Of a stretch of DNA of 40,981 nt, positions 1 through 40,981 are shown in pieces. The number at the start of each line of letters is the position of its first letter. Position 1 is the stretch's first letter. This DNA is from a virus, in the IMG/VR virus record IMGVR_UViG_3300022871_000040, positions 1 to 40,981 of that record; one strand, written 5' to 3'. The translations under genes were made by a program, and so were the position numbers. The notes under the pieces were generated by a model that did not search any database, was not told the origin of the DNA, and was given only the letters and a program-made list of their open reading frames with translations.

Positions 1-129
1 CAATATATTGAGTATTCGAGGATTGAAGAATTTATTGGAAAAGAGATTGAGAAGGCAAAGGTTAAAGGTAGGAATGATGTCTGGTGTGTTAAGCTGTGGA
101 TGAAATTAAAAAAGTTTTTTAAGACTTGA
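1..129 (+). CDS. 3' end of small hypothetical gene that wraps around the circle
   Basis: Frame 1 is open from the first base to a TGA at 127-129 and encodes the last 42 residues of the gene fully present at 40757-40948. The gene is cut only by where the circle was opened. The product is small, basic and lysine-rich, with no family I recognise. It precedes terS. Confidence 0.8.
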   Translation, partial: QYIEYSRIEEFIGKEIEKAKVKGRNDVWCVKLWMKLKKFFKT

Positions 130-153
130 TTTCCTAATTGCATCGGTTATAAT
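126..153 (+). promoter_or_regulatory. Sigma70-like promoter for terS, predicted leaderless
   Basis: TTGATT (126-131), a 16-nt spacer and a perfect TATAAT (148-153) form a strong promoter. The -10 box ends 6 nt before the terS ATG at 160, so the expected transcription start falls on or next to the A of the start codon. The same geometry occurs before the gene at 35457. There is no Shine-Dalgarno sequence, which fits a leaderless message. Confidence 0.7.
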
Positions 154-159
154 AAAAGC

Positions 160-603
160 ATGGTAGTAAAACTAGGAAGACCGTCGGACTTTACAGAGGA
201 AATTGCTGAGAAGATATGTGAGATGATAGCTTCAGGAATAAGCCTTAGAAAAGTTTGCAAAAAAAATAAAATGCCACACATTGCTACTGTAATGCGATGG
301 TTGCTTAAGAAGGAGAACAAAGGATTCCGCGAACAATACGAATTAGCCTGCAATACTAGAGCTGAATTAATGTTCGATGAATTGGAAGAGATAGCTGATA
401 CAAAAGATGATAAGGAAAGTCCAAATAGATCAAGACTCAGAGTTGATACAAGAAAATGGTATCTCTCAAAGGTTCTACCAAAGAAATTCGGAGACAAGCT
501 TGATCTAACAACAAAAGATAAAGCACTACCATCACCAATTTATGGAGGGATTTCAAGACACGACGGCGACAAAGAAGATATTCCAGCTGAGGAAAAGAAT
601 TAG
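160..603 (+). CDS. terS: Terminase small subunit
   Basis: The protein has 147 residues. The N-terminal half (about 5-55) has the GRPSDFTEE...I..GISLRKVCK...MP...TVMRWL pattern of a helix-turn-helix DNA-binding domain, as in Sf6-type small terminases. The second half is helical and charged and would form the oligomerisation region. The small subunit recognises the packaging site and hands DNA to the large subunit. The gene overlaps terL by 62 bases, the usual arrangement. The start at 160 is the first ATG after a promoter with an ideal -10 box, and translation is probably leaderless. Family assignment is by recognised motif and position; the length is typical. Confidence 0.88.
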   Translation: MVVKLGRPSDFTEEIAEKICEMIASGISLRKVCKKNKMPHIATVMRWLLKKENKGFREQYELACNTRAELMFDELEEIADTKDDKESPNRSRLRVDTRKWYLSKVLPKKFGDKLDLTTKDKALPSPIYGGISRHDGDKEDIPAEEKN

Positions 604-1735
604 AGCTGTAGCTGGTGGTACTTCTGCTTCAAAAACAATCTCAATTCTCGTCTGGCTTATTGATTACTCTCAGAGCCACCACGACAAGATTGCAGATGTT
701 GTCTCTGAGTCGTACCCGCATCTCGAGAAAGGTGCGATGCTTGATTTCGAGTCGATAATGAAAGCGCAGAATTATTGGGATGACAATCGGTGGAACAAAA
801 CGAAACACGTTTACACTTTTGAGACCGGGACAAAACTAAGTTTTATTTCGGTTGATACTTATGGAAAAGCTCATGGTCCGAGAAGAGATGTGCTTTTCAT
901 CAACGAGGTGAATAATCTCACTTACAAGATCGTCGATCAGCTCATCATTCGAACTCGTGAGACAATTTGGCTTGATTGGAATCCAACAACAGAGTTTTGG
1001 TTTTACTCCGACATGCTCAACCAAAGGCACGATATTGATTTTCTCACTCTAACTTATCTCGACAACGAAGCTCTCGATGCAAATACTATTTTCGAAATAG
1101 AAACTCACAAGAATAATAAGATGTGGTGGACGGTGTACGGGCTCGGACAACTCGGTGAACTTGAAGGAAAGATCTACAACGGTTGGAGTCTGATTGATTC
1201 CGTTCCTCACGAAGCAAGACTGGAACGGCGTGGCTTAGACTTTGGTTTCACAAATGATCCTTCTGTTTTGATGGACGTTTATCGCTATAATGGCGGGTTT
1301 ATTCTCGACGAGGTAATGTATCAAAGAGGGATGAGCAATAAATCTATCGCTGACACAATCAAAGCTGATGATTTAGCTATTCAGCAAACAGCTTTAGTTG
1401 TGGCCGACAGCGCAGAGCCAAAGAGTATCGAGGAAATGCGACAATACGGGATCAGCATCATCGGGGCAGCCAAAGGTCAGGGGAGTGTGATGCAGGGGAT
1501 TCAATACGTTCAAGGGCAGCGGATAAGCTTGACCAAAAGAAGTCTCAAAACAATCAAAGCGTACCGAAACTATATTTTCTTGGTGGACAAAAACGGTACT
1601 GTACTCAACGAGCCAGATGATACGATCCACGAGTGGAGTAATTCGATGGACGCTGTTCGATACGCTATCAATTCATTCAAGCCGAGTGCCGGAGAGGACA
1701 ATTCCCAAGCGTGGGCTGACCAACCAACAGTTTGA
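542..1735 (+). CDS. terL: Terminase large subunit (packaging ATPase/nuclease)
   Basis: This 397-residue motor protein pumps DNA into the prohead and cuts it. The Walker A variant is GGTSASKT at 25-32 and the Walker B is VLFINE at 117-122, with E122 as the likely catalytic carboxylate. The C-terminal RNase H-like nuclease shows the expected acidic residues in LDFGFTNDPS (D233), VVADSAE (D289) and NSMDAVRYAI (D370). All key residues are present, so it should be active. It starts inside the end of terS. The start leaves about 24 residues before Walker A, as is normal for this family. An open frame that continues in another phase follows the stop. Confidence 0.95.
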   Translation: MEGFQDTTATKKIFQLRKRIRAVAGGTSASKTISILVWLIDYSQSHHDKIADVVSESYPHLEKGAMLDFESIMKAQNYWDDNRWNKTKHVYTFETGTKLSFISVDTYGKAHGPRRDVLFINEVNNLTYKIVDQLIIRTRETIWLDWNPTTEFWFYSDMLNQRHDIDFLTLTYLDNEALDANTIFEIETHKNNKMWWTVYGLGQLGELEGKIYNGWSLIDSVPHEARLERRGLDFGFTNDPSVLMDVYRYNGGFILDEVMYQRGMSNKSIADTIKADDLAIQQTALVVADSAEPKSIEEMRQYGISIIGAAKGQGSVMQGIQYVQGQRISLTKRSLKTIKAYRNYIFLVDKNGTVLNEPDDTIHEWSNSMDAVRYAINSFKPSAGEDNSQAWADQPTV

Positions 1736-1827
1736 TCGATGACGAAAAACAACCGATTAAGAAAACAGAGGATGACATCTTCTTCGAGAAGCAGCAAGAT
1801 GATTGGGCAGAGTTGGAGAGTGTGTGA
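1732..1827 (+). CDS. Possible 31-residue acidic peptide, or shifted tail of terL
   Basis: A TTG at 1732 overlaps the terL TGA (TTGA) and opens a frame ending in TGA at 1825-1827. The peptide is strongly polar and acidic (IDDEKQP...KKTEDD...WAELES), unlike a random shadow. It lies in a gap where nothing else is coding. Either it is a coupled small gene with a TTG start, or it is the natural C-terminus of the large terminase reached by a frame change. No classical slippery heptamer is visible at the junction. The evidence is composition and position only. Confidence 0.35.
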   Translation: MIDDEKQPIKKTEDDIFFEKQQDDWAELESV

Positions 1828-1853
1828 TAAAATAAATAAAATAACCCAATCTT

Positions 1854-2210
1854 ATGCCAGACGAATTACCATACGCACTCGTAGTCCAAAAAAGAAACGA
1901 ACGCTTTGTATTTGCTGGGTGTGTAGTCGGCATTGACAACGGAGCAGTCGGACTCACTAAAGCAAAACTAATCGTCTCAAGCAGATACCCGGCGGATGTG
2001 GTAGCCAACGGCATCGGGTTCAGCAAAATACATCCAGCGTATCTCTCAATCACAAAAGAAATACCACAAATTGACATCAGCGAAGCCAAGACAATCATAT
2101 TCCCAGACAAGAAAACTCAGGAAATGATTGAGCACCACCCAGACACAGGCGAAGAATATTTTTATGAGAAGGAGGAGAAGAAGGTGGAAAAGAAAGTTGA
2201 CAAAAAGTAG
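1854..2210 (+). CDS. Hypothetical protein between terminase and portal
   Basis: The protein has 118 residues. The first 80 are beta-rich with mixed hydrophobic segments. The last 25 form a Lys/Glu-rich tail (EKEEKKVEKKVDKK). I recognise no family. It is preceded by AACCCAATCTT, a weak form of the C-rich leader seen elsewhere in this genome. Its place between terL and the portal suggests a packaging or head-assembly accessory, but this is inference from position only. Confidence 0.75.
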   Translation: MPDELPYALVVQKRNERFVFAGCVVGIDNGAVGLTKAKLIVSSRYPADVVANGIGFSKIHPAYLSITKEIPQIDISEAKTIIFPDKKTQEMIEHHPDTGEEYFYEKEEKKVEKKVDKK

Positions 2211-2231
2211 TTCAACATTTACCATTCCCTC

Positions 2232-2251
2232 AGCACGCTACACTCTAGCGT
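2232..2251 (+). promoter_or_regulatory. AGCACGCTA motif in a hairpin abutting the portal start codon
   Basis: AGCACGCTA at 2232-2240 is followed by CACTC and TAGCGT (2246-2251). ACGCTA and TAGCGT form a perfect 6-bp stem with a 5-nt loop ending at the base before the portal ATG (2252). Such a stem could hide or mark the initiation site. The motif recurs upstream of other capsid-cluster genes. Confidence 0.5.
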
Positions 2252-4054
2252 ATGGCAGAAGATACTCTATACCCCGAAGCAAAACCCGCTGAGACATCAG
2301 CCATCAATCCTCTGGCGAAGGATTTTTTGAAAGTCTATCAAGATTACCAGAACACATACTCAGACAAACTTCAAGAGAAAAGAAATTTGGAAGATTTGGA
2401 AGATGGCATCGCAAACACTGACGACCCGAAAATATCTAACAAAAGAACAAATACCTCATTACCTCACAAGGTTCTCTACAACATCCTCAAGCAACTCGAC
2501 ATCCCAACTATCAAAATGAAATCAGGGAGTATGACTGAAGCGGAGCTCGCGATAACTCAGTCGCTTTTTGAAGACGGTCTTGAGAAGTGTGGCTGGCGTA
2601 AGGTGCTGACAGACCGCAAGAATGGAGCCTACAAAGAATACATGGGAACAGGAGACTCAATCATCGGGTTTGGAACATCACAAGACAAATTCCCCTTCTC
2701 TTTTTGGAACGTGGACTTCAACAGAACTGGCGTGAATACGGAGGCGAATCAAATGTTCAACCCTGGAAGCGAGAAGGAAGTTCGAAAGCTCACTACAATC
2801 AAAGAATATCAAAACTCTCAATTATTCTCGATGTTCCCAGAACTTGACGGCAAAGTTACCATCGGTGCGCTGCCGACGGTAGGAGCAGATGGTTCGGTAG
2901 ATACTAACCAAACAGAGGAGCAAAAGGTCGTCACCAAGCTAAAAAGAACTCAGTACGCTTATGCTTATGATTTGGATTATCAGGCGGAAGACGGTGAGAG
3001 AGGGCTGTATCAAACATTCGCAGGAAAGAATCTATTCGTTCACAAAGAATTAAGCGGAAAGAATTACCCTTGGCGTGACCGCGACGGCAATCCAACCAAA
3101 CCGTTCGGACACCTTGTTTGCTTCACTCGCAGCAAGGGATTTGTGAATTATGGAATCTTACAAATCGTTTACAAGCTCGGTGATATGCACAGGACTCTCA
3201 CGAACATGGGGATTACTTACGCTCTTTCAAACTCAAACCCGGTTAGAATCGTAGCCACTTCTCAATCAGAGGGTGAGTTTGCCGGCAACTTCACCCGGGC
3301 GCAGCAACGAGGCAAGGATGGAAAGGTGCCAATTATGGTCAACAGGGACGGCAAAGAGTTCGGCGGTGTCTCGACGCTCCAAAGCAATCCGATTATCAAT
3401 GAGCTCAATGCCACACTTGAACTGATGGAGAAAGATTTGGCGCAGATGGGATTCAACGTGAACGACACAGTTACTAGCGGAGCCAAGACTCTCGGTGCGT
3501 TGCAGCTCGAAGTGGCGGCATCGACAGCACTCATCATCTACATCCAAAAAGAAAACAGCGATGCGAAAGAGCGGTTACTTCAGATGTTCGTTGACTCTCT
3601 CCGTGAAAGCAAAAAGGACTACAGCGACATCACACTCTCGTCGAATATTCAGGTTCGAGATGCAGAAGGAAACTTGCAGGAACTAGGAGGAATGCCAGAG
3701 ATTGACGAGACAGGGGAAATCGTCAAGGTAGGAAACAAGATAAAAGCAGCGAGACCGTGGACGTTGCAAGACCTCAAAGAAATGTTCATCAAGCACGAAG
3801 ATATTGACATCGAGGTGAAAGGCGGAGTCCAAAACAATCCAGTGCTTGAAGATAACGTACTACAAAGTCTCATCAACTCATCCGATCCGACATCAAAAGC
3901 AGCGGCTATGTTCCGAGGAGCACGAGCGAGAAATCTGGGACACAATGTCAGAGATGAAGACTTCTCACCCGGTAGTGGAATGCCACAACAGGCAGCTCCG
4001 GCGGGCGCGGCGACTCCGCCCACCCCAGCAGATAACTTCGCACAGCAATTATGA
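2252..4054 (+). CDS. Portal protein
   Basis: The protein has 600 residues, in the normal size range for portals, and lies directly after the terminase. The central region (about 270-320) has a long conserved-looking segment, FGHLVCFTRSKGFVNYGI then IVYKLGDMHRTLTNMG, like the helical stem-proximal region of portal proteins. The C-terminus (570-600) is Pro/Ala-rich. The portal forms the dodecameric ring at one capsid vertex through which DNA is packaged and ejected. The start at 2252 is preceded by a hairpin. The stop overlaps the next gene (ATGA). Assignment rests on position, size and general pattern rather than a short diagnostic motif. Confidence 0.75.
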   Translation: MAEDTLYPEAKPAETSAINPLAKDFLKVYQDYQNTYSDKLQEKRNLEDLEDGIANTDDPKISNKRTNTSLPHKVLYNILKQLDIPTIKMKSGSMTEAELAITQSLFEDGLEKCGWRKVLTDRKNGAYKEYMGTGDSIIGFGTSQDKFPFSFWNVDFNRTGVNTEANQMFNPGSEKEVRKLTTIKEYQNSQLFSMFPELDGKVTIGALPTVGADGSVDTNQTEEQKVVTKLKRTQYAYAYDLDYQAEDGERGLYQTFAGKNLFVHKELSGKNYPWRDRDGNPTKPFGHLVCFTRSKGFVNYGILQIVYKLGDMHRTLTNMGITYALSNSNPVRIVATSQSEGEFAGNFTRAQQRGKDGKVPIMVNRDGKEFGGVSTLQSNPIINELNATLELMEKDLAQMGFNVNDTVTSGAKTLGALQLEVAASTALIIYIQKENSDAKERLLQMFVDSLRESKKDYSDITLSSNIQVRDAEGNLQELGGMPEIDETGEIVKVGNKIKAARPWTLQDLKEMFIKHEDIDIEVKGGVQNNPVLEDNVLQSLINSSDPTSKAAAMFRGARARNLGHNVRDEDFSPGSGMPQQAAPAGAATPPTPADNFAQQL

Positions 4055-4434
4055 AATCCCTAAAAAATATGTTCGAAACTATCCGTAAGCTGTATAAAAA
4101 TCGCTTGCAAAGATTCTCGATGTGTGCCACAGTTTCAGAGGAAGCAGCACTCACTGAGGAAGAAATAATCCTCGGAAGTAAGCAAAAAGCGCAGGAATTA
4201 GGCATAAGGTTCAGACATTTTGAAAACGATGAGAGCTTTTTAGAAGATGCTTTGACTTTTGGCTTTATTCACCGCAAACTACTTGTGAAAGCAAACTACT
4301 CGTTTGAAGAGGTCGTCAAAATTGTCCGAGAGGCAATGGGTGAACGAAACAGATTCCTCCGAGAATGTTGGAATAGTACACCAGACTCAGTGAGACAAGC
4401 GGTACAGAAAATAGTAGAAACGGACGCTCCTTAA
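4051..4434 (+). CDS. Hypothetical protein after portal
   Basis: The protein has 127 residues and overlaps the portal stop (ATGA), so it is translationally coupled. It is mainly helical, basic at the N-terminus and acidic in the middle (TEEEIILGSKQKAQELG). No domain is recognised. In many phages this slot holds a head-maturation or capsid accessory gene, but nothing in the sequence proves that here. It is too short for a typical prohead protease and shows no serine protease motif. Confidence 0.7.
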   Translation: MKSLKNMFETIRKLYKNRLQRFSMCATVSEEAALTEEEIILGSKQKAQELGIRFRHFENDESFLEDALTFGFIHRKLLVKANYSFEEVVKIVREAMGERNRFLRECWNSTPDSVRQAVQKIVETDAP

Positions 4435-4441
4435 AGTAAAA

Positions 4442-4554
4442 AGCACGCTAGATAGTCGATGAAGGAAACTAAAGATTAGGCTTATGTGTCCATTTAGCGT
4501 GCGCACCTCTAAAATCATGATTTAGTTTCCCCCACCGGTTATCACCGGACTTTT
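4442..4554 (+). promoter_or_regulatory. Structured leader before the scaffold-like gene
   Basis: This 131-bp gap without a gene holds two features. First, AGCACGCTA (4442-4450) is complementary over 8 bases (GCACGCTA) to TAGCGTGC (4495-4502), giving a long-range stem. Second, CCGGT (4535-4539), loop TATC, ACCGG (4544-4548) is a perfect 5-bp hairpin followed by ACTTTT, a weak terminator-like shape. A TTCCCCCAC run at 4528-4535 precedes the hairpin. The gap may terminate or process the portal message and start the capsid message. Confidence 0.4.
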
Positions 4555-4565
4555 AACATCTCATC

Positions 4566-5399
4566 ATGACTCCACCTAACGAAGGTGCCGAACCTGCAAA
4601 GGTCGCCACCGAAGTAGCGGGACAGGTTCCCGCTACAGAACCAGCACCAGCGGAACCACCACCTCCGGTATCAGCCGAAGACCTCCAAAAGGAACTCGCG
4701 CCGAAACCGGAAACTCCACCTCCTGCGGAAGACCCACAAGTAACTTCCGATAGGAATACGAGAGCAGCCAAGTTTAATCTCCAAATCACTACCAACCTTA
4801 AATCGGTAGAAAAGGCGGTAGCAGAAGGAAAAACACTTGATGAAGCTCTCGAAGGAGTTCCACAACACTTGCAAGGAAAAATTCGCAAGGTTGCCGAGGG
4901 TGAACCGATTGACGAGAAGAAGCAAACTGATCCAGCTGCAATCGCAGCAGAAGTAGCAGGTCAGACGATAGCGTTGAATGACGCAAATCGAACGCTTCTC
5001 GCAGCCATTGAAAGTAATGGTCTCAACATAGCGACCGCGGATGCGAAAGCCTCACGCGACTCCCTAATAGCTGATTTCCACAGATTACTTCAAGGCAACA
5101 GTCCGGCAGAATCCGCCAAATATGCAATGTTGAACGCTGGAATAGTCAACAAGGCTAGCGAAGCAGCAGCATATCAAAGCGGAGTCAACGATGCCAATAA
5201 AGGTGTTCCTCCTCCTGGTCAGCCAGGAACTTCCCCGGCAGGAACTCCGCCACCAGGTCAAGAGCCTTCGGAAGAAGACATCAAAACGATGGACTTCGAT
5301 AAACTCAGAGGTATTGACCAGGTAGCAACCAAAAAGGCAGCCGCAGCAGCACCGTTAATTGTTCCAAACTCAGGTCAGGGCAATCCAAACGTGGTGTAA
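4566..5399 (+). CDS. Probable capsid scaffolding protein
   Basis: The protein has 277 residues. The N-terminal 65 residues are Pro/Glu/Ala-rich and probably disordered. A helical, charged centre follows (about 70-200). A second Pro/Gly-rich linker (about 215-240) leads to a short C-terminal segment with DKLRGIDQVA. Low complexity, helices and a location immediately before the major capsid gene are the usual marks of a scaffold, which guides shell assembly and is then lost. A capsid accessory protein is the alternative. There is no protease motif. Confidence 0.55.
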   Translation: MTPPNEGAEPAKVATEVAGQVPATEPAPAEPPPPVSAEDLQKELAPKPETPPPAEDPQVTSDRNTRAAKFNLQITTNLKSVEKAVAEGKTLDEALEGVPQHLQGKIRKVAEGEPIDEKKQTDPAAIAAEVAGQTIALNDANRTLLAAIESNGLNIATADAKASRDSLIADFHRLLQGNSPAESAKYAMLNAGIVNKASEAAAYQSGVNDANKGVPPPGQPGTSPAGTPPPGQEPSEEDIKTMDFDKLRGIDQVATKKAAAAAPLIVPNSGQGNPNVV

Positions 5400-5402
5400 C
5401 GG

Positions 5403-5441
5403 TAGGGGAGGCACGCTAATAGCACGCGTAACCCCCCTCTA
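5403..5441 (+). promoter_or_regulatory. Stem-loop leader of the capsid gene with two AGCACGC motifs
   Basis: UAGGGGAGG (5403-5411) can pair with CCCCCUCUA (5433-5441) over nine positions, with one G-U and one A-C mismatch. The loop carries GCACGCTA (5411-5418) and AGCACGCG (5421-5428). The 3' arm is the C-rich motif found before many starts, and the capsid ATG follows at 5445. The 5' arm (GGGGAGG) is the only Shine-Dalgarno-like string here but lies 34 bases too far upstream to act as one. Confidence 0.45.
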
Positions 5442-5444
5442 ATC

Positions 5445-6641
5445 ATGACCAATACACTTACTGGCGGTTATCAGACTAAAATGTCGTTGACCGTCCAAAG
5501 ATACTTGGAAAAGGTTGCAGTTTTTCGCAAACTCGCCTCTTTCCGTGAGGAATCAGTCCTTACAAAGGGTGTTTCAGTAAATCGCCCTTACCGCTCTGGA
5601 TTTACTCTCGAAGATTATGTAGCCAACACTGATGTCACAGCTAGTGACACTTCTTTGACGGCTTCTACTCTCACCGTGGATAACTCCAAAGCTGTCAGAA
5701 TCAACATTGACCCAGTGGAAGATGTCCAGTTGATGACAAATCCTGACTCTCTCCGTGCTCTCTACGGTCCGCGTATGGCTTACGTCCTCTCAGATACTCT
5801 CGACCGAGATTATTTCGACGAAGTAGACAACGCTGGGCTTGGGCTTGACGAGTCAGACTTCCTGTCTGGTTCTTCCGCTCTTGATCCGATTGACCTCGAT
5901 ACCGTCCCGGCTGAGGAAGTGTGGCTTGATGCTTACGCTGAACTCGGTGGAAATAACATCGGTGCTGGTGGAAAGTTCGCGGTAATCGACCACAAAATGG
6001 CTTCACGAATCGCCCTGCGAGAAATCAACGGTGGATTCAACACAGCCGACAACGTATTCAAAAACGGATACACAGGTCAAAACAAGTTCGGATTTGATAT
6101 CTATATCTCGGAAAATCTTCCATGCTCTCAGGCTTTCACTTTGGTGAATGCAACTGAGGACAATACTTTCGTTATTAAAAACGTCACTTGGACGGCTAAG
6201 GATGCTCTCGGTGCAACTGCTGGCAATGTTTATACGGATTCTGCTACGCTCGACACTTGGGGAACTAACTTAGCGAAAGCAATCAATGGTGACACTCCTT
6301 CGACTTTCTATGTCGCAGTTGACGCCAAGAAACGAGACCGCCTTCGAACTCAAGGATTCTCGGCTTCTTACGGAACCGGCACGGATATTCTCACGATTAC
6401 ATCTTACGGTCGCTTTAAGGTTACTTACACGGCCGCTTCTCTCACAGCCGCAGAACAAACAATCAAAGCGATGTGTGGACAATACGGAGCTGTTGATATG
6501 GTTGTCCAAATGAACCCTCATATGCAGTACAACAAAGCACCTGCAAACTTGGGTTCGATTTTGCTTGGACACGAACTTTGGGGAACTAAGACCTTCGAGG
6601 ACGGTGCTGAGCGATTGCTCAAGCTGTTAATTCGAGGCTAA
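5445..6641 (+). CDS. Major capsid protein
   Basis: The protein has 398 residues and follows the scaffold-like gene. The N-terminus (about 10-60) carries SLTVQRYLEKVAVFRKLA, typical of the first helix of HK97-fold coat proteins. Residues 80-130 include the DPVEDVQLMTNPDSLRALYG pattern and a helix with YVLSDTLDRDYFDEV, like the spine helix of P22-type coats. A variable insert (about 225-345) could be a surface domain. The protein builds the icosahedral shell. The gene is preceded by CCCCCCTCTAATC rather than a Shine-Dalgarno sequence. Fold assignment comes from pattern and gene order. Confidence 0.85.
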   Translation: MTNTLTGGYQTKMSLTVQRYLEKVAVFRKLASFREESVLTKGVSVNRPYRSGFTLEDYVANTDVTASDTSLTASTLTVDNSKAVRINIDPVEDVQLMTNPDSLRALYGPRMAYVLSDTLDRDYFDEVDNAGLGLDESDFLSGSSALDPIDLDTVPAEEVWLDAYAELGGNNIGAGGKFAVIDHKMASRIALREINGGFNTADNVFKNGYTGQNKFGFDIYISENLPCSQAFTLVNATEDNTFVIKNVTWTAKDALGATAGNVYTDSATLDTWGTNLAKAINGDTPSTFYVAVDAKKRDRLRTQGFSASYGTGTDILTITSYGRFKVTYTAASLTAAEQTIKAMCGQYGAVDMVVQMNPHMQYNKAPANLGSILLGHELWGTKTFEDGAERLLKLLIRG

Positions 6642-6649
6642 CAGAGGAT

Positions 6650-6696
6650 GGTTAAAGCACGCACCTTAATTTTATTTACAATAACCCCCCCTACAA
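6650..6696 (+). promoter_or_regulatory. AGCACGC motif plus C-rich leader before the decoration gene
   Basis: GGTTAAAGCACGC is present here (6650-6662) and again at 8660-8672. An AT-rich spacer and AATAACCCCCCTACAA lead directly to the ATG at 6697. No Shine-Dalgarno sequence is present. This is one of the clearest examples of the recurring leader architecture in the capsid cluster. Confidence 0.45.
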
Positions 6697-7839
6697 ATGC
6701 CCAATAAAGGACCCGGACTCGTCGGCAAAATTGTCCTCCGCAAAGGTGGTGGTATTTTCGATGTTGATGGCAACGCTCTCTTCTCGTTTGATGAAGGCTT
6801 GACAATCATTGATCTTACCGTTACCGGAGATACAGTTCTTGGTGACGCTGTTACTGACACAACAACTATTACAGGTGCGACATCTATCAAATCCACAAGT
6901 GCTTTAGCTCTTGCTGTAGGCACAAATGGTGTAACTACTCCAGCATTTCAAGTCGACGCAGCTACGGCTACCGCTGTAACTGGTGTCAAGGTAAAAAGTG
7001 CTGCTGCTGCTGGCGGAGTCGCTGTTTCCGTTATTTCTAGCGGAACAAACGAAAATTTAACAATCGACGCAAAAGGTTCTGGAACGGTTACCATTAACGG
7101 TACTGCTACTGGAATCGTAGCTCTCCCGGCTGGATCAACAATCGGTGGTTCTGCTGTCTCTGCTCTTACGACAATCACATCAGCTTCTGCCAACGCTCTA
7201 ACTGCTGGTAGGCAGGGCGCGACAAACCCAGCCTTCAATGTGGACGCTTCTGCTGCCACTTCGGTTACTGGCTTAAACGTTGTCTCTGAAGCTGCAGCTA
7301 GTGGTGTAGCTGTTTCTGCTATCTCATCTGGTGCTAACGAAAACCTCACTATTGATGCTAAAGGAAGTGGAACAGCAACAATCAATGGAACTGCTACTGG
7401 CAATGTTGTCCTCGGTGCTGCTGCAACTGGTGTCTCCCTAGCTGTAACTGCTGGTTTAACTTCTTCTGGCGCAACTGGTGCTGGTGTAGGTTATGCTACT
7501 GGTGCAGGTAGTGCTGTCACTCAGATTACAAATCGTTCAACTGGCGTAACAATCAATACCCTCGCTGGTACAATCCAAACAGATGTAACATCTCTAGCTG
7601 CTGGAGCAAGTGCAGAATTTACTGTCACGAACTCAACAGTAGCTATCGGTGATGTTATTGTTGTTTCACAGCAATCAGGTTCAGACCTTATTGCAGGTGT
7701 AGCAGGAACTACTGTTATCAATGTTGTAACTGTTGCTGCTGGTTCATTTGAACTCTCAGTAATCAATGCTTCAACGACTACTGCTGAAACTGGTGCAATC
7801 ATCATCAACTTCGCTGTAATCAAAAGTGTAGCTGCTTAA
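6697..7839 (+). CDS. Repeat-containing capsid decoration or head-fibre protein
   Basis: The protein has 380 residues and very high Ala/Gly/Thr/Ser/Val. Two internal repeats with a 96-residue period occupy about 69-140 and 165-236. Each ends in the near-identical NENLTIDAKGSGT.TINGTATG block, suggesting stacked beta-strands. The C-terminal 90 residues (EFTVTNSTVAIGDVIVV to IIINFAVIK) form a separate beta domain of the type found in phage head decoration and fibre proteins. It probably sits on the capsid surface, made in bulk directly after the coat. Function is inferred from composition, repeats and position. Confidence 0.65.
   Translation: MPNKGPGLVGKIVLRKGGGIFDVDGNALFSFDEGLTIIDLTVTGDTVLGDAVTDTTTITGATSIKSTSALALAVGTNGVTTPAFQVDAATATAVTGVKVKSAAAAGGVAVSVISSGTNENLTIDAKGSGTVTINGTATGIVALPAGSTIGGSAVSALTTITSASANALTAGRQGATNPAFNVDASAATSVTGLNVVSEAAASGVAVSAISSGANENLTIDAKGSGTATINGTATGNVVLGAAATGVSLAVTAGLTSSGATGAGVGYATGAGSAVTQITNRSTGVTINTLAGTIQTDVTSLAAGASAEFTVTNSTVAIGDVIVVSQQSGSDLIAGVAGTTVINVVTVAAGSFELSVINASTTTAETGAIIINFAVIKSVAA
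6901..7116 (+). repeat. Intragenic repeat unit 1 of decoration gene
   Basis: This encodes about residues 69-140 of the decoration protein and matches unit 2 at 7189-7404, exactly 288 bases downstream. The best-conserved block is NENLTIDAKGSGT.TINGTATG. Confidence 0.7.
7189..7404 (+). repeat. Intragenic repeat unit 2 of decoration gene
   Basis: This is the second copy of the 72-residue beta-rich unit, about residues 165-236. It has diverged more in its first half than in its second, suggesting an old in-frame duplication. Confidence 0.7.
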
Positions 7840-7847
7840 ATTTTTTC

Positions 7848-7901
7848 CTCTGGGGCTTGCGAGCCTCAGGGAAAGGATTTACAATAGGGGTAATTAACCC
7901 C
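7848..7901 (+). promoter_or_regulatory. Two consecutive hairpins before the gene at 7909
   Basis: The first stem pairs 7848-7857 with 7862-7871 (10 bp with two G-U pairs, loop TGCG). It has no T-tract after it, so it is not a standard terminator. The second pairs GGGGT (7887-7891) with ACCCC (7897-7901), loop AATTA. The C-rich leader motif forms its 3' arm, 7 nt before the ATG. The first hairpin may limit read-through from the abundant decoration message. Confidence 0.45.
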
Positions 7902-7908
7902 AAATCTT

Positions 7909-8253
7909 ATGAAAATATTTGTCAACAAATCGTGCGCCGGAGTGCTGGACGAGAATCAGAAACCTCTTTCTTACGCAGAAGTTGCGAGTAAAGTTTGTCT
8001 TCAGCAACCACCGCTAAATCAGCAAGGACAACCAGATGGTTTCACGCCTGACGAAATGACAAAGCGGATTAAGATTCAAGGAATTATCGACAAAGGTGGG
8101 AAAACGATTGAGTTAGAAGATGCTGATGTAGCTAAACTTTTGGAGTGCATCAATGCTACAAAATGGACAAGACTTGACAAAGACATTTTGCAATTCGTGG
8201 AAGATATGAAAGCTGATTTGACTAAAACGGATAAAATCCCTGCTGAAAAATAA
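7909..8253 (+). CDS. Hypothetical protein in capsid cluster
   Basis: The protein has 114 residues and begins MKIFVNKSC. It is mixed alpha/beta, with a helical C-terminal half (DADVAKLLECINATKWTRLD). I recognise no family. Gene order (after the decoration protein, before a charged 122-residue protein) suggests a minor head or head-completion role. The start is set by the ATG after TTAACCCCAAATCTT. Confidence 0.75.
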   Translation: MKIFVNKSCAGVLDENQKPLSYAEVASKVCLQQPPLNQQGQPDGFTPDEMTKRIKIQGIIDKGGKTIELEDADVAKLLECINATKWTRLDKDILQFVEDMKADLTKTDKIPAEK

Positions 8254-8279
8254 TTTATTAATTTTAACCCCCCTATAAA

Positions 8280-8648
8280 ATGCCTAAAATCCAAAACATG
8301 AGCGGTTTAATCTCAATCGTCTCAGCTAAACGAGCTGCCGAAATGGTAGCGGCTAAAGAAGCTGTCTTGCTCGACGAGCCAGACATGGACGAAGATACTC
8401 CTCTCGATACTCGAAGGAATATCAAACTCAAGAAAGTGAGTAAATTAACTCGCGGAGAGTTGAACGCTCAAGCCGAGGCAGATCAAAGCGAAGTAGGTCT
8501 CAAAGGTGCGAAGAAACCAGCCAAGAAAAAAGTCGCTAACCTCGAAGAGTCCAAGAAAAAGGCTGCCGAGGCTACGGTGACAGAAGACGACGAATCTGCC
8601 ACACCTGAGGAAGCGATGGCGAAAGTCGAAGCGGAAGCAAAAAAATAG
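8280..8648 (+). CDS. Small highly charged hypothetical protein
   Basis: The protein has 122 residues. The first 40 contain a helix rich in Ala/Glu/Lys. The rest is Lys/Ala/Glu-rich and probably disordered, with GAKKPAKKKVA and an acidic end. There is no recognised domain. The ATG follows TTTTAACCCCCCTATAAA, the strongest example of the C-rich leader. It could be a nucleic-acid-associated or assembly accessory; composition alone does not decide. Confidence 0.7.
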   Translation: MPKIQNMSGLISIVSAKRAAEMVAAKEAVLLDEPDMDEDTPLDTRRNIKLKKVSKLTRGELNAQAEADQSEVGLKGAKKPAKKKVANLEESKKKAAEATVTEDDESATPEEAMAKVEAEAKK

Positions 8649-8673
8649 CACGCCAATTTGGTTAAAGCACGCT
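8647..8673 (+). promoter_or_regulatory. Tandem AGCACGC motifs before the gene at 8693
   Basis: AGCACGCC (8647-8654) and AGCACGCT (8666-8673) lie 19 bases apart. The second is preceded by GGTTAA, as at 6650. The leader continues with TTTAACCTCATCGAC to the ATG at 8693. The first copy overlaps the stop region of the preceding gene. Confidence 0.45.
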
Positions 8674-8692
8674 GTTCTTTAACCTCATCGAC

Positions 8693-9034
8693 ATGTTACA
8701 ACAAGCAATACCTGCGGGGGCAGAAAACGTAACCGTAACAGATACGGCTACTAGTCTCCTCGCTCTCATACGTACTGCCGCAAGCATTACGAGTTTTGAG
8801 TTTGACCCTGTAGTCAACTACGTTGTCTTACAGGTCAGTTCGGCGAGCGCAAGCGGTGTCCGCTATGCGTTGTCTTCTACTCCTACTGCATCAGCAGGAA
8901 TAGAGATTACGGCTGGCAACTCTGTTTCAATTCCAGCGAGACCGGAAGATATTCTTTTGATTCGAACTGGTGCCAGTGATGCAACTGTTTCGGTTGAAGT
9001 TTTCAAAAGACAAGCAGGGTCTAAAGAATCTTAG
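8693..9034 (+). CDS. Small beta-rich virion-like protein
   Basis: The protein has 113 residues. It is rich in Ser/Thr/Ala/Val with alternating strands and resembles small head-to-tail or decoration proteins: NVTVTDTATSLLALI, then ITAGNSVSIPARPEDILLIR. It has no cysteine or catalytic motif. The last gene with an AGCACGCT leader, it closes the capsid cluster. A jelly-roll or Ig-like fold is plausible but unproven. Confidence 0.7.
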   Translation: MLQQAIPAGAENVTVTDTATSLLALIRTAASITSFEFDPVVNYVVLQVSSASASGVRYALSSTPTASAGIEITAGNSVSIPARPEDILLIRTGASDATVSVEVFKRQAGSKES

Positions 9035-9055
9035 TTTTTTACTTAAAATTTTATT

Positions 9056-10846
9056 ATGAAAAAACTTTACATTTTTCTTCTCGCTTTATTGATGCTGGTT
9101 ATTCCTGCTAGTGCTCTTGTGCCGACAAATTACACTCCGACCAACCAACAGTGGAATCTACTTAGCGGTATGCTAAAAACGCAGTACGGAATCAGTATCG
9201 GAGAAATAGCGGCACCATCCACTCCAGCGAGTGGTTTTGGTTCAATTTATTTCAAAGCTGACGGAAAACTATACTATAAAAATGACGCTGGGACGGAAGT
9301 AGAGGTAGGTTCTGGGTCTGGCGATGTGGTCGGTCCATCAAGTGCAACTGATGAAAACATCGCTGTTTTCGATTCCACAACAGGAAAATTGATAAAAGAC
9401 GGAGGAAGCAAAATAAGTGATTTAGCCTTAGCAGATGACCTTTGGCTATTTCCGCCAATAGACGACTGGTATGACCCAACTGCTGGATTGCCAGTTACGC
9501 CGACAGTTGGTGACAGATACATATCCGAAGCAACTGCTAATGGTTGGACAGAAAATTATATTTACGAGTGGGATGGTAGTAATTGGGTAGAATATCCACC
9601 AGAAGAAGGTTGGATGATATGGGATTTACTTGGTCTTATTTACTATGTTTTCTTTTCAGGTGGGTGGATGGAAGTAGGTTCAGATTCTTTCCTCACTCTC
9701 GATCAGACAGCTTCTCAAACCATTGTCAACGGTCAGCCAATTTGGGACACTCTCACTGCTTCTGAATTAGTGTCGATGGACGCTAATAAAAAACTACAAT
9801 CTTTAGCAGTAGCGACTTATCCCTCTCTGACGGAACTCTCTTATGTAAAAGGATTGAGTTCGGCGGTTCAGACACAAATAGGAAATAAGCAAGCAACGAT
9901 TTCGTTTGGGACAGGCGTGGAAACTGCTTTAGGAGTGAATATTGGAAGCGCGGGTGCGCCAGTAGTATTTGATGGGGCTTTGGGGACTCCGAGCGGAGGA
10001 ACTGCGACAAACATTACAGGATTACCTCTCACTGGTCTTGTGGACGATACCAGTACGGCTCTTGGAGTAGGAACGCTCGAACTCGGACACGCAAGCGACA
10101 CGACTTTGGCTCGCTCTGCTGCTGGGGTTTTGGCAGTCGAGGGCGTAGTTATTCCTTCAATTTCCTCGACGAATGCTTTCACCAATAAAACATTCGACGC
10201 GAATGGAACTGGCAACGCGCTTTCGAATGTAGGTGTAGCTGATTTGGCTGATGGGACTGATGGTGAGTTGATTACTTATGACACGGACGGCAAAGCTACG
10301 ACGATTGCGAATGGTGCTGTCGGGTATGTGTTAACTGGAACTGGTGAAGGTGCAGCTCCGACTTTTCAAGAGGCGGCTGGTGGCGGAGCAATCACAGGTG
10401 AAATCCGAATGTGGTCAACAAGCAGCGCACCGACAGACTGGCTAATTGCGAATGGGACTGCTGTCTCGCGAACAACATACTCCGCGCTTTTCGCGGTTAT
10501 TAGCACGACTTATGGCGTCGGCGACGGGTCGACAACATTTAACTTACCAGATTTTAGAGGAAGAACACCGGTTGGTGTAGGCACAGGCGACGCATCCGAT
10601 GCATCTGCTCACACACTCGCGGAAAAAGAAGGGGCTGAAACGCATCAACTTTCTGTAGCGGAGCTGGCTACCCATAGTCACGGATTAGTAAATTATCCGA
10701 CGGTAGATTACGGCGGAACTGGCTCGGCAGGTGGTTCGCCAAGAGTCACGTCTTTAGCGGCTTCGTCAACTTCATCAGAGGGAAGCGGGACAGCTCACAA
10801 CAATCTTCAACCCTCACTTTCAATAAACTTCATTATCAAAATCTAG
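9056..10846 (+). CDS. Fibre-like protein with signal peptide and C-terminal tail-collar domain
   Basis: The protein has 596 residues. Residues 1-20 are a classic Sec signal (Lys, hydrophobic core LLALLMLVI, PASA cleavage site). The mature N-terminus has a YTPTNQQWN segment shared with the 644-residue protein at 11937. The middle is a long beta-rich fibre with aromatic inserts. Residues 448-596 are a phage tail-collar domain (GEIRMWSTSSAPTDWLIANG, NLPDFRGRTP, HSHG, HNNLQPSLSINFIIK). A paralogous collar domain ends the protein at 17416. It probably helps contact the host, but a cleavable signal peptide on a virion protein is odd. Confidence 0.8.
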   Translation: MKKLYIFLLALLMLVIPASALVPTNYTPTNQQWNLLSGMLKTQYGISIGEIAAPSTPASGFGSIYFKADGKLYYKNDAGTEVEVGSGSGDVVGPSSATDENIAVFDSTTGKLIKDGGSKISDLALADDLWLFPPIDDWYDPTAGLPVTPTVGDRYISEATANGWTENYIYEWDGSNWVEYPPEEGWMIWDLLGLIYYVFFSGGWMEVGSDSFLTLDQTASQTIVNGQPIWDTLTASELVSMDANKKLQSLAVATYPSLTELSYVKGLSSAVQTQIGNKQATISFGTGVETALGVNIGSAGAPVVFDGALGTPSGGTATNITGLPLTGLVDDTSTALGVGTLELGHASDTTLARSAAGVLAVEGVVIPSISSTNAFTNKTFDANGTGNALSNVGVADLADGTDGELITYDTDGKATTIANGAVGYVLTGTGEGAAPTFQEAAGGGAITGEIRMWSTSSAPTDWLIANGTAVSRTTYSALFAVISTTYGVGDGSTTFNLPDFRGRTPVGVGTGDASDASAHTLAEKEGAETHQLSVAELATHSHGLVNYPTVDYGGTGSAGGSPRVTSLAASSTSSEGSGTAHNNLQPSLSINFIIKI

Positions 10847-10847
10847 A

Positions 10848-11060
10848 ATGAAAAAATCTAAAAAACTCATCGCGGGAATTACTACCGTCGCAGTCGCAAT
10901 CGCTGGCGCGGCTCTTTTGCCCCAAAAAACTCCTGAAGAGATTTCAATCGAAGCGCAAATCGAACAGCTTCAAATTGAGATGCAAGAGAAAGAGGAACGA
11001 GGAGAAGGGCTGACGATTACTTTGCAAAGAATAAACGAACTTAAACTACTTTTGAAATAA
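10848..11060 (+). CDS. Small signal-anchored coiled-coil protein
   Basis: The protein has 70 residues. Residues 1-25 are MKKSKKLIAG followed by a hydrophobic Ala/Val stretch, either a signal or a membrane anchor. Residues 30-70 are an amphipathic Glu/Gln/Leu helix. The ATG lies one base after the stop of the fibre gene, so it is likely coupled. With its neighbours it makes three exported or anchored products in a row. It could be a spanin-like or envelope accessory. Confidence 0.7.
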   Translation: MKKSKKLIAGITTVAVAIAGAALLPQKTPEEISIEAQIEQLQIEMQEKEERGEGLTITLQRINELKLLLK

Positions 11061-11091
11061 TCGTGCAAACTATAGAACTTAACTAAAAATT

Positions 11092-11940
11092 ATGCCTACT
11101 CCCACTAAACTTGATACCAATTTGGACAATCTCAGCCAAGTCCAAAAAGAAAAGGTCGCTGAAATTGCCAAACTCGATGCCAAAATAGCAGCACTAGAAA
11201 AAGACGAAAGGGCTGCGAAGGAAAATAAGAGAATCGCTTTGGAAGAGCAGGAAGGTATCGTCAAAACGAATAAGAAAACCTTGTTGGACATCACAGCCAA
11301 CGAGGAAACTCTCGAAATCTCGCAGAAAGATAAAGTCGATGCAAATTTGGAGCTCAAAGGTTTAAAGAAAAATCTCGCTGAAAAAACTGTCTCAACTAAA
11401 AAAGCGATAACAAAACTTAACGAAGACCAAAGCAGAGAGCAGAAGAAGTTGGACGGCATCATCAAAAAGCAAACGGCTGACGAGGAAGCCTTTGAAGCAA
11501 AGATTAAAAAGCAAGCTGAGAAATTAAGATTACTCGTCTCAGACATTGGCTCGGCTGAAATAATCAAAGATGTTCAGTCCTTCATTGATAAAAGCGAAGA
11601 GGTCAAGAAAAAAATTGAAATCGGTAAAGGAAAAATAACTGAGGTAAACGCATCAATTTTAGAGAAGAAAAAGGAGCTTGTGGATATTGATGTGGAAGGG
11701 AAAAAGGAAGAGAAGGTTAAATTGACTGGTGAAGTGAAAGGTCTAAAAAAAGTCAAAGCAGAGCTGAAAGTAGAGAACGATGAATTGGCAGAAGAGCTGG
11801 AAGCAAAGGACAAAGAAATATCGAAAAAAGCTAAAGGTCTCAAAGATTTGGCAGGAGTCAAATTCAATCTTCAGTCTGATCAAGACAAAATAAGTCAAAT
11901 ATTCAAAATTTTGGGTTTAGACCCTGGTAGTATTTTATGA
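11092..11940 (+). CDS. Long coiled-coil protein
   Basis: The protein has 282 residues and is almost entirely heptad-like Lys/Glu/Leu helix from about 10 to 255, with no cysteine. The short C-terminal globular bit is KISQIFKILGLDPGSIL. It is too short for a standard siphovirus tape measure. A trimeric or dimeric fibre stalk, or a short tape-measure or needle, is possible. The stop overlaps the next start (ATGA). Confidence 0.75.
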   Translation: MPTPTKLDTNLDNLSQVQKEKVAEIAKLDAKIAALEKDERAAKENKRIALEEQEGIVKTNKKTLLDITANEETLEISQKDKVDANLELKGLKKNLAEKTVSTKKAITKLNEDQSREQKKLDGIIKKQTADEEAFEAKIKKQAEKLRLLVSDIGSAEIIKDVQSFIDKSEEVKKKIEIGKGKITEVNASILEKKKELVDIDVEGKKEEKVKLTGEVKGLKKVKAELKVENDELAEELEAKDKEISKKAKGLKDLAGVKFNLQSDQDKISQIFKILGLDPGSIL

Positions 11941-13871
11941 TTAAAAAATTAATCTTAACGCTCTTTTCTTTTTTTTTCGCGACAGGTGCGTGTTTTGCTG
12001 ATATTTATACTCCGACAGATAATCTTTGGACTCAAGCCGGGATTACTTACATCAAGCAAAACTCAGGGTTGAACTTGCTTATTTATGGAGCTAATAAATA
12101 TCTAAACTTTGGCTCAACTTCTGGCGCAACTGGCTACGGCTTCAGGGACAACTCAGGTTCAATGGAAGTAAAAGATAGCGGAGGCTCTTGGAGTGCTTTT
12201 ATGACTCCAACCTATATAGGCAATGTAGACATCACAGGAGACCTCGATGTCTCAGGCACTCTCACAGTCGGGACAATAGACGGAGGATTCACAACAGGTA
12301 GTGTCATCTTTGAAGGTGCAAGCGGACTGACGGAAGATAACGCTAATTTCTTTTGGGATGATACGAATGACCGTTTGGGCATCGGGACGACGAGTCCATC
12401 TTACGATTTAGATGTCGTTGGAACTTCAAGAACAAACAACAATTTATTGGTCGGTGCAACAACTGGCGAAGCTGGATTTATCGGGGCAGGAGATATTTAC
12501 GCTCTCGATTCAATCAAAGCCAAAGGAGGGTTTTTCGCAGAAGCGCAGGCTTACGGAGCAGGTATAGAAGTTTTGAGCAATGGCAATACAAATATTTATG
12601 ACAATGTAGGAGATGATGACGCGACTTTAACAGCATCCACTAAAACGATAACTGATTCTAACGCTACATTTGTAGCAGCTACATATGAGGGAGCATTCAT
12701 GATTGTTTTAAGCTCAACTCCAAGCTACACAGGCGCAGTCGGAGAAATTATAGATGTTTTGGACACAACTCACATGGTAGTAAGTTTTGCCACTTCAAAC
12801 GGAGACACCATAGTCGATGCAACTGCGATGACTTATGTGGTTTACAACAGACCAGTATTCTTCGCAGGAGATAATGGATATGTGGCAGCCACAATCGGCA
12901 ACAATACAGACGCACAGTTTGGAATCAAAATTCCAGAAGGTAATGGATTTACAGGAGTATATATTGACGATATTGCAGGAGCAGACCAGCACCAAGCATT
13001 AACAATAGATGTAGACTCACAAGGTTATGACGGTATTGTAGGACTTAATGTCTTTATGCAAAATGCTTCTTCTACTAATCCATCAGACGGAGTATTAGAA
13101 GCAATGGTAAGCCTTGAAGGTAATGCGAACAATTATCTTAATAGTTCATTGAGATTTTTAGACTTTAACCTTATCGGAACTGGAACAGATAATGATGTTG
13201 ATATAATGCACATAAATAATTTTCCTTTAACAAGTCATATAATTCATTCAGGTAATCCAAACGATTTAGAAAGAGCTTATTATGATGATGGTGATGGAAC
13301 AACTATTGATTCAACAACTGCCTTTAATTCGACAGCAACAAATATAACTTTGTTCGAAAACGATAATTCAATTATATATATAGCAGGAGCAACAGACACA
13401 GAATTTATAAACATGGCTTTTGATATTTCAACTGAGAGCCAAAGAAATATAAATGCTGAATATTATTATTGTGATGGAGATGATAGTTGGAAAATCTTGC
13501 CTAGTGTGGTTGATACAACAAATGGATTTAAACAATCAGGTTCTATAAACTTTATGAATCCAGTTGATAGAGGACAATGTAATGAAGAAATTGACAGTAC
13601 AGCTTTTGCAGATACAGACGCTAGAAGTTATATAGCCATTAAAAGAAGACGAAGCAATAATTGGGTTGGACAAAAACCTATAGAAAACTTAGTTAGTATT
13701 TCAGGTGGTGGTTCTTATCTTTATATGGACAGCTACGGACTGAAACCAGTCCCATCAAGCGGTGCGCCATACGCTTGCTCTGCAACCACAGCAGGAATGC
13801 AATATTACGACAGCTCTGATACTCATTTCTACGGCTGCAATGCAACTTCTTGGACACAATTAGACAACTAA
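11937..13871 (+). CDS. Fibre-like protein with signal peptide and AT-rich central module
   Basis: The protein has 644 residues. Residues 1-22 are a signal peptide (basic start, LILTLFSFFFATGACFA). The mature N-terminus has YTPTDNLW, similar to the fibre at 9056. Residues about 130-170 carry RLGIGTTSPSYDLDVVG, a motif of fibre-shaft proteins. From about 12600 to 13720 base composition shifts to clearly more A/T, then reverts for the final 50 residues (CSATTAG..YYDSSDTHFYGCNATSW). This suggests a swapped receptor-binding module between conserved ends. Translation is coupled to the coiled-coil gene. Confidence 0.75.
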   Translation: MIKKLILTLFSFFFATGACFADIYTPTDNLWTQAGITYIKQNSGLNLLIYGANKYLNFGSTSGATGYGFRDNSGSMEVKDSGGSWSAFMTPTYIGNVDITGDLDVSGTLTVGTIDGGFTTGSVIFEGASGLTEDNANFFWDDTNDRLGIGTTSPSYDLDVVGTSRTNNNLLVGATTGEAGFIGAGDIYALDSIKAKGGFFAEAQAYGAGIEVLSNGNTNIYDNVGDDDATLTASTKTITDSNATFVAATYEGAFMIVLSSTPSYTGAVGEIIDVLDTTHMVVSFATSNGDTIVDATAMTYVVYNRPVFFAGDNGYVAATIGNNTDAQFGIKIPEGNGFTGVYIDDIAGADQHQALTIDVDSQGYDGIVGLNVFMQNASSTNPSDGVLEAMVSLEGNANNYLNSSLRFLDFNLIGTGTDNDVDIMHINNFPLTSHIIHSGNPNDLERAYYDDGDGTTIDSTTAFNSTATNITLFENDNSIIYIAGATDTEFINMAFDISTESQRNINAEYYYCDGDDSWKILPSVVDTTNGFKQSGSINFMNPVDRGQCNEEIDSTAFADTDARSYIAIKRRRSNNWVGQKPIENLVSISGGGSYLYMDSYGLKPVPSSGAPYACSATTAGMQYYDSSDTHFYGCNATSWTQLDN

Positions 13872-14239
13872 TGGATCTCAAAACTAAAATCACGACAAGC
13901 GTCCTCACCGCAGTGACGGCTCTCGGTGGCACAGTAGCCAGCGTGGAAGTACTCGCAGAGAACGGAGTGGACAATATCATCTCTGACCAAGTCGTCAGCT
14001 CACAGAGCGTTAAAAACACCCTCACGGTCTTAAAGTGGGAGAATGGCGACGAATTGAAAAGATTGAAAGAACATCTTAAACCACTCGCTAACAAAATAAG
14101 GAAGAACGAGAGGGTAGAAGTCCTCAAACTGGACGAATACTACGCACTTCTCGCCTTCGGAGCTGATGTAAATGTGGTGCTGGAAGGTGGAGGAAACGTA
14201 AAAGACCTCGTAAATAATTATTTATTTAATCAACTTTAA
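13871..14239 (+). CDS. Hypothetical protein with N-terminal hydrophobic segment
   Basis: The protein has 122 residues from the ATG at 13871, which shares its A with the upstream stop (TAATG). An in-frame ATG at 13850 lies inside the fibre gene and is less likely. Residues 8-30 are moderately hydrophobic (VLTAVTALGGTVASVEVL), perhaps a weak membrane segment. The rest is charged helices ending VKDLVNNYLFNQL. It sits next to the holin-like genes, so a lysis-related role is possible but unproven. Confidence 0.7.
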   Translation: MDLKTKITTSVLTAVTALGGTVASVEVLAENGVDNIISDQVVSSQSVKNTLTVLKWENGDELKRLKEHLKPLANKIRKNERVEVLKLDEYYALLAFGADVNVVLEGGGNVKDLVNNYLFNQL

Positions 14240-14251
14240 CCCCCTATTATT

Positions 14252-14446
14252 ATGGATAAAATCATCACACTTCTCGGTCAAAGGAGAATCTGGGTAGGAA
14301 TCGTCAGCACTTTAGCTTTCTTCCTCCCAAGCATCGGAATAGATATTCCGGTTTTAACTGACTTGCTGACTGCTTTCGGTGGTGCAATCGCTAGTCTCAT
14401 TGTTGCTGGTCTCGCTCTCTGGTCTTACGCTTTCCCAAAAAAATGA
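14252..14446 (+). CDS. Putative holin (two transmembrane segments)
   Basis: The protein has 64 residues with two hydrophobic helices: about 13-31 (WVGIVSTLAFFLPSIGI) and 38-60 (LLTAFGGAIASLIVAGLALWSYAF). It has a short charged N-terminus and a Lys-Lys end. This size and topology fit a class II holin, which would permeabilise the inner membrane and release an endolysin. The start follows TTTAACCCCCTATTATT. The next gene overlaps by ATGA. The endolysin candidate is elsewhere (26157), so this is a split lysis system if correct. Confidence 0.6.
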   Translation: MDKIITLLGQRRIWVGIVSTLAFFLPSIGIDIPVLTDLLTAFGGAIASLIVAGLALWSYAFPKK

Positions 14447-14718
14447 GTGAAACAATCAGACATCACATTTTAAAAATCACCGTTGCGACGGTCTGTATAT
14501 CATTGTTGTTTGTCTGTGGGGTTACATGGAAAGCTGCAACGGCAAAAGCTATGAGTGATGCAAGAGATGAAACTCAAGATTCAAGAATAACATCACTGGA
14601 AACAACATTAAGCGGAATCATAGGAGAAATGAAGCTGATGAACACAAGCCTAATCCAAATCAAAGCAGTCCTCGGAGTTTCAGACATAGACCTTCCTCGT
14701 GAAGCCCTTAAACAATAA
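14443..14718 (+). CDS. Single-span membrane protein (spanin- or holin-accessory-like)
   Basis: The protein has 91 residues with one hydrophobic helix at about 12-33 (TVATVCISLLFVCGVTW), then a helical, coiled-coil-like periplasmic part (residues 40-85). The layout resembles an i-spanin or holin partner. It overlaps the putative holin by 4 bases (ATGA) and is surely co-translated. No o-spanin lipobox partner is visible in the next small gene. Confidence 0.65.
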   Translation: MSETIRHHILKITVATVCISLLFVCGVTWKAATAKAMSDARDETQDSRITSLETTLSGIIGEMKLMNTSLIQIKAVLGVSDIDLPREALKQ

Positions 14719-14720
14719 AA

Positions 14721-14897
14721 ATGCCCCTCAGAATCAAAGTCGGGGCGAAAGCTCCTCACATCCGAGTCGGTGCGAATGCTCCGATAATCAAAATCGGAGT
14801 TCCGTCGCAGAAAGTCAGAATTCCTCAACCTACTAAACACATTAAACCTACAAAGTTTTTTATTCCCCCAAATAAACGCAGAAAAAACTTTGCCTAA
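14721..14897 (+). CDS. 58-residue basic protein with a repeated VGAxAP-type motif
   Basis: The ATG lies 2 bases after the preceding stop, and the frame runs to TAA at 14895-14897. The peptide is rich in Lys, Arg, Pro and Ile. It contains repeated short units (IKVGAKAPHIRVGANAP, then IIKIGVP) suggestive of a small beta structure or nucleic-acid/membrane binder. The tight spacing and regular codon use support a real gene. No family is recognised. Confidence 0.6.
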   Translation: MPLRIKVGAKAPHIRVGANAPIIKIGVPSQKVRIPQPTKHIKPTKFFIPPNKRRKNFA

Positions 14898-14924
14898 ACA
14901 TGTTTCCATTCAAAAATTTTATTT

Positions 14925-15566
14925 ATGAGTAATCTTACAATTTCCGAATGCCGTGACCTGCTAGACAGGGACTTGAGCTTTCGCACGTCCACTGGCGACG
15001 TGGGCTCCGACTTATTCGATGATTTTATAAATGAGATCGAAGACATCTATTTTGATTTAGATATCCAGGCTAATCCAAAGAAGTATCTCACAGCGACAGC
15101 AATCTCAACCGCGCTAAATCCAACTCCTCTGGCTACGGCTTACGATATGGACGTGATGGGTGCTGGGATATTCGAGGCGAACAGCGACGGAACTATCTCG
15201 GATGTGCCGACACACAAGACAAATCGAGGCTCAAGCGTTTCAGGCTATTTTATTGACGAGCAAACTGACGAGGATGGAGCGAATGTTGTCTGGACACCAC
15301 CCTCAATCGCCGCAGCGGTAAAATGGGCTGTATTCGTGCCTTACAGGACGGTCAAAGCTGCTGATGGAACGACTACGACTCTTTTTCCATCAAGAAAAGC
15401 AGCGTTCATTAAACGAGCACTTCTCCGCTATTGGTCTTTGTGGAATCGTGGCAAAGACGGAATGCTCGCCGCAGCCGACTCAGAATTCCTAAATCAGTTA
15501 AAACACATCATCAGTAATTCCGCTGTTCAGAAGGAAGACGCTTCACTAAATTTAGATTCATTTTAA
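14925..15566 (+). CDS. Possible head-tail adaptor / tail tubular A-like protein
   Basis: The protein has 213 residues. It begins with a helical acidic region (DLFDDFINEIEDIYFDLDIQ) and has a beta-rich middle and a helical C-terminal half (RKAAFIKRALLRYWSLWNR). It is followed, with a 1-base overlap, by a 614-residue beta-rich protein. This size pair matches the adaptor plus tail-tube pairs of podoviruses (T7 gp11/gp12, P22 gp4/gp10). That is an analogy by size and order only. Confidence 0.55.
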   Translation: MSNLTISECRDLLDRDLSFRTSTGDVGSDLFDDFINEIEDIYFDLDIQANPKKYLTATAISTALNPTPLATAYDMDVMGAGIFEANSDGTISDVPTHKTNRGSSVSGYFIDEQTDEDGANVVWTPPSIAAAVKWAVFVPYRTVKAADGTTTTLFPSRKAAFIKRALLRYWSLWNRGKDGMLAAADSEFLNQLKHIISNSAVQKEDASLNLDSF

Positions 15567-17410
15567 TGTTTCCAACACCCCTCCCAAATGTCGCACCTCC
15601 AAAAGAGACAATTCAATCTGCCTCTAATCTTTCTGGTCTCAATCAAAGGGATTTCGCGAAACTGATTAAAAACGCGGTCTTCAAAATGACGAATCACTGG
15701 AAGTCTGGAATCGGAGAGCTGAGGAAAGCCCCCGGGTCTGATTTGGAATATGAGGTAACGACCGGGACGGATGCTGGGGATGCTCTTACTTTCTTGAAAC
15801 CGTGGTTTCCCGGGTATCAGGTGTTTGCTTATGGCACAGTCCTAAAAGTCCGTGATACAATAGCAGGGACAACTATCGACGTAAAAGATGATTTCACAGC
15901 TGATGTTACAGACGGTCGAAAATATTCTTCTTATTTTTATGTTGCTGATGGTAATGATGGCGATAATATCGGGTATCTCAAGGCTACCTTAGCTTACGAC
16001 ACGCAGACTGCTAATTACACTGTCGGAAAGATACTCACAGGCGCGACCAGTGCGGCGAGAGCGGTAATAATTGCTGACGCTGATGGAGGAACTACTGGCA
16101 CACTCACGCTGAGGATTCTCTCTGGTTCTTTTTCGGACGGCGAGGTAATCGCAGATAATAATTCTACCCCAGGCTCGGCGAAAGCTAATGGGACTTTAGC
16201 TGTTTCGTGGACTGAGATTGCAGATGCTCCGGCATGCGAGATACTTACGATTATTGGTGGAAATCGTCTCGGGACAGGTAATACTGATACTGATGTCTCC
16301 GAGGTGCATATCTCAAGGGTCGATCAACTTTCAGGAGTTCCATTCGCTCTGACCGCCGATTGGACGGTCGCTACTGACCCTGACTCTCCTTTCAAACAAA
16401 CTTTCCCCGACGGTGGAGAGGTACAGGCTTTTGGAGAACTTGGCTCACAGACTGCGGTACTACTAGACGATGGCAAATTTGGCTTCAGAATCACCCAAGT
16501 GGATGTTTCTGGAACCGGACTTGTTCTCGATACTCCGATTGATTTTCAGAATATAGACTTTGGAGCATCTAGCCAAGCTACATCAACCAGCCAAGGCGTA
16601 ATCTACGTCAACGAATCTGGTGTTTGGATTATGGCGAGCGGAGGACTGACAAAAACTCCATATTCTGCTGTGGATGACAGAATCTCTAGACCTCTCGGAA
16701 GAGAGTTTACAAAAGACTACACCTTCGTAGGAGCACGAATCGTGAAAGACGATGACAACGAACTATTATTAATCGCATGTCGGGATAATTCTTCGACCAA
16801 TAACAAAGTTTTGGTCTATCACCTCGTCAAAGAACTTCGAGGATGGGCTGTTTGGACCAAGAATATCTCTTGTTGGCTAAAGGACGGAAAAGACATCTAC
16901 TTTGGCAGCGCAAGCGATACTTCTGTCTCAAAGTTCGACTACGACCTCGGGGCTGATAATGACTTAGAAATTTACACCGAACTTGTCTTGGAGTGGAACT
17001 CCCCAAGTGAAAGCCTCGTCAGTCCTAAAATGGTCTCAATGGCGGGTAGACTTGGAAGCGAAACACAATTTGACTTTTCGATTGATGTTTTTGATAAAGA
17101 GTGGTCGTTTTCCAGTCGGATTGCTCTAAACGGAAATGCAGATACTGAATACTCGTGGACTACCTCGGGAGTCGGGGCAAGACTGCCAGCAGTCGGTAGT
17201 GGCGCAATAGGAGCCGCTGCGGTAGGTGGGCGGGGCGTAGGTGATGGAAGTTCTCTTATCCCGTCTCGTGGACAACGGAGGCTCGGAATGAGTGAATATC
17301 TACGAGTCAGAGGACGATTGACCTCTTTCGATAAATCTCAAAGTGTAATAAACTTATTCACAATATTCTTCGAAACAGCAGGACAGGCTGAAGCATCTAA
17401 TTTAACTTAA
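15566..17410 (+). CDS. Large beta-rich tail protein (tubular B / stabilisation-like)
   Basis: The protein has 614 residues. The N-terminus (about 20-50) has helices with GLNQRDFAKLIKNAVFKM. The rest is dense beta-strand with repeated aromatic-glycine turns, as in the propeller-like tail-tube and DNA-stabilisation proteins of short-tailed phages (RPLGREFT, AVWTKNISCW). There is no enzymatic motif. The start ATG overlaps the preceding TAA by one base. Assignment is by pattern and position; a baseplate hub protein is the alternative. Confidence 0.6.
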   Translation: MFPTPLPNVAPPKETIQSASNLSGLNQRDFAKLIKNAVFKMTNHWKSGIGELRKAPGSDLEYEVTTGTDAGDALTFLKPWFPGYQVFAYGTVLKVRDTIAGTTIDVKDDFTADVTDGRKYSSYFYVADGNDGDNIGYLKATLAYDTQTANYTVGKILTGATSAARAVIIADADGGTTGTLTLRILSGSFSDGEVIADNNSTPGSAKANGTLAVSWTEIADAPACEILTIIGGNRLGTGNTDTDVSEVHISRVDQLSGVPFALTADWTVATDPDSPFKQTFPDGGEVQAFGELGSQTAVLLDDGKFGFRITQVDVSGTGLVLDTPIDFQNIDFGASSQATSTSQGVIYVNESGVWIMASGGLTKTPYSAVDDRISRPLGREFTKDYTFVGARIVKDDDNELLLIACRDNSSTNNKVLVYHLVKELRGWAVWTKNISCWLKDGKDIYFGSASDTSVSKFDYDLGADNDLEIYTELVLEWNSPSESLVSPKMVSMAGRLGSETQFDFSIDVFDKEWSFSSRIALNGNADTEYSWTTSGVGARLPAVGSGAIGAAAVGGRGVGDGSSLIPSRGQRRLGMSEYLRVRGRLTSFDKSQSVINLFTIFFETAGQAEASNLT

Positions 17411-17415
17411 TTATC

Positions 17416-18672
17416 ATGGCTGACAGCACAAGCGTAACCGACTTCAACATTGGACATTTTTTTAATGTTTCAACGGTGACCAATACAGTCTCCGCGACCG
17501 CGACTTTTGGAATTAAGATTACAAAAGCTTTTGTTGACAAAGACGGAGCTGTAATTACCGGGAATTTCTTCTTAAACATTCTCGATCCTGATAATAATAA
17601 AGTCGAAAGAATCTACGTTCCTGCTTCTGGTGTTTCTACCGACGGTCTGACAATCGGAGTTGAAACGACTGGTGAGGTTACGAGAGGACTAAAACCAACC
17701 GGAAATGATGTTGATAATGGCTCTTCGACTTATTCATTTAAATTAAGATCAGGAATGATTGTGGCAGCAACGATGGATCCGATTATTATTACAGAATTTC
17801 AAAGAGCTTTGCTGGCTGAGATATCTTGCAAGATCAAGTTCGGAGCAAATCCAACCTTCGACGCTGGAATATCAATCGCGCCAAACACCTACGCAACAGT
17901 CGCCGCGCGAAACGCTGACATCCCCTCACCATCTGACTGGCTTTTTGCCGGAGTCGATGATACTGGAATGACCTACTACAACCCAACAACAGTTCAGTGG
18001 GAAACTCTCGGCTCTGAAACCCCAACCCCAACCGCAACAAATGTAGTTCAAGGCAAAGTATATAAAGCATCAGTAGCAAATCAAGGAGCGCAAACAGCTG
18101 GTGTATATGCCCTAATGGCAGAGAATCTCGTAAAAACAAGTAGCGGAGCAGCAGATGAAAATAAAGTGCCAGTGCTAAACGCAGACGGAGACATAGAAGA
18201 TGGTTTTATCCCAAGCACAATCGGTATTACAGGTGAAATAAAACTGTGGTCAACCGCATCTGCTCCGACTGGGTGGCTCATCGCAAACGCTGCTGCGGTG
18301 TCTCGGACAACTTACGCTGCTCTTTTCGCAGTCGTCGGAACGACATACGGAGTCGGCGACGGCTCGACAACTTTCAACCTGCCTGATTTCAGAGGAAGAA
18401 CGCCGATTGGGGCTGGGACGGGCGATGCAGCGGATGCGACTGCTCACGCCCTCGCTGATACAGAAGGAACTGAAACTCACCAGCTTACTGAGAACGAAAT
18501 GCCATCGCATACTCACGATATTACGCTAAAAGGGATTGGTGGTTCTGGCGGTCAATCAATTTATTCATATGTTACAGGAGATGTTGCCATAACTTCTGAT
18601 TCAAAAGGAGGTGATGCAGCTCACAACAACCTCCAACCATCCCTCACAATCAACTTTATTATCAAGACTTAA
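17416..18672 (+). CDS. Second tail-collar domain protein
   Basis: The protein has 418 residues without a signal peptide. Residues 1-150 are a beta-rich N-terminal domain, probably for virion attachment. Residues 190-270 are a linker (ETPTPTATNVVQGKVY). Residues 273-418 are a tail-collar domain paralogous to the end of the 9056 protein: GEIKLWSTASAPTGWLIAN, STTFNLPDFRGRTP, MPSHTHD and HNNLQPSLTINFIIK. It is probably a tail-tip or receptor-binding component. The paired collar domains suggest gene duplication or domain transfer within this genome. Confidence 0.8.
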   Translation: MADSTSVTDFNIGHFFNVSTVTNTVSATATFGIKITKAFVDKDGAVITGNFFLNILDPDNNKVERIYVPASGVSTDGLTIGVETTGEVTRGLKPTGNDVDNGSSTYSFKLRSGMIVAATMDPIIITEFQRALLAEISCKIKFGANPTFDAGISIAPNTYATVAARNADIPSPSDWLFAGVDDTGMTYYNPTTVQWETLGSETPTPTATNVVQGKVYKASVANQGAQTAGVYALMAENLVKTSSGAADENKVPVLNADGDIEDGFIPSTIGITGEIKLWSTASAPTGWLIANAAAVSRTTYAALFAVVGTTYGVGDGSTTFNLPDFRGRTPIGAGTGDAADATAHALADTEGTETHQLTENEMPSHTHDITLKGIGGSGGQSIYSYVTGDVAITSDSKGGDAAHNNLQPSLTINFIIKT

Positions 18673-18680
18673 ACAACTTA

Positions 18681-21122
18681 ATGCTTAATCTATACCAATC
18701 ACGAATAGGAGAATCATCCCTCACTTCGGTGAGAGAACAGCGGATGATTTTCCTCACGCCGGAGGAGCAGCGAGCCATCAACAGAGGCTCTGCTGGACTC
18801 TCAAAAGATGGAGATCAAAAGCTGCTCGGAAGTTTAGGGTTTTTCACAAACAAAACAACCGGAGCGATAAGTGATAGAAGTGGGACGCTTTTAAACAAAC
18901 CAGCCATTGAATCCGCAGCGGAAATAGTAGAGAGTCCAGTAGCAGTTCAAACCACCGCAACTAGATTAAACGACCTCCAAAACCGAGCCTCAGCCCCCGG
19001 TGTCTCACAAGCAGAAAAAGAAAGACTCGAAACCGTCATTCGTGGACTCAACGCAGAAACACCCGAACAGACCGCAAAGACTCAAATGTCCGACGCACAA
19101 TCTCAAGCAGAAGCAGCCCGAATAAACAGAGCAAAGAGGGAAGAAGACATCCGAACAAAAGAGGGTGAAGCTGGCAGGATGATCGAGAGAGGACAGGGAG
19201 CACTCCTACAGGCTAAAGGCGGACGAGAAGGTGTCCAGTCCTCCACAACCGCAGGAATCATCGCAGCATCAAAAACAGGAGGAGAAAAACTACTCTCCCA
19301 AGCAATCTCCGCCGATCCTGAAATCAACAGACTAAACGCGATTGAGAGCGGAAACATCGCCAAAGTCAACGCTCTTTCAGAAGCCATAAAAACAACAAGA
19401 TTTGATCGTGCTGAAGATGTCCTCGCGTTGCAAGATCAATTTGAAGACCTCCAAAAAGAACTAACAGCTAACGCCACAGACAAAGCATTAAAAACAATCA
19501 CCCAACTAGGCTCATCAGTCGCTCAATTCGATGTGAATGATTTTGTCGATTTCGCAGTCGCTCAAGGACTCGACCCAACAGTCGCCAAAGCAATTCACTC
19601 GGACAATGTAGCTCTCGCCCTAGCTCAAAAGAGCAAAGACGAAACAGCAATCCAACAGGCAGAAGCTACTCTCCAAAAAACCCTAGCAGACATTGCTCAG
19701 GTCGGAGTAAGCGATACAGATAAAACGGTAGCGGCATTACAGCGACTCCTAAACGCTGGTACGATCACACAGGAACAATTCAGTGCGGCGGTCCAAGAAG
19801 AAATAGGGATTGGCGCAGATCCGACAAAGCTCGGATTCACAACTGTTAACGGTAAATTATACTCTACCGATCCAAAAACAGGCAAAGCCACTTTAGCCGC
19901 AACTGACGAAAACAATAACCCAATCGCTCCAGCATTCAGTCAGGTAGGGAATGGTCAAATTACTTATAATTACGGATCTGCTAGTTTGAATGCTGGTGAT
20001 AATCCTTTATTGCAAAATGGTAAATTTGGAACTCCGGGCATAGATATTGATGGAAACACTGGCGATGTTATTCAAGCATTTGTGAGTGGCACGGTTACTT
20101 CTGTTGCCAATGATAATGGATATGGGAATCAAGTTATTGTTACAGACGAACAAGGAAATCAGCATATGTACTCTCATCTTCGTGAAATTCCTGAATTTCT
20201 CGCAGAAGGTCAAACTGTTACTGACGGAATGGTTCTAGGATATATGGGGAATACTGGATCGGTATTCGGAATTGAAGGTAATCGTCCAGGCGCAGGAGAC
20301 ACAGAAACAGGAAGTCATCTTGATTACCGGATTAAAGGGCAGCCAGTTATGCAGCCAAATGGTCAAAGCTCTGCATGGATTAACCCAAATGTATTTATAG
20401 CCAATAAGCCAGTTGACTTTAAAGAAGAATTGATTCCACTTTATAAAAAGTTTGGAACAGAAGGACTAGCCGCAGCTGATTGGACCGCTATCGACAAGAT
20501 GGGGATTTCACCAGAAGACTTTGCGAAACAAGCTCTTGCCAGCGCAACTACATCCGACGAAGACCAAGCGAGGATAACATTTGCCGAAGACTTGATAGAG
20601 AAAGCTCAAGTTCTTAAAAACTTCAAAGCTCTTGCAGCTAAAAAAGACAAATCAACATTTGGTATTCCGGGACTTGGTGGTGAACTCATTGATCCAAGAA
20701 CTACTGCTGCTCTCGCACCATTTGGTCTTACATTACCGTTTTCAGAATCAAGAAACTTCAAAGTAGCTTTTGATGCTTTCATCTCAAAACTATCTTTAGA
20801 CAATTTAGTTCAATTAAAATCTCAAGGTGCAACATTCGGAGCTTTGTCTGACAACGAGTTAAGGTTTATTACAAATGCTGCTTCTAAATTAAATATTGGT
20901 ATGGGAGAAGCTGATTTCCAAGAGGAGTTAAGCAAACTTATTTTAATATTTGAGTCAGCTATTCCAAATTTAGAACGCTCATCACTTGCAACCGGGACAG
21001 AAGAAACACCAACAGAATTTGCAGATAATTTTGTTGATAATTATCCAGTATCTAATCCGCAATTCTTTGGGTCTGAACCACAGAAAGAAGAAGCTGCTCC
21101 TAAAATTCAACCAACTACATAA
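18681..21122 (+). CDS. Large virion-associated protein with degenerate M23 peptidase domain
   Basis: The protein has 813 residues. About 1-420 are long polar Ala/Gln/Glu helices. About 440-575 match the lysostaphin/M23 fold: TPGID (451-455), YSHL (H499) and GSHLD (H546, D548). In active enzymes the first motif is HxGxD and the last is HxH. Here the first zinc-ligand His is Thr451 and the last is Asp548. Asp455 and the two other histidines remain. The domain may be structural, a cell-wall binder, or have altered chemistry. The C-terminal 240 residues are helical. It is likely an internal or tail protein that crosses the cell wall. Confidence 0.75.
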   Translation: MLNLYQSRIGESSLTSVREQRMIFLTPEEQRAINRGSAGLSKDGDQKLLGSLGFFTNKTTGAISDRSGTLLNKPAIESAAEIVESPVAVQTTATRLNDLQNRASAPGVSQAEKERLETVIRGLNAETPEQTAKTQMSDAQSQAEAARINRAKREEDIRTKEGEAGRMIERGQGALLQAKGGREGVQSSTTAGIIAASKTGGEKLLSQAISADPEINRLNAIESGNIAKVNALSEAIKTTRFDRAEDVLALQDQFEDLQKELTANATDKALKTITQLGSSVAQFDVNDFVDFAVAQGLDPTVAKAIHSDNVALALAQKSKDETAIQQAEATLQKTLADIAQVGVSDTDKTVAALQRLLNAGTITQEQFSAAVQEEIGIGADPTKLGFTTVNGKLYSTDPKTGKATLAATDENNNPIAPAFSQVGNGQITYNYGSASLNAGDNPLLQNGKFGTPGIDIDGNTGDVIQAFVSGTVTSVANDNGYGNQVIVTDEQGNQHMYSHLREIPEFLAEGQTVTDGMVLGYMGNTGSVFGIEGNRPGAGDTETGSHLDYRIKGQPVMQPNGQSSAWINPNVFIANKPVDFKEELIPLYKKFGTEGLAAADWTAIDKMGISPEDFAKQALASATTSDEDQARITFAEDLIEKAQVLKNFKALAAKKDKSTFGIPGLGGELIDPRTTAALAPFGLTLPFSESRNFKVAFDAFISKLSLDNLVQLKSQGATFGALSDNELRFITNAASKLNIGMGEADFQEELSKLILIFESAIPNLERSSLATGTEETPTEFADNFVDNYPVSNPQFFGSEPQKEEAAPKIQPTT

Positions 21123-23803
21123 TGCCAACAATACAACAAATTCTCGACGATGCAAAAGCAAATCCTAATACCCCCCAAGCTACACAGCTTAGAGAAGTGA
21201 TAGAATCTGGTGCTTTGGATGAAAGAGCCGCTGTAGAAGGTGTGCAACTTCCTGGACGACCGAAGCCAGCGGTTCAAAGAAAACAGATAGAATCTGGCGC
21301 AGAAAAGAATATTTTTCAAAAGGCTGCTGCTGGAATTTCTGAATCTTTTAAGTCTGGACAGGAACGATTAGTCAAAGGAGCTGAATTGATAAGTGATGAT
21401 TCTGGTAAGCCATTTGTACCAGGGAAAGAAGAGATCAACACTGATGTTCTCGGACCGCGCACACTCGAAGGTTTGAGAAAACAGCCTGATTACGCTGATA
21501 ATTATTACGAAACTGGTGCTGATGCTTTACCTGAATTTGAAGCGTTCGCTGCTGAGAAAGCGTTACCAGCGGGTACACAACCAGGAAGAGCCAAAGATGA
21601 AGGTGCTTTGAATAGAAAATTTGTTGGAGCAACAGAGGCTGCTCTTGGTGCAGCTGAGGTAATCTTTTCTCCTCTTATTGGAGCTTTTGGCGCAGCGGTA
21701 CAAGACATATCTGGTGAAGTCATGAAAAATGTTAAAAACGATCAATTTGAGTGGTATCTTAAAAAAGGAGCGACAGAAGAAGAAGCCGGAGAAGCTGTTG
21801 AGTCTGATTTGAAAAACCTAGAAACAAAATTCGAGCCAATAAAAGATTTTATTGAAAAACATCCTGGTCTTGTTAATACAGCAGAAATTGGTCTTTGGTT
21901 GTGGACAGGTGGAAAGTCAAAAGCAGTTGCATCATCCGCAGAGAAAAAATTATTGAAGTTAGGAGATGATTTATTGCCACCACCAGGAGGTCCAAGTGGA
22001 AGTGGTGCTGTTGCTGATTTTAAACAATTTGTAAAAGAGTTCAGACCAATCACAAAAGCCGAAGCAGTCGTAAAAGAAACTGGCTTTATCCAAATCGGAA
22101 AGCAGAAAATCCCTACTTCAAAACCAACCGTGTCAGGTGGGATTCTCCAGAGTATGCACAAACCAATTCCTACTAAGGCACAGGCTTTTGCTGAGTCGTC
22201 TGGTAAACCAATGGGTGAATGGCTTGTGGAAAGAGGAATTATTGACACTCCCGAGAACACAGTTAAGAAGCTTTTTGATAGATTTACAAAATCCAAGTCT
22301 CAAGCTGATATTGGATTTGAGGCGATTCCTGGCAGATTCCAAGACCCTATTTTGTCTAAAGTTGCAAATGAACTTTTGATCCTAGAAAGAGAGATTGCTA
22401 AAAAAGGTGCTGCATCGGCAGATAAGAAATTTATTGAACATCTGGCAAATAGTCTTCAAGAAGGAGGACTTACAATGCCAGAGATAAACTCTCTGAAAAG
22501 ACTTTATGGTAGAAAAGTAAAAACTGAGTTTGTGAAAGATTCGACAAAAACCAGTACAGAAATTCAAGCTAAAACTAATGTAGATAATAGTTTAAGGAAA
22601 TGGCAATCAGGAAAAGCAGAAGAATTAGGATTTGATGATCTGGCTGCCATCAACATAGAAACAATGCAGTCTCGGGCAGTAATGGATGCGATAGGTGAAA
22701 GATTCTTGCGAAAGCAGAGCAACAACGCGGTTAGTTTAACTGATTGGATTGTTGCATCTGGAGGTGCTGCTAATCCTGCTTTCTTTGGTGCTTTGTTTGG
22801 AAAAAAACTTGTAAGTGCGGATGCGTTTCAAGCTCTCTTCGCAAAAGCATTAGCCAAAAAAGCAACGGTCGGTGAACCAGCAATAACTTCTCTCGGTGTT
22901 ATTGAAAGAAAGGCAAAAATTCAGGAAGGTGCAGCAGCTATTCGCGAAACCAAAAGTGCCACCCAGCCAGTCCTACCCCGAGAAGGAAAAATCCTAGAAA
23001 AGCCATCGGATGTAAGTGTAACCAAGCCAAAGTCTTTTAGCAAGGCGGGAGCTGCCGAAGTGCCAACTAGCTCACAAGTAAAAAAAGCAGCACAAACTAA
23101 ACTTGACGCAAACTTTGATGAGATGGTCGAAGAATCTATCAAGAAAAACGGTAAGATTTCTAGCGCTGACAGTGATAAAAACTTATTCAAAGATGTAGGT
23201 TATGATGGCACAAATGCTGAATCAGTACATCAAGTGTCAAAAGAAATAGCGAATGAAACATTCAAGAGAAATCTGAATAGAAATCCAGGGAAATATGGAG
23301 TTCTTTATGCTGGCGGTAGCGGATCTGGAAAAACATCTTCGATCACTGCCGTTTTACCGGATAATCTTAAAAATGCTGCTGCGGTTTATGATGGTAATTT
23401 GTCGAAGCTTTCTTCTTTTAGCCAAAAAGCATTTGCTACCAAAAAAGCAGGCAAAGATCTTCAAATAGTGTACGTTTATCGAGATCCATTGGATGCTTGG
23501 GAAAATGGAGTGATCGCCAGAATGCTTGGGACCAGAGAAACAGGCAGAGTTGTCCCAGGTAACATATTTGTTGGAAATACTCACGGCGCATTTGATGTAG
23601 TAAAACAAATCCCAGAATCACAAATGGTTGTTATCGACAATTCGCTTGGAAAAGGAAAAGCTGCTAGAATGGCAGCTGGTAAGTTTGATAAAATTAAAAT
23701 GCAATCTCCAGAACAGATGAAAAAGGAAATCGATGCAATAACTAATAAATATTATGACCAAGGAAAAATCACCATCGAACAGCGAGACGCTCTCCTTGAA
23801 TGA
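21122..23803 (+). CDS. Virion-associated protein with C-terminal zeta-toxin-like P-loop kinase domain
   Basis: The protein has 893 residues and starts at the base after the previous stop (TAATG). Residues 1-640 are helical, Ala/Lys/Glu-rich, with a hydrophobic stretch at about 175-200 and a Pro/Gly patch near 285-293, like ejection or internal virion proteins. Residues about 700-870 form a P-loop domain: Walker A GGSGSGKT (731-738), YDGNLSKL, then VYVYRDPLDAWENGVIAR, GRVVPGNIFVGNTHGA and MVVIDNS. The order is that of zeta-toxin/polynucleotide-kinase folds. Zeta toxins phosphorylate UDP-N-acetylglucosamine. Activity here is inferred. Delivery with the DNA would be a neat role. Confidence 0.75.
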   Translation: MPTIQQILDDAKANPNTPQATQLREVIESGALDERAAVEGVQLPGRPKPAVQRKQIESGAEKNIFQKAAAGISESFKSGQERLVKGAELISDDSGKPFVPGKEEINTDVLGPRTLEGLRKQPDYADNYYETGADALPEFEAFAAEKALPAGTQPGRAKDEGALNRKFVGATEAALGAAEVIFSPLIGAFGAAVQDISGEVMKNVKNDQFEWYLKKGATEEEAGEAVESDLKNLETKFEPIKDFIEKHPGLVNTAEIGLWLWTGGKSKAVASSAEKKLLKLGDDLLPPPGGPSGSGAVADFKQFVKEFRPITKAEAVVKETGFIQIGKQKIPTSKPTVSGGILQSMHKPIPTKAQAFAESSGKPMGEWLVERGIIDTPENTVKKLFDRFTKSKSQADIGFEAIPGRFQDPILSKVANELLILEREIAKKGAASADKKFIEHLANSLQEGGLTMPEINSLKRLYGRKVKTEFVKDSTKTSTEIQAKTNVDNSLRKWQSGKAEELGFDDLAAINIETMQSRAVMDAIGERFLRKQSNNAVSLTDWIVASGGAANPAFFGALFGKKLVSADAFQALFAKALAKKATVGEPAITSLGVIERKAKIQEGAAAIRETKSATQPVLPREGKILEKPSDVSVTKPKSFSKAGAAEVPTSSQVKKAAQTKLDANFDEMVEESIKKNGKISSADSDKNLFKDVGYDGTNAESVHQVSKEIANETFKRNLNRNPGKYGVLYAGGSGSGKTSSITAVLPDNLKNAAAVYDGNLSKLSSFSQKAFATKKAGKDLQIVYVYRDPLDAWENGVIARMLGTRETGRVVPGNIFVGNTHGAFDVVKQIPESQMVVIDNSLGKGKAARMAAGKFDKIKMQSPEQMKKEIDAITNKYYDQGKITIEQRDALLE

Positions 23804-23813
23804 GATAAAAGAG

Positions 23814-23903
23814 ATGCTGGCCAAGAATAAAAAACCTGACGGTGGTTTGTCTGCTCAAGCAGCTATTGACGGTTTGAATAAGTCTGTTGCAGAGGGGAAC
23901 TAA
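23814..23903 (+). CDS. Possible 29-residue peptide or shifted C-terminus of the kinase protein
   Basis: An open frame follows the 893-residue gene in another phase. From the ATG at 23814 it gives 29 residues; from a TTG at 23796 it gives 35. The peptide (MLAKNKKPDGGLSAQAAIDG) reads as a natural continuation of the helix at the end of the kinase protein. Its TAA (23901-23903) overlaps the TAG (23902-23900) of the convergent minus-strand gene, so the space is fully used. It is either a small gene or an extension reached by frameshift. Confidence 0.4.
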   Translation: MLAKNKKPDGGLSAQAAIDGLNKSVAEGN

Positions 23904-24067
23904 TCCCATTCTCCGCTTCGTCGTTTTACGGATCGTGTCGCTATGAAGTTCAAAGAAGCTAAGATTACTTCCGGATCAATACCGTGTTTTTTGGAACGAT
24001 CCCTAGATCCTTTAGAAATTTTAGGATTGTGGGACAGCAGGTGCGCGATGTTGTTTCTTGTTTTCAT
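23900..24067 (-). CDS. Small basic hypothetical protein, last gene of minus operon
   Basis: The protein has 55 residues from the ATG at 24067-24065, which overlaps the upstream stop as ATGA, so this start is preferred over longer in-frame options. The peptide is basic, with LSHNPKISKGSRDRSKKHGIDPEVI. No family is recognised. It ends tail-to-tail with the late operon. Confidence 0.55.
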   Translation of the reverse strand: MKTRNNIAHLLSHNPKISKGSRDRSKKHGIDPEVILASLNFIATRSVKRRSGEWD

Positions 24068-24381
24068 TGGTAAAGTTTTTTCATTGCCACGATGGACTCG
24101 CCGCAACAGTTTGAAATATAGTAACCGATAAAGTTTTTGTCTGCGAATGGAGAGAAGTAATCGCTTGAGCTTCCGACGAACCAAAGTCCAGTCAGCCCTA
24201 GGCTGTTTTTGCTTTCGAGATTTAGTTTTTCAGGATCTTGTTTTGCGAAGTCGCCTTCAACTGGCATCACGCAGTCAACCATTCCGTCGAAACTACTATT
24301 CATTTTTATAAACAAGTTGTTGTTTTTGGCTTCTCTTTTGATGAAGCTCTTGATTGTGGCTAGGGTGATTTTTTTAAGCAT
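24064..24381 (-). CDS. Hypothetical protein next to the DUF3560 gene
   Basis: The protein has 105 residues. It starts with a basic helix (MLKKITLATIKSFIKREAKNNNLFIK) and continues alpha/beta (GYYISNCCGESIVAMKK). Its leader on the minus strand is CTTAATCCCCAACCAAG, a form of the C-rich motif. I recall similar small proteins accompanying DUF3560 genes on plasmids and phages, but cannot name the family. It is coupled to the 55-residue gene by ATGA. Confidence 0.7.
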   Translation of the reverse strand: MLKKITLATIKSFIKREAKNNNLFIKMNSSFDGMVDCVMPVEGDFAKQDPEKLNLESKNSLGLTGLWFVGSSSDYFSPFADKNFIGYYISNCCGESIVAMKKLYQ

Positions 24382-24393
24382 CTTGGTTGGGGA

Positions 24394-25209
24394 TTAAGAA
24401 TTAAGCCGTTTGAGTTCTTCGATAACATTTTTCGCAGCGTAGCGACCATTGGAATTTAACATCCGCTGCCATGCTTTGTTGTAGGGAGACCAACGAAAAC
24501 CGCGAGATTTTAATATTGTCCGAATCTCCTCCGCTGGTTTTCCGTCGAAGATGAATCTGATTCTGTTGTCGTCTTTGTTCTCCGTCAGTTTGTAGCCTTC
24601 GCCTTCCACGTCTTCGTTTTCCACAATCTGAGTTTGCTTTTGCAGTTGCTCAATCCGCTTTTTTACGCTCCGAATGTTCGCGCTGTCGCCAAAAAAATAA
24701 TAGGCGCTGATTCTTTCGGGTGGAAAAGCGTAATAAGTCCGTTTGTTTAGCATTTCGGTAAATACTTTTTTGTCGGGGTTGTCGTCTTCCATTGCCTCGA
24801 CTTCTTTTAACGCGTTTTCGAGTGTTTTAAATTTCCTCAATTTGCCGTTGTATTTTTTCATATATTCCGCCGTCTTCTCCAGTCCTTCCAGCTTCTCTTT
24901 TAATTTCCTGACCGCTTCGGGATCGTCCGAGCTAATCCCAGCCTTGCCGACTCCCTCGGCTTTTGCTTCGTAGTGTTCCGCCTTTTCTCTCTCTTGCACG
25001 GATTTACCAATTTTCCCAGTTGCGCGGCTTCTAAAGGCTCTGTCGCCTCGCTCGCTATGATGTCCGACGAGGATCGGCTGCCCGAATGGGATTTGGTCGA
25101 GCGCTTTCCAACCTTCACGTGAAAGCCTGTCTGCTCTCGTGGTGAGTGCCGCCGCGGTCTGCTCGTATCGCTCCTTCCGCGCTTGTTGTTTTTCTTCGTA
25201 GTGGTTCAT
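24394..25209 (-). CDS. DUF3560 family protein
   Basis: The protein has 271 residues. The N-terminal part (about 1-105) matches DUF3560: YEEKQQARKERYEQTA, then ALDQIPFGQPILVGHHSE (38-55), RAFRSRA, and GISSDDPEAVRKLKEKLEGLE. The middle is helical. The end has GRWSPYNKAWQRML-like residues (GFRWSPYNKAWQRML, about 235-250), common in the C-terminal part of this family. The biochemical role of DUF3560 is unknown. It occurs on plasmids, conjugative elements and phages. Here it is the main gene of a five-gene minus operon under the palindrome-bearing promoter. Confidence 0.85.
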   Translation of the reverse strand: MNHYEEKQQARKERYEQTAAALTTRADRLSREGWKALDQIPFGQPILVGHHSERGDRAFRSRATGKIGKSVQEREKAEHYEAKAEGVGKAGISSDDPEAVRKLKEKLEGLEKTAEYMKKYNGKLRKFKTLENALKEVEAMEDDNPDKKVFTEMLNKRTYYAFPPERISAYYFFGDSANIRSVKKRIEQLQKQTQIVENEDVEGEGYKLTENKDDNRIRFIFDGKPAEEIRTILKSRGFRWSPYNKAWQRMLNSNGRYAAKNVIEELKRLNS

Positions 25210-25219
25210 ATTAGTAAAA

Positions 25220-25465
25220 TTAATTAATAATCCAGGGCTTGAGTCCAGGAGTTTCGGTCAAAGGTCGATAGACTCCCTTTGTTTTGAAGACTAGCGGTCG
25301 AGTCAGTTTGTTGAGTTTTGCTGTTAGTTTTGCCTTGATATTGGTGATAGCTTTTTTGAAATCTCGCTCGTGACATTTCCTTATTTCACCATCTATCTTG
25401 TTGATCTCGGCAGGATTAATATCCGCCGTGAGCGTGAAGCAATCGTAGAATGTAAGTGTAGTCAT
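25220..25465 (-). CDS. Hypothetical protein in minus operon
   Basis: The protein has 81 residues with a beta-like start (MTTLTFYDCFTLTADI), a central Lys-rich helix (RDFKKAITNIKAKLTAKLNKLT) and an extended end. No recognised domain. It is 10 bases upstream of the DUF3560 gene. On its own strand the leader reads TTTAACTCCTCACCAAA, a variant of the recurring TTAAC...C leader. Confidence 0.65.
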   Translation of the reverse strand: MTTLTFYDCFTLTADINPAEINKIDGEIRKCHERDFKKAITNIKAKLTAKLNKLTRPLVFKTKGVYRPLTETPGLKPWIIN

Positions 25466-25477
25466 TTTGGTGAGGAG

Positions 25478-25678
25478 TTAAAGTCCGATGAAATTGGCGA
25501 AGTTATCTAACACTTTGATCTTTTGCGTTCCGTTTGCCGTTCCGTATTGTTTTGCAATGCCTGTAAATTCTCCCTTCTCTTTTTTGCAGAACTCTAAGAA
25601 CTTTTTTTCGAGGGGCTGGTATTGGAAGCCCAACATCTTGAACACTTTGTCGGCGGCGGTAGTATTTTTGGTAGTCAT
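25478..25678 (-). CDS. First gene of minus operon, hypothetical
   Basis: The protein has 66 residues and is helical and basic with a GQ/Tyr-rich middle (KVFKMLGFQYQPLEKKFLEF). No family is recognised. It is the promoter-proximal gene of the minus operon, about 75 bases downstream of the predicted -10 box, with a leader that includes a C-rich run when read on this strand. Confidence 0.65.
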   Translation of the reverse strand: MTTKNTTAADKVFKMLGFQYQPLEKKFLEFCKKEKGEFTGIAKQYGTANGTQKIKVLDNFANFIGL

Positions 25679-25754
25679 TTTTTATTAGTTAAAGAATTAA
25701 AAAGAACAGAAGTCAAGTGACTCGTTAAGGGGGAATGAGGGGAAGCACGGTTAA

Positions 25755-25783
25755 AGTATATCAGATTGCATATGCAAATGCAA
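25755..25783 (-). promoter_or_regulatory. Promoter of the minus operon with operator in its spacer
   Basis: Read on the minus strand, TTGCAT (25783-25778), a 17-nt spacer and TATACT (25760-25755) make a good sigma70 promoter for the operon that starts at 25678. The palindrome TTGCATATGCAA lies inside the spacer, so a bound repressor would block it. A TTGACA (25814-25809) further upstream could serve a second promoter, with TAGAAT at a short 15-nt spacing. Confidence 0.6.
25766..25777. promoter_or_regulatory. Perfect 12-bp palindromic operator TTGCATATGCAA
   Basis: This is a perfect palindrome, immediately followed by another half-site ATGCAA (25778-25783). A degenerate copy, TTGCATATACAA, lies at 25821-25832, 55 bases away, followed by AAAATGCA. 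The pair flanks the minus promoter region and precedes the ribbon-helix-helix-like gene at 25862, the obvious candidate binder. Confidence 0.6.
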
Positions 25784-25820
25784 GTGTATTCTAATAAAAT
25801 CAACATTCTGTCAAGACGAA

Positions 25821-25832
25821 TTGCATATACAA
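25821..25832. promoter_or_regulatory. Second, imperfect operator TTGCATATACAA
   Basis: It matches the perfect palindrome at 25766 in 11 of 12 positions. It sits 30 bases before the plus-strand regulator gene, so it could mediate autoregulation. The spacing between the operator starts is 55 bases. Confidence 0.5.
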
Positions 25833-25861
25833 AAATGCACTTATGAAATAGAGTCTGGCGC

Positions 25862-26077
25862 ATGAATAAGAAAAATAGAATTTACCGCGAGGAGGATTCT
25901 CACTACGACGCTGTAAAACAAGCGGCGGAATCTCTCGGCATGAAGATAAGTTCAGTCACTAGAATTTTGTTGAAAATGTTCGCTGAAAACCCTAAAATGA
26001 TTCCGTTAGATAATCTTTCCGATAGTAAAAATAACAGCGCAAAGCGCAAGAATGTGAAGCGGAAAAGCAAATGCTAA
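25862..26077 (+). CDS. Small ribbon-helix-helix-like regulator
   Basis: The protein has 71 residues. RIYREEDSHYDAVKQAAESLGMKISSVTRILLKMFAEN fits the beta-strand, helix, turn, helix layout of an Arc/CopG-type DNA-binding domain (about 5-45). A basic tail follows (KRKNVKRKSKC). It is encoded divergently from the DUF3560 operon, beside palindromic operators, which supports a repressor role. Certainty about the fold is moderate because such small domains are hard to identify by eye. Confidence 0.6.
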   Translation: MNKKNRIYREEDSHYDAVKQAAESLGMKISSVTRILLKMFAENPKMIPLDNLSDSKNNSAKRKNVKRKSKC

Positions 26078-26122
26078 TCCGATTATTACAATCCAAAATA
26101 GACATCCAAGCCAATCATTCAT
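26006..26122 (-). CDS. Possible antisense hydrophobic 38-residue peptide
   Basis: The minus-strand frame from ATG 26122-26120 to TAA at 26006 encodes an almost wholly hydrophobic peptide (LFWIVIIGLAFAFPLHILAL). It overlaps the 3' end of the regulator gene, whose Lys-rich codons read as Phe/Leu on the other strand, so part of the hydrophobicity is automatic. The first 15 codons lie in the intergenic gap, where that excuse does not apply. It could be a small membrane toxin or holin-like peptide. Confidence 0.25.
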   Translation of the reverse strand: MNDWLGCLFWIVIIGLAFAFPLHILALCAVIFTIGKII

Positions 26123-26156
26123 ACTAAAATTATCTCACGATTTTAAAATAAAGCAA

Positions 26157-26732
26157 ATGCCACCAGTCAGAAATTCCGACGAGTATAATCTAGCGCCGAT
26201 GTGCCAGCGGAAAGTTTTAGCACTTTTGGAAGAAGCAAAAACTGAATTGCCTAATTTGGTAATTTTTGAAACTCGCCGATCAGTAGAACGACAAGCATAT
26301 TACTATGGGCTAGGACGCTCAAAATGGGCTATGATGCTTGCGTATCCAACCAAATCAGAATATTGGAACTACGCAGCACCAAACTCTCCAAAGCGCACAT
26401 GGACGACCTATTCTCTCCACCTCACTGGCAACGCTGTTGATTTTTGTTTCGATTACGGAGACGGATATTCTTGGAATGGAGATTGGCAGAAACTCCGAGA
26501 ACTTGGGAAAAAACATAAACTGCAATCTCTCTACCCATATGAGAGCGCTCACCTACAGCATAATAAAATTTATGATTTAACTCTCAACCTCATGGAAGAT
26601 ACCGAAAAACTCGCAGGAGAACTTTGGCAAGAAGGGGACAAGATGCAGCTAGAAGGGCAGCGACTAATCGACAAAAGCGTCGAGATAAAAAATCGCGCTC
26701 ATCAAATTGCCGAATCTGCGCGTAACAGCTAG
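26157..26732 (+). CDS. Endolysin: M15-type D,D- or L,D-peptidase
   Basis: The protein has 191 residues. The zinc site of the M15 (VanY / T5 endolysin-like) family is complete: SLHLTGNAVDF gives H88 and D95, and ESAHLQH gives H132. A GLGRS segment and WQKLRELGKKH lie between, as expected. The enzyme would cut peptide cross-links in peptidoglycan. The C-terminal 45 residues (about 145-191) form an extra polar helix, perhaps for oligomerisation. There is no signal peptide, so it needs a holin. No Shine-Dalgarno sequence. Confidence 0.85.
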   Translation: MPPVRNSDEYNLAPMCQRKVLALLEEAKTELPNLVIFETRRSVERQAYYYGLGRSKWAMMLAYPTKSEYWNYAAPNSPKRTWTTYSLHLTGNAVDFCFDYGDGYSWNGDWQKLRELGKKHKLQSLYPYESAHLQHNKIYDLTLNLMEDTEKLAGELWQEGDKMQLEGQRLIDKSVEIKNRAHQIAESARNS

Positions 26733-26819
26733 GCTGTCCAGCCAGAACATCTTCGACCGGATAATTCAGGTTCTTTTCTGGTGGCTTTGTCTTTGTGGAA
26801 TAGTCGCTTTTTTTTAACT

Positions 26820-26847
26820 AAAAAAGCCCTGCGCACTCAGCAGAGCT
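26820..26847 (-). terminator. Rho-independent terminator of the minus lysozyme-like gene
   Basis: On the minus strand AGCTCTGC (26847-26840), a 7-nt loop and GCAGGGCT (26832-26825) form an 8-bp stem with one mismatch, followed by a run of T (26825-26820). It lies 27 bases past the stop of the minus-strand gene ending at 26874. On the plus strand no T-tract follows the stem. Confidence 0.75.
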
Positions 26848-26873
26848 AATTTAGAATTTAACCACTTTCTTGA

Positions 26874-27163
26874 CTACATTGTAACATAAAAGCGAGTTAC
26901 GTTTTCTAGCCAAATTTTACTGCGATCTCCGCCTGTCCACCTAATCGCGTCTGCGAGAGTCGGGAATCCTCCGTATGATTTCCTCCAGTTCCACTTGAAA
27001 CTGGCGTAGGATGCGGCTACTGTGTCAAATTTGACGAATTTGCCTCGTTCACGAATTCCAAAACAATTATTGTGAGTAATTCCGACTCCTCGGGTGCAGT
27101 CCCCTGTCTCAGCTATTGCTACTGCCCGAGAGAGGCGATCGAGATCGACCGCGCCCGCTCCTC
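26874..27163 (-). pseudogene. C-terminal lysozyme-like segment, out of frame with its N-terminal part
   Basis: The last 92 or so codons encode AVDLDRLSRAVAIAETGDC, THNNCFGIR, then ASFKWNWRKSYGGFPTL and IRWTGGDRSKIW. This looks like a peptidoglycan hydrolase-type (lysozyme/glucosaminidase-like) domain with a Glu (AETG) as possible acid. I recall closely similar segments in Patescibacteria genomes. No ATG, GTG or TTG start is near in this frame, though the frame is open upstream to 27533. The protein-like upstream sequence is in the other frame (27119-27490). The two are most simply one gene with a one-base shift. Confidence 0.6.
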
Positions 27164-27490
27164 GGCTATTTTCATTTCCTCCTCTCTGAGACTGATAATC
27201 GTTTGGTTGACTTTCGCTAATTCGACTTCCGCTTCCGACAGTAAAACTTCCGCCGTGTATTTTTGCGCTAGGTAATTTGACTTCACGATTCTCGCATCCG
27301 CTTGCTCCACATGAATATCTTGGAGCCGTAATTCCGCTGTACTGCCATTCGCGAGCAAAGAGGGCAGGAACAAAAAGCAAACAGCATACAAAGCTAATGC
27401 CAAAATTACTCCTGCGATTATTTCTTGTTTGCGGTTTTTGAAAATCCGCTTCGACTGGTTTCCGAGATTTTGTGTTGGTGTGTTTTGCAT
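27119..27490 (-). CDS. Membrane-anchored coiled-coil N-terminal part of a split lysozyme-like gene
   Basis: The protein has 123 residues. The N-terminus is basic, with a transmembrane helix at about 25-45 (IIAGVILALALYAVCFLFLP) and an amphipathic helix at about 60-115 (AEVLLSEAEVELAKVNQTIISLREEEMKIAEE). The frame then hits TAG at 27121-27119, while the lysozyme-like domain continues in the -1 frame. A fused product would be about 205 residues, a membrane-anchored cell-wall enzyme. Either a programmed shift, a recent mutation or a sequence error separates them. The leader has TTTTTAACCCCATGAATC. Confidence 0.65.
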   Translation of the reverse strand: MQNTPTQNLGNQSKRIFKNRKQEIIAGVILALALYAVCFLFLPSLLANGSTAELRLQDIHVEQADARIVKSNYLAQKYTAEVLLSEAEVELAKVNQTIISLREEEMKIAEERARSISIASLGQ

Positions 27491-27546
27491 GATTCATGGG
27501 GTTAAAAATTAAGTAAAAAAGGTTTATTATCAACTTAATTTTAGCT

Positions 27547-27813
27547 ATGGCGGAATTAGTATTAGTTTTGTTTTTAGCATTATTAGTTTTGGTGTGCTAT
27601 AATTTTAGCACAGATAGTAAACGATTGCAAGTGTATTTTCTTGACCACAGCAGCACAGCAATTAGAATACACCCAATGAATAAGCGCACGCTAAATCACG
27701 CAGCTTGGACACTGAATCACCAGCTCGACGAAATCGGAATTATGATTGCGGTACTTGCCCCGATTATTTTTTCGATTTGTGTTGCGGCTAACCACGCTCT
27801 CAAAAATGCCTGA
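27547..27813 (+). CDS. Two-span membrane protein
   Basis: The protein has 88 residues with hydrophobic helices at about 3-18 (ELVLVLFLALLVLVCY) and 63-82 (IGIMIAVLAPIIFSICVAA). A polar loop containing His and Arg separates them. Holin or superinfection-exclusion type roles are possible. It is the first gene of the rightward early block and diverges from the minus lysozyme-like gene. It contains an inverted repeat GTGCTA-N6-TAGCAC at 27594-27611. Confidence 0.6.
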   Translation: MAELVLVLFLALLVLVCYNFSTDSKRLQVYFLDHSSTAIRIHPMNKRTLNHAAWTLNHQLDEIGIMIAVLAPIIFSICVAANHALKNA

Positions 27814-27934
27814 AGTCCCACCTTGCTCTTGCGGATCACGCCGATGGCGAGTGCTCAAAAAAGGCAGAAAATGGAAATGTAAAAAATGTTTCATAATTAG
27901 ACATGAACGAAAAAAAGTTAAAAAATCTCGTTAG
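27806..27934 (+). CDS. 42-residue zinc-ribbon protein
   Basis: The start is the ATG at 27806, overlapping the preceding gene by 8 bases. The peptide has CSCGSRRWRV and KWKCKKC, giving a CxC and a CxxC pair 15 residues apart, as in a small zinc ribbon. The C-terminus is very basic (HERKKVKKSR), suggesting nucleic-acid binding. Confidence 0.65.
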   Translation: MPEVPPCSCGSRRWRVLKKGRKWKCKKCFIIRHERKKVKKSR

Positions 27935-28016
27935 AAAATTCGTAGGCGCACCAGTATTTACCAAGAGGAAAATTAACTTCAACCAACCAATATTTTATAA
28001 ACGCAAAATCTCATGA
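27903..28016 (+). CDS. 37-residue basic peptide
   Basis: An ATG at 27903 inside the end of the zinc-ribbon gene opens a frame to TGA at 28014-28016, which overlaps the next start (ATGA). The peptide is Lys/Phe/Asn-rich (KKLKNLVRKFVG). Two overlaps in a row support translation. Function unknown. Confidence 0.5.
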   Translation: MNEKKLKNLVRKFVGAPVFTKRKINFNQPIFYKRKIS

Positions 28017-28204
28017 CACCACAGGACTACATCGATGCAATCCGAGCAGCCGCAATCGCACTGGAGGAAGAAGGAATAATCATGCCCCAAGAGACTAAAG
28101 AGCTCAATGCAATCGCAAGGATGGCAGAGGAATCAATGCAAGATGAAGCCCGCGACGACGCTCTGGCGGACATTGAAGGTCGAAATAATCCTATAACGGC
28201 ATGA
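28013..28204 (+). CDS. Small helical acidic protein
   Basis: The protein has 63 residues, nearly all helix (IDAIRAAAIALEEEG, ELNAIARMAEESMQDEARDDALADIEG). It is coupled on both sides by ATGA overlaps. The next gene is a RecB-like nuclease, so it may belong to the recombination module. No recognised family. Confidence 0.65.
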   Translation: MTPQDYIDAIRAAAIALEEEGIIMPQETKELNAIARMAEESMQDEARDDALADIEGRNNPITA

Positions 28205-28764
28205 AAATCATCTCCAGAAACTTCCCGAAAATGCGCGGCGATGTAAAAGTCGATTATCTTTTTCAGACTTTTGAAAACATCCACGAACTCGCGAAAATGC
28301 GCGGCGGTGTAGTCGGAAAGCTCTGCACCTTTTTGAGCGATGTCTATAAAAACGGAATACCGGAAACTCAAACCAAAAGCATCAGCGAACTTCCGCTGCT
28401 GATTTGCAAATCAGAAAAGAGACCAGACCAGATAACATCAATCGCCGCCGAAGCAAATGCACGAGGAAACGGAAGGCAGCAGCACGATGTCTTGCAAAGC
28501 TATTTTTTAGATAATGACAGATTCACGATCGCCACCGAAACACCAGTTTGGCGTGACGGAGTTCTCGGACACATCGACCTTATTAGAATAGCTGATGATG
28601 TAGTTGAGGTTTGGGACTACAAACCAGACGCTCATCGGGAGACAAAGGCAGCCAGCCAAATATTGAGATACAGAAACTTTTTAGCAAAATGCACCGGAAT
28701 CCCACTGTCGAACATTCAAGCAGGATACTTCGACGAAAAAAACGCATATTTCCTTAAATTTTAA
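28201..28764 (+). CDS. PD-(D/E)XK exonuclease (RecB/Cas4-like)
   Basis: The protein has 187 residues. The catalytic core shows HDVLQSYF (H95), GHIDLIRI (D126), VEVWDYKP (E136, D139, K141) and QILRYRNFL (Q-x-x-x-Y type motif near 153). The order matches the PDDEXK_1 / RecB-like family used by phages to resect DNA ends for recombination. It lacks the Cas4 cysteine cluster. The next gene is a probable annealing protein, so the two form a recombination pair. Confidence 0.8.
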   Translation: MKIISRNFPKMRGDVKVDYLFQTFENIHELAKMRGGVVGKLCTFLSDVYKNGIPETQTKSISELPLLICKSEKRPDQITSIAAEANARGNGRQQHDVLQSYFLDNDRFTIATETPVWRDGVLGHIDLIRIADDVVEVWDYKPDAHRETKAASQILRYRNFLAKCTGIPLSNIQAGYFDEKNAYFLKF

Positions 28765-28767
28765 AAA

Positions 28768-29361
28768 ATGAATGACAAAGAAAGTCTCGTAGTCTACGAG
28801 CCTAAAGTAATCTCGACAGAAGAAGAAGCCGGGAAGACACTAGCGAATCAATACTTCGCGGAAAACAAAGTCGGAGATTTTACGAAGGTCCCGCGAGAAG
28901 TAAAACTAGCCTTGCTCCAAATCACACACCCGCGATTTATAAAAAAGCGAAAAGTCGCCGCAGTCCAGATTCCATACATCGACCACTTCTACGCTGAGAA
29001 ATGTTTGAACTTTATTTTTAATTTCGAGGTGAGTTGCGAAATAATCTCAAAAGAATTCATCAAACAAGAAAAAGGAACTGAAGCAGAAGTTCAGATGAGA
29101 TTTACTTTTGGGACCGGAGAAAAAAAAATCACTCGCGATGTGTACTCATCTCATAAAGGATTTCCAAACCCAGCCACTACTCGCGGAGATATTCTAAAGT
29201 CGGCAATCTCAAAATCATGGAGCGTAGTAGCGCGGACATTCGGAGTCGGAACGAATCTCGCCGCAATGGAACAGAAAGCTTATGCCAGAGTAGCCAAAAA
29301 AGCACCACCTAAACCAGCCGAACCCAAGAAGGCTGTAGAAAAAGCTTGGGACAAAGTTTAA
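28768..29361 (+). CDS. Probable single-strand annealing recombinase (Rad52-like)
   Basis: The protein has 197 residues. The core (about 45-165) has alternating strands, then DILKSAISKSWSVVARTFGVGTNL, the signature-like helix and glycine turn found near the end of Rad52-type and Sak annealing domains. The C-terminal 30 residues are Lys/Pro/Ala-rich, often the partner-binding tail. It follows a RecB-like nuclease by 3 bases, the classic pair. The family is inferred from motif and context; an Erf- or Redbeta-like protein is the alternative. Confidence 0.6.
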   Translation: MNDKESLVVYEPKVISTEEEAGKTLANQYFAENKVGDFTKVPREVKLALLQITHPRFIKKRKVAAVQIPYIDHFYAEKCLNFIFNFEVSCEIISKEFIKQEKGTEAEVQMRFTFGTGEKKITRDVYSSHKGFPNPATTRGDILKSAISKSWSVVARTFGVGTNLAAMEQKAYARVAKKAPPKPAEPKKAVEKAWDKV

Positions 29362-29371
29362 CCATGAAAAG

Positions 29372-29788
29372 ATGACTGAAGAAATACAACCACCATCGAT
29401 TGAATCACCTGATAGTAAAATAATTTGCCCGACTTGCAGAGTTGGCAAAATAGATAAACCCAAGAACAGAGATAATAAGTGGTTTAGAGGACTAGGAGAT
29501 GAAGATTTATGGAGCGCATACAGCCATGTTTTAAAGCTTAAAGAAGATGGAACTTGGTCAATTCCGATTAGAATATCTTCTTTTTACAGATGTAAGGAAG
29601 AAAATTGTGATAATAGAAAATTATTTGGAATAAATCTAGGAGGATATGACGAAAAAGGGTTTTCTCATGGAAGCTTTCCGATGGTGAGTAAAAAATATCT
29701 TAGAGAAAATTTCAAATTCATATCAAGAGAAACTGGTGACACCGTAGTTTTAAAAATCTCTGACCAAACCACACTAAATAATCTTTAA
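29372..29788 (+). CDS. Zinc-binding hypothetical protein
   Basis: The protein has 138 residues, with ICPTCRVGKI (about 18-27) and YRCKEENCDNR (about 72-82) giving two cysteine pairs for one zinc site. It is more A/T-rich and less uniform in codon use than its neighbours, so it may be a later arrival. An earlier ATG at 29363 ends after two codons and is not used. Function unknown. Confidence 0.65.
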   Translation: MTEEIQPPSIESPDSKIICPTCRVGKIDKPKNRDNKWFRGLGDEDLWSAYSHVLKLKEDGTWSIPIRISSFYRCKEENCDNRKLFGINLGGYDEKGFSHGSFPMVSKKYLRENFKFISRETGDTVVLKISDQTTLNNL

Positions 29789-29798
29789 CAACTTACCT

Positions 29799-30479
29799 AT
29801 GTCCAAAATCCCTTCCTCAGATGAGGCAACCAAAGAACTCTCGGAATACGATCCGCAGATAAAGACAATCATCGCTGCCGCTAACGCCCTCAAAGTTACG
29901 AATGAGGAAGAAAGCCAACACGCAGCGAAATTCCTCGGCGACCTCAAATCCGAAACTGACCGACTCGAATCAAAACGAAAAGAACTAACCGTCGGACTCA
30001 ACGCTACGCTAAAAGTAATCAACAACGGAGCAAAAGTAAGATCAGAACCACTCAAGCAAGCAGATAAAATCGTAAAAGCGAAACTCGGAACTTACCTAGA
30101 CGAGCAAGCAAGGATAGCCGAAGAAGCCGCAGCTAAGGTTCGCGACGAACAGGAAGCAGCCGAAAAGAAAGCGATGGCAAAAGCAGCCGCGGCGAAGAAG
30201 GCAGGAGACGATGAAGCCGCCAAAAAAGCGACAGAGGAAGCAGAGGAGATAAAAAATGTGGAGCCAGAGGTAGAAGCTGCTCCAACATCAGTGCGAACCG
30301 ATGCGGGGCTTGTAAGTAGCAAAAAAGTTTGGACTTTCGAAATCGAGGACGAAACCAAAGTCCCGGACTCATTCAAAATCGTGGACGAAAAAGCGGTCCG
30401 CAAATCAATCGCAGACGGAGAGAGAGAGATACCTGGAATCAAAATTTTCCAAAAAACTCAAATCGCCACTCGATCATAA
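29799..30479 (+). CDS. Coiled-coil recombination-module protein
   Basis: The protein has 226 residues. About 20-155 are heptad-like Glu/Lys/Ala helices, including a very Ala-rich stretch (EAAEKKAMAKAAAAKKAG). The C-terminal part (about 180-225) has VWTFEIEDETKVPDSFKIVD then AVRKSI, EREIPGIKIFQ. That C-terminal block is common in phage proteins encoded beside annealing proteins. Its biochemical role is not settled. The leader is TTTAACAACTTACCT. Confidence 0.75.
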   Translation: MSKIPSSDEATKELSEYDPQIKTIIAAANALKVTNEEESQHAAKFLGDLKSETDRLESKRKELTVGLNATLKVINNGAKVRSEPLKQADKIVKAKLGTYLDEQARIAEEAAAKVRDEQEAAEKKAMAKAAAAKKAGDDEAAKKATEEAEEIKNVEPEVEAAPTSVRTDAGLVSSKKVWTFEIEDETKVPDSFKIVDEKAVRKSIADGEREIPGIKIFQKTQIATRS

Positions 30480-30539
30480 TACTTAAACCAAGTAAAAAGC
30501 GAATCGAAGAAATTAAAAAATCAATCTAACCCCTTTATT

Positions 30540-30983
30540 ATGATTACAAAAACCTTCAAAGTCGGAGATCAAGTAAGAATAAACTGGGAAAAGTCGAATT
30601 ATGAATATTCTGAAAATTATAAATATACCGGGACAGTATTTAATATTTATAATGAAGACTATTATGAAGTCAAAGGGTTTCTTCGTGATGATCCAGAATA
30701 TAGCTTAAGTTTTACATCAAAATACCTAGAACTTATTAAACCATCTAACTCCAAAACTACGAAATCGAAAAGCTCAAAACCCACAATCGAAGTAATCCAA
30801 GACAAGGTAATTAAATTTTCAGACAGTGCAACAAAGTATTATAAGGATGAAATTGAATTAGCGTTTTCTGTAGTAAAAAATCCTCAAGCAATAACTAGAT
30901 GTAAGCTTACTCCTATGCAAGCTCTCGGACTAGCCAAGAAAATCCGTCGAGAAGTAGCACGTCATAAAAAACTCAAATTCTAA
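30540..30983 (+). CDS. SH3/KOW-like small protein
   Basis: The protein has 147 residues. Residues 3-65 look like a small beta-barrel (FKVGDQVRINW, then GTVFNIYNEDYYEVKG, SKYLELIKP). A basic linker rich in Ser/Lys follows, then a helix with LTPMQALGLAKKIRREVARHKK. The leader is TCTAACCCCTTTATT, the best-matching C-rich leader of the early region. Function unknown; RNA or protein binding is possible. Confidence 0.65.
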   Translation: MITKTFKVGDQVRINWEKSNYEYSENYKYTGTVFNIYNEDYYEVKGFLRDDPEYSLSFTSKYLELIKPSNSKTTKSKSSKPTIEVIQDKVIKFSDSATKYYKDEIELAFSVVKNPQAITRCKLTPMQALGLAKKIRREVARHKKLKF

Positions 30984-31192
30984 TGAGACTCCCTACACGA
31001 GAACATTACGCCCAACCGCTCGTAAAGCTCAAGCAAATCAGAAATTTCTACGCCATGGAACGAGCCAAGAAATTAAATGAGCTTGATGTATTCGGACTTA
31101 CCAAGCAAGTAATTATGGGAATGGGCATGGAAGCCGAAGCGATAATTACGGAACTAAAATTCAATCAAGATTATGCACGAAAAAAGACTTAG
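30983..31192 (+). CDS. Small hypothetical protein
   Basis: The protein has 69 residues and is helical and basic (KLKQIRNFYAMERAKKLNELD). It begins at the last base of the previous stop (TAATG) and overlaps the MarR-like gene by 20 bases. No recognised family. Confidence 0.6.
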   Translation: MRLPTREHYAQPLVKLKQIRNFYAMERAKKLNELDVFGLTKQVIMGMGMEAEAIITELKFNQDYARKKT

Positions 31193-31514
31193 AAAACTTT
31201 TAACCAATTTCGATATGACCCCATCTCAACTCACAATGCTCTGGCTCATCAATCAATCTCCTTGCCGTCCGTCTGACCTAACAAAAGAGGTTGTCGGCAC
31301 AAAGTCGAATGTCTCCCAAAGGCTAAACGCAATGGAGAGCGAGGGACTGATAACCAGAGGAAAGTTCACCTCAGACGGTCGCGAAACTACCGTAAAAATC
31401 ACGCCAAAAGGGAAAGAGCTTTTGAAAAAATCAAAGGTGGAACTTTCACGATTTGAACTCTCTGCAAATTTAACTTTGTACAATAAACTAACCGAGGCTG
31501 TTAAAAGGCTTTAA
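31173..31514 (+). CDS. MarR-family winged-helix regulator
   Basis: The protein has 113 residues. The winged helix-turn-helix is clear: MTPSQLTMLWLI, CRPSDLTKEVVGTKSNVSQRLNAMESEGLITR, then the wing KFTSDGRETTVKITPKGKELL. That is the core of MarR-type dimeric regulators, although the protein is shorter than usual (140). It would control phage or host promoters. The start at 31173 lies inside the previous gene. Confidence 0.8.
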   Translation: MHEKRLRKLLTNFDMTPSQLTMLWLINQSPCRPSDLTKEVVGTKSNVSQRLNAMESEGLITRGKFTSDGRETTVKITPKGKELLKKSKVELSRFELSANLTLYNKLTEAVKRL

Positions 31515-31515
31515 A

Positions 31516-31608
31516 ATGAATAAATTCGAAATATTAATCTACGGAATGTGTATCGGTGCTGTGGTAACTATCGCGCTGATGTGGTCAGGTTACATTTACT
31601 TCAAATGA
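31516..31608 (+). CDS. 30-residue membrane peptide
   Basis: The ATG at 31516 (one base after the MarR stop) opens a frame to TGA 31606-31608. The peptide is a single hydrophobic helix (ILIYGMCIGAVVTIALMWSG). The stop overlaps the next start as ATGA, which supports translation. Small single-span peptides of this kind often accompany phage early genes. Confidence 0.5.
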   Translation: MNKFEILIYGMCIGAVVTIALMWSGYIYFK

Positions 31609-31940
31609 GTGACGACAAAAAAAGAACGCTGAGACAAAATCGTGCTTTGCACCTCTACTTTACGATGGTTGCCGACGAGTTGAATGACGCTGGTCTCGAC
31701 ATGAAGAAAGTTTTGAATCCTGGAATCGACATACCCTGGAACGGTGCGTCGGTAAAACATTTTCTTTGGCGGGCTATTCAGAGAGTTCAAATCCAAAAAA
31801 AATCCACTACCGAGCTCACGACTAAAGAAATTGACATTGTTTTCGACACACTCAACCGTCACCTCGGCGAGAAGCTTGGCATCCACACTCCGTTTCCTTC
31901 AATCGAGGAAATCATGATTCAAATGCAAATTAAAAAATGA
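31605..31940 (+). CDS. Conserved phage protein of unknown function (NinB-like region)
   Basis: The protein has 111 residues from the ATG at 31605, which forms ATGA with the previous stop; a longer in-frame start at 31548 would run through the membrane-peptide gene. The pattern RTLRQNRALHLYFTMVADEL, then DIPWNGASVKHFLWRAIQ and KSTTELTTKEIDIVFDTLNRHL, matches a widespread phage protein found in recombination or replication blocks. A NinB-like DNA-binding role is sometimes assumed. Confidence 0.7.
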   Translation: MSDDKKRTLRQNRALHLYFTMVADELNDAGLDMKKVLNPGIDIPWNGASVKHFLWRAIQRVQIQKKSTTELTTKEIDIVFDTLNRHLGEKLGIHTPFPSIEEIMIQMQIKK

Positions 31941-32050
31941 CATACACTCCCGGCGAGTCAAGATGAAATACTTTATTAAGGTTTAAAATTTGGTTAAAAT
32001 ATCCATACTTAACTTTACTTACCTTGCCAGCTCCAACAAAAGAACAAATC

Positions 32051-32158
32051 ATGGATGCGCTTCAAAGCGTGTTTTTTAATGATTTGGAGTTTCTTGAGGA
32101 GGTAAATAATTTCACATACATGCGCAAAGCCCAATTAAGGAAGCGCAAACTTAACTAA
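32051..32158 (+). CDS. Small helical peptide before the replication gene
   Basis: The ATG at 32051 gives 35 residues; a TTG at 32024 gives 44 (MPAPTKEQIMDALQ). The peptide is helical and ends basic (MRKAQLRKRKLN). The frame fills most of a 225-bp gap between recognised genes. The 31941-32023 part of the gap is A/T-rich with no clear signal. Confidence 0.45.
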   Translation: MDALQSVFFNDLEFLEEVNNFTYMRKAQLRKRKLN

Positions 32159-32165
32159 AAAGAAA

Positions 32166-32999
32166 GTGCCACGACCACGCAAAAATAATGCCGAATATTT
32201 CTCTCACGATAAAGACATGAGAAATGATGAGAGGATGCTCGCCGTACGCAATAAGTTCCAGCATGTCGGTTATTCAATATGGAATATGATTCTTGAAAAA
32301 CTAACAAATGCTGAAAATTTTGAGTTGAAATATGATAATAAAAGTTTGGAATTATGGTCAGGAGATTTCCAGTCGGTACTCGGTGCCGAGATCAAAGAAA
32401 TCGTCGAATATTTTATTGATCTTGAGTTGCTTATTGAAGAAGACGGCATGATTTTTTCTCCAGAATTAAAAAAGAGATTACAACCTGTTTTAGATAAACG
32501 AGAAAGAGCACGCCGTGATGCTGAAGACCAGAAACGCGATGATGATGGTCAATTCGCTACCGATAACCCCGATGATTCCGATGTTCCTGTGGCAGAAACA
32601 CCACAAAGTAAAGTAAAACAAAGTAAAACAAATAATATTAAACCTACCACCTCCCCCGAAGCGGAGGAGTTGACAGTTTTTCTTTTTCAGAAAATACACG
32701 AAGTAAATCCCGCGTTCCGTTTCGATGAATCGGTGATGAAACGAAAGATTGCTACATCCGCCGGCGACATCGACAAAATGCTGCGGATTGACAAGCGCAC
32801 ACGAGATCAAATCATGGTCGTGATTGATTATGTTTTTGGAGGTGAGATTAACGGAAGAACATTCCCGGGAGATACTTTTTGGCAAACAAATATCGAAAGC
32901 GGACTTAAATTAAGAAAGCATTTCGTGCGATTAGTTGGTAAAATAGGGGTAGATGTGAAAAAAGAGGAGGAATCTAAAGGATTATCAATTAGGCAATAA
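32166..32999 (+). CDS. Replication initiator-like protein (DUF4373 N-terminal domain)
   Basis: The protein has 277 residues with a GTG start (32166). The N-terminal domain (about 10-110) has YFSHDKDMRNDERMLAVRNKF and GYSIWNMILEKL, the pattern of Lin1244/Lin1753-like (DUF4373) proteins, a winged-helix domain of phage replication proteins. A charged linker (about 115-165) leads to a helical C-terminal domain of DnaD-like type (TFWQTNIESGLKLRKHF). It probably opens or marks the phage origin and recruits helicase. A nearby origin was not identified. Confidence 0.75.
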   Translation: MPRPRKNNAEYFSHDKDMRNDERMLAVRNKFQHVGYSIWNMILEKLTNAENFELKYDNKSLELWSGDFQSVLGAEIKEIVEYFIDLELLIEEDGMIFSPELKKRLQPVLDKRERARRDAEDQKRDDDGQFATDNPDDSDVPVAETPQSKVKQSKTNNIKPTTSPEAEELTVFLFQKIHEVNPAFRFDESVMKRKIATSAGDIDKMLRIDKRTRDQIMVVIDYVFGGEINGRTFPGDTFWQTNIESGLKLRKHFVRLVGKIGVDVKKEEESKGLSIRQ

Positions 33000-33020
33000 A
33001 CTACAATTTAATTTATTATT

Positions 33021-33446
33021 ATGTTTAAAACATCAGACACACCGACCAAGTTTATGAACCAACTCACAACAAATCTCGTAACTCACCGACTCACAGTAGA
33101 AATGGGAGGAGGAGAGAAGAAGAACTTTTTACTGAGCAAAGCTGAGGCTAGACAAATTCAAGCAGGGCTGAATAATAAAGCACTGCAATTTTTAGATATT
33201 GGAGATGAGTCATTTCCAAAATACGGATGCAGACTTGCAAAACTTTCAGAACTTGAATTGAAAAAAATGGCGGAAACTTTCGTGGACTACTGCCACGAGC
33301 ATGTCCACGCTGCTGAGGTGGTGGAAGGAAAAACGCGGACTATTTTCATCCGCAAAAGGATGAGGCAATTCAGCGACAGCCGCGAGGAGATTTTGGATGA
33401 TGAGCGCGGGTATTATTTGGATGGTGAATTTATTAAAATCAAATGA
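33021..33446 (+). CDS. Hypothetical protein
   Basis: The protein has 141 residues, with a basic C-terminal half that includes KTRTIFIRKRMRQFSDSREE. Helices and strands alternate. No recognised domain. It overlaps the next gene by ATGA and probably belongs to the replication/repair block. Confidence 0.65.
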   Translation: MFKTSDTPTKFMNQLTTNLVTHRLTVEMGGGEKKNFLLSKAEARQIQAGLNNKALQFLDIGDESFPKYGCRLAKLSELELKKMAETFVDYCHEHVHAAEVVEGKTRTIFIRKRMRQFSDSREEILDDERGYYLDGEFIKIK

Positions 33447-33820
33447 AAACACTTACAACAATCCCGACAGAGCACCAAGAGGCTGTCTGCCTCGTAGAGT
33501 GGCTAGAAATCAACCAGAAGCTCGGAAACATCGTTTTGTTCTCACATATACCATCCGAGACATTCACGCGCTCTTGGGGCGTTAAAATGAGAAATAAGGC
33601 GGAAGGGGTGCGGAAGGGCGTTCCAGATTACGTTATCATCACTGGTGGACATGTGATATTCGTCGAACTCAAGAGAAAAAAGCGTTCAGTTGTCTCGCCA
33701 GAACAGAAACAATGGATTGAAGAAATTAATAAATGTTCAGAGGTTGAAGCGGCAATTTGTAAAGGTGCCTCGGATGCAATTGAATTTATTAGCGAATTTT
33801 TCCCTGTAAAAAAACTTTAA
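33443..33820 (+). CDS. VRR-NUC nuclease
   Basis: The protein has 125 residues. RKGVPDYVII (P61, D62) followed by HVIFVELKRKKR (E75, K77) and PEQKQWIEEIN is the full VRR-NUC pattern of the PD-(D/E)XK superfamily, including the Q and W downstream. These stand-alone enzymes act as structure-specific nucleases, for example on Holliday junctions. It is encoded between a small gene and an HNH protein. Confidence 0.85.
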   Translation: MKTLTTIPTEHQEAVCLVEWLEINQKLGNIVLFSHIPSETFTRSWGVKMRNKAEGVRKGVPDYVIITGGHVIFVELKRKKRSVVSPEQKQWIEEINKCSEVEAAICKGASDAIEFISEFFPVKKL

Positions 33821-33822
33821 AT

Positions 33823-34080
33823 ATGCTTTGTCGAACCCAAAAAGAAGCGTTCTCGGCGGTTGCCGATAGAGACGACCTCGGAGGAGAGCGTTGGAAGTGC
33901 GCCGACTGTCCGAAAGTGCTGACAACACTACGCGCACACAATTTTGCTCACGTATTGCCGAAAGGGAAATACCCAGAACTAAAGTGCGAAACTTCAAATA
34001 TTTTAGTAAAATGCTATCGCTGTCATTCTAACAACGATCACAATCTCGATGTACAAGATTCAGATTGGCTAGACTCATGA
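33823..34080 (+). CDS. HNH endonuclease-like protein
   Basis: The protein has 85 residues. Motifs in order: WKCADC (CxxC), LRAHNFAHVLPKGKYPEL (His pair) and CETSNILVKCYRCHSNNDH (CxxC with H). This matches small HNH (beta-beta-alpha metal) nucleases. Phages use such nucleases in packaging or homing; it is far from the terminase here. It overlaps the next gene by ATGA. Confidence 0.75.
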   Translation: MLCRTQKEAFSAVADRDDLGGERWKCADCPKVLTTLRAHNFAHVLPKGKYPELKCETSNILVKCYRCHSNNDHNLDVQDSDWLDS

Positions 34081-34220
34081 AATGCAAAAAATGTCAGATC
34101 GAATTCTCACAGCTAACTCTCCAAGAAGGAAATTGGTTCTGTAAAAGCTGCCGGGACGTCTCGGCTCCAGAGAACAGGGTGAAAATTATTAAAAAATCAC
34201 GGAGAGCCAATTTAATATAA
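34077..34220 (+). CDS. 47-residue zinc-ribbon protein
   Basis: The peptide has MKCKKCQ and WFCKSCRD, two CxxC pairs 16 residues apart. The tail is basic (KIIKKSRRA). The start overlaps the HNH stop (ATGA). A nucleic-acid or protein adaptor role is likely. It is one of several small cysteine-pair proteins in the early block. Confidence 0.65.
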   Translation: MKCKKCQIEFSQLTLQEGNWFCKSCRDVSAPENRVKIIKKSRRANLI

Positions 34221-34229
34221 CTTTATCCT

Positions 34230-34424
34230 ATGCCCATCACCACCCGACATCTCGATTGGTCAGATAAAAAACATGATTTTGACGACATGGAAGGAGGAGA
34301 AAAAAACACCATCTCCATGAAAGAAGCCAGAGAGGAAATGGTCAAGAGGATAGATATGCTTCTACACACCCAAGAGGGCAGGGAGAAGATTGGGAAAGTG
34401 CTTGGATGTAAGATTGAAAGTTAA
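34230..34424 (+). CDS. Small hypothetical protein before the tRNA-like RNA
   Basis: The protein has 64 residues and is helical and charged (MKEAREEMVKRIDMLLHTQEGREKIGKVL). The gene ends 5 bases before the tRNA-like RNA. No recognised family. Its leader is ATAACTTTATCCT. Confidence 0.6.
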   Translation: MPITTRHLDWSDKKHDFDDMEGGEKNTISMKEAREEMVKRIDMLLHTQEGREKIGKVLGCKIES

Positions 34425-34429
34425 AATAT

Positions 34430-34552
34430 GGCGGTGCGGCGTGGATGACCGACACGCATTGCGCTAATAACGCGAAGGTGGAGAATGTTGCCACCAACGG
34501 CACAAGGACGCTTGTGTGAGAGATAGCAGGTGTGAATCCTGCCACCGCCACC
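34430..34552 (+). tRNA. tRNA-Ile(AAU)-like RNA with a 50-nt variable region
   Basis: The fold has canonical tRNA spacing. Acceptor GGCGGTG (34430-34436) pairs with CACCGCC (34543-34549), 7 bp. Two linker bases follow. The D stem GCGT/ACGC has an 11-nt loop. One base follows. The anticodon stem TTGCG/CGCGA (34459-34463, 34471-34475) has loop CTAATAA, with U33 and anticodon AAT. The T stem GCAGG/CCTGC (34526-34530, 34538-34542) has a 7-nt loop, then discriminator A and CC. Odd features: the variable region is 50 nt (34476-34525) with hairpins GGTGG/CCACC and CACAAG/CTTGTG. The T loop is TGTGAAT, not TTCxAAT. The D-loop lacks the usual AGxxGG layout. CC is followed by T, so CCA is not fully encoded. 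Confidence 0.65.
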
Positions 34553-34564
34553 TAAAAAAACACT

Positions 34565-34744
34565 ATGAATAAAGGATTAGGAATTTACGGACAACTGAGT
34601 GGTAAGAAACTCAAATTAGATGAAGTCCCTGACGGATTCAACAAAGAAATGTACGAAGTATTTATCGAAGCTCGTGAAGCAGATATAAAAATTCTAAAAA
34701 AAGCAATTAAGCTCGCCAAGCAGAAAAAGCGATTAATTAAATAA
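34565..34744 (+). CDS. 59-residue helical basic protein
   Basis: The ATG at 34565 runs to TAA 34742-34744. The peptide has a short start (MNKGLGIYGQLSGKKLKL), then an acidic-basic helix (FNKEMYEVFIEAREADIKIL and AIKLAKQKKRLIK). It begins 12 bases after the tRNA-like RNA. No recognised family. Confidence 0.55.
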   Translation: MNKGLGIYGQLSGKKLKLDEVPDGFNKEMYEVFIEAREADIKILKKAIKLAKQKKRLIK

Positions 34745-34769
34745 CCCCTTTTATTACCAGACAACACAG

Positions 34770-34973
34770 ATGAATTTACCAGATTGTATATTCTGCGGAA
34801 AGGAAATTGAGATGGGAGAAATATTCCTAGCTCACATTAAAAAAGATATGGAATCAATTACTCACTTTCAATGCCGTCCGTGTGGGAGAGAAAATGAAGA
34901 CAATAGACTAGATAAGAACGGAGGTAAATGGATACTTGTAAAATTAACACTTGATGGAATAGTAAATCTTTAA
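34770..34973 (+). CDS. Small cysteine-pair protein
   Basis: The protein has 67 residues. CIFCGKE and CRPCGRE form two CxxC pairs about 29 residues apart, typical of a treble-clef or zinc-ribbon fold. The C-terminus is a beta hairpin. The leader has AATAACCCCTTTTATT but the ATG lies 17 bases later. Confidence 0.6.
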   Translation: MNLPDCIFCGKEIEMGEIFLAHIKKDMESITHFQCRPCGRENEDNRLDKNGGKWILVKLTLDGIVNL

Positions 34974-35024
34974 TCCATGACAACTGACCTCCTCCGTGAC
35001 GAAAAATAAAGAAACACTACTACC

Positions 35025-35168
35025 ATGAATAAACTTAAAAAAGGCGACACGGTAAAAACATTCTTCGGTGATGCCAAGGTGCTAGAAATCAAAGGGGAAA
35101 TATGTAAAGTATGGAATCGTGCAAAAGGTGTTCAGAATCTGTTAATTACTTCTTTAAAAAATGAATAA
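35025..35168 (+). CDS. 47-residue KOW-like peptide
   Basis: The ATG at 35025 runs to TAA 35166-35168. MNKLKKGDTVKTFFGDAKVLEI resembles the start of a KOW or SH3-like barrel. It overlaps the next start (35161) by 8 bases. No functional assignment. Confidence 0.55.
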   Translation: MNKLKKGDTVKTFFGDAKVLEIKGEICKVWNRAKGVQNLLITSLKNE

Positions 35169-35328
35169 AGAAATTTGCATCACGAGAGAAATCTTCAAAA
35201 TAATTTCGATTGTTCTAATTACTTTCATCATAACCACAATCGCAATCGGGTGGACTGAATATAATTTCTTAAGAAGACATTTTTATTACCACCAAATCCA
35301 ACTGACAACGCAATATTGTGTTAATTAA
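35161..35328 (+). CDS. 55-residue membrane peptide
   Basis: A hydrophobic helix at about 11-30 (IFKIISIVLITFIITTIAIG) follows a charged start. The C-terminus is polar and aromatic (RRHFYYHQIQLTTQ). The overlap with the preceding gene supports translation. It is one of several single-span peptides in this block. Confidence 0.55.
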   Translation: MNKEICITREIFKIISIVLITFIITTIAIGWTEYNFLRRHFYYHQIQLTTQYCVN

Positions 35329-35340
35329 TTCATTAAAAAA

Positions 35341-35460
35341 ATGAACAAAATAATACATGGTGACGCTCTCGAAAAACTCAGCGAACTGCCGGATAACTCG
35401 GTGGATTCAATCGTAACAGATTTGACTTTCATAAGTAGAGGGTGTAATATTTTAGTATGA
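35341..35460 (+). pseudogene. Truncated N-terminus of a DNA methyltransferase
   Basis: The 39-residue frame begins MNKIIHGDALEKLSELPDNS, then VDSIVTD, exactly as an N4/N6 DNA methyltransferase begins just before its DPPY catalytic motif. The next codons should encode PPY but read LTF and then unrelated sequence to a TGA. The interruption coincides with the start (35422) of the promoter for the nuclease gene. The first 30 residues are similar to the start of the intact methyltransferase at 35852. Confidence 0.7.
35422..35450 (+). promoter_or_regulatory. Promoter of the nuclease gene, predicted leaderless
   Basis: TTGACT (35422-35427), a 17-nt spacer and TAATAT (35445-35450) are followed by 6 bases and then the ATG at 35457. 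This is the same 6-nt -10-to-ATG distance as at terS. The promoter begins where the methyltransferase reading frame is broken, so it was probably carried in with the nuclease. Confidence 0.6.
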
Positions 35461-35861
35461 ATGATAAAATATCTGATTTACAGGTTGGAATTGCGGGAGA
35501 ACACTTAGTTTGTGCTGACTTAATTACAATGGGTCATAGAGCATTTTTATCAGACCAGGGATTACCATATGATATTGTCGCAGAAATAGACGACAAGCTA
35601 TACAGAATACAGGTGAAGACAACAAGTAAATTTAGAGCTATACCACAAAGAAAAAAATACACTCCTGCATATTTATTTTGGATTAAAAGATGTGGTAAGG
35701 GTGGGAAAAAAACGTATACAGAAAAAGATTTTGACTTCATGGCGTTGGTAGCATTGGACAAAAAAATTGTTGGTTATATTGAAAGAGACCAAGCTAAATC
35801 AACCATGCACATTAACGAACAAAAATTAAAAGCATTAACGTTTGAAAAATTATGGAAATAA
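35457..35861 (+). CDS. PD-(D/E)XK endonuclease (homing-type or restriction-like)
   Basis: The protein has 134 residues. GIAGEHLVCADLI (E15), PYDIVAEID (D39) and YRIQVKTT (Q52, K54) give the E...D...QxK core of small PD-(D/E)XK nucleases of the PDDEXK_5 / Holliday-junction-resolvase-like group, which includes group I intron homing enzymes. It sits directly after a methyltransferase fragment cut at its catalytic motif and overlaps the intact methyltransferase by 10 bases. It could be a free-standing homing nuclease, or the restriction half of a restriction-modification pair. Confidence 0.7.
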   Translation: MNDKISDLQVGIAGEHLVCADLITMGHRAFLSDQGLPYDIVAEIDDKLYRIQVKTTSKFRAIPQRKKYTPAYLFWIKRCGKGGKKTYTEKDFDFMALVALDKKIVGYIERDQAKSTMHINEQKLKALTFEKLWK

Positions 35862-37054
35862 ACAAGATTTACCACGGAGATTGTTTGGAAGTGATGAGAA
35901 CTTTTCCAGATAACTGCATTGATGCATTGTGTTGCGATCCACCTTACGGAATTTCGTTTATGGGAAAGAAGTGGGATTACGATGTGCCGAAAGTTGAGTT
36001 GTGGCAAGAAGTTTTGAGGGTTTTAAAGCCGGGTGGACACGCTCTTGTTGCTTGCGGAACTCGAACACAACATCGAATGGCAGTCAATTTGGAAGATGCT
36101 GGATTTGAGATAAGAGATATAGTGGCTTGGATATATGGGAGTGGATTCCCGAAAAGTTTGAATATCGGAAAGGCGGTTGATAAGTTACAAGGGAATGAGA
36201 GAGAGGACTTAGGAATAAGCGATGCCACAAGACCAAATCACCAAAAAGGGAATGCTGGAATGCAAAGGTTACTAAATAACAACAACCCTCATTCTGAAAT
36301 AAGACTAACCAAAGGCTCATCTCCTTACGAAGGCTGGGGAACAGCTCTAAAACCAGCTATGGAATTATGGACTCTCTGCCGCAAACCTCTCGAAGAAAAA
36401 ACGGTGGCTCAGAATGTTTTGAAATATGGAACAGGTGGGATAAATATTGATGGGTGTCGGGTAGAGGGAACTGATGAAATACCAACATTTACACGAGATT
36501 TAACAAATGCTCATGGAAATAATTTTGGTGCTGGAACAAAAATACCAACTAAATCAAATGGAGTAACTGGACAAGGCAGATTCCCAGCAAACCTAATCCA
36601 CGACGGAAGTGATGAAGTGGTAGAGGGGTTTCCAGAAAACACACAAAGATTTTTTTACACAGCCAAGGCTTCAAAGAGCGAAAGGAATAAAGGATTGGAG
36701 GGGTTTGAGGAGAAGGAGAAATATAAACTTGATAACTCTGGTAATTCGCACGAAATACATTCTAAAAACAACAAGCGAGTTAACCCTAAAACTGGAGTAT
36801 TGGAAGAAAGAAAACCAACTGACGGAAAGAGCAAAAATTCTCACCCAACGGTAAAACCAGTAGCTCTAATGCGATACCTCTGCCGACTCATCACTCCAAA
36901 AGGTGGAACAATTCTCGACCCATTTGTCGGAAGTGGTACGACTGGAATCGGGGCGAAGTTAGAGGGATTTGATTTTATCGGAATTGAAAGAGAGGAAGAA
37001 TATTGTAAAATTGCAGAGGCGAGAATCAATGCACTAGAACCAAGACTTTTATAA
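35852..37054 (+). CDS. DNA N4/N6 methyltransferase (DPPY first)
   Basis: The protein has 400 residues. Motif IV DPPYGI is at 29-34 and motif I is DPFVGSGTTG (from D356). The order DPPY, variable target-recognition region, then FxGxG is that of beta-class adenine-N6 or cytosine-N4 enzymes. The variable region (about 110-330) is long and includes GTGGINIDGCRV, HPTVKPVALMRYLCRL and other family-typical blocks. It would protect phage DNA. All catalytic residues are present. It is translated from inside the nuclease gene. Confidence 0.9.
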   Translation: MEINKIYHGDCLEVMRTFPDNCIDALCCDPPYGISFMGKKWDYDVPKVELWQEVLRVLKPGGHALVACGTRTQHRMAVNLEDAGFEIRDIVAWIYGSGFPKSLNIGKAVDKLQGNEREDLGISDATRPNHQKGNAGMQRLLNNNNPHSEIRLTKGSSPYEGWGTALKPAMELWTLCRKPLEEKTVAQNVLKYGTGGINIDGCRVEGTDEIPTFTRDLTNAHGNNFGAGTKIPTKSNGVTGQGRFPANLIHDGSDEVVEGFPENTQRFFYTAKASKSERNKGLEGFEEKEKYKLDNSGNSHEIHSKNNKRVNPKTGVLEERKPTDGKSKNSHPTVKPVALMRYLCRLITPKGGTILDPFVGSGTTGIGAKLEGFDFIGIEREEEYCKIAEARINALEPRLL

Positions 37055-37062
37055 TTCTATTT

Positions 37063-37108
37063 TATGCCCCACACAATAGAAGAAAGACCAGCTAGAATAA
37101 ATCATTAA
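37063..37108 (+). repeat. Copy 1 of a repeated 14-codon ORF segment (MPHTIEERP)
   Basis: The segment encodes MPHTIEERPARINH and a stop (37064-37108). The copy at 37436-37480 differs at only a few bases and encodes [14 protein letters not shown]. Each lies a few bases before the next gene's start. It may be a leader peptide, a leftover gene start, or a recombination seam. Confidence 0.6.
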
Positions 37109-37119
37109 ACCCATTTATT

Positions 37120-37410
37120 ATGGATACATTAACAGGAGAAATATATTACGATGCAAAAGAGATTTTAGAAGCCATAAAAAACGGCGACATAAAAAACCCG
37201 AATGTAGTTGCTGCTATTCCTGATGGAGTAGTAAGAGAGCTGGAATGTATGAATCAAAATGAGCGTGTTAAATGGTGGGAGAAAAACAATAAGAAGGCAA
37301 TTATATCTGGGTGGATTTCTATATGCTGTAAAGCTAAAGTAATTAAATGGTTGACTGGGTTTGAATGTACTAAATGTCACAAGAAAGACGTGAAAGTTCT
37401 ATCTTCCTAA
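37120..37410 (+). CDS. Hypothetical protein between methyltransferases
   Basis: The protein has 96 residues. The C-terminal part has ISICCKAKVI and FECTKCHKKDV, a likely zinc-ribbon. The N-terminus is acidic and helical (YDAKEILEAIKNGD). The leader is TTAAACCCATTTATT. No recognised family. Confidence 0.6.
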   Translation: MDTLTGEIYYDAKEILEAIKNGDIKNPNVVAAIPDGVVRELECMNQNERVKWWEKNNKKAIISGWISICCKAKVIKWLTGFECTKCHKKDVKVLSS

Positions 37411-37434
37411 CCCCACCAACTAAACTCACTAAAC

Positions 37435-37480
37435 TATGCCCCACACAATAGAAGAAAGACCGCCTAGAATAAAATATTAA
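37435..37480 (+). repeat. Copy 2 of the repeated 14-codon ORF segment
   Basis: It matches copy 1 at 37063 over the first 27 bases exactly, with small changes later (Ala to Pro, Asn-His to Lys-Tyr). It ends 4 bases before the start of the second methyltransferase at 37485. Confidence 0.6.
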
Positions 37481-37484
37481 AAAA

Positions 37485-38297
37485 ATGAAAACACTAGATG
37501 AAATCACGAATTGGAAAGACATGATTGGTAATGTTATGAATACTGATTGCTTGGAGGCGATGAAGTTGATCCCAGACAATTCGATTGATTTAGTTCTGAC
37601 TTCTCCACCTTATGATAATTTGAGAGATTACGAGGGATATTCTTTTAATTTTAAAGAAACTGCTAAACAAATTGAACGAGTATTAAAACATGGAGGTGTG
37701 TGTGTTTGGGTTGTTGGAGACGCTGTTGTAAATAATTCAGAAAGTGGAACAAGTTTTAAGCAAGCACTTTATTTTAAAGAAATTGGATTAAATTTACACG
37801 ACACAATGATTTATGAAAAAAATGGTTCACCATACCCAGAAAAAAATAGATATTATCAATGTTTTGAGTATATGTTTGTTTTTTCAAAAGGAAAACCAAA
37901 AACAGTTAATCTAATATCAGATAGGAAAAATAAATGGTCTGGGAGTTGGGGGAACAGAAGCGTAAGAAATAAAGCAGGAGAATTAAAAGCAGGAGAAAAA
38001 ATCGAGTGTAATGAATTTGGAGTTAGATTTAATATTTGGAGAATAAATAATGGTTTTGGTTTTAGCTCAAAAGATAAAATTTCACATCAACATCCAGCAA
38101 TATTCCCAGATAAACTAGCGCAGGACCACATCAAAAGCTGGAGTAACGAAAGAGACTTAATTCTCGACCCATTTCTCGGAAGCGGAACTACCGCCAGAGC
38201 TTGCAAAGATTTAAGCAGGCGTTTTATCGGAGTTGAAATTTCAGAAAAATACTGCGAGATAGCAGAAGAAAGATTATCTCAAGAAGTTTTATTTTAA
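37485..38297 (+). CDS. Second DNA methyltransferase (SPPY-type)
   Basis: The protein has 270 residues. Motif IV is [10 protein letters not shown] (40-49) and motif I is [11 protein letters not shown] (from D228). SPPY is commonest in cytosine-N4 enzymes but also occurs in adenine-N6 enzymes. It is shorter than the 35852 enzyme and not closely similar except at the motifs. It is A/T-rich compared with the structural genes. Two different enzymes suggest two modified sites. Confidence 0.88.
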
Positions 38298-38299
38298 CC

Positions 38300-38452
38300 A
38301 TGACCAACACCCTCCCCTCGTTTATGAATAAAGAATTTACCTTCATCCAGTTCGCAAGAGAGAGTATGAGGTTTTGGAAGATTCTAGGATTCCAAGTTTT
38401 CAACCCTGTCGCAATAATTAAATCTTACAGAATATATAAATCTAAATTATGA
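38300..38452 (+). CDS. 50-residue basic peptide
   Basis: The ATG at 38300 runs to TGA 38450-38452 and overlaps the next gene by ATGA. The peptide is aromatic and basic (FTFIQFARESMRFWKILGFQ). Possibly membrane-associated. No family. Confidence 0.55.
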   Translation: MTNTLPSFMNKEFTFIQFARESMRFWKILGFQVFNPVAIIKSYRIYKSKL

Positions 38453-38712
38453 AAAAAGAATATACAACATTCCGCTACATCAGAGGCACAAGATACGATA
38501 TTGCTTTGACAAAACGAGTCGAAGGAATGCCGGGATTTGCACCAGAATATCGAGAAACTGATGTTTGTAAAATTTGTGTGAAGTATTTAGGTAGTGAACC
38601 CCCGTTTGTTCAGTTTTTTGGTGAACCACCAAATTTAGAGATTGATGAAGTCAAAGAAATATTAACGCTTCTGAAAAGAGGATTTGTTAAAACAGACTTT
38701 AAATTATTATGA
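38449..38712 (+). CDS. Hypothetical protein
   Basis: The protein has 87 residues. It is alpha/beta, with one CKIC pair (about 41-44) and a Pro-rich acidic middle (SEPPFVQFFGEPPNLEIDE). Coupled to the genes on each side by ATGA overlaps. Confidence 0.6.
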   Translation: MKKEYTTFRYIRGTRYDIALTKRVEGMPGFAPEYRETDVCKICVKYLGSEPPFVQFFGEPPNLEIDEVKEILTLLKRGFVKTDFKLL

Positions 38713-38951
38713 ACATAAAAAACATCTTCTCGAAGCCAGAACAAAAAATACACATAGAAGACATCGCTGGGAATACACTGAGGACTAAATACCGCCCCAC
38801 CCTAATCAAAGCCCTCCAGAATAACTTTGGATGTAATACTGAGTGCGAAGGATACTGTATGAAGGCTAAACAGATAGAAACTTGGGACGAGGAAGGTGTG
38901 AGGAGGGTGCGGAAATTATGCGAACTCGTTGTTAAAATTGATAATAAATAA
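38709..38951 (+). CDS. Hypothetical protein with cysteine cluster
   Basis: The protein has 80 residues, with FGCNTECEGYCMKAK (three Cys within 9 residues). The rest is helical. A metal site is possible. It overlaps the previous gene by ATGA. Confidence 0.6.
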   Translation: MNIKNIFSKPEQKIHIEDIAGNTLRTKYRPTLIKALQNNFGCNTECEGYCMKAKQIETWDEEGVRRVRKLCELVVKIDNK

Positions 38952-38952
38952 G

Positions 38953-39168
38953 ATGCAATTCATTAAAAGAATAATCTTCGCCTTAATCTGCTCAACAATA
39001 AGCCTAACTTTCGCGTGGCTAGTTTACGAGATTGGAGAAACAGATTTTCCCATTTGGCTAACTCTCTGGCTAGGGATTGTATGCTTAGTTATCTGCGTAC
39101 TGTCTGGCTGGATATCATTCTTTGCTTTCACTGATGATTTTGAAGAATGGTTAAATGAATTCTCTTAA
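38953..39168 (+). CDS. Two-span membrane protein
   Basis: The protein has 71 residues from the ATG at 38953, 2 bases after the previous stop; an in-frame ATG at 38929 lies inside that gene and is less likely. Helices are at about 7-24 and 34-57 (LTLWLGIVCLVICVLSGWIS). The end is acidic. Function unknown. Confidence 0.6.
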   Translation: MQFIKRIIFALICSTISLTFAWLVYEIGETDFPIWLTLWLGIVCLVICVLSGWISFFAFTDDFEEWLNEFS

Positions 39169-39195
39169 AATTGATAATAAATTAATCCCCAAAAT

Positions 39196-39393
39196 ATGAA
39201 TAAACTACTATCGAACTGCTGCCAAAAACCAGTAAGAACTGCTTGGAGCCAAGACTTTGGAGACGAACCAAAAGGGAAAAAACCTCCAGCAGGTGCTACC
39301 TGTTTTATGATTTGCGATGGTTGTAACAAAGTGTGCGACACTCACGAGGATTCTGACATACATTACGAAAACTTAAATCATGTTAAACTATAA
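39196..39393 (+). CDS. Small cysteine-rich protein
   Basis: The protein has 65 residues. NCCQKPV near the start and CFMICDGCNKVCD later give six cysteines and a likely zinc site. It has a C-rich leader (AATCCCCAAAAT). Confidence 0.6.
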   Translation: MNKLLSNCCQKPVRTAWSQDFGDEPKGKKPPAGATCFMICDGCNKVCDTHEDSDIHYENLNHVKL

Positions 39394-39396
39394 TAA

Positions 39397-39720
39397 ATGA
39401 ATGAAGCACGCACAGAAACCCGAGCAGAAAAACGTCGCCAAAGGAGAGCCTACGGTTTCGGCGGGGAAAAGGCGATCAAGAAAGGCAAGTACCGCCAGAG
39501 AAACGCTGTAGATGGTCAGGTGAATTGGTGCATGACACTTTGGGGACGATACGCTGCCGGCAAGAAACTCGACGAACTAAACCTTGATGAGTTTTTTGAA
39601 ACAAACAAAGCAGAATTTGCTCCTGAAGTGGCAATCGAGCTGAAAGGAAGAATCGGAGTTTTGATTGAAAATCAGAGGATTATGGACGAGCAAGCGTCCG
39701 CTAAACCAATCAAGCAATGA
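39397..39720 (+). CDS. Basic hypothetical protein
   Basis: The protein has 107 residues. The N-terminus is highly basic (RTETRAEKRRQRRAYGFGG), suggestive of nucleic-acid binding. The rest is helical (LDELNLDEFFETNKAEFAPE). It ends KPIKQ, as does the next gene. Confidence 0.6.
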   Translation: MNEARTETRAEKRRQRRAYGFGGEKAIKKGKYRQRNAVDGQVNWCMTLWGRYAAGKKLDELNLDEFFETNKAEFAPEVAIELKGRIGVLIENQRIMDEQASAKPIKQ

Positions 39721-39917
39721 ATTTAGATTTTAGATTTAAAAAGAACGAAAAAACAGAATATTGTGATATGTGGATGGTAAAAGTTCCAGGACATAAAAAA
39801 TGGTTTGGAACTACAATGTGCCATCACAATTCAACAGAAGCAGCAAAGCAATTCCTGACTAAAATAGTAAAAACATTTATGGGCAAACAAGCGGCGGAGA
39901 AACCAATTAAGCAATAG
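39717..39917 (+). CDS. Small hypothetical protein
   Basis: The protein has 66 residues. A beta-rich start (MNLDFRFKKNEKTEYCDMWMVK) is followed by CHHNSTEAAKQFLTKIV. It overlaps the preceding gene by 4 bases (ATGA) and ends with the same KPIKQ as that gene, at the nucleotide level too. Confidence 0.6.
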   Translation: MNLDFRFKKNEKTEYCDMWMVKVPGHKKWFGTTMCHHNSTEAAKQFLTKIVKTFMGKQAAEKPIKQ

Positions 39918-39936
39918 TTCATTAACCCCTTTATTT

Positions 39937-40254
39937 ATGTCTGACGACACAACAGCTACTCCAGCTGCGACAGGAGAACCAAAAAAACAAGTCGACCCTT
40001 CAGAACTCCAACCGCAGGACGCAATCTCGGAAAAAATCTTTGAACTCAGAGATGAAATCAAAGTATCAGCAGACAGCACAAAAGTGTTCGCTGATAAATT
40101 AAAAGACGGTACTTATCTTGTTGGTCAAGATTCAGACAACGGAGAGATGATCGCCAACTCAATTCTTGCTTTCCGCCACCTCGAAGATGCAGCAATGCGA
40201 CTCGGGAAAGTCATGCAAGCAAAAAATGGTGGAGTTTCTATTCTGTCGAAATAA
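39937..40254 (+). CDS. Possible cyclic-nucleotide sponge relative (Acb2/Tad1-like), tentative
   Basis: The protein has 105 residues. A Thr/Ala/Pro-rich start leads to two helices: about 27-50 (DAISEKIFELRDEIKVSADS) and about 70-100 (SILAFRHLEDAAMRLGKVMQ, then AKNGGVSI). The FRHLEDAxMRLGK helix with a GGVS turn is a recurring phage pattern that I associate, without certainty, with Acb2/Tad1-type anti-defence proteins. Those bind cyclic-nucleotide signals of CBASS and Thoeris. Leader TTAACCCCTTTATTT is a clear C-rich site. Confidence 0.5.
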   Translation: MSDDTTATPAATGEPKKQVDPSELQPQDAISEKIFELRDEIKVSADSTKVFADKLKDGTYLVGQDSDNGEMIANSILAFRHLEDAAMRLGKVMQAKNGGVSILSK

Positions 40255-40342
40255 TCACTTTCGGGACTAGCCGAAAGTGATAAAAAGTGTCCAAATCGTG
40301 GGCAAGGGGTGAGTGAGCTACAAACTCGCAAGCCCCACCCAC
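40254..40342 (+). promoter_or_regulatory. Structured leader with two strong hairpins
   Basis: ATCACTTTCGG (40254-40264), loop GACTAG and CCGAAAGTGAT (40271-40281) form a perfect 11-bp stem that begins on the last base of the previous stop codon. A second structure pairs GTGGG (40298-40302) with CCCAC (40338-40342) and GGGG with CCCC inside it. Neither has the T-tract of a normal terminator. It could be an RNA-processing element, attenuator or small RNA. Confidence 0.5.
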
Positions 40343-40349
40343 AAAAATT

Positions 40350-40760
40350 ATGAACACCCTCCAAGACCTAAAGACCGCAATAGATAAAATCGCCAAGGAA
40401 ATCGCGCCTGATTTCGAATTCGAATACATCCTCGAAGAGAAAATGGTCAAAGCCGTTGTGAAAATAAAAGTCTGTGGTGAAGATGTAAAAGCCAGAAGTA
40501 AATTTTACCTCGAAGAATTGCGAGATTATTACAAACAAACCGAATTTATCCAACAAAATATCTCAATAATGGTGGACTACCTCCGAGATGAAAAAGAGTT
40601 GACAGGTCCGCAGCGTGGAGACGTAAAAGCAAAAGTAGAAGAGATTGGAAGAGAATATAATCTAAGGTCAGAAGAAAAAGCAATGCTCAGAAAAGAACTC
40701 GTACACTCTGCAGCAAGATTAAATCAGGATAAAAAGTTGGATAGTTTAATGACGAAATGA
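40350..40760 (+). CDS. Helical hypothetical protein
   Basis: The protein has 136 residues and is predominantly helical and charged (LKTAIDKIAKEIAPDFEFEYILEEKMVKAVVKI, then DYLRDEKEL and REYNLRSEEKAMLRKELV). No recognised domain. It overlaps the next gene by ATGA. It could be a DNA- or terminase-associated accessory, but nothing specific supports this. Confidence 0.65.
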   Translation: MNTLQDLKTAIDKIAKEIAPDFEFEYILEEKMVKAVVKIKVCGEDVKARSKFYLEELRDYYKQTEFIQQNISIMVDYLRDEKELTGPQRGDVKAKVEEIGREYNLRSEEKAMLRKELVHSAARLNQDKKLDSLMTK

Positions 40761-40948
40761 ATAAACCAATTAAGATTCCCGAATGGAAGAAAAACTTTAG
40801 AGAGCTAACAAAGCGTTCTCAATATATTGAGTACTCGAGGATTGAAGAATTTATCGGAAAAGAGATTGAGAAGGCAAAGGTTAAAGGTAGGAATGATGTC
40901 TGGTGTGTTAAGCTGTGGATGAAATTAAAAAAGTTTTTTAAGACTTGA
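40757..40948 (+). CDS. Small basic protein before terS (full copy)
   Basis: The protein has 63 residues (MNKPIKIPEWKKNFRELTKR). Its 3' part is repeated at 1-129. It is the last gene before terS in the circle and may take part in the packaging operon, but no family is recognised. Confidence 0.65.
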   Translation: MNKPIKIPEWKKNFRELTKRSQYIEYSRIEEFIGKEIEKAKVKGRNDVWCVKLWMKLKKFFKT

Positions 40949-40981
40949 TTTCCTAATTGCATCGGTTATAATAAAAGCATG
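40820..40981. repeat. Right copy of 162-bp terminal redundancy
   Basis: It matches 1-162 at 160 of 162 positions and ends exactly on the terS ATG. C40834 and C40855 replace T15 and T36, both synonymous. Confidence 0.95.

Follow-up and report, generated by a model that had tools for sequence, protein, structure and literature searches.

The window, as we call the whole stretch of DNA analyzed (40,981 nucleotides, IMG/VR virus record IMGVR_UViG_3300022871_000040), carries a near-identical direct repeat of about 162 bp at its ends (positions 1-162 and 40820-40981). Contigs L003 and L004 cross the join, so the record spans an entire genome, either circular or permuted. After the small terminase gene (160-603, PF20901) comes the large terminase gene (542-1735), whose product is nearest to those of Flavobacterium phages (41.7% identity), weakly hinting at a host among the Bacteroidota. 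The gene examined here, at positions 39937-40254 on the plus strand, comes after two DNA methyltransferase genes and some small ORFs, and joining the ends places it about 0.7 kb upstream of the small terminase gene; the early accessory block in which the original prediction placed it is thus roughly right. The ORF starts with ATG and encodes 105 amino acids that contain an exact FRHLEDAAMRLGKVMQAKNGGVS. Its parts are as follows.

39922-39936, plus strand: upstream element TTAACCCCTTTATTT, abutting the ATG; common to the homologue on contig L005, with a similar form at the L005 Tad2-like gene
39937-40254, plus strand: gene of the HLEDA-family protein, 105 amino acids, distantly related to the Acb2/Tad1 hairpin domain
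39937-39981, plus strand: N-terminal leader MSDDTTATPAATGEP, resembling how the L005 homologue and the L005 Tad2-like protein begin
40012-40104, plus strand: predicted helix 1 (residues 26-56), holding the invariant R38, the aligned counterpart of K23 in T4 Vs.4
40138-40224, plus strand: predicted helix 2 (residues 68-96), holding LAFRHLEDAAMRLGKVMQ
40225-40251, plus strand: C-terminal tail NGGVSILSK, which reads DGGVSxYDK in most relatives

The ORF is real and under purifying selection relative to its 120-amino acid relative in L005, with dN 0.23 and dS 1.28 (dN/dS about 0.18) over the gene and dN 0.014 over the last 32 codons. Searches with the window protein found no family in Pfam (E <= 1) or in PADLOC (E <= 10), and neither PHROG nor the PDB sequences offered a useful match. 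Matches to flagellin (E = 0.0066) and to the scaffolding protein family phrog_233 (E = 0.085) were weak and received no backing from the family searches, and both were rejected.

The original prediction had tied a helix pattern in this ORF, tentatively, to small phage proteins that soak up cyclic nucleotides. We refer to the bearers of the pattern as the HLEDA family, a label of our own; the libraries searched contain no dedicated model. The family core reads LR..IK...E..AN..LAYRHLEDAxMRLGKxIQAxDGGVSxYDK. A protein search of viral contigs returned three identical copies and the L005 relative and nothing else, while the back-translated DNA pattern for HLEDAxMRLGK was found in 107 viral stretches and in 6 stretches of bacterial genome assemblies. 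From 111 loci, which include some second copies of the same contigs, 105 ORFs were recovered, corresponding to 81 distinct proteins. Alignment of 43 representatives (alignment A3) revealed an invariant R38 (43/43) and near-invariant E70, N74, L77, R80, Q94, A95, G99 and S101, all of them outside the 11-residue motif used for collection. A second pattern, taken from the C-terminal tail downstream, yielded 50 stretches, recovered the same family and extended it with variants, ALEDA, PLEDA and DLESA among them. An HMM of the family trained without the window and L005 proteins detected both among 11,981 ORFs (E = 1.2e-22 and 2.6e-20, respectively). The helix pattern is therefore real and the HLEDA motif is more than chance, with conservation extending beyond the search motif and a second motif finding the same family. 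Three family queries against 50,697 phage records gave no matches, and a literature search, to which subscription papers were mostly closed, found no description of the family.

Acb2 and Tad1 are proteins that capture alarm nucleotides produced by infected bacteria. The relationship of the family to their hairpin domain, PF24729 (Acb2_Tad1_hairpin), was analyzed with Pfam and with profile comparisons. PF24729 was matched at E <= 1 by 32 of the 43 representatives (best E = 1.1e-5). The window protein was not among them and did not reach the curated Pfam score, and the window record gave no PF24729 match at E <= 0.1. In a first set of 50 records, made up of T4 and 49 viral contigs (the window among them), a match at E <= 0.1 was present in 35 and one above the curated cut-off in 9; these 9 were T4, G039 and G041 (Hyperion and Squash, whose PF24729 proteins are canonical yet motif-bearing), second genes in G004, G005 and G008, and HLEDA genes in G011, G032 and G044. 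These three HLEDA genes lie in L014, L052 and L079, and most others fell below the cut-off. A further 50 records contained a match in 44 and a match above the cut-off in 3, all second genes. By comparison, 42 control records fetched with two unrelated patterns gave a single match at E <= 0.1 and none above the cut-off. The search covered all but 9 of the 107 motif-bearing records (window apart), the exceptions being L002, L095-L098, L105, L107, L109 and L110.

Microbacterium phage Hyperion carries HLEDALMRFGK inside a PF24729 protein (47.7 bits), and circularity was limited by comparing the family without L106 (42 sequences) with 12 canonical proteins from which Hyperion and the proteins fetched with it had been removed. 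This comparison, performed with hhalign, gave a score of 30.0 (P = 8.4e-5); the reversed set scored 6.6, and 50 column shuffles reached a maximum of 18.2. With Hyperion alone left out (18 canonical proteins) the score was 46.1 (P = 2.1e-7; reversed, 15.3). The window and L005 proteins taken alone gave weak comparisons with the canonical sets (P = 0.0082 and P = 0.00038). Run against 11,721 ORFs, the HMM from the 12-protein canonical set returned 33 matches at E <= 0.1. Of these, 27 carried the motif and four were canonical second genes, among them three that belonged to its training set. At E <= 1 it returned 70 matches, 62 of them motif-bearing; both motif-bearing counts include Hyperion and Squash. 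In the opposite direction, the only motif-less matches of the family HMM outside the family at E <= 1 were the canonical proteins of the Microbacterium phages LilyLou (0.013) and Theresita (0.05). Weak relatives in Curtobacterium phages carry the annotation 'cyclic nucleotide sequestering protein', and the family profile matched only syntaxin and other helical bundles when compared with the PDB. These profile comparisons indicate a remote homology between the HLEDA family and the Acb2/Tad1 hairpin domain. The window protein itself scored poorly against the canonical HMMs (E = 14 with 12 proteins, 0.82 with 18), so its own link to Acb2/Tad1 is transitive, through its family.

Structure prediction for the window protein produced a two-helix hairpin (residues 26-56 and 68-96; mean pLDDT 87.7), a small protein with two long antiparallel helices as in Acb2. 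The family member from L079 was modeled with helices at residues 2-24 and 31-58 (pLDDT 87.1). Tad1 carries an N-terminal antiparallel beta sheet and is described as having a pocket that includes the C-terminal tail (PMC12043709); the sheet is absent from the window model, which consists of helices only. Foldseek returned no match at E <= 0.001, and its top PDB match was a chain of the Rip1-small terminase complex (E = 2.3, not significant). In a separate fold search, the structure of T4 Vs.4 with cGAMP (7uq2) ranked 48 for the window model (Z 7.4, rmsd 3.5, 68 residues aligned) and 46 for a relative (Z 6.8, rmsd 3.5, 65 aligned), in both cases level with unrelated hairpins.

T4 Vs.4, an Acb2, is described as a hexamer with three bound cGAMP molecules, in which Y8 and F82 stack on the ligand, H11, K23 and R79 make contacts, and L29, A66, A73 and A77 are interface residues (PMC10097602). 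The helix-2 segment A..xLEEAxMWxxxAI of Vs.4 corresponds to A..HLEDAxMRLGKxI in the family, and the resulting register pairs Vs.4 with the window protein as A66 to A78, A73 to A85, A77 to L89, R79 to K91 and F82 to Q94; W76 is likewise replaced by R. The hhalign alignment pairs K23 with R38. By alignment and register, then, the basic contacts K23 and R79 are kept as R38 and K91, and the interface alanines A66 and A73 also have family counterparts. Among 93 distinct cores (Hyperion and Squash included), A was present at position 78 in 78 and at position 85 in 92, K at position 91 in 93/93 and Q at position 94 in 90/93; K91 and A85 lie within the collection motif, so their conservation is partly by selection. 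The aromatic clamp formed by Y8 and F82 has no conserved family counterpart: the F82 position is mostly Q, and neither a conserved upstream Y nor a family-wide equivalent of Y8 or H11 was found. Around the place of Y8, the sequence is YQPQD in L005 and LQPQD in the window; this may reflect a remnant or chance. The family has instead a conserved C-terminal tail, GGVSxYDK in most members, although the window protein ends in GGVSILSK and lacks the YD. This pattern suggests that the oligomer was retained and the pocket rebuilt. Given that the family does not keep the stacking residues of Vs.4 but conserves the GGVSxYD tail in most members, it probably binds another ligand than the 3'3'-cGAMP of Acb2, or binds its ligand in another geometry.

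Family genes were in some cases located beside other sponge-type genes. A second PF24729 gene overlapped the family gene or lay within 2 kb of it in 6/98 motif records, with an overlap of 4 nt in L006 and L100, a distance of about 1 kb in L010 and L085 and a distance of about 1.9 kb in L007 and L090. None of the 42 control records (0/42) had any match above the cut-off; as a comparison of raw small counts, the difference is suggestive, not decisive. A raw count gave Tad2-like genes at E <= 0.01 in 3/99 motif records, two of them above the cut-off. In L005 the homologue, the closest relative of the window protein, is followed directly by the Tad2-like gene (E = 4.7e-23), in L091 the distance is about 4.5 kb, and in L099 the match is weak and distant. 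The window record contained no match to PF11195 (Tad2). The first approximately 60 nt of the L005 family gene and Tad2-like gene are alike (score 63), compared with a maximum of 23 among 101 other ATG ORF starts, and the shared sequence includes the leader that is also present on the window protein. At L005:5969-6430 the two genes are alike in the upstream element and about the first 15 codons, while the proteins are otherwise unrelated; from its sequence this segment resembles a 5' cassette that was duplicated. A scan for the leader returned 21 stretches; as a gene start with the upstream element before it, the leader was present only in the kin of the window and in L005. A similar element, TAACCCCTTTATTATG (window 30528-30543), precedes another ORF (30540, MITKTFKVGDQ...), so the element may serve this phage more generally as a start or promoter signal.

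The protein was not filed as Acb2, Tad1 or Tad2 because defining features that were tested were absent. The family departs from Acb2 in the pocket residues and tail described above, and the window protein lies under the Pfam cut-off. Tad1 shares the name of the Pfam hairpin domain that the family matches (PF24729), and the window model differs from it in the missing beta sheet. Tad2 has an unlike fold and sequence, even though it adjoins the family gene in L005 and has the same 5' leader there. Among the closest known systems are also the Hyperion-type proteins: with HLEDALMRFGKAIF, Hyperion combines the family motif and a canonical hairpin protein; these and the Curtobacterium phage proteins differ from the family in keeping the canonical F after AI and in lacking the GGVSxYD tail. 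The predicted connection with cyclic nucleotide sponges was thus a correct lead for the family, through its remote homology to the Acb2/Tad1 hairpin and the presence of some of its genes beside canonical or Tad2-like genes. The support is partial: the window protein is below Pfam detection, Y8 and F82 of Vs.4 have no conserved counterpart and the fold search was unspecific.

We consider it probable that the window protein is a divergent nucleotide-signal sponge of the HLEDA family, sharing its descent with the Acb2/Tad1 helical hairpin and having this putative function. The HLEDA protein, Acb2 and Tad1 would all derive from one helical-hairpin domain, and the HLEDA protein would oligomerize through the conserved helix-2 alanines. 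The oligomer would sequester a nucleotide immune signal, either a cyclic oligonucleotide of CBASS or a cyclic ADP-ribose of Thoeris, and thereby keep the host effector from being triggered. A resemblance to PF24729 arising by chance between short helices with a common LExAxM would account for a match that rests mainly on one helix, for the lack of a score for the window protein itself and for unspecific fold matches. We regard it as very improbable, since the profile comparison exceeded its reversed and shuffled controls, three family genes scored above the curated cut-off, the canonical HMM picked mainly family ORFs among 11,721, and Hyperion bridges both groups.

It is also unlikely, if less so, that the protein is a relative of the hairpin domain that lost signal binding or never had it and acts in phage assembly or packaging. 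Such a role is favored by the position of the window gene near terminase genes, by terminase, portal or head-tail adaptor genes beside family genes in L005, L030, L037, L084 and L099, and by Sinorhizobium phage Aussie, in which a canonical-type protein, a close relative of the canonical hairpin protein of L010, is encoded between head-tail adaptor and stopper genes (L180:2456-2692). However, the large neighbors at ten hand-picked loci comprised two terminase large subunits, two head-tail adaptors, one portal, one ParB-like protein, one helicase and three unmatched proteins; the last three kinds argue that the setting of the family gene is not fixed, and fixed synteny with a structural module was not found among these ten loci. 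The family genes that overlap or adjoin other sponge-type genes also speak against assembly. Two-helix hairpins are common protein-binding modules, and a small helical blocker whose target is a protein of the host or phage, such as a defense protein, instead of a nucleotide would fit this commonness and the Rip1-small terminase match noted above, itself not significant. We give this explanation a low probability, because the studied members of the homologous domain bind nucleotides and because the conserved basic residues R38 and K91 occupy positions that contact the ligand in Vs.4.

If the sponge reading is true, viral signal sponges extend into uncultured phages, with the motif in 107 viral-contig stretches and no match to three family queries in 50,697 phage records, and a pocket unlike that of Acb2 would offer a direct probe of the immune nucleotides used by the hosts of these phages. 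A broader version of the sponge reading is doubtful but worth stating: HLEDA proteins may form a sponge family, widespread in uncultured phages, whose pocket was rebuilt from that of Acb2/Tad1, with loss of the aromatic clamp and gain of GGVSxYD, for a different and possibly undescribed immune nucleotide, and which travels as an exchangeable cassette beside Tad2 or canonical hairpin sponges.

Additional elements were observed in the window. An inverted repeat, ATCACTTTCGG ... CCGAAAGTGAT (40253-40281), lies directly 3' of the stop codon of the family gene and is not followed by a T run. The two DNA methyltransferase genes (35852-37054 and 37485-38297) both match phrog_67, and a 47-bp repeat (37063-37109 and 37435-37481; 91% alike) is located between them, at their edges. 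A DUF3560 protein is encoded on the minus strand at 24394-25209 (PF12083, E = 1.2e-33).
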